Shown one piece after another: positions 1 through 20,184 of a DNA stretch of 20,184 bases. Numbering within the stretch: the first letter of the stretch is position 1; each line of letters starts with the position of its first letter. The notes beneath the pieces were generated by a model. The model did not search any database, was not told the origin of the DNA, and saw only the letters and a program-made list of their open reading frames with translations. The stretch spans positions 1 to 20,184 of IMG/VR virus record IMGVR_UViG_3300032296_000823; one strand, written 5' to 3'. This DNA comes from a virus. The translations under genes were made by a program, and so were the position numbers.

Positions 1-2157
1 GCTGCAGGTGCGGCTGGGCAGGTTTTGGTTTCTGGCGGCACTGGAGCGCCCACCTGGGGCTCTGCGCTGATTGTATCTGATCAGGCTGCAAATGTGGTCT
101 ATGCTGGCCCGACAAGCGGGCCTGATGCTCCCACGTCCTTCCGGCTTTTGGTCACTGATGACCTGCCATCCTCGGGTGTTGTCGCGGCAACGTATGGCGC
201 GGCGGCGACGGTTCCGGTCTTCACGGTAAACGCCAAGGGGCAGATTACGGCGGTCACCAATACGGTGATCGCCATTGATGCCTCTCAGATTACGGCCGGC
301 ACTCTTGCGGTTGCTCGGGGAGGCACTGGCCTTTCGACAACGCCAGCCAATGGCGAGATTGATATTGGCAATGGCACTGGCTTCACGCGCACGACGCTGA
401 CTGGCTCCAGTGGCATATCAATCACCAATGGCGCCGGCAGCATTTCCGTTGGCAATTCTGGGGTGCTTTCTTTCAGTGGCGGCACTACGGGCCTCACGCC
501 TGCGAGCCCCACCACGGGTGGCGTGACGCTTGCTGGCACTCTTAATGTGGCCAATGGCGGCTCTGGTGCCGCGACGCTTAGTGGCTACCTGAAGGGCAAT
601 GGAACCAGTGCATTTACTGGCTCTGCCACCATCCCCAATACCGACATCACCGGCCTCGGCACGATGTCTACGCAGAATGCGTCTTCCGTTGCGATTACCG
701 GCGGGACTGTAAACGGCACGTCAATCGGCGCGACCACGCCGGCTGCGGGTACGTTTACCTCTGTTGGGATGACGAGCGGCACGATTACGACTGCGCCATC
801 TTCCGGCAATGACATCGTCAATAAGACCTATGCCGATTCTATTGCGGCGGGCATCAATTTTCACCAGTCTTGCCGTTTGGCTACGACTGCCGCGCTTCCG
901 AGCAATACCTACAACAATGGCGTTTCTGGGGTTGGCGCGACGCTTACTGCTACGGCGAATGGCGCCCTGTCGGTTGACAGCACTGCAGTGGCGGCGACCA
1001 ATCGTATCTTGGTCAAGAATGAAGTCAATCAGGCTTACAATGGCGTTTATGTCGTCACCCAAACGGGCAGCGCGGGTTCGCCGTTTATTCTGACCAGGGC
1101 GACTGATTTTGACACTGCTGGGTCTGGCGTTGATCAGATTGATGCCGGCGACTTCTTTCTTATTACTGCCGGATCTACCCTGGCCAATACTTCTTGGGTG
1201 CAGCAGACGCCGCTGCCCATTACGGTTGGCACGACGGGGATTGTGTTTTCTCAGTTTGGCGCGCCGCTGACTTATTCTGCCGGCACGGGCCTGACTGAGT
1301 CGCCGGCATACACGTTCAACATTGCCAATACTGGCGTTGTCTCTGGCAGTTATGGCGGCGCGGCGACTGCCATGACGCTGAGCATCAATGCCCAGGGGCA
1401 GATTACTAGCGCCACAGACGTTTCGATTGCAATCAATGGCAACCAGATTACGTCTGGCACTGTCGGGTCTGCCTACATCAGCGGATCTTACACGGGCATC
1501 ACAGGTGTTGGGACGCTGACTTCAGGCACTTGGAATGCCACCACCATGGGCGTTGCCTATGGCGGCACTGGCCTGACGTCTTATGCGGTTGGCGATTTGA
1601 TTTATGCCAGCGGCACGACGACGCTTTCCAAATTGGCTGACGTTGCCACTGGCAATGCGCTGATTTCTGGGGGTGTGGGCGTCGCGCCGTCATATGGCAA
1701 GATTGGCCTCACCACGCATATTACTGGCACTTTGGCTGTCGGAAATGGCGGCACTGGATTGGCTACGCTTACGGGTTCAAACAGGGCGCTGTATTCAACG
1801 TCTTCAAGTACATTGACTGCAGGAACCTTGCCGGCTGCTGCCGGTGGGACAGGCAATTCATCATATACTGCTGGCGACATCCCGTATGCGTCTGCGACTA
1901 CCACGATTTCAAAGCTCGCTATTGGCACAGTCGGTACGGTTCTGACTTCTACCGGCACTGCGCCATCTTGGGCGGCGCAGTCCACCTTAGCGGTTGGCAC
2001 GGCCACCAATCTTGCGGGTGGGGCTGCCAGTCAGGTGCCTTATCAGACGGGTGCCGGGGCGACTGCCTTTGTTGCCAATGGCACGGCTGGTCAGGTGTTC
2101 AAATCAAATGGCGCAAGCGCGCCGACGTGGGCCAATATTGATGGGGGCACATTCTGA
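1..2157 (+). CDS. Tail fibre protein, 5'-truncated by the window edge
   Basis: The frame is open from base 1 to a TGA at 2155-2157 (718 codons visible), so the true start lies upstream. The TTG at 25 is not a credible start because the upstream codons continue the same motif. The protein is a long, Gly/Thr/Ser/Ala-rich, cysteine-poor beta-repeat polypeptide. GGTG or GGSG motifs recur near 319, 556, 1561, 1747 and 1842, which is typical of trimeric phage tail fibre shafts. GQIT..QIT segments repeat near 235-300 and 1393-1455. A GQV-x-x-S/N-G-x-APTW motif appears at the left edge and again before the C-terminal NIDGGTF. A non-repetitive segment around 817-1250 may be a folded shaft or knob domain. 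Inferred role: host recognition as a virion fibre. The anchor domain is not visible, so its attachment point is unknown. Confidence 0.85.
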   Translation, partial: AAGAAGQVLVSGGTGAPTWGSALIVSDQAANVVYAGPTSGPDAPTSFRLLVTDDLPSSGVVAATYGAAATVPVFTVNAKGQITAVTNTVIAIDASQITAGTLAVARGGTGLSTTPANGEIDIGNGTGFTRTTLTGSSGISITNGAGSISVGNSGVLSFSGGTTGLTPASPTTGGVTLAGTLNVANGGSGAATLSGYLKGNGTSAFTGSATIPNTDITGLGTMSTQNASSVAITGGTVNGTSIGATTPAAGTFTSVGMTSGTITTAPSSGNDIVNKTYADSIAAGINFHQSCRLATTAALPSNTYNNGVSGVGATLTATANGALSVDSTAVAATNRILVKNEVNQAYNGVYVVTQTGSAGSPFILTRATDFDTAGSGVDQIDAGDFFLITAGSTLANTSWVQQTPLPITVGTTGIVFSQFGAPLTYSAGTGLTESPAYTFNIANTGVVSGSYGGAATAMTLSINAQGQITSATDVSIAINGNQITSGTVGSAYISGSYTGITGVGTLTSGTWNATTMGVAYGGTGLTSYAVGDLIYASGTTTLSKLADVATGNALISGGVGVAPSYGKIGLTTHITGTLAVGNGGTGLATLTGSNRALYSTSSSTLTAGTLPAAAGGTGNSSYTAGDIPYASATTTISKLAIGTVGTVLTSTGTAPSWAAQSTLAVGTATNLAGGAASQVPYQTGAGATAFVANGTAGQVFKSNGASAPTWANIDGGTF
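1561..1758 (+). repeat. Fibre module repeat, copy 1
   Basis: This 198-base in-frame module starts and ends at a GGTG motif and contains LYAS/IYAS, SKLADVATGNALISGGVGVAP and GLTTH elements. It matches 2406-2603 in the next fibre gene without indels. By eye, 11 of 66 residues differ, with many additional silent changes. A more degenerate third copy begins near 1842 (GGTGNSSYTAGDIPYAS). Confidence 0.85.
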
Positions 2158-2219
2158 TGATTGACGAAATGGTTGCTCTTCAACTGAAAACTCAGTACAA
2201 ATCAGGGAACCTGAGGTAA
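2157..2219 (+). CDS. 20-aa mini-ORF between two fibre genes
   Basis: An ATG overlaps the fibre stop codon by one base (TGATG) and opens a 20-codon frame, MIDEMVALQLKTQYKSGNLR, ending at TAA 2217-2219, three bases before the next fibre start. The string GGGGGC about ten bases upstream could serve as a weak ribosome binding site. The end of this frame contains the AGGTAAG that serves the 276-aa fibre gene. It may be a real micro-protein, a coupling leader, or a leftover of a gene start. A very similar fibre end with TGATGA occurs at 9012-9029, where the ATG starts the nozzle gene. I do not recognise the peptide. Confidence 0.35.
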   Translation: MIDEMVALQLKTQYKSGNLR

Positions 2220-2222
2220 GCC

Positions 2223-3053
2223 ATGGCACAGACTGGTTACACCCCAATCCAGTTGTATCGCACTACAACTGCTAGTGCGACGCCTATTGCTGGCAATTTG
2301 GCGGACGGCGAGCTTGCCATCAACACGACTGACGAGAGGCTTTACTTCAAGAATGCCGGCGGCACGGTAAAGCTTCTTGCGGCTAATGTTACCCCTGCAG
2401 CAAATGGTGGAACGGGCCAATCGTCTTACACGGTTGGTGATTTGCTTTATGCGAGCGGGTCTACCACGCTGTCTAAATTGGCCGATGTTGCGACTGGGAA
2501 TGCCCTCATTTCCGGCGGCGTTGGCGTGGCGCCCTCTTGGGGTAAGGTTGGCCTGACGACGCACGTCAGTGGCACGCTGCCTGTCGCCAATGGCGGCACT
2601 GGCACTGCCACGGCCTTCACCTCCGGGTCTGTTGTCTTCGCTGGCGCCAGTGGCGTTTACAGCCAAGACAATTCCAATCTTTTTTGGGACGACACAAATA
2701 ATCGCCTGGGCGTTCGCACGGCGACCCCTGCGGTATCTTTGGCGATTTCTGCGACTGACGCCATCCTAGTGCCTGTGGGAACCACCGCGGAGCGTCCTAC
2801 GGGCGCCACGGGCTATTTGCGGTTCAACAGTAGCACCACAAGCTTTGAAGGCTACAATGGCACCGCATGGGGCTCCATTGGCGGTGGCGCGACGGGTGGC
2901 GGCACGGATCAGGTGTTCTATCTGAATGGTCAGACCGTGAATACCAGCTACTCAATTCCTGCCGGCCAGAATGCCGGTTCGTTTGGACCAATCACTGTGG
3001 CGAGCGGCGCGACTGTGACCGTTCCTTCAGGCTCAACTTGGACGGTGACATAA
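2223..3053 (+). CDS. Short tail fibre protein (276 aa)
   Basis: The N-terminus carries a typical phage fibre opening, GELAINTTDERLYFKNAGGTV (about residues 29-49), followed by GGTG modules (about residues 62-127) shared with the upstream fibre. A TTAERPTGATGYLRFNSST-type strip (about 186-204) comes next. The C-terminal region has DQVFYLNGQTV, YSIPAGQNA and VPSGSTW motifs, common in fibre tips of many unrelated phages. The start is supported by AGGTAAG just upstream. It is shorter than a full fibre and has no obvious anchor domain, so it may be a distal subunit that assembles on the larger fibre. Assignment to a fibre is firm; its position in the virion is inference. Confidence 0.82.
   Translation: MAQTGYTPIQLYRTTTASATPIAGNLADGELAINTTDERLYFKNAGGTVKLLAANVTPAANGGTGQSSYTVGDLLYASGSTTLSKLADVATGNALISGGVGVAPSWGKVGLTTHVSGTLPVANGGTGTATAFTSGSVVFAGASGVYSQDNSNLFWDDTNNRLGVRTATPAVSLAISATDAILVPVGTTAERPTGATGYLRFNSSTTSFEGYNGTAWGSIGGGATGGGTDQVFYLNGQTVNTSYSIPAGQNAGSFGPITVASGATVTVPSGSTWTVT
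2406..2603 (+). repeat. Fibre module repeat, copy 2
   Basis: Second copy of the 198-base fibre module, colinear with 1561-1758 from GGTG to GGTG. The amino-acid sequence is largely conserved while many codon third positions differ. This suggests an old duplication or independent acquisition with selection on the protein. Confidence 0.85.
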
Positions 3054-3054
3054 G

Positions 3055-3654
3055 ATGCCCGTAAAGCTCAATTCAACTGGCGGTGGCTCTGTCACCCTGA
3101 CCACGCCCAGCACGGCAGCAGATTACACTGCCACCTTCCCGGCAGGCACTGGGAACGTGGTGGTGGCAGGAAGCTCTAGTGCTTTGACTCAAGGCACCGT
3201 GCAGGCCAGCACCAGTGGCACCAGCATTGACTTTACTGGCATTCCGTCTTGGGTAAAGCGCATTACGGTTATGCTCAGTGGTGTTTCTACTAGCGGTACG
3301 TCCTCATTGCGTTTTCAGTTGGGAGACAGCGGAGGTATTGAAAATACTGGTTATGCAAGCAATGCGCTCACAAGCAGCACTAGCGCGGCGGTAAACACAG
3401 CAAACAGCACGGCAGGCTTTGATGGCGGCTCTATTGCATCTTCATCAAATGTGCTTAATGGCGCTTTGGTTTTAACAAACGTCACTTCAAATACTTGGGT
3501 TTGCCAAGGAAGCATTTCTAATACGGGCGATTCAAGGTTTATGTCTATTAGTGGCGGGAAAAGTCTATCAGATACTTTGACGCAAGTTCGCATCACGACT
3601 GTCAATGGCACCGACACCTTTGATGCGGGTAGCATCAACATCATTTACGAGTGA
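3055..3654 (+). CDS. Fibre tip protein A (199 aa), paralogue of the protein at 4623-5213
   Basis: The ATG follows the previous stop by one base. The N-terminal stretch (residues 1-40, VTLTTPSTAADYTATFPAGTG) is a common phage fibre segment. From about residue 51, QASTSGTSIDFTGIPSWVKRI, the protein matches the 196-aa protein at 4623. The two diverge through the middle and match again at the C-terminus (VRITTVNGTD, FDAGSINI, YE). The conserved ends with a different centre suggest a receptor-binding domain whose exposed part has changed while the scaffold stayed fixed. The central part looks AT-richer than the flanks by eye. No catalytic motif is visible. Confidence 0.75.
   Translation: MPVKLNSTGGGSVTLTTPSTAADYTATFPAGTGNVVVAGSSSALTQGTVQASTSGTSIDFTGIPSWVKRITVMLSGVSTSGTSSLRFQLGDSGGIENTGYASNALTSSTSAAVNTANSTAGFDGGSIASSSNVLNGALVLTNVTSNTWVCQGSISNTGDSRFMSISGGKSLSDTLTQVRITTVNGTDTFDAGSINIIYE
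3586..3614 (+). repeat. 29-base exact repeat in fibre tip genes, copy 1
   Basis: These 29 bases, running from GTTCGCATC to CACCGA, are identical to 5145-5173. They encode the conserved VRITTVNGT strand at the C-terminus of both tip paralogues. Such a repeat could support homologous exchange between the two genes. Confidence 0.9.
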
Positions 3655-3662
3655 GGTAAGCA

Positions 3663-4178
3663 ATGCCCATCACCATCTCAGGCTCCACAGGTATCGCGGG
3701 TGTTGACGGCTCTGCCTCCACTCCAGCCCTTCAAGGAACCGACACAAACACTGGCGTTTATTTTGGCGCTGATACGATTTCCTTCTCTGAGGGTGGAGCC
3801 CTTGTTGGGCAGTTTGATAGTAGCGCAAACTTCCGATTCAACTCCGGCTACGGCTCTGTTGCCACAGCGTATGGATGCCGGGCTTGGGTAAACTTCAATG
3901 GTACCGGGGCGGTGGCGATTAGGGCAAGCGGGAATGTCACCAGCATTACGGATTTTGCCACTGGCGATTACCAAGTAAATATAACTAACGCCATGCCTGA
4001 CGCAAATTACGCCTTTCAAGTAGTAGCGCAACGAAACTCGGCGGGCCTTAATTTCGCTGTGCCAGCGGGGCAGGCTTCATCATTATACCAAACCGCATCT
4101 ACCTTCAGGGTTTTAACGTACAATTCTGCTTTTAGTAATGAAGACGCTCAAGCTGTTTTATGTGCAGTTTTCCGCTGA
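3663..4178 (+). CDS. Fibre tip protein with WVNFNGTG-type domain (171 aa)
   Basis: The start is supported by GAGGTAAG just upstream, nearly the same translation signal as at 2223. The N-terminus (residues 1-50, TISGSTGIAGVDGSASTPAL, NTGVYFGADTISFSEGG) is a widespread fibre segment. Residues about 72-115 (CRAWVNFNGTGAVAIRASGNVTSITD, GDYQVNITNAMPDANYAF) form a compact beta domain that ends many phage fibres. The last 35 residues or so appear unrelated to the other tips, and their DNA looks AT-richer by eye. Inferred role: distal receptor binding. It could equally be an adhesin subunit loaded onto the main fibre. Confidence 0.78.
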   Translation: MPITISGSTGIAGVDGSASTPALQGTDTNTGVYFGADTISFSEGGALVGQFDSSANFRFNSGYGSVATAYGCRAWVNFNGTGAVAIRASGNVTSITDFATGDYQVNITNAMPDANYAFQVVAQRNSAGLNFAVPAGQASSLYQTASTFRVLTYNSAFSNEDAQAVLCAVFR

Positions 4179-4190
4179 CAGGATTTAGCC

Positions 4191-4391
4191 ATGAACCAAC
4201 GCATCATATTCCCTACAGACGAAGGCGGTGTTGCTGTCATCATCCCTGCCCCCGAATGCGGCCTGACGATTGAAGAAATCGCCGCCAAGGATGTGCCAGA
4301 GGGCAAGCCATACAAGATTGTGGATGTTACTGACATCCCGTCAGACCGCACCTTCCGCAACGCTTGGACCTATGTGGAGGATGAACAATGA
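4191..4391 (+). CDS. Small fibre-associated protein (66 aa)
   Basis: An acidic small protein with IIFPTDEGGVAVIIP at the N-terminus and EEIAAKDVPEGKPYKIVDV then IPSDRTFRNAWTY toward the C-terminus. From memory, similar proteins sit directly beside fibre genes in many phages, often in pairs with the next type of protein. That placement suggests an assembly factor or a small fibre-associated subunit, but no function is established here. Its stop overlaps the next start (ATGA, 4388-4391), so the two are probably translated together. AGGAT upstream may be the binding site. Confidence 0.7.
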   Translation: MNQRIIFPTDEGGVAVIIPAPECGLTIEEIAAKDVPEGKPYKIVDVTDIPSDRTFRNAWTYVEDEQ

Positions 4392-4621
4392 TCCGAATTG
4401 ACATCACCAAAGCCAAGGTCATCGCGCATGATATGCGCCGTGCGGCCCGTGCTGTTGAGTTTGCTCCGCATGATGAGGTGATTGCCAAGCGCATCCCCGG
4501 CACTGCGGAAGCAGATGCAGAAGCCGCCCGGCAGGCAATTCGTGATAAGTATGCGGCGGTGCAAATTGCCATTGATGCGGCTACGACACCAGATGAAATC
4601 AAGGCTGCGTTAGGAGCTTAA
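4388..4621 (+). CDS. Putative tail fibre assembly chaperone-like protein (77 aa)
   Basis: A mainly helical, charged protein. It opens MIRIDITKAKVIAHDMRRAAR, then has EVIAKRIPGTAEADAEAARQAI and ends with DAATTPDEIKAALGA. Proteins of this general shape next to fibre genes are usually annotated as tail (fibre) assembly chaperones; the link here is by resemblance and position. It overlaps the preceding gene by four bases. Its last codons contain the GGAG that likely serves the next gene at 4623. It separates the two paralogous tip genes, so it may have moved together with one of them as a cassette. Confidence 0.65.
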   Translation: MIRIDITKAKVIAHDMRRAARAVEFAPHDEVIAKRIPGTAEADAEAARQAIRDKYAAVQIAIDAATTPDEIKAALGA

Positions 4622-4622
4622 A

Positions 4623-5213
4623 ATGTCCACCCTACAATCCACCAACCTGAAGCATGAATCTTCTGCGACAAACAACATTGTCCTGGATGCGAGTGGAAAT
4701 ACCGCAATTCAAGGCACGTTACAGGTTGGCGGAGTGGCTACGAACATTTATCCTCTGGTTTCTGGAACCTCGCAAGCCAGCACCAGCGGTACGTCCATTG
4801 ACTTTACTGGAATCCCGTCTTGGGTAAAACGCATCACGATTATGTTTAATGGGGTCAGCACAAATGGCACCAGCGTAAAATTGGTTCAGATTGGCGCCGG
4901 ATCAGTAACAACAAGTGGATATCTTTCTAGTTCCACAACCACAGGCACAACTTCAGCAACAACTACTACTGCGGTTGGTTATGCTTTTGGCACTAATAGT
5001 TCGGTAGACGCAATCGGTGGAATTATGACGATAGCGAGTTTTGGAAGTAATGTGTGGGTGTCTAGTCATGCTGCATACGCAAACTCTACCCCACAAGGGG
5101 TTTTTGGAGGCGGTACCGTTACTCTTTCCGGCACTCTTGATCGCGTTCGCATCACGACTGTCAATGGCACCGATGCGTTTGACGCCGGGTCCATCAACAT
5201 CCTGTACGAGTGA
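4623..5213 (+). CDS. Fibre tip protein B (196 aa), paralogue of the protein at 3055-3654
   Basis: The first 50 residues (LQSTNLKHESSATNNIVLDASGN, GTLQVGGVAT) form a common fibre N-terminal segment that differs from that of tip A. From about residue 52, QASTSGTSIDFTGIPSWVKRI, the two tips align. The centre (about residues 80-165) is unlike tip A and rich in Ser/Thr. The end returns to VRITTVNGTDAFDAGSINILYE. The DNA of the centre (about 4860-5130) looks AT-richer than the flanks by eye. A good Shine-Dalgarno (GGAG) lies at the end of the upstream gene. Likely an alternative or second receptor-binding tip. Confidence 0.75.
   Translation: MSTLQSTNLKHESSATNNIVLDASGNTAIQGTLQVGGVATNIYPLVSGTSQASTSGTSIDFTGIPSWVKRITIMFNGVSTNGTSVKLVQIGAGSVTTSGYLSSSTTTGTTSATTTTAVGYAFGTNSSVDAIGGIMTIASFGSNVWVSSHAAYANSTPQGVFGGGTVTLSGTLDRVRITTVNGTDAFDAGSINILYE
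5145..5173 (+). repeat. 29-base exact repeat in fibre tip genes, copy 2
   Basis: Identical to 3586-3614 and located at the same place in the paralogous tip gene. It marks where sequence similarity resumes after the variable centre. Confidence 0.9.
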
Positions 5214-5221
5214 GCATCAAA

Positions 5222-5362
5222 ATGAAACTCGAACTCACCATCACCGAAATCAATTCGGTGCTCCAGGCGCTGGGCAACATGCCCTACGCTCAGGTGTTTG
5301 AGCTCGTAGAGAAAATCCGCGCCCAAGCAAAAGAGCAGCTGGAAGAGCCTGCCCAAAAGTGA
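5222..5362 (+). CDS. Small conserved phage-type protein (46 aa)
   Basis: A 46-codon frame from ATG 5222 to TGA 5360-5362. It begins MKLELTITEINSVLQALGNM and continues PYAQVFELVEKIRAQAKEQL. From memory, short proteins with this pattern (LELT..E.N..L..LG..P...V..L..KI) are found near lysis and tail genes of many phages, function unknown. It is probably a small two-helix protein with a charged tail. It sits 8 bases after tip B and 4 bases before the membrane-anchored protein at 5367. It has no strong Shine-Dalgarno and may rely on coupling. Confidence 0.7.
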   Translation: MKLELTITEINSVLQALGNMPYAQVFELVEKIRAQAKEQLEEPAQK

Positions 5363-5366
5363 CGAG

Positions 5367-5831
5367 ATGGAACTTCCCAAGCTCACTCCGGTAATTCAAT
5401 TTGCGACAGCCAGTTTTGCGCTGGCCGTTGGCGGCTACACGGCCGGCGAAAAGTTTGGCTGGTTCAAGAATGAAATCATCTCCTGGGCGCCAGAGCATTT
5501 CAGAATTGTCGATACCAAGATTGGGCAGCCCGTTACGGTAACAGTGGCGCGGATCAAAAAGCGCGACGACTGTTCTGTGGAAAACTTTGAGGTGACTATT
5601 CGCGACGGCACTGGTGTTATCCACCCTGCTACCCCAAGTATGACCCGGTTTACCGGCCCCGCAGGCCCTGAGATCGACACTTTTACCTATTTGCTGGATA
5701 TCTCAGACAAGGAAACCATAGCCCCTGGCCGGGCAACGCTCCTGGCCACGATCAAATACAAATGTCCTGAAGGTGAACGGACTGTTACCTATCCCCGGCA
5801 CCAGAACCTGACCTTTATGCTGGAGAAGTGA
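5367..5831 (+). CDS. Unknown protein with an N-terminal membrane segment (154 aa)
   Basis: I do not recognise this protein. Residues about 7-26 (TPVIQFATASFALAVGGYTA) are moderately hydrophobic and may form a membrane anchor or uncleaved signal. The remainder looks like a soluble beta-rich domain, with VTVTVARI, FEVTIRDG, FTYLLDI and ATLLATIKY strands and two cysteines. It lies immediately before the holin, so a role in lysis or in the envelope (spanin-like, antiholin or superinfection exclusion) is possible. No lipobox or classical spanin features were seen. The start at 5367 leaves only four bases after the preceding stop. Confidence 0.7.
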   Translation: MELPKLTPVIQFATASFALAVGGYTAGEKFGWFKNEIISWAPEHFRIVDTKIGQPVTVTVARIKKRDDCSVENFEVTIRDGTGVIHPATPSMTRFTGPAGPEIDTFTYLLDISDKETIAPGRATLLATIKYKCPEGERTVTYPRHQNLTFMLEK

Positions 5832-5832
5832 C

Positions 5833-6351
5833 ATGGAAAGCCTGCTGAACCTTGTGCGCACGGTCGCTCCAAGCATCGCCAGCGCCGTGGGGGGCCCCTT
5901 GGCTGGCATGGCCACCAGGGCGATTTCTGAGGCCCTGCTGGGCAAGCCAGACGGCACTGAGCAGGAGCTTGCCGAGGCCGCATCCAAGGCCACCCCAGAT
6001 CAGTTGCTGGCCCTCAAGCAGGCCGAGCAAGATTTTGCCGTGAAGATGCGCGAATTGGATATTGACCTGGAGCGGATTGCTAATGCTGACCGCGACAGCG
6101 CACGGAACCGGGAAGTGGCCGCCAAGGACTGGACCCCGCGTGTCCTAGCCGGGCTGGTTACGGGCGGTTATTTTGGGGTGCTGTTTTACATGTTGATCAA
6201 TGGCCTTCCAACGCATGGCGGGTCTGAGGCCATGTTGGTGATGCTTGGCACTTTGGGGACGGCCTGGGGTGGCATTATGGCATACTATTTTGGCTCCTCC
6301 GCCGGCAGTAAAGAGAAAACAGACGCGATGAATAGGATGGCTCGCAGATGA
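5833..6351 (+). CDS. Holin, three-TM gene-transfer-agent type
   Basis: Forms membrane lesions that release the endolysin at the end of infection. Residues about 8-28 are a hydrophobic N-terminal segment. A charged helical region follows (about 40-100: EQELAEAASKATPDQLLAL, DFAVKMRELDIDLERI). Two strong membrane helices then occur at about 103-125 (RVLAGLVTGGYFGVLFYMLI) and 132-155 (AMLVMLGTLGTAWGGIMAYY). The C-terminal YYFGSSAGSKEKT is the signature of the GTA_holin_3TM family. The length of 172 aa fits the family. GGAG lies upstream, and the gene ends with an ATGA overlap with the muramidase, the usual holin-lysin pairing. Confidence 0.9.
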   Translation: MESLLNLVRTVAPSIASAVGGPLAGMATRAISEALLGKPDGTEQELAEAASKATPDQLLALKQAEQDFAVKMRELDIDLERIANADRDSARNREVAAKDWTPRVLAGLVTGGYFGVLFYMLINGLPTHGGSEAMLVMLGTLGTAWGGIMAYYFGSSAGSKEKTDAMNRMARR

Positions 6352-6887
6352 GTGAATTGTTCCCCAAGGTTCTTAAATCTGTTCTGAAGCACGAGGGGCT
6401 GTGGAGCGACCACAGGGATGATCCCGGCGGCGCCACTATGAAGGGCGTGACGCTCCAGACGTATTCCGACTGGCTCGGGCGGCCGGCAAGCAAAGATGAA
6501 TTGCGCAACATCCCAGATGACCACTTGGAGGCCATCTACCGCAAGGGATATTGGGCCAAGATCCGAGGCGATGAGCTTGCCGAGATCTCGCCTGGGCTTG
6601 CGGCGTGCGCTTTTGACTTTGCGGTGAACAGCGGCCCAGGCCGGGCTGCCAAGGCCCTCCAGAGCCTTTGTGGGGCGGTTACGGATGGCGCGATTGGGCC
6701 CAACAGCCTGAAGCAGATAAAGGCCTGGGTCGGGATCCTTGGCCATAAAAGCGCAATTGAGGCCTTCCAGGCGTTTCGCCAGCATTACTTGGAGAGCCTG
6801 GACACCTTCGCTACTTTCGGCCGGGGTTGGACCCGGCGCGTTGTAGAAGTGCGGGAAGAGGCCCTCAAATTGTCTGCGGGGGCCTGA
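6348..6887 (+). CDS. Endolysin, glycoside hydrolase family 108 muramidase
   Basis: Cleaves peptidoglycan glycan strands during lysis. The N-terminal GH108 signature is present: HEGLWSDHRDDPGGATMKGVT (residues 15-35), with E16 as the expected catalytic acid and DPGG at 25-28. YRKGYWAKIRGDEL (64-77) and FDFAVNSGPGRAAKALQ (89-105) are also typical. A C-terminal peptidoglycan-binding-type part has DGAIGP (113-118) and FGRGWTRRV (157-165). The length of 179 aa matches the family. There is no signal peptide, so export should depend on the holin at 5833-6351, with which it overlaps by four bases. In the family the second residue after the catalytic Glu is usually Gly-Gly or Gly-Tyr; here it reads EGLW, a mild variation. 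Confidence 0.93.
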   Translation: MSELFPKVLKSVLKHEGLWSDHRDDPGGATMKGVTLQTYSDWLGRPASKDELRNIPDDHLEAIYRKGYWAKIRGDELAEISPGLAACAFDFAVNSGPGRAAKALQSLCGAVTDGAIGPNSLKQIKAWVGILGHKSAIEAFQAFRQHYLESLDTFATFGRGWTRRVVEVREEALKLSAGA

Positions 6888-6904
6888 ATATTCTCGGCAG
6901 TAAA

Positions 6905-6939
6905 TTGCCTTGCCTTAGCTATGAGGCAGGGGCTATATT
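6905..6939 (+). promoter_or_regulatory. Candidate sigma70-like promoter ahead of the adaptor gene
   Basis: TTGCCT at 6910-6915 and TATATT at 6934-6939 are separated by 18 bases. An additional TTGCCT lies at 6905-6910. This is the only gap of about 100 bases in the window and the only clear place for a new transcript serving the genes from 6994 onward. The match is decent but found by eye, and the -35 element lies inside a hairpin, so activity is uncertain. Confidence 0.35.
6908..6931 (+). terminator. Hairpin, weak terminator candidate after the lysis genes
   Basis: A nine-pair stem with two G-T pairs (CCTTGCCTT with GAGGCAGGG) and a six-base loop lies 20 bases after the muramidase stop. It is not followed by a convincing T-run (GCTATATTTG), so it may be a weak or partial terminator, or an RNA-processing site. 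It overlaps the candidate promoter. Confidence 0.3.
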
Positions 6940-6993
6940 TGAAAAACGGCGCAAGCTGAAGCAGCTGCGGAGAGTAAATCCGGCGGAGTCAGC

Positions 6994-7626
6994 ATGGCGT
7001 ATGTAATGACCTACGACAGTTTGCTGGTCGATCTGCGACGTTATCTTGAGCGTGGCTTTACGCAGGAAAGCGACCAGATTGTCTACGACCAGTTGCCTCG
7101 CCTTATCACATTGGGCGAGCGTCGGATTGCGCGCGAGCTGAAGATTGAGGGCTTTATTCGTGCCGTGCAGACGCCGCTTCAGAGTGGCGTTGCGGTCTAC
7201 TTGAAGCCAGATCGGTGGCGCGACACTGTCAGCATGACGCTTAATGGTGCGCCAATTTTTGCCCGGTCTTACGAGTATTGCCGCAACTATTGGCCGAATG
7301 AGGCCCAAACTGGCACCCCGCAGTTTTATGCCGACTATGACTTCCAGCACTGGCTGCTTGCGCCGACGCCTGACGCGGCCAGCACTCTGGAGATTTTGTA
7401 TTACGAGCAGCCTGCGCTGTTGGGTGAAGAGTTGCAGACGAATTGGCTGACGGAATATGCGCCTGATTTATTGCTCTACGCGGCGCTGTTGGAGGCGACG
7501 CCATTCTTGAAGAGCGACGAGCGCATGCAGACTTGGCAGGCTTTGTATGACAGGGCGGCTCAGGCCATTAGCGGCGAGGATCTGAAGCGCATCATGGATC
7601 GCAGCGCCAACAGGAGTGAAGCCTGA
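6994..7626 (+). CDS. Head-tail adaptor protein, SU10-adaptor type
   Basis: Mostly helical N-terminus with LLVDLRRYLERG, QLPRLITLGERRIARELKI (about residues 35-53). This pattern recalls the adaptor proteins of SU10-like short-tailed phages that sit between portal and tail. A middle beta part follows (VYLKPDRWRDTVSM, QFYADYDFQHWLLAPTPD) and a helical C-terminus (DLLLYAALLEATPFLKSD). The length of 210 aa fits. The start has GGCGGAG seven bases upstream. It is followed by a fibre gene with a TGATG overlap and then by the nozzle-like gene, which fits a neck/tail module. The family assignment is from memory of the motif and not from a search. Confidence 0.7.
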   Translation: MAYVMTYDSLLVDLRRYLERGFTQESDQIVYDQLPRLITLGERRIARELKIEGFIRAVQTPLQSGVAVYLKPDRWRDTVSMTLNGAPIFARSYEYCRNYWPNEAQTGTPQFYADYDFQHWLLAPTPDAASTLEILYYEQPALLGEELQTNWLTEYAPDLLLYAALLEATPFLKSDERMQTWQALYDRAAQAISGEDLKRIMDRSANRSEA

Positions 7627-9026
7627 TGACTATCTACACCGACGTTTTCGGCGGCGCTAATATCTACCCGAGTGAAATCAGCTACAGCTCAATCGCGCTT
7701 TCTGCTGATGTGACGCTCAGCTGGCCGGAAGAGACTTCCACCAATACCAATCTAGCGACTAGGATTATTGACGTCACGCCGGCATCTTCCGGTTTGAGCA
7801 TCATCCTGCCGGATGCCAACAAGACTGGCACTGGCAATACGATCCTCTTCAATAACCGCGGCGGGAGCACGTTTACTGTCAAGAATGCCGTCGGCACGCA
7901 GGTTGTCACGATTGCGGGCGGCGAGTTGTGGCAGGTTTATGTTGCCAGCAACACGACAGCGGCCGGCACTTGGCGGTCTTTGCAGTATGGCGCGGCGGCG
8001 AGTGTCGCGAATGCCTCTGCCCTGGCCGGCAATGGGATTGTCGCGGTTGGCACTCTTCTCAGCCAGTCTGTTCCGGTCACGACGTTTAACAGCAACTACA
8101 CGTCTGGCACTGCTGACCGCGCCCTCATGTACAATTGGACTGGCGCGGCTGGGGTGTTTACGCTGCCGGATCCTGCAGTGGTGGGGAATAATTGGTTTCT
8201 CTACCTGCGCAATTCAGGCACGGGCGCCATTGTGGCGACGCCGCCGGGCATTGTCACGATTGATGGGTCTGCGACGCTCAGTTTCCAGCCGGATGAGTCG
8301 GCCATCATTGTTTCGGATGGCACCAACTTCCACACCATTGGATTTGGGCAATCTGCGACTTTCGCGTTTGACTATACTGTCATTAGTGTTGCCGGAACTG
8401 GCACCTACACGCTGACAGGGTCTGAGCTCAATCGCATTGCGTACCGATTTACTGGCGTGTTGACTGGCAATCGTATTGTCGTCGTTCCGGCGACCATTCA
8501 GCAGTATTGGGTCGATAACCAGACGACTGGCGCGTTTACGTTTACGATTGCGCCATCTGGCGGTGGCTCTAGCGTCAGCATTGCCCAGGGCTCTCGTTCT
8601 ATCCTCTATTGCGATGGAACTGACGTTCTTGAGGCCGACACTGCCGGCGTGTCTTTTCCGATTACTATCGGTCAAGGCGGCACGAATGCCACCACGGCGA
8701 GCGGCGCGCGGATTAACCTAGGCGGCACTTCGACTGGGATTGCGCTCTTTACTGCCGCCGATCAGAATGCCGCCATGAGTGCCTTGGGCGGCACTGCGAC
8801 TGGCATTGCGGTGTTTACGGCTGCCAGCCAGAGTGCTGGCCGCACTGCCTTGGGTGCGACTACGACGGGCAGTGCCCTGTTTACTGCTGCCAGCCAGAGT
8901 GCTGGCCGCACTGCCTTGGGTGCGACTACGACGGGCAGTGCGCTGTTTACTGCAGTAGATCAGGCCGCGGCTTGGACTGCCTTGGGTGTCGCCCAGGCCG
9001 GCAATATCAATGGCGGCACGTTCTGA
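7626..9026 (+). CDS. Virion-anchored tail fibre protein (466 aa)
   Basis: The N-terminal part (about residues 1-130: TDVFGGANIYPSEISYSSI, VTLSWPEETSTNTNLATRII, GNTILFNNRGGSTFTV) resembles the anchor domain of fibres in aquatic short-tailed phages, where it precedes variable shafts. Beta-rich central modules follow, each ending in a statement like FTLPDPAVVGNNWFLYLRN or FTIAPSGGGSSV. The C-terminal region begins IGQGGTNATTASGARINLGG and has four tandem 22-residue repeats (8727-8990), ending NINGGTF. The start overlaps the adaptor stop by one base and has AGGAG upstream. Its position between adaptor and nozzle suggests that it binds the neck or tail directly. Confidence 0.82.
   Translation: MTIYTDVFGGANIYPSEISYSSIALSADVTLSWPEETSTNTNLATRIIDVTPASSGLSIILPDANKTGTGNTILFNNRGGSTFTVKNAVGTQVVTIAGGELWQVYVASNTTAAGTWRSLQYGAAASVANASALAGNGIVAVGTLLSQSVPVTTFNSNYTSGTADRALMYNWTGAAGVFTLPDPAVVGNNWFLYLRNSGTGAIVATPPGIVTIDGSATLSFQPDESAIIVSDGTNFHTIGFGQSATFAFDYTVISVAGTGTYTLTGSELNRIAYRFTGVLTGNRIVVVPATIQQYWVDNQTTGAFTFTIAPSGGGSSVSIAQGSRSILYCDGTDVLEADTAGVSFPITIGQGGTNATTASGARINLGGTSTGIALFTAADQNAAMSALGGTATGIAVFTAASQSAGRTALGATTTGSALFTAASQSAGRTALGATTTGSALFTAVDQAAAWTALGVAQAGNINGGTF
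8727..8990 (+). repeat. Four tandem 66-base (22-aa) repeats in the fibre C-terminus
   Basis: Units start at 8727, 8793, 8859 and 8925, each with the pattern T-x-TG-x-A-x-FTA-x-x-Q-x-A-x-x-x-ALG. Bases 8820-8875 and 8886-8941 are identical over 56 positions, so at least one duplication is recent. The repeats likely form a regular shaft or trimerising segment. Confidence 0.95.
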
Positions 9027-10870
9027 TGAAGGCAACGACTGTCATCCTCAAGTCTGCGGCGGGCATTAAGCGTGACGGTACGCGCTTTGAGGGCGACAAT
9101 TATGTTGACGGCCAGTGGGTGCGGTGGCAGCGCGGCTTGCCTCGCAAGATTGGCGGCTATCGTTCTGTTCAAAAATATCTAAGCGAAATCAGCCGCGGCT
9201 TTTCCACATTCACTCAGGGTGGGTTTGTTTACTGCCATTCTGGCAGTGAGAATTACCTTGAGCGGTTCACGATTGATGGAAGCTTCAACAGCTCGGTTGT
9301 GACTGACAGGACGCCTATCAATGTGGCCGCGACTGCGACGGTGACATTGACTGGCGGCGCTGCTGGGTCTGTGAATATGATCACGGTTGACGGCGTCAAC
9401 ATCATGTCTGGGTCTGTCGCCTTCACGACGAACTTATCGACCACGGCGACTGCAGTTGCGGCCAACATCAATGCCCACACGTCTGTGCCGGAATACACGG
9501 CGGCGGCCGTCGGCCCAATCATCACGATCAGTGCGGCGGCTGCAGCTGGGTCGGATCCCAATAGCTACCAAGTGGTGGTCACGACCACCACCATCACAGA
9601 GACGCACACTGACATGGCCGGCGGGTCATTTGCCTACACGGCAAGCGCCGACAATGTCTGGATGTTTGACTATCAGTATGAATCGTCTTCAAACCAAAAC
9701 TACATCCTTGCGCATGCCGCCCCGAATTTGAGTTGCATCTGCAATGACCAGGGTGGCCAGATTTTCTATGGCGATGTTTTGGGGACGAATAAGCTGAAGT
9801 CCATTTCGCTGCCGGCCGATGCAAATGCCACGGGCGGCATTGTCTCCCTGCACCCCTATTTGTTTTACTACGGCACTGATGGGATTATTGGCTGGTCCAA
9901 GCCTGGGGAGCCGACAGAGCTTCGCGATACGGCTGCAGGCGCCGGATTGGCGCGCGTGTGGGGCCAGAAGATCATCAAGGGCCTCCCCTTGCGCGCTGGT
10001 TCTGGGAGTGCCCCTGCGGGCATCTTCTGGGCATTTGATGCGGTCATCCGCGCCACCTTCACCGGCGGCGCTTCCATATTCCAGTTTGACGTGGTCGCGA
10101 CTGACACGTCTATTTTGTCTCCCACCTGCGTCATTGACTATGATGGCGTGTTTTTCTGGTGTGGCGTTGACCGTTTCATGATGTTCAATGGCGTGGTGCG
10201 TGAAGTGCCAAACAATATGAATATCAATTACTTCTTCGACGGTCTTAACAAATCACAGCAGAATAAGGTCTTTGCCTTTAAGGTGCCTCGGTATGGCGAG
10301 ATTTGGTGGTGCTACCCGCGTGGCGATGCCACCGAATGCACGCATGCCGTCATCTACAATGTCCGCGAAAACACTTGGTACGACACTGAGTTGCCGAATG
10401 GCGGGCGTTCTGCCGGCCAGTTTGCAAACTCCTTTGCGGCGCCGGTTCTGACGGGCGTCACTCAGAATGTGGACGGCTATAAGGTTTGGGTGCAGGAGCA
10501 GTTGACTGACGAGTATGATGGGCCGAACATCTTCCCCATCCAGTCATACTTTGAGACTGCCGACTTGTCGCAGTTGGTTCAGGGTCAGAACGAGTATTTG
10601 CGGATCACGACGATTGAGCCTGACTTTGTGCAGCGCGGCGCGATGACTGTGCAAGTTACTGGCCGAGCAAATGCAAGGGCTCCAGAGGTTTACAGCACAA
10701 TCTTCACGTTCCCTGAGAACCCATCCACGCCACATGAACAGATTGTCATGCTCAAGGAGCAGCGCCGTGAATTGCGGGTGCGATTTGAAAGCAATGAAGT
10801 CTATGGCGATTATCAGATGGGCCAGATCATTGGCCATATGTCTGTGGGCGACAGGACGGTACTGGGATGA
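9026..10870 (+). CDS. Tail nozzle-like / stabilisation structural protein (614 aa)
   Basis: The start at ATG 9026 overlaps the fibre stop (TGATG). An upstream ATG at 8972 would add 18 residues read out of frame through the fibre repeats and is rejected. The N-terminus, ILKSAAGIKRDGTRFEGDNYVDGQWVRWQRGLPRKIGGYR (residues 7-46), is characteristic of a large structural protein in aquatic podovirus-like phages, in the style of P22 gp10-like or nozzle proteins with a beta-propeller body. Later motifs include GGIVSLHPYLFYYGTDG, FWCGVDRFMMFNG and EIWWCYPRGDATECTHAVIYNV. Residues about 104-200 look like an inserted domain (see separate entry). Likely forms the tail tube end or sheath of the short tail. 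The exact fold assignment is inference. Confidence 0.65.
   Translation: MKATTVILKSAAGIKRDGTRFEGDNYVDGQWVRWQRGLPRKIGGYRSVQKYLSEISRGFSTFTQGGFVYCHSGSENYLERFTIDGSFNSSVVTDRTPINVAATATVTLTGGAAGSVNMITVDGVNIMSGSVAFTTNLSTTATAVAANINAHTSVPEYTAAAVGPIITISAAAAAGSDPNSYQVVVTTTTITETHTDMAGGSFAYTASADNVWMFDYQYESSSNQNYILAHAAPNLSCICNDQGGQIFYGDVLGTNKLKSISLPADANATGGIVSLHPYLFYYGTDGIIGWSKPGEPTELRDTAAGAGLARVWGQKIIKGLPLRAGSGSAPAGIFWAFDAVIRATFTGGASIFQFDVVATDTSILSPTCVIDYDGVFFWCGVDRFMMFNGVVREVPNNMNINYFFDGLNKSQQNKVFAFKVPRYGEIWWCYPRGDATECTHAVIYNVRENTWYDTELPNGGRSAGQFANSFAAPVLTGVTQNVDGYKVWVQEQLTDEYDGPNIFPIQSYFETADLSQLVQGQNEYLRITTIEPDFVQRGAMTVQVTGRANARAPEVYSTIFTFPENPSTPHEQIVMLKEQRRELRVRFESNEVYGDYQMGQIIGHMSVGDRTVLG
9335..9625 (+). 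other. Inserted beta-type domain within the nozzle-like protein
   Basis: Residues about 104-200 (TVTLTGGAAGSVNMITVDGV, NLSTTATAVAANINA, EYTAAAVGPIITISA) have a composition and pattern seen in many phage fibre and decoration segments. They are unlike the aromatic-rich sequence on either side (LERFTIDGSFNSSVVTD before and NVWMFDYQYESSSNQNYI after). The segment may be an added surface domain. Boundaries are approximate. Confidence 0.55.
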
Positions 10871-11100
10871 GCATTCGCGTCACTCTCCCTACTGGGCTTG
10901 GGTTGCGGGATTGGGCAGATCAGATTGCCTTGGACCTTGATCCTTATGGCACCTTTGGGCGTCTGGACATTGAGGATCAGTGGCAGAATTGGGCCATGCA
11001 GTTTCTCAATAATATGACGCTCAAAGAAAATTTCCCAATCCCCTATTATTTCGATAATTGGCAGGAATGGGCCGAGCGTTTTTGTCAGGCTTTGGAGTAG
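10867..11100 (+). CDS. Small unknown virion-region protein (77 aa)
   Basis: Overlaps the nozzle-like gene by four bases (ATGA). It opens MSIRVTLPTGLGLRDWADQI and is rich in aromatic residues (Trp in LRDWADQ, QWQNWAMQF, NWQEWAERF). The repeated W-x-x-W/F spacing suggests an amphipathic helical protein. I do not recognise a family. By position it is probably a minor structural or assembly protein translated with the nozzle gene. Confidence 0.7.
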   Translation: MSIRVTLPTGLGLRDWADQIALDLDPYGTFGRLDIEDQWQNWAMQFLNNMTLKENFPIPYYFDNWQEWAERFCQALE

Positions 11101-11104
11101 CGAT

Positions 11105-13087
11105 ATGGCGATGATCCGCGATCAAATTATGCAGATGGCTCAGTCTGACCCAAGCTTCTCTCAGGCGATAGACGCCATGGAGAAGGCGGTCATCAATATG
11201 CCCGTTACTCCAGAGGATCTGGGGGAAATCATTGCCCTCTTGGAGTTTGTGATCCAGAACCCCGACAAGTATGGCGAGGTTCGTCAGGCGGCGATTGAAG
11301 ACGAAGAAATTGACGAGAATACGCTGCCGCCTCAGTTTGATCCGATTTACATCATTTCGCTTTTGGTTGCGCTGTATGGCCTGCAGGATCGTCTGCAAGA
11401 GCAGGGTTATGCCCGTGGTGGCCTGACTGTCGCGGCGCGGCGTGTGCAGGCTGCCGGGCGTGGCGGCGATACAATCCTGGCGCACATAAACCCCCAAGAG
11501 GCGGAAATGCTGCGCCGAGCTGGTGGCTCTGGCACAATCAATCCCCAAACTGGCCTGCGCGAATACAAGCCGTTCTGGAAGAAAAAGAATTTTGGTCTAG
11601 GATCTAGTCTTGGTCCAGTCCTCGCGGCAGCTGCGCCGATTGTTTTAAGCATTGTCGCCCCAGGCATTGGCACGGCGATCGGCACGAGTATCGCAGGCGG
11701 CCTTTTCGGGGGCACTGCCATGGCTGGCTTGGTGCCATATATTGCGCCCGCCCTCGGCGGTGCTCTTCTTGGCGCCGGCTCGTCTGCACTGACTGGCGGT
11801 AATCTAATGCAGGGCGCCTTGACTGGCGCAATTGGCAGTGGCCTGGGCAATGTTCTTGGCCAGGGCATTACCTCTGGCTTGGGCCTGGGATTGGGTGAAA
11901 CCGCCTCAAATATTTTGGGCGGCACTATTCTCGGCTCGGGTGCCTCGGCTATTCAAGGCCGCAACCCGTTTAGCGGTGCTCTGCGTGGTGCGTTGGGCGC
12001 AGGCATTGGCGCTATCGGCAAAGAATTTGCTGGCGACATTGCTGGCTTTGGTCCTGGCGCTGGCGGCACTGAGGGCATTAAGCGCGGCATTGAGGCAGGC
12101 ACCTCGGGCTTTGGCACTGGCCTGACTGCCGGGATGGATCCAAAGCAGGCGGCGGCGGCCGGCGTTCTGTCTGGCTTGGCCTCTGGGCTTATCAAGCCAT
12201 CCCAATCTGTGGTTCAGAATATGCAGAACCAACCCCAAAGCTTTGAAGAGGCCATGGACCGTCAAGCCATGCAGGCTGCTGGCATGGTAAGCGGACCCGG
12301 TGGCACTCCGATGAATGCTCCTGGCTCTACTGGCGTTTTACCGGATGGGCGGCCGGGCGTTTACCAATTGAATGCCCAAACTGGCCAAGTGTCATTGGTT
12401 CCTGTTCCTGGCTCGTATCAATTGAACCCGCAAACCAATGCCGTTGAATTTGTAAGGCAAGAACAAGGCCCACTGGCTCGGCTGCTTAATCAACCCGCAG
12501 TGCCGGCAACGACTGGAGCCCCCGCAGCTGGCGGCGGCCAGTCTTCTGGCCTGGGCAACCTTCTCGGCGGCAATCTTGCGCCTCTTCTTGCGGGTGGCGC
12601 GCTGTTGGCATCACAGGGTGGCGGGCAGCCTCAAGCCGCCCCGCCACAAACGCGAGCGTTGCCGGCCGCGCAGCAGGAATACATCAACCGTCCGGGCGTT
12701 GTCTGGGATTGGGCCAGGATGCAGCGCGATGCGACAGCAAGCAATCTGACGCTTGATCAATTCATGGCGCGCAATTGGCCGAGGGTGACGTCTGGCGAAT
12801 ACAATGCCGCTCCGATGGCGCAGGGTGGCCTGAGCATGGTGTCTCGTTTTGTAAGGGGCGGCGGCACTGGCCGATCAGACGAAATCAGTGCCAAACTTTC
12901 TGATGGCGAATATGTGATTGACGCCGAGACTGTCGCGATGCTTGGCGACGGATCTAGTAAGGCTGGCGCAAAAAAGTTAGATGAAATGCGCAACCAAATC
13001 CGGCAACATAAGGGTAGGGCGCTGGCCAAGGGTAAGTTTAGCCCTGACGCCAAGTCGCCCCTGACATATCTGAAGGGGGTCGCATAA
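11105..13087 (+). CDS. Internal virion / ejection protein 1 (660 aa)
   Basis: Residues 1-115 are acidic and helical (MIRDQIMQMAQSDPSFSQ, LGEIIALLEFVIQNPDKYGE). From about 150 to 360 the protein is a very Gly/Ala-rich hydrophobic region (GPVLAAAAPIVLSIVAPGIG, GALTGAIGSGLGNVLGQGI), as in membrane-active ejection or tape-measure-like proteins. A linker with two YQLN-x-QT motifs follows. The C-terminus (about 599-660: SDGEYVIDAETVAMLGDGSS, KKLDEMRNQIRQHKG) is a conserved motif of internal virion proteins in aquatic phages. Likely packaged in the capsid and injected to help DNA cross the envelope. TGGAG lies upstream of the start. The next gene begins inside its stop (TAATG). Confidence 0.72.
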   Translation: MAMIRDQIMQMAQSDPSFSQAIDAMEKAVINMPVTPEDLGEIIALLEFVIQNPDKYGEVRQAAIEDEEIDENTLPPQFDPIYIISLLVALYGLQDRLQEQGYARGGLTVAARRVQAAGRGGDTILAHINPQEAEMLRRAGGSGTINPQTGLREYKPFWKKKNFGLGSSLGPVLAAAAPIVLSIVAPGIGTAIGTSIAGGLFGGTAMAGLVPYIAPALGGALLGAGSSALTGGNLMQGALTGAIGSGLGNVLGQGITSGLGLGLGETASNILGGTILGSGASAIQGRNPFSGALRGALGAGIGAIGKEFAGDIAGFGPGAGGTEGIKRGIEAGTSGFGTGLTAGMDPKQAAAAGVLSGLASGLIKPSQSVVQNMQNQPQSFEEAMDRQAMQAAGMVSGPGGTPMNAPGSTGVLPDGRPGVYQLNAQTGQVSLVPVPGSYQLNPQTNAVEFVRQEQGPLARLLNQPAVPATTGAPAAGGGQSSGLGNLLGGNLAPLLAGGALLASQGGGQPQAAPPQTRALPAAQQEYINRPGVVWDWARMQRDATASNLTLDQFMARNWPRVTSGEYNAAPMAQGGLSMVSRFVRGGGTGRSDEISAKLSDGEYVIDAETVAMLGDGSSKAGAKKLDEMRNQIRQHKGRALAKGKFSPDAKSPLTYLKGVA

Positions 13088-14427
13088 TGTCTGGCAGTCT
13101 GTTTCAAGGTACGCCACAGGCGGCCACCTCTTATGTCACGACCACGCAGGAAATGCCTAAGTGGCTGCAAGATGCCATTTACAATCAAATTCAAGTCTCA
13201 ACCAATGTGGCCAATCGCCCCTACACTCCATACACGGGGGATATGGTTGCTGATCTGACGCCCCTTCAGCAGCAGGCCTACCAACAGACGCAGCAGAATG
13301 TTGGCGCGTATTTGCCCGATATGTCTTTTGCCACCTCCGGCATGAAGAACATCAGTCAAGATACGACTGCGCCTGAATTGCAGGCGGCGCAAAACCCATA
13401 CCTTCAGCCTGCCCTGTCTGGCTACAATCTTGGCGCTGGTCAGGGGTATTTCGCCCAGGCTGGTGGCATGAACATTCCCGGCGCGGCGCAGCCGCTTATG
13501 GCCAAGGCAGAAACGACGACTGGCCAATCTTTGGCAGAGCGTGCATTGACCGCCGCCAATCCCTACTTGACTGCCGCCGGCCAGACGTCTGCCTCGCAGG
13601 TTGGCCAATATATGTCGCCCTACCAGCAGGGGGTCTTGGATGCCATTGCCAAGCAGGGCGCCAGGAATTTGAGCGAGAATATCCTTCCCCAGGTGTCTGA
13701 TGCGTTTGTTCGCGCCGGGCAGTTTGGATCTTCGCGCATGGGTGAATTGGGCTCTCGGGCAATCCGCGACACGCAAGAGGCCATCCTGAAAGAGCAAAGC
13801 CAAGCGATGCAGCAGGGCTATGCGCAGTCTATGGCGGCGGCCCAAGCTGATCTGGCGCGCCAGGGGCAATTGGCTGGCACTGTGGGCGGCATTGCAGGCT
13901 CTGACCTGTCGCGCATTCTACAGGGCGGTGCTCAGTATGGCAGCTTGGGCCAAGCGACTGGCCAATTGACTGCACAGCAAATGCAAGCCTTGGCAAACCT
14001 CGGCCAGATGCAGACGTCTGCCGGGCAGGCGCAGCAACAGTTTGGCTTGACTGCTGCCCAGCAGGCCAATCAAGCGCAAGCGCAAGACCTATCGCGTCAG
14101 GCGGCTGCCTTGCAGGCCTTGAGCGACATTACGCGCCAAACTCAAGCATTGCGCACTGCAGACGTCGCGGCCTTGGAGGCGGCTGGCAGTGCCCAGCAGC
14201 GCCAGAGCCAAGCTGAGTTGGATGATGCTAGGATGCGATTTGAGCGCGAGCAGTTGTATCCACGCCAGCAGCTTGATTGGCTGAGCACTCAGATCCGCGG
14301 CATGGCGCCGATCACGCCATCTCCGACTGTGCAGTCTGGCGTGACTACCGGCCAGACGTACTCGCCGTCTCCGCTTTCTCAATTGGCGACTGGGTTGTAC
14401 ACCTATAAGGGCCTTCAGAACATTTAA
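13087..14427 (+). CDS. Internal virion / ejection protein 2 (446 aa)
   Basis: Gln/Ala-rich helical protein. N-terminal VTTTQEMPKWLQDAIYNQIQ and YTPYTGDMVADLTPLQQQAY are typical openings of phage internal proteins with a Q-rich body. Conserved segment YMSPYQQGVLDAIAKQGARN (about residues 177-196) is followed by GSSRMGELGSRAIRDTQE and a long, probably coiled-coil, stretch rich in AQQQ (about 230-385). The C-terminus is LATGLYTYKGLQ. The start codon overlaps the previous stop and has AAGGGGG upstream. Likely injected with the genome, by analogy and position. Confidence 0.7.
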   Translation: MSGSLFQGTPQAATSYVTTTQEMPKWLQDAIYNQIQVSTNVANRPYTPYTGDMVADLTPLQQQAYQQTQQNVGAYLPDMSFATSGMKNISQDTTAPELQAAQNPYLQPALSGYNLGAGQGYFAQAGGMNIPGAAQPLMAKAETTTGQSLAERALTAANPYLTAAGQTSASQVGQYMSPYQQGVLDAIAKQGARNLSENILPQVSDAFVRAGQFGSSRMGELGSRAIRDTQEAILKEQSQAMQQGYAQSMAAAQADLARQGQLAGTVGGIAGSDLSRILQGGAQYGSLGQATGQLTAQQMQALANLGQMQTSAGQAQQQFGLTAAQQANQAQAQDLSRQAAALQALSDITRQTQALRTADVAALEAAGSAQQRQSQAELDDARMRFEREQLYPRQQLDWLSTQIRGMAPITPSPTVQSGVTTGQTYSPSPLSQLATGLYTYKGLQNI

Positions 14428-14438
14428 GGAGCCGGAAT

Positions 14439-15926
14439 ATGGGAGCCAAACTTAATAATCTCATGCAGCAGTATGGGATTATGCCCGGAAATGGCTTTGC
14501 CTCCGGTGGCCGTGTGCGCACGCATTACCAGACGGGTGGCGGGGCTGAGGTTCCTCCCTCCTCTGATCCGCTTGAAGAGCTTGATGCCTTCTATTCCAAT
14601 CAGCGCAATTTCTCTCGCCCCCAAACTTTAGGTCCAGCATCGACTTATCGTGAATTGCGGCGCGTTGCAGAGATGAATGAAAATTTGGCGCCCCCCAGTT
14701 TTAATGCTGGCGAGGGCTTGCCGGTTTCTTCGACTGAGGATGTGCCATTGAGCGAGTGGCAAGGCTCGTGGAGCCAATTGCCGCAAAGCAATGAGATGCC
14801 GGTTTATGTCACTGCGGAAGAGCCGACTGGAGGCAATGCTGGCAATGAGCCCGCGGCTGCTGCCGCGCCTCCTCCTGCCGCCAGCGCGTCTCCGCTTGAG
14901 GGGATGTTGGCGCGTTATCTGACGCCAACAGGCAGCGGCTCACGGGAATTGGCGGAAGCCCGGCGCCGTTCTCAAAGTGAGAGCGAGGCCTTCTACAACA
15001 TGATCCGCCAGATGGCCCAGCGTGGCGAAAGCCCGACGTCGCGCGCTGAGATGTATTTCCGGCTTGCGTCTGCATTTGGCGCGCCGACCAGGACCGGAAC
15101 TTTTGGCGAGACGCTTTCAAACGTCGGCAAGGAGCTTGGCGAATACACCAAGGGGCGCCGCGCAGAAGAGAGTGAGCGCCGTGGCCTGATGTTGAAGGCG
15201 CAAGAGGCCAGGATGGCCGGCGCACGCGAAGAGTTGTCAACCACGCGCGCCTTGGCTGCCCAAGAGGCTACTGAGCGTCGTGCGATCGCCAACAGCATGC
15301 TGCAGGAATACATCAGGTCTGGGCGGCCGCAATCGAATGCCGGTAGGGCTGCTCTTGATGCTGGCTTGCGGCCGGGCACTCCAGAGTTTCAAGATTTTGT
15401 GCGGCGTCAAACCGAGTTGGACATTGAGCGGACTACCCAATTGATTCAAACTCAAGCCGAAAATCTTGATTTGCGGCGACGGCAATCCGAAAGCCTGTCG
15501 CCAACAGAAATTCGCTTGGCTGACGAAACCCAACAGAACCTTTCTACCGCCCGCGACAACCTCTCTACCTTGCGCCGGGCGTTGGAACTGAATGAGCGCA
15601 GCACGCCAAGCAATTTGACTGAAGGCGTGATTACGGCACTGCGTCGGCGGCTGGGCAGCACTGCACCGGAAGTGGTCAACACGGCCGAGCTGCAGAACAT
15701 GCTGTCTCGCCTCACCTTGGCGAGCCTCAAGGAGACGTTCCCTGGCGCGATCAGTAATGACGAGCGCAGGGCCTTGGAGGCCGTCAGTGGCGTTACGGCG
15801 CAGTCTCGCGAAGAGCGTCGGCGCATTCTGCAGAATGCCATTGAAAATCTTGAGCGCATTGTGCCTCGGTATGACGAGAAGTTTCGCGAAATTAGAAGCG
15901 GTCGTTTTGGGCGTATTGAACGGTAA
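14439..15926 (+). CDS. Internal virion / ejection protein 3 (495 aa)
   Basis: Strong Shine-Dalgarno AAGGAG seven bases before the ATG. The N-terminus MGAKLNNLMQQYGIMPGNGF and ASGGRVRTHYQTGGG recalls short conserved motifs of aquatic-phage internal proteins. A Pro-rich, acidic, probably disordered segment follows to about residue 150. Helical region 160-240 has RGESPTSRAEMYFRLASAFG and GETLSNVGKELGEYTKGRR. Coiled-coil-like stretches span about 225-300 and 320-395. No enzymatic motif seen. Likely part of the ejectosome with its neighbours. Confidence 0.7.
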   Translation: MGAKLNNLMQQYGIMPGNGFASGGRVRTHYQTGGGAEVPPSSDPLEELDAFYSNQRNFSRPQTLGPASTYRELRRVAEMNENLAPPSFNAGEGLPVSSTEDVPLSEWQGSWSQLPQSNEMPVYVTAEEPTGGNAGNEPAAAAAPPPAASASPLEGMLARYLTPTGSGSRELAEARRRSQSESEAFYNMIRQMAQRGESPTSRAEMYFRLASAFGAPTRTGTFGETLSNVGKELGEYTKGRRAEESERRGLMLKAQEARMAGAREELSTTRALAAQEATERRAIANSMLQEYIRSGRPQSNAGRAALDAGLRPGTPEFQDFVRRQTELDIERTTQLIQTQAENLDLRRRQSESLSPTEIRLADETQQNLSTARDNLSTLRRALELNERSTPSNLTEGVITALRRRLGSTAPEVVNTAELQNMLSRLTLASLKETFPGAISNDERRALEAVSGVTAQSREERRRILQNAIENLERIVPRYDEKFREIRSGRFGRIER

Positions 15927-15944
15927 AATTGAAAGGGTCGGGCA

Positions 15945-17978
15945 ATGACTGACGAAGAATACGATCGCGCACTCCTTTCTCGGGATCCGTTCACCACGCA
16001 GGCTTCGCGCATGGGCGTCAGGAATGTGCCCGTGCCTGCAAACCAGCCCTTGGAAAACGAATATTACCGGGCGCTGATTGGCCAGGGTTTGGGCATGGGC
16101 TGGGGCGACGAGGCCGAGGCTTGGCTTCGCTCCAAGCTTCCTGGCGGCCGGTCTTATGAAGAAGAGGTGGCGGACCTCCGGCGCCGGTATGCTGAATTTC
16201 AAGAGCGCAACCCGGTTGGCGCAAATGTCGCCGAGTTTGTCGGGGGCGCTTTGCCGACTGCCGCCAGCCTGCTTGCCACGCCATTTACGGGCGGCGCGGC
16301 GGCTCCGGTGGCCGCTGCAGCCACGGCGCGCACTGCAGGCACCCTGGGGCGTCTTGCAGGCCAATACGGCCGCACGGCAGGTATAGGGGGCGCCACGGGC
16401 GCCGTGACGGGCGCAGGCGTGGCAGACGAGGGTGACCGTCTGAATGAGGCCGTCGTGGGCGGCCTGCTGGGCACTGGCGTGGGCGTGGCGTTGCCGGCAG
16501 GCATGCAGGCTGTTTCTGGCGCCCGCAGGATGCTGCGTGATGCCTTTGCGTCGGGCGATGATGCGACTTCAAGGGTTGCATCAGAACGCATCAACCAAGT
16601 GCTGGAGCGTTCCGGCATGACGCCGGCAGGGGCCGAGGCGCGCATCCTGGCGGATCAGGCGCAGGGGATTCCCACATCCTTGGCCAATCTGGACCCCAAG
16701 ATGGCGGCGGCCCTGGAGCGTGCGGCTGTGCGGGGCGAGGGCACGGAGCGGATGGTGGTCGAAGAATTGGCCCCCAGGCTTGAGCGTTCACGCCAGCGTG
16801 GTGCCGTTCAGACCCAGCAGCGCCTTGGTGCCGGGGATCTTTTCCAGCAGGAAGAGGCGATCGCGCGCGACTTGCGGCGCAACGCTGACCAGAATTACCG
16901 GACTGCTTATGCTGTGGGTGATGTTGAGGATCCACAGATCACTCAAATGCTGCGCAGCCCTGCGGTAGTTGGTGCTTGGAAGGATGCCGCCGAATTGGCC
17001 CGCCTTGACGCCCAGGCCGCCCGGTCCAGGGCAATTAGGGCCGGAGATGAAAACTTCAACGCAAGGGATTTTTTGATCCGCGCGCCCGGCGACACGCCTG
17101 ACGTCAAGACGATCGACTATCTGAAGCGCGCCTTGGATGAGAAGATCAATTCTCTGTACAGGTCTTCCGATACTACCGCCCGCACTGAAGCCGCGGCGCT
17201 GCGCACCATCCGCGACAATTTGCGGGACCGCACCAAGGAAGTGGTGCCAGCCTATCGTGAGGCCTTGGAGCGATATGCGGGCGACGTTGAGGTCAAGCAG
17301 GCTCTCCGCACTGGCTTTGAAGACTTCCAAAAGCTTCCGCGTGAAGAAATTGAGCGCATGTTCACGCGCCCACCCTCGGCCGGCGGCATGAGCGACGCCG
17401 AGAAGGAAGCCTTCATCACGGGCGTCAATCGGTATCTGTATGGCCAGATCATGAATGCCCCTGCCGGCCAGAATGCAGTGGCGCGCCTTATCAGGTCGCC
17501 TGAGATGGGCGAGAAGTTGCGGCCGATGTTCCCCAGCAATTCGCACTACGAGATGTTCAAGAGCGCCCTAGAGCGTGAGGGGCAGTTGTTTGAGCAGGGC
17601 ACCAATGCCCTGAAGGCTGCCGTGCAGGGTGGCCGTTTGCGGGCCGCCGGCGAGATTGATTCAAACAGCCAGCTTGGCCAATTGCTAGGCGACTTCCTGA
17701 CGCAGAGCACGCGCGGATCTTTGACGAGTTTGGCGGCGCGTGCTGCGCGCAATGCCAGCATCAGCGAAGAGGCGGCAGAGCGCATCACCAGGATGCTCAT
17801 TTCCTCCAAGCCAGAAGAAGTCTCTGCCGCGGTTCGCCTGTTGGAGAATTACGGCGAGCGTAGTGCCGGCCGGGAGAGGACGCTGCGCCAACTTCAAACT
17901 GGCGCAACGACGGGAGCGGCGACCTCCATGCTTCCCCGCCAGCAGGCCCAAGAAGACGTTGACGTGCTGGGCCGCTAA
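15945..17978 (+). CDS. Internal virion / ejection protein 4 (677 aa)
   Basis: Last gene of the plus-strand unit, with GAAAGGG upstream of its ATG. Acidic N-terminus with QPLENEYYRALIGQGLGMGW and a helical RSYEEEVADLRRRYAEFQER. It is followed by an Ala/Gly-rich membrane-like region (about residues 100-190: AASLLATPFTGGAAAPVAAA, VVGGLLGTGVGVALPAGMQA) that could insert into membrane. The rest is a long charged helical body with VKTIDYLKRALDEKINSLYR, ALRTIRDNLRDRTKEVVPAY and AISEEAAERITRM-type helices. The composition is like that of ejection proteins found at the end of virion operons; no lysozyme or transglycosylase motif was found. Its TAA overlaps the minus-strand stop codon of the next gene. 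Confidence 0.7.
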   Translation: MTDEEYDRALLSRDPFTTQASRMGVRNVPVPANQPLENEYYRALIGQGLGMGWGDEAEAWLRSKLPGGRSYEEEVADLRRRYAEFQERNPVGANVAEFVGGALPTAASLLATPFTGGAAAPVAAAATARTAGTLGRLAGQYGRTAGIGGATGAVTGAGVADEGDRLNEAVVGGLLGTGVGVALPAGMQAVSGARRMLRDAFASGDDATSRVASERINQVLERSGMTPAGAEARILADQAQGIPTSLANLDPKMAAALERAAVRGEGTERMVVEELAPRLERSRQRGAVQTQQRLGAGDLFQQEEAIARDLRRNADQNYRTAYAVGDVEDPQITQMLRSPAVVGAWKDAAELARLDAQAARSRAIRAGDENFNARDFLIRAPGDTPDVKTIDYLKRALDEKINSLYRSSDTTARTEAAALRTIRDNLRDRTKEVVPAYREALERYAGDVEVKQALRTGFEDFQKLPREEIERMFTRPPSAGGMSDAEKEAFITGVNRYLYGQIMNAPAGQNAVARLIRSPEMGEKLRPMFPSNSHYEMFKSALEREGQLFEQGTNALKAAVQGGRLRAAGEIDSNSQLGQLLGDFLTQSTRGSLTSLAARAARNASISEEAAERITRMLISSKPEEVSAAVRLLENYGERSAGRERTLRQLQTGATTGAATSMLPRQQAQEDVDVLGR

Positions 17979-18160
17979 GCTTTGGCGGCGTAGAACTTCT
18001 CCAGGATTGGCGCGAGGGCGGCGGCATCAAATTCGTCGCCCTCATCTTTATCCACCCGGCCAATGTAAATCTTGCCGGGATTGAACTTCATGCTCGGCGC
18101 GATGAAGAGATTGCCTATGCGGATGTGCCAAGCGCATGCCGGCGCGTATTGCTGCTTCAT
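17975..18160 (-). CDS. Small unknown protein (61 aa)
   Basis: Starts at ATG 18160, overlapping the upstream gene stop by four bases (ATGA). A longer frame to 18250 would add 30 residues through a coding region of that gene and is rejected. It opens MKQQYAPACAWHIRIGNLFI and has KFNPGKIYIGRVDKDEGDEF and a helical end (AALAPILEKFYAAKA). I do not recognise it. Its stop TAG (17975-17977) overlaps the TAA of the convergent gene. Probably a small cytoplasmic phage protein of the minus-strand unit. Confidence 0.65.
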   Translation of the reverse strand: MKQQYAPACAWHIRIGNLFIAPSMKFNPGKIYIGRVDKDEGDEFDAAALAPILEKFYAAKA

Positions 18161-18348
18161 GGTCTTCCTATCGTTTCGTTTTTCTGGATCCTGATTTCGC
18201 TGTTCCGGTAGGACCAGCACTGGCCATTGTCGTCCAGGAAGCAGACCCATATCAGGTCTGCCTCTGGGCCGTAGTCAATGACGATGTGCGCCCAGGCCTT
18301 ACCCTTTGGGGTTATCACCGGGAGCGGCGGGTTCAATTGGTGGATCAT
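18157..18348 (-). CDS. Small conserved phage-type protein (63 aa)
   Basis: Opens MIHQLNPPLPVITPKGKAWA and continues HIVIDYGPEADLIWVCFLDD, NGQCWSYRNSEIR, NETIGR. From memory, proteins of this type (PPLP.ITPKGK..AH..IDYG...L.WV.F....G.CW...N..IR) occur in many alphaproteobacterial phages and prophages, function unknown. The first 50 bases lie inside the XRE-like gene upstream, in another frame; GGAAAGAGA before the ATG and the conserved N-terminus support this start. Its stop overlaps the start of the 61-aa gene. Confidence 0.75.
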   Translation of the reverse strand: MIHQLNPPLPVITPKGKAWAHIVIDYGPEADLIWVCFLDDNGQCWSYRNSEIRIQKNETIGRP

Positions 18349-18604
18349 TTTCTCTTTCCATCATGGCCGCGGCCTTTTCGACTGAGATGATCAGGCTGGA
18401 GAGTTTGACGTTGCAGACGGTGGCGAAGGTCACGAGGTGGGCCCAGCTGGGTGATCCCCTGCCCCCCTCCCATGACGCTATGGCCGATCGAGAGACGTTT
18501 ATCCGGCGGGCCAACTCAGTCATTGTCCAGTTGCGATATTTACGCGCCGCGCGCAGGGACACCCCCAACGCGCGTGCGTACAATTCATTGCGTGCTCGTG
18601 GCAT
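18299..18604 (-). CDS. XRE-family helix-turn-helix regulator
   Basis: DNA-binding protein of 101 aa. The XRE/Cro-CI fold occupies about residues 14-72: LGVSLRAARKYRNWTMTELA, then RRINVSRSAIASWEGGRGSP and WAHLVTFATVCNVKLSSLI. S38-A41-W45-E46 are at the usual recognition-helix positions. A short charged, Pro-rich tail follows with no dimerisation or peptidase domain, so it resembles a Cro-like or short CI-type repressor. The start codon overlaps the MarR-like stop by one base (TAATG), so the two are probably co-translated. Targets are not identified; no clear operator was seen. Confidence 0.85.
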   Translation of the reverse strand: MPRARNELYARALGVSLRAARKYRNWTMTELARRINVSRSAIASWEGGRGSPSWAHLVTFATVCNVKLSSLIISVEKAAAMMERENDPPIEPAAPGDNPKG

Positions 18605-18900
18605 TAAGTATCAATCAACTTTTCCACGAAGTTGATGCCCTTCCTGGTAATGAGGATACGGACCTTGCGGCGGTCAACTTTCTCTTCGCGGCGCCGTTTG
18701 AGGAGGTCTTGCTCTTCAAGTTTATCCAGGGTGCGGGAGACTGCCGGCGCGGTAACGCCAAGCTCTTCTGCCATTTCGTGGACCAGGAAATTGGTTTCCT
18801 GCAGGTAGGCCATGAACAAGATCTTCAGCGAGAGCTTGTTTACCTTTCCAGAGCGAGCCAGCACGAGATTGATGAATTGTGCCTTTTCAAGGTTGGTCAT
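18604..18900 (-). CDS. MarR-like winged-helix regulator (98 aa)
   Basis: Winged-helix DNA-binding protein. Helices at about residues 22-36 (KLSLKILFMAYLQET), then HEMAEELGVTAPAVSRTLDK (41-60) as helix-turn-helix, LEEQDLLKRR (61-70) and a beta wing with VDRRKVRILITRKG (75-88) containing the DRR-type wing motif of MarR. It is shorter than classic MarR proteins (about 140 aa), lacking most of the N- and C-terminal dimerisation helices, so it may be a phage-type minimal form. AGGAGA lies directly upstream of the ATG, overlapping the end of the zinc-finger gene. Likely controls phage or host transcription; the ligand, if any, is unknown. Confidence 0.85.
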   Translation of the reverse strand: MTNLEKAQFINLVLARSGKVNKLSLKILFMAYLQETNFLVHEMAEELGVTAPAVSRTLDKLEEQDLLKRRREEKVDRRKVRILITRKGINFVEKLIDT

Positions 18901-18902
18901 TG

Positions 18903-19262
18903 TTATCTCCTGTCGATGCGTCTGCTGACGCCTGTTATGATTTCAAAGGGGTTGATGCTGCGCTTGTTTTTGCAGTCGCAGCAAATGCGGTTGTGATTGC
19001 CTTCTGAGTCAAACTCCTTCCGGCAGCACATGCAGGGCCTGGGGCGCAGCATGGGCTTTGGGGCGACGTGCAGTCCGGCTTGCTTGCGGACTGTTTCTGG
19101 TGGCGCCGGCACTCTGTAGACCTGCCGGCTCCTGACTGATCTGATGGTGCGATCAGAGACGTTGAACAGCTTGGCCAACTCGTGGCTTAATTTTCCGCTG
19201 TTGCGGATTTCTTCCACCTGATCATCCGTAAGCTTGCGGTTGAAATAGGCTGCCTTGCTCAT
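18903..19262 (-). CDS. HTH plus zinc-finger DNA-binding protein (119 aa)
   Basis: Start taken at ATG 19262, which overlaps the stop of the micro-ORF at 19259-19309 (ATGA). The longer frame to 19433 runs across the 71-aa gene and is rejected. Residues about 10-50 (LTDDQVEEIRNSGKLSHELA, KLFNVSDRTIRSVRSRQVYR) form an HTH of the NUMOD or resolvase-like type. The C-terminal part has two CxxC pairs, C77/C80 and C94/C97, around KEFDSEGNHNRI, likely a zinc ribbon. The CCxK.F.SEG.HNR pattern is frequent in small alphaproteobacterial proteins. Probably a regulator. It is followed by the MarR-like and XRE-like genes. Confidence 0.75.
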   Translation of the reverse strand: MSKAAYFNRKLTDDQVEEIRNSGKLSHELAKLFNVSDRTIRSVRSRQVYRVPAPPETVRKQAGLHVAPKPMLRPRPCMCCRKEFDSEGNHNRICCDCKNKRSINPFEIITGVSRRIDRR

Positions 19263-19309
19263 AGGCTCTTCACCACGTTGTAGATGATCATCAAGATTAG
19301 GTCGATCAT
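19259..19309 (-). CDS. 16-aa hydrophobic micro-ORF (coupled on both sides)
   Basis: ATG at 19309 overlaps the TGA of the 71-aa gene by four bases, and its own TGA overlaps the start of the zinc-finger gene by four bases. It encodes MIDLILMIIYNVVKSL, hydrophobic enough for a single membrane pass. The exact fit in both junctions argues against chance, but the reading could equally be a coupling spacer. No homologue known to me. Confidence 0.45.
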   Translation of the reverse strand: MIDLILMIIYNVVKSL

Positions 19310-19521
19310 TTGTCTTCCTGCCATGCCCGTTCAAAAATATCGGGCGGATCTCTGTTCTCGCCTTCCCAGCCTCGGGCTTGCACGGCCTTGCGCGCCCACT
19401 CCATGGCTTCTTCTTTCGTGGTTTCATAACCAACAGTCATAACATTATTGCCGCGCATGATTGCGGCCATCCAAAGCTCTCTTGTGTAATCGCGGCCAAT
19501 GACAATTTGCAGGTCGCTCAT
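19306..19521 (-). CDS. Small unknown protein (71 aa)
   Basis: Starts at ATG 19521, in the 21-base box with GGGAGAAAAGGA before the start. It opens MSDLQIVIGRDYTRELWMAA and continues IMRGNNVMTVGYETTKEEAM, EWARKAVQARGW and a Pro/acidic end. It reads like a compact alpha/beta protein with a C-terminal helix. Function unknown. It lies 14 bases after the 80-aa gene and overlaps the micro-ORF by four bases. Confidence 0.7.
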   Translation of the reverse strand: MSDLQIVIGRDYTRELWMAAIMRGNNVMTVGYETTKEEAMEWARKAVQARGWEGENRDPPDIFERAWQEDK

Positions 19522-19534
19522 TCCTTTTCTCCCA
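19514..19534 (-). promoter_or_regulatory. Start-associated repeat box, copy 1
   Basis: Minus-strand TGGGAGAAAAGGAATGAGCG plus one A. It contains the ribosome binding site, the start codon and codon 2 of the 71-aa gene. Identical to 19771-19791 and 19989-20009. Here it lies mostly in non-coding sequence, unlike the other two copies. Confidence 0.9.
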
Positions 19535-19535
19535 C

Positions 19536-19778
19536 TTAATTCATTGGTTTCTGGTTGTCATATTTAATCGGCGGGAAACTCCCGACAATCTTTGCCATAT
19601 CCGCAGCCATTTTTTTCTTGCGTCCGGTTTTTACCGTCATCTCAATTCCCAACGCCAAGGCTTGAGCTATGGCCCTAATCACATCGTGACCATCCAAATC
19701 ATTTTCTTCCCCTCGAGCCATCGCCCAAGTCACAATAGCAATGGAGAAGTTTAAAATATCATCATGCTTTTCGCTCAT
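19536..19778 (-). CDS. Small unknown protein (80 aa)
   Basis: Starts at ATG 19778 in the 21-base box and overlaps the preceding gene by four bases. It opens MSEKHDDILNFSIAIVTWAM, then ARGEENDLDGHDVIRAIAQA, then ALGIEMTVKTGRKKKMAADM, and ends in a Pro/Lys/Asn-rich tail. Helical and mixed in charge, function unknown. It ends (TAA) just before the next box. Confidence 0.7.
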   Translation of the reverse strand: MSEKHDDILNFSIAIVTWAMARGEENDLDGHDVIRAIAQALALGIEMTVKTGRKKKMAADMAKIVGSFPPIKYDNQKPMN

Positions 19779-19791
19779 TCCTTTTCTCCCA
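19771..19791 (-). promoter_or_regulatory. Start-associated repeat box, copy 2
   Basis: Same 21 bases as at 19514-19534. Here the box also encodes the LGEKE end and stop of the preceding gene, while providing the ribosome binding site and start of the 80-aa gene. The identity with copy 3 continues two bases further. Confidence 0.9.
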
Positions 19792-19996
19792 GCAGCTCGC
19801 GTGTTTCCGGCTTCAGCTTATCCCAATCGCCGCGCCAGATATGCTTCGCCAAATCCTGCACAGCAGCGCGCAGCTTTTCGATTTCGTCGGCGGCTTCCCT
19901 TGCCACCGTACCTTTTACCCATATTACTGGGCTTCTCAGCCCATCTGTTGCTGAAGCAAACTCAGTAGAGCGCAGCCGTTCCACAATGTCGCTCAT
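19775..19996 (-). CDS. MSDIVERLR-type small protein (73 aa)
   Basis: Start taken at ATG 19996, in the 21-base box and overlapping the upstream gene stop by four bases; the longer frame to 20032 is rejected for that reason. It opens MSDIVERLRSTEFASATDGL and has AREAADEIEKLRAAVQDLAK and an end ELLGEKE. The MSDIVERLR ... AADEIEKLR pattern is common in small alphaproteobacterial phage and prophage proteins of unknown function. It is related to the next gene upstream: both carry (A)ADEIEKLR and both end LGEKE, and 27 bases in each (19871-19897 and 20122-20148) differ at one position. Confidence 0.78.
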   Translation of the reverse strand: MSDIVERLRSTEFASATDGLRSPVIWVKGTVAREAADEIEKLRAAVQDLAKHIWRGDWDKLKPETRELLGEKE

Positions 19997-20009
19997 TCCT
20001 TTTCTCCCA
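19989..20009 (-). promoter_or_regulatory. Start-associated repeat box, copy 3
   Basis: Same 21 bases as the other two copies. It encodes the LGEKE end and stop of the right-edge partial gene and gives the ribosome binding site and start of the 73-aa gene. Confidence 0.9.
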
Positions 20010-20184
20010 GCGCCGCGCGGGCGATTCTGCACAGTTGATCCATGTATGACATTGGGTGTGCGTCTTGTGTGTGCGCTTTGATTGCAAGCAACGCTTGCTG
20101 CATTGCGCGCCGTTCCTTTCTCAGCTTTTCAATTTCGTCGGCGGCTTCATCGCATATCTTACGTTCTGTTGTTCGGGTGCTTAA
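19993..20184 (-). CDS. Partial small protein, paralogue of the 73-aa gene, cut by the right edge
   Basis: The minus frame is open from the window edge to a TGA at 19993-19995; 63 residues are visible, with the start outside. It includes CDEAADEIEKLRKERRAMQQ, ALLAIKAHTQDAHPMSYMDQ and LCRIARAALGEKE. The shared DEIEKLR segment and the identical LGEKE end mark it as a relative of the protein at 19775-19996, while the rest has diverged. Function unknown. No in-frame stop occurs to the edge. Confidence 0.75.
   Translation of the reverse strand, partial: LSTRTTERKICDEAADEIEKLRKERRAMQQALLAIKAHTQDAHPMSYMDQLCRIARAALGEKE

Follow-up and report, generated by a model that had tools for sequence, protein, structure and literature searches.

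We found that two short fibre-like proteins of an environmental phage end in a domain whose centre varies strongly between conserved edges. Exchange of this centre in natural populations is directly supported by sequence comparison with relatives. As a whole, the data are very probably best explained by a small array of fibre tips in which cassettes encoding the centre are exchanged by recombination across the conserved edges, the centre being the part that would contact the receptor.

The DNA analysed here (the window) is the whole virus record of 20,184 bp, which holds only part of the genome. A search of the phage isolate collection gave no near DNA relative of it. Fibre-like genes stand in a row at positions 25-5213; behind them come a possible lysis region, with an endolysin at 6348, and then virion genes. 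Two of the fibre-like genes, located on the same strand, encode protein A (ORF 3055-3654, 199 aa) and protein B (ORF 4623-5213, 196 aa). The original prediction held that the two proteins share both ends and differ in the middle. Both ORFs were as described, and A and B aligned over 158 residues with 51% identity (E=2e-35). The common part corresponds to a C-terminal domain of ~155 aa, in which amino acid identity was 86% in the N-edge, 23% in the centre and 83% in the C-edge. The shared ends are thus those of the C-terminal domain and not those of the protein, as the first ~44 aa of A and B are unlike and represent two different anchor modules. Differences between the two centres fall at all bases and include indels. 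Nevertheless, scaffold residues (GY, G, G, N.W and G) are kept here and there, indicating that the centres are homologous but very divergent rather than unrelated. The longest exact word common to the two genes, between the C-edge of A and B, was 29 bp. No Pfam family was above the cut-off for A or B. Both matched the C-terminal part of phrog_29482 (positions 333-474 of 477), whose function is uncharacterised, so that a match to its end gives no functional clue. The segments are listed in Table 1.

Table 1. Segments of proteins A and B and neighbouring features in the window
Feature	Position	Strand	Remarks
A N-terminal anchor, residues 1-44, MPVKLNSTGGG type	3055..3186	+	Unlike B
A conserved N-edge, residues 45-83, QASTSGTSIDFTGIPSWVKRI...	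3187..3303	+	Low column entropy; strands predicted at 57-61 and 69-79
A variable centre, residues 84-170	3304..3564	+	GC3 0.39; most columns at about 3 bits of entropy
A conserved C-edge, residues 171-199, ...VRITTVNGTDTFDAGSINIIYE, and stop	3565..3654	+	Low entropy
Further (third) small fibre protein, 171 aa, encoded between A and B; different C-terminal tip	3663..4178	+	phrog_11355 tail fiber protein, residues 72-171, 1.6e-19
B N-terminal anchor, residues 1-45, MSTLQSTNLKHE type	4623..4757	+	DNA 93-100% identical to L005
B conserved N-edge, residues 46-84	4758..4874	+	Left breakpoints about 4860-4874
B exchanged centre, residues 85-167	4875..5123	+	GC3 0.29; nt identity 96% to L081, 40% to L005/L086
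B conserved C-edge, residues 168-196, and stop	5124..5213	+	Right breakpoint about 5109-5142
Hypervariable island, A through B centre	3090..5126	+	Unlike L086 except B N-edge 4760-4861 (96%)

Copies of the domain were gathered from IMG/VR contigs by searches with A and B. This gave 235 copies including the two of the window, of which 199 were distinct; in one search, at least 595 candidate stretches of the domain were found among environmental phages. Every one of the 235 copies ends no more than one residue from the stop codon, the domain being always C-terminal. Two to four copies were present at 70 of 153 loci, some of which overlap on one contig. The mean column entropy of the 199 distinct copies was 0.75 bits in the N-edge, 2.38 bits in the centre and 0.69 bits in the C-edge. 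Site-wise variation was therefore low in both edges and high in the centre, and uniform divergence along the whole gene, named beforehand as speaking against the original prediction, was not seen. As the relatives had first been found with conserved peptides, which might bias the search, the conservation test was repeated on independent sets. Entropies of the N-edge, centre and C-edge were 0.98, 2.21 and 0.93 in 27 copies that contain none of the search peptides, and 1.30, 2.11 and 1.31 in 24 copies from phage isolates and bacterial genomes. A search with the centre of one allele alone returned 21 loci, all of them between the same edges. The recurrence of the same profile in these sets indicates that the pattern is not due to search bias or chance. 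In phage isolates of Rhizobium, Pseudomonas and Aminobacter, the domain ends fibre-like proteins in tail or lysis regions; Rhizobium phage RHph_N3_2 is one cultured example.

The original prediction raised exchange, or a reservoir for swapping, from the A/B pair, but the pair alone does not demonstrate exchange. Codon identity at shared edge residues was only 13/29 and 16/24, so the similarity of the A and B edges mainly reflects protein constraint, and the proof comes from comparing B with its relatives. B proved to be a three-part mosaic. Against L005, identity was 93-100% over the N-edge and over the ~450 bp that precede the domain, the match reaching about 300 bp upstream of the B anchor; identity fell to 40-50% in the centre and returned to 96-100% in the C-edge. 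Against L086, the N-edge was 100% identical over most of its length and the centre ~45%, and the C-edge together with most of the 600 bp downstream, through the downstream genes, was 93-100% identical. With L081, the centre alone was 93-100% identical (96% overall), whereas the edges were ~82% identical and the surroundings unrelated. The N-edge of B has one mismatch to L005 before the breakpoint and many differing sites to L081. A 29-mer of this N-edge was present in four other contigs, each with another centre, and the B centre was found in one other contig only, with other edges. Examined base by base, the three sequences switch at the B junctions inside exact shared runs of ~8 bp (left) and ~11 bp (right). 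Metagenomic variants that differ centrally inside near-identical edges, as anticipated, do therefore exist, B versus L005 and L086 being examples. Across genomes the two slots correspond, window B resembling the second copy of L005 and window A the first. Exact DNA searches with the N-edge and the centre of A gave no match, and no donor or exchange partner was found for A.

The window and the sister phage L086 are 95-98% identical over a stretch of ~10 kb. In blastn, the window matched L086 at 2137-3089 (96.1%), 4760-4861 (96.1%), 5127-8922 (95.4%) and 8783-12223 (97.6%). Over the ~10 kb aligned, two gaps exceeded 300 bp, the hypervariable island and one inside the first fibre gene. This first long fibre gene (window 25-2157, L086 77-2683) is itself a mosaic, with 532-1520 95.7% identical and about 1520-2137 replaced by an unrelated stretch. 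The gene just ahead of the B homologue in L086 (5457-5723) encodes a protein with a cupin domain (Cupin_2, 9.1e-07); in the window, an unrelated ORF of 77 aa (4388-4621) takes this place. Within the fibre-like gene at 7626-9026, the window appears to differ from L086 by about one 66-bp unit in the copy number of a tandem repeat (window 8721-8922; overlapping matches, L086 9911-10116).

Exchange was also apparent in other pairs. Centres were 96-100% identical and edges 80-90% identical in L017/L030, L108/L144, L021/L026 and L061/L051, and the reverse case, similar edges with unlike centres, was found in L004/L006 and L102/L010. In most pairs, the fitted breakpoints fell at A-residues 69-84 and 166-184. 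Exceptions were L012/L001, two pairs with weak resolution, and L106, whose right border extends to the end. These alignments show that the breakpoints lie within the conserved edges. In synonymous-codon identity, centre and edges differed in 5 of the 100 pairs tested (p=7e-9 to 1.3e-4), and the centre was always the more identical. Edge-to-edge identity gave a rho of 0.36 and edge-to-centre identity a rho of 0.12 (bootstrap 95% of the difference, 0.13-0.32), the near saturation of centre identity being a limit on this comparison. In a nearest-neighbour test, the N-edge agreed with the C-edge in 20 of 45 cases and with the centre in 19 of 45, which does not separate the edges from the centre. 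The expected number of similar-centre pairs inside one genome was below 1, too few to judge whether a genome avoids carrying similar centres. Codon identity of the edges within a genome was higher, 0.48 versus 0.35. We do not read this as homogenisation of edges within genomes: from genome to genome the edges go with their slot, and a common codon usage can account for the difference.

Two further observations concern individual pairs. The two copies at L106 (8741-9488 and 9826-10465) have 84 identical bases before the domain and 117 inside it, and then diverge; this looks like a very recent event whose left border is still visible. In L017/L030 and L021/L026, the centre (about 100%) and most of the neighbouring DNA have diverged less than the edges (80-90%). 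One clean exchange of a cassette does not account for these pairs, and repeated partial exchange within the edges may have occurred.

The alleles of the centre are discrete. Among ~18,500 pairs of centres, nearly all showed 30-60% nucleotide identity, 33 were at or above 80%, and 3 were between 65% and 80%. Within alleles, the median dN/dS was 0.15 and the highest value 0.35, figures by which the alleles are judged to be under purifying selection. Together with the lack of a reverse transcriptase, template repeat or invertase described below, the bimodal identities and low dN/dS point to exchange of established alleles. It could be argued that no exchange took place, and that the edges are structurally constrained while the centre diverges rapidly in place by point mutation. 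The A/B pair taken alone, with its edge codon counts, is accounted for in this way, and scaffold residues are indeed still present in the centre. However, some centres are identical although their edges differ, some near-identical edges enclose different centres, the alleles are discrete, and the within-allele dN/dS is the opposite of fast point diversification. Divergence in place is contradicted for B and several other pairs, and could be the whole story for A; as a general explanation we regard it as quite improbable. Another reading is that metagenome assemblers fused different genomes at the conserved edges, taking into account that the mosaic contigs are all metagenome assemblies. We consider such an artefact highly improbable. 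The exact runs at the B junctions are shorter than usual assembly word lengths, the longest word common to A and B is no more than 29 bp, and the joins are repeated in separate records (L086 and L087; L012 to L015 and L084). The domain is also normal in sequenced isolates.

In the Bordetella phage protein Mtd, a diversity-generating retroelement acts on a variable receptor-binding part within a conserved scaffold. The domain studied here likewise carries a variable part within a conserved scaffold, and one isolate homologue is annotated as 'major tropism determinant', raising the possibility of programmed diversification by a retroelement or an invertible segment. Unlike Mtd, neither a template repeat nor adenine-directed change was found in the window, and no reverse transcriptase (RVT_1) was found in the window (0/1) or in 28 relatives (0/28), all of them partial records. 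Neither centre has a template copy in the window, where only self matches and 11-12 bp noise were detected, and the differences between A and B hit all bases with indels. Unlike the invertible tail-fibre segments of the Gin, Cin and shufflon systems, no inverted copies were present and no serine invertase, or any other resolvase/invertase family, was found in 26 records; A and B lie on the same strand. Programmed diversification is the explanation to which we give the least weight, close to none. Exchange of centres by recombination across the edges is the reading that we follow below.

The original prediction had noted by eye that the central DNA looked AT-richer, and this was confirmed at third codon positions. 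G+C at this position (GC3) was 0.39 in the A centre and 0.29 in the B centre, against 0.57-0.69 in their edges, and none of the 53 other same-sized coding windows of the contig was as low as either centre. Family-wide, the centre had a mean GC3 of 0.31, compared with 0.46 and 0.52 for the two edges and 0.47 for other genes. The direction of the shift was agreed by 89-96% of copies, and in ~54% the centre was among the lowest 5% of same-size windows in its own contig. The drop was seen for every amino acid with a usable count, and is thus not an amino-acid effect. Regressed on the composition of the genome, the edges gave slopes of 0.95-0.98 and the centre a slope of 0.53. We infer that centres pass between genomes faster than they adjust to each, and that mutation pressure is AT-biased. 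The slope of the centre, about half that of the edges, would then be a measurable trace of movement between genomes.

Centres were also found to move between slots and anchors. One centre allele occurred behind both A-type and B-type anchors. At the close loci (at least 68% identical) of the allele used in the centre-only search, several different N-terminal anchors were present, namely MSTLQSTNLKHE, MSTVSATNLKHA with an added stretch, two MPVKLNSSGGG forms, MSVIIDGSAS and MSILALTSNT. In L086, the gene at the position of A has the same MPVKLNSTGGG start followed by a glycine-rich tip, and the next gene begins with MPITISGSTGIAGVDGSA, as does the window protein at 3663, and again has a glycine-rich tip instead. 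These tips are related to tail-fibre families. As L086 keeps the starts of the proteins at 3055 and 3663 but carries other tips, whole tips are also exchanged on fixed anchors. The idea of exchange within a reservoir thus held for mosaic centres and for their movement between slots.

AlphaFold models of A and B had pLDDT values of 88 and 85, and in both of them the domain has about ten strands, in the same order. This agreement is not independent, because most of the alignment used was common to the two models. Two predicted strands lie in each edge and six of the ten in the centre. The exchanged part makes up more than half of the domain and combines core-type hydrophobic columns with highly variable columns, burial being judged from hydrophobic column patterns. 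The original prediction had pictured an exchanged surface. The centre is indeed swapped within a kept scaffold, but it is not a surface loop, comprising about 87 residues that include core-type positions. No solved structure matched either model at E<0.001. Weak matches for both were the galectin-like domain of Toxoplasma MIC1 and M2AP (probability 0.85-0.98, E 0.005-0.04, TM 0.3-0.46). Among predicted viral proteins, A had 89 matches at E<0.001, and most among the matches listed were unnamed or uncharacterised phage proteins. Exchange could proceed as described while the centre serves as a fibre cap or a decoration, or as a surface varied for reasons other than receptor binding; the lack of a Pfam family and the weakness of the matches to solved structures leave room for this. 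On the other hand, the domain is C-terminal on fibre-like proteins, beside other tail-fibre families, L086 puts glycine-rich tips on the same anchors, and the structural leads are weakly galectin-like. We regard a centre that does not bind receptors as unlikely, although less so than any of the alternatives to exchange itself, and judge that the tip centres are probably host-recognition surfaces.

Comparable systems are known. In the accounts of T-even phages given in PMC7468147 and PMC12529663 (citing Tetart, Desplats, Krisch 1998), recombination between conserved motifs of the gp38 adhesin swaps specificity. This adhesin is a separate protein, in which five glycine-rich motifs accompany four hypervariable segments (PMC12529663). 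The present domain resembles it in that conserved motifs flank a hypervariable part at the fibre tip and contain the breakpoints. It differs in having one central six-strand segment between two edges that are not glycine-rich, in a C-terminal domain that is often present in 2-4 copies per genome. A and B did not match the gp38 families, phrog_29482 being the only family matched, and no series of glycine-rich motifs was seen in their sequence. Among environmental phages, near-identical genomes are described as differing at host-recognition genes, with a pool of variants shuffled by recombination; in the passages of PMC3909814 and PMC7468147 that treat such metaviromic islands, the units that vary are genes, C-terminal regions or C1q domains, whereas here the unit is a central cassette inside one domain. 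C1q gave no Pfam match, and no C1q entry was among the structural matches listed. Phage recombinases reportedly recombine short diverged DNA, leaving mosaics flanked by 'HR traces' of ~80% identity (PMC3945230). Flanks of intermediate identity were likewise seen in window B/L081 and L108/L144. This relaxed homologous recombination is a general mechanism and not one specific to fibre tips (PMC3945230).

Taking these results together, we propose that A and B are two slots in a small array of short tail-fibre proteins, each with an anchor at its N-terminus and a beta-rich tip domain at its C-terminus. In the tip, conserved edge segments of about 110 and 90 bp of DNA enclose a central cassette that measures about 260 bp. 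If phages, related or even unrelated, share a cell, recombination across the edges, often only ~80% identical, may replace the centre while leaving the reading frame and the framing strands intact. Phage or host recombinases acting by general homologous recombination are the likely agent; no recombinase was identified in the contig, which is part of a genome. If the centre bears the receptor-contacting surface, its exchange would alter adsorption specificity, and two or more copies could provide either a wider set of recognised surfaces or stored alternatives.

The family, the sub-domain cassette with defined anchors, the traffic between slots and the composition signature appear to be new. 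The exchanged unit and its breakpoints can be placed within tens of bases, in a domain that has no Pfam entry and is common in environmental phages. More tentatively, and with somewhat less than even confidence, we suggest that a shared pool of ~260-bp AT-shifted centre cassettes circulates among unrelated phages of different G+C, jumping between slots and anchors by means of two short coding anchors. If this is true, the unit of host-range evolution would be the sub-domain cassette rather than the gene or the phage lineage. The sequence of the centre alone should sort phages by binding target, whatever the lineage of the genome.

Follow-up and report, generated by a model that had tools for sequence, protein, structure and literature searches.

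A repeated start box at gene junctions as a probable standard joint of small-gene cassette arrays in uncultured phages

The window, by which we mean the whole stretch of DNA analysed here, is a complete viral contig of 20,184 bases, and the array of small genes on its minus strand is cut at position 20184 because the contig itself ends there. A search of the window returned exactly three copies of a 21-base box, TGGGAGAAAAGGAATGAGCGA, all on the minus strand, at 19514-19534, 19771-19791 and 19989-20009. The original prediction that the same bases cover the ribosome binding site, the ATG and codon 2 of genes starting at 19521, 19778 and 19996 was borne out by exact matches at these places, and the proteins encoded behind the three boxes, which had been described as different, proved mutually unrelated. 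The further claim that the box encodes the LGEKE end of the preceding gene in two cases was confirmed for the genes ending at 19993 and 19775, where the stop and the next start overlap as ATGA. The third copy is untranslated because the preceding gene stops earlier, in TAA, yet it is identical in sequence. When the 20-mer of the box was searched at up to three mismatches, 100 shuffles yielded no match, which ruled out a chance origin. The features of this end of the window are as follows.

19989..20009, minus strand: start box copy 1 (21 bases), comprising the LGEKE end and stop of gene 19993-20184 and the Shine-Dalgarno, ATG and codon 2 of gene 19775-19996
19771..19791, minus strand: start box copy 2, comprising the LGEKE end and stop of gene 19775-19996 and the start of gene 19536-19778
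19514..19534, minus strand: start box copy 3, untranslated (the upstream gene ended in TAA at 19536), with the start of gene 19306-19521
19993..20184, minus strand: array gene cut by the contig end, tail ...AHTQDAHPMSYMDQLCRIARAALGEKE, a tail type found behind other heads in other contigs
19775..19996, minus strand: array gene MSDIVERLRSTEFAS..., tail ...GDWDKLKPETRELLGEKE, found behind other heads in G004, G023 and G026
19536..19778, minus strand: array gene MSEKHDDILNFS..., 80 aa, with a relative at a different array place in G004
19306..19521, minus strand: array gene MSDLQIVIGRDYT..., 71 aa, predicted to form three strands and a helix
20119..20148, minus strand: inner joint copy 1 (EAADEIEKLR codons), within gene 19993-20184
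19868..19897, minus strand: inner joint copy 2 (EAADEIEKLR codons), within gene 19775-19996

Searches beyond the window revealed many further boxes, whose absence would have counted against a role of the box as a joint. The exact 20-mer occurred in 37 further IMG/VR stretches and a pattern of the core plus a short upstream part in 69, giving 71 box contigs when joined (the window included) from 64 records or datasets. By DNA alignment these contigs fell into approximately 20 groups, and they differed in their terminases (phrog_2, phrog_38), portals (phrog_156, phrog_1216) and replication genes. Up to ten boxes were present per contig (G022), always on a single strand. A scan of bacterial genomes gave 12 matches, none in an array context, which we read as chance. 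Among named phages, a search for the box found no DNA match, two array proteins gave a single weak match to a Paracoccus phage, and the box was absent from phiM5 and C72C1, whose terminase or portal places them among the closest named relatives. Since the contigs had been collected through the box itself, two gene families were also searched by protein. The box (at most four mismatches) stood at all 22 readable gene starts of the MSDLQIV family, most of whose contigs were already known, and at 24 of 33 readable positions of the MSDIADK family (at most three mismatches); the MSDIADK positions without it were mostly the first array member after non-array genes, or untrue starts. In one contig, G040 (loci L130 and L132), a variant box, TGGGAGAGAAGGAATGA, preceded by CGCTTATC, occurred three times in one array, and the box seems to be made uniform within a lineage. 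The G040 array was present twice, at 2146-3047 and 57954-58855, near each contig end, and is probably a terminal repeat.

Our analysis of 181 unique junctions, for which boxes with up to four mismatches were admitted, reduced the constant part to 17 bases, TGGGAGAAAAGGAATGA; the trailing GCGA of the 21-base form is part of the commonest downstream gene starts (MSD/MSE) rather than of the constant core. GGAGA and ATGA were nearly invariant, and at 173 of the 181 junctions the upstream reading frame ran into the ATGA of the next gene. Within the box, GGGAG forms the Shine-Dalgarno, with GGAG 7 bases ahead of the ATG, which is the usual spacing. The most variable place in the core was the spacer at positions 10-11, where changes turn E of the upstream peptide into Q or K, or end the peptide, and it is therefore the ribosome site and the start that are conserved, not the peptide GEKE. 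Selection on that peptide was ruled out, given that a first codon position was among the most variable and that one window copy is untranslated. Nor is the box a general ribosome-site consensus of these phages, an explanation ruled out by the scarcity of strong Shine-Dalgarno sequences at ATGA junctions elsewhere in these contigs (53 of 246). GGAG at the exact box place was found at 9 of these 246 junctions vs 169 of 178 array junctions, the latter figure being inflated by the selection of junctions through the box. Judged by its base pattern, the box is shown to be a well-formed coupled start, and the suggestion that it sets a common translation control was upheld in the plain sense that its Shine-Dalgarno is strong and well spaced, a combination seldom seen at the remaining gene junctions of these contigs.

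Comparison of gene content between boxes, which had been proposed as a check, revealed that it is unstable in relatives, so that stable content as a ground for refutation fell away. We identified 184 unique junctions, in which 91 upstream types and 92 downstream types (single-linkage clusters at chosen thresholds) were joined in 165 combinations, and 36 of the 39 recurrent upstream types were paired with more than one downstream type. Among pairs of box junctions, one flank alone was common in 523 and both flanks in 26, as against 38 and 52, respectively, for control ATGA junctions in the same contigs; when the comparison point was moved 75 bases past the box or 75 bases ahead of it, the corresponding counts were 164 and 152, or 223 and 108. 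The ends of DNA homology between contigs were concentrated at the box: the 51-base windows around boxes cover 8% of positions, which is the share expected, but took in 32% of the unique starts of homology and 26% of the unique ends. Ordinary ATGA junctions outside the arrays displayed a weaker pile-up (12.8% and 8.1% vs 4.8%). In identity profiles, pairs sharing the upstream flank remained highly similar through ATGA and then fell to background, and pairs sharing the downstream flank rose from background in the last few bases before the box. Across many phages, contig comparison thus shows the box to be the point at which one flank differs while the other is retained.

The same switch was visible between close relatives. 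A recombination junction inside the box, which had also been proposed as a check, was found between the window and its nearest relative, G010: the two are 98.6% identical over 5743 bases, and this identity starts at 20007, two bases into the box (first base 20009), with a different gene before the box. The more distant relative G004 carries the tail of the window gene 19775-19996 behind a different head, and its array holds the relative of the MSEKHDD gene in a different position. In a second pair, G063 and G042, a stretch of 1142 bases that reaches to the middle of an array gene matches at 97.8% identity and a stretch of 772 bases from the next box onward at 99.6%; between these matching stretches a tail of approximately 186 bases is replaced by one of approximately 132 bases. 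Chimeric metagenome assembly could in principle produce such junctions, given that the box is repeated and that every contig was assembled. However, 45 junction types recurred in at least two independent metagenomes, which excludes chimeric assembly for the main pattern; 10 downstream types each had at least two replicated upstream types, and the forms of G063 and G042 were each present in a second, independent metagenome, so that this pair was replicated on both sides. The probability that we attach to an assembly artefact is accordingly negligible. Taken with the flank mosaicism and the homology ends, the replicated junctions strongly support the original prediction that boxes mark joints at which small-gene cassettes are inserted, lost or swapped.

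A second joint conserved at the DNA level, EAADEIEKLRAA, lay in the middle of many array genes. Around it, one side was common in 82 pairs and both sides in 4, and approximately 20% of homology ends fell there (4.6% expected). Its codons were far more uniform than those in the rest of the same genes, with AAG at 94% vs 54%, CTG at 84% vs 38% and CGG at 76% vs 21%. The inner joint is therefore a case of DNA-level identity where no ribosome site exists. The 179 array proteins comprised 81 head types and 110 tail types, and the sharing pattern shows, at the level of sequence, that the inner joint lets protein heads and tails be exchanged as well. In the array genes of many contigs, further inner linkers (RDALEEAA..., AERDALRAE...) also seem to part heads from tails, and the tails of these linker genes end in AAIRALGEKE; the two linkers are possible third and fourth joints.

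The inner joint bears directly on the idea that the box serves translation only, either as a favoured start signal or as the target of an RNA-binding protein, and that its place at mosaic joints is incidental since gained genes keep or acquire the signal. Such a role would fit the way conservation tracks the Shine-Dalgarno and the start, the identical sequence of the untranslated window copy, and the mild enrichment of homology ends at ordinary ATGA junctions. However, it leaves unexplained both the codon-level identity of the inner joint, where there is no ribosome site, and the identity reaching past the signal at the box. Exchange was also far stronger at boxes than at other ATGA junctions, the switch was sharp in close relatives (window/G010 and G063/G042), and the same contigs seldom use a strong Shine-Dalgarno elsewhere. 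We consider a purely translational box improbable.

Tandem duplication of one ancestral gene, with constant ends and a fast-diverging middle, would account for the common heads (MSDIVERLR, MSDIADK) and the coiled-coil middles of many array genes, and duplication therefore surely contributes. Whole-gene duplication had been named as a possible refutation of the joint and fails as such, for the genes that follow the box encode unrelated proteins, among them a Lar-type zinc-binding protein, pentapeptide repeats and the MSDLQIV fold. Together with the window/G010 and G063/G042 joints, at which near-identical DNA gives way to unrelated DNA, these genes contradict duplication as the full explanation, which we regard as very unlikely.

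Exchange at joints inside genes also argues against a site-specific cassette system, in which the box would be the recombination site of an integrase or transposase in the manner of an integron. The asymmetric site, its single orientation and the arrays of single-gene cassettes are what such a system would produce. However, no long-ORF family was common to the contigs, the widest being present in 19 of 71 (many contigs are fragments, and an enzyme could be missed). Spacer positions 10-11 were linked to neither flank, and there is therefore no sign of one fixed crossover base, a pattern that could also reflect mutation. Site-specific recombination is, in our estimation, quite unlikely, if somewhat less so than duplication.

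We therefore favour, with a probability of roughly three in four, the reading that phage cassette arrays use the box as their standard joint, a strong, coupled start that doubles as a short recombination homology. On this proposal, a small gene would typically end in ...LGEKE-stop and the next gene would begin in those very bases, with ATGA coupling the stop of one to the start of the other. A cassette swapped between two boxes would remain in frame, coupled and translatable, because most array genes are bounded on either side by this joint, set in one and the same relative frame. The exchanges may proceed by homologous recombination on short identities, with phage single-strand-annealing recombinases (Sak4-like, ERF or RecT-like in different contigs) as the likely agents, and the core would be kept by selection for translation and spread by recombination. 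With regard to homologous exchange, the analysis covered annealase genes and lengths of identity in the contigs. Among the box contigs, Sak4-like genes were found in 14 (E below 1e-10), ERF in 7 and RecT over the cut-off in 5; the window fragment gave no annealase match. Of the unrelated junction pairs, 22% had 20 or more identical bases in common and 11% had 23 or more, and the minimal homology given for recombination is 23-27 bases for Red-beta and 31-34 for RecA (PMC3945230). With 11% of pairs at 23 bases or more, many exchanges must have relied on longer identities outside our sample, on boxes that are extended, or on less homology. Some of the sharing of a single flank could also stem from gene-sized insertions or deletions rather than swaps.

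More tentatively, and with doubt outweighing confidence, the box and the inner linker boxes may constitute a standing system of modular assembly, a phage counterpart of exon shuffling. If so, the joints would be maintained for in-frame swapping of genes and protein halves among unrelated phages that share hosts, so that small early proteins, some of them anti-restriction (Lar), would be generated as a combinatorial repertoire without a dedicated recombinase.

Several known systems resemble the box in part. The boundary sequences of lambdoid phages (Clark et al. 2001, HK620), as presented in PMC2327257 and PMC3029335, flank exchangeable modules and are thought to serve homologous recombination. 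Both they and the box are short conserved sequences at mosaic joints, with ATGA-overlap gene junctions, and the box likewise lies exactly where inter-phage homology begins or ends. In contrast to the lambdoid case, one box serves every array position, many unrelated genes and approximately 20 phage groups, with a second DNA joint present within genes. The nin-region starts of lambda and HK620 had no common box within a genome, their longest in-register identity being 11 bases, and the universal, position-independent joint is therefore a new feature. We accordingly file the box with the phage boundary sequences, its universal and position-independent character being new.

The original prediction had compared the box with the start-associated sequences (SAS) of cluster K mycobacteriophages, which are 13 bases long, GGGATAGGAGCCC with up to two deviations, belong to non-structural genes, mostly ones more than 50 bases from their neighbour, and carry inverted repeats in half of the cases (PMC3203893). 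The likeness in position and repetition stood: both are short, repeated and oriented elements that supply many different genes with a Shine-Dalgarno at their starts, and the box, too, lies immediately upstream of many different gene starts in one orientation. The identity did not, since TGGGAGAAAAGGAATGA differs from GGGATAGGAGCCC and the box overlaps the upstream stop (ATGA at 173 of 181) in place of gaps of more than 50 bases. Sequence and gene spacing thus ruled out the box as a cluster K SAS, and gene exchange at the box is a further difference. The promoter-early stem-loops (PeSLs) of T4-like phages, as outlined in PMC4503421 with reference to Arbiol 2010 and Comeau 2014, are repeated between small early genes and are said to mediate shuffling. 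By that outline they share with the box a repeated element and gene shuffling between related phages, but a PeSL is a promoter and terminator stem-loop between genes, whereas the box is a translational stop/start joint inside coding sequence, and inspection of the 17-base core revealed no inverted repeat.

Relaxed homologous recombination by phage Rad52-like and Red recombinases effects exchange on short identity (PMC3945230, PMC2327257), and both the proposed enzymes and the short identity have their likeness here, annealase genes being present in many box contigs. Those studies addressed the mechanism on mosaics without a standard joint, whereas the joint at the box is standardised. To our knowledge, most phage mosaic joints have no common sequence, and this makes homologous and illegitimate mosaicism hard to tell apart by test. 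One short joint reused within an array and across phage groups renders the joint itself, its length dependence and the recombinase directly testable. The box also exemplifies a simple way of keeping each swapped gene translated and in frame, and it offers a tag by which accessory early genes of a large group of uncultured phages, likely anti-defence genes among them, could be collected.

With regard to the content of the arrays, a head of the Lar restriction-alleviation family was found among the array proteins of other contigs (E 4e-10), namely in G003 at 2429-2752 (L090) and in G007 at 5331-5864 (L010), where an EI(E/R)KLR linker leads to tails that also occur in other array genes. Among the array heads elsewhere there was, in addition, a pentapeptide-repeat protein. 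The Lar-headed genes provide a lead to anti-restriction cassettes, and both kinds of head fit accessory early genes acting against host functions; we infer that the arrays hold such accessory early genes, some perhaps directed against host defence. The array genes of the window had no match to defence families, and gene 19536-19778 had no family match. The MSDLQIV protein (gene 19306-19521) was predicted to fold into three strands and a helix with a mean pLDDT of 84, and a structural search with this fold gave no significant match.

Other genes of the window were noted in passing. Adjoining the array, directly past it, are two regulator-like genes on the minus strand (18299-18604 and 18604-18900), of the repressor-type helix-turn-helix and the MarR-type winged helix. 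Behind them, approximately 1 kb past the array, lies a minus-strand gene at 18157-18348 (MIHQLNPPLPVITPKG...), which is related to a gene standing directly after the box in several other contigs (MIQQLNPPLPLLTPKG...). On the plus strand, the window carries two long, repetitive, Gly/Thr-rich reading frames (25-2157 and 7626-9026) with recurring GGTG motifs and a fibre-like look.
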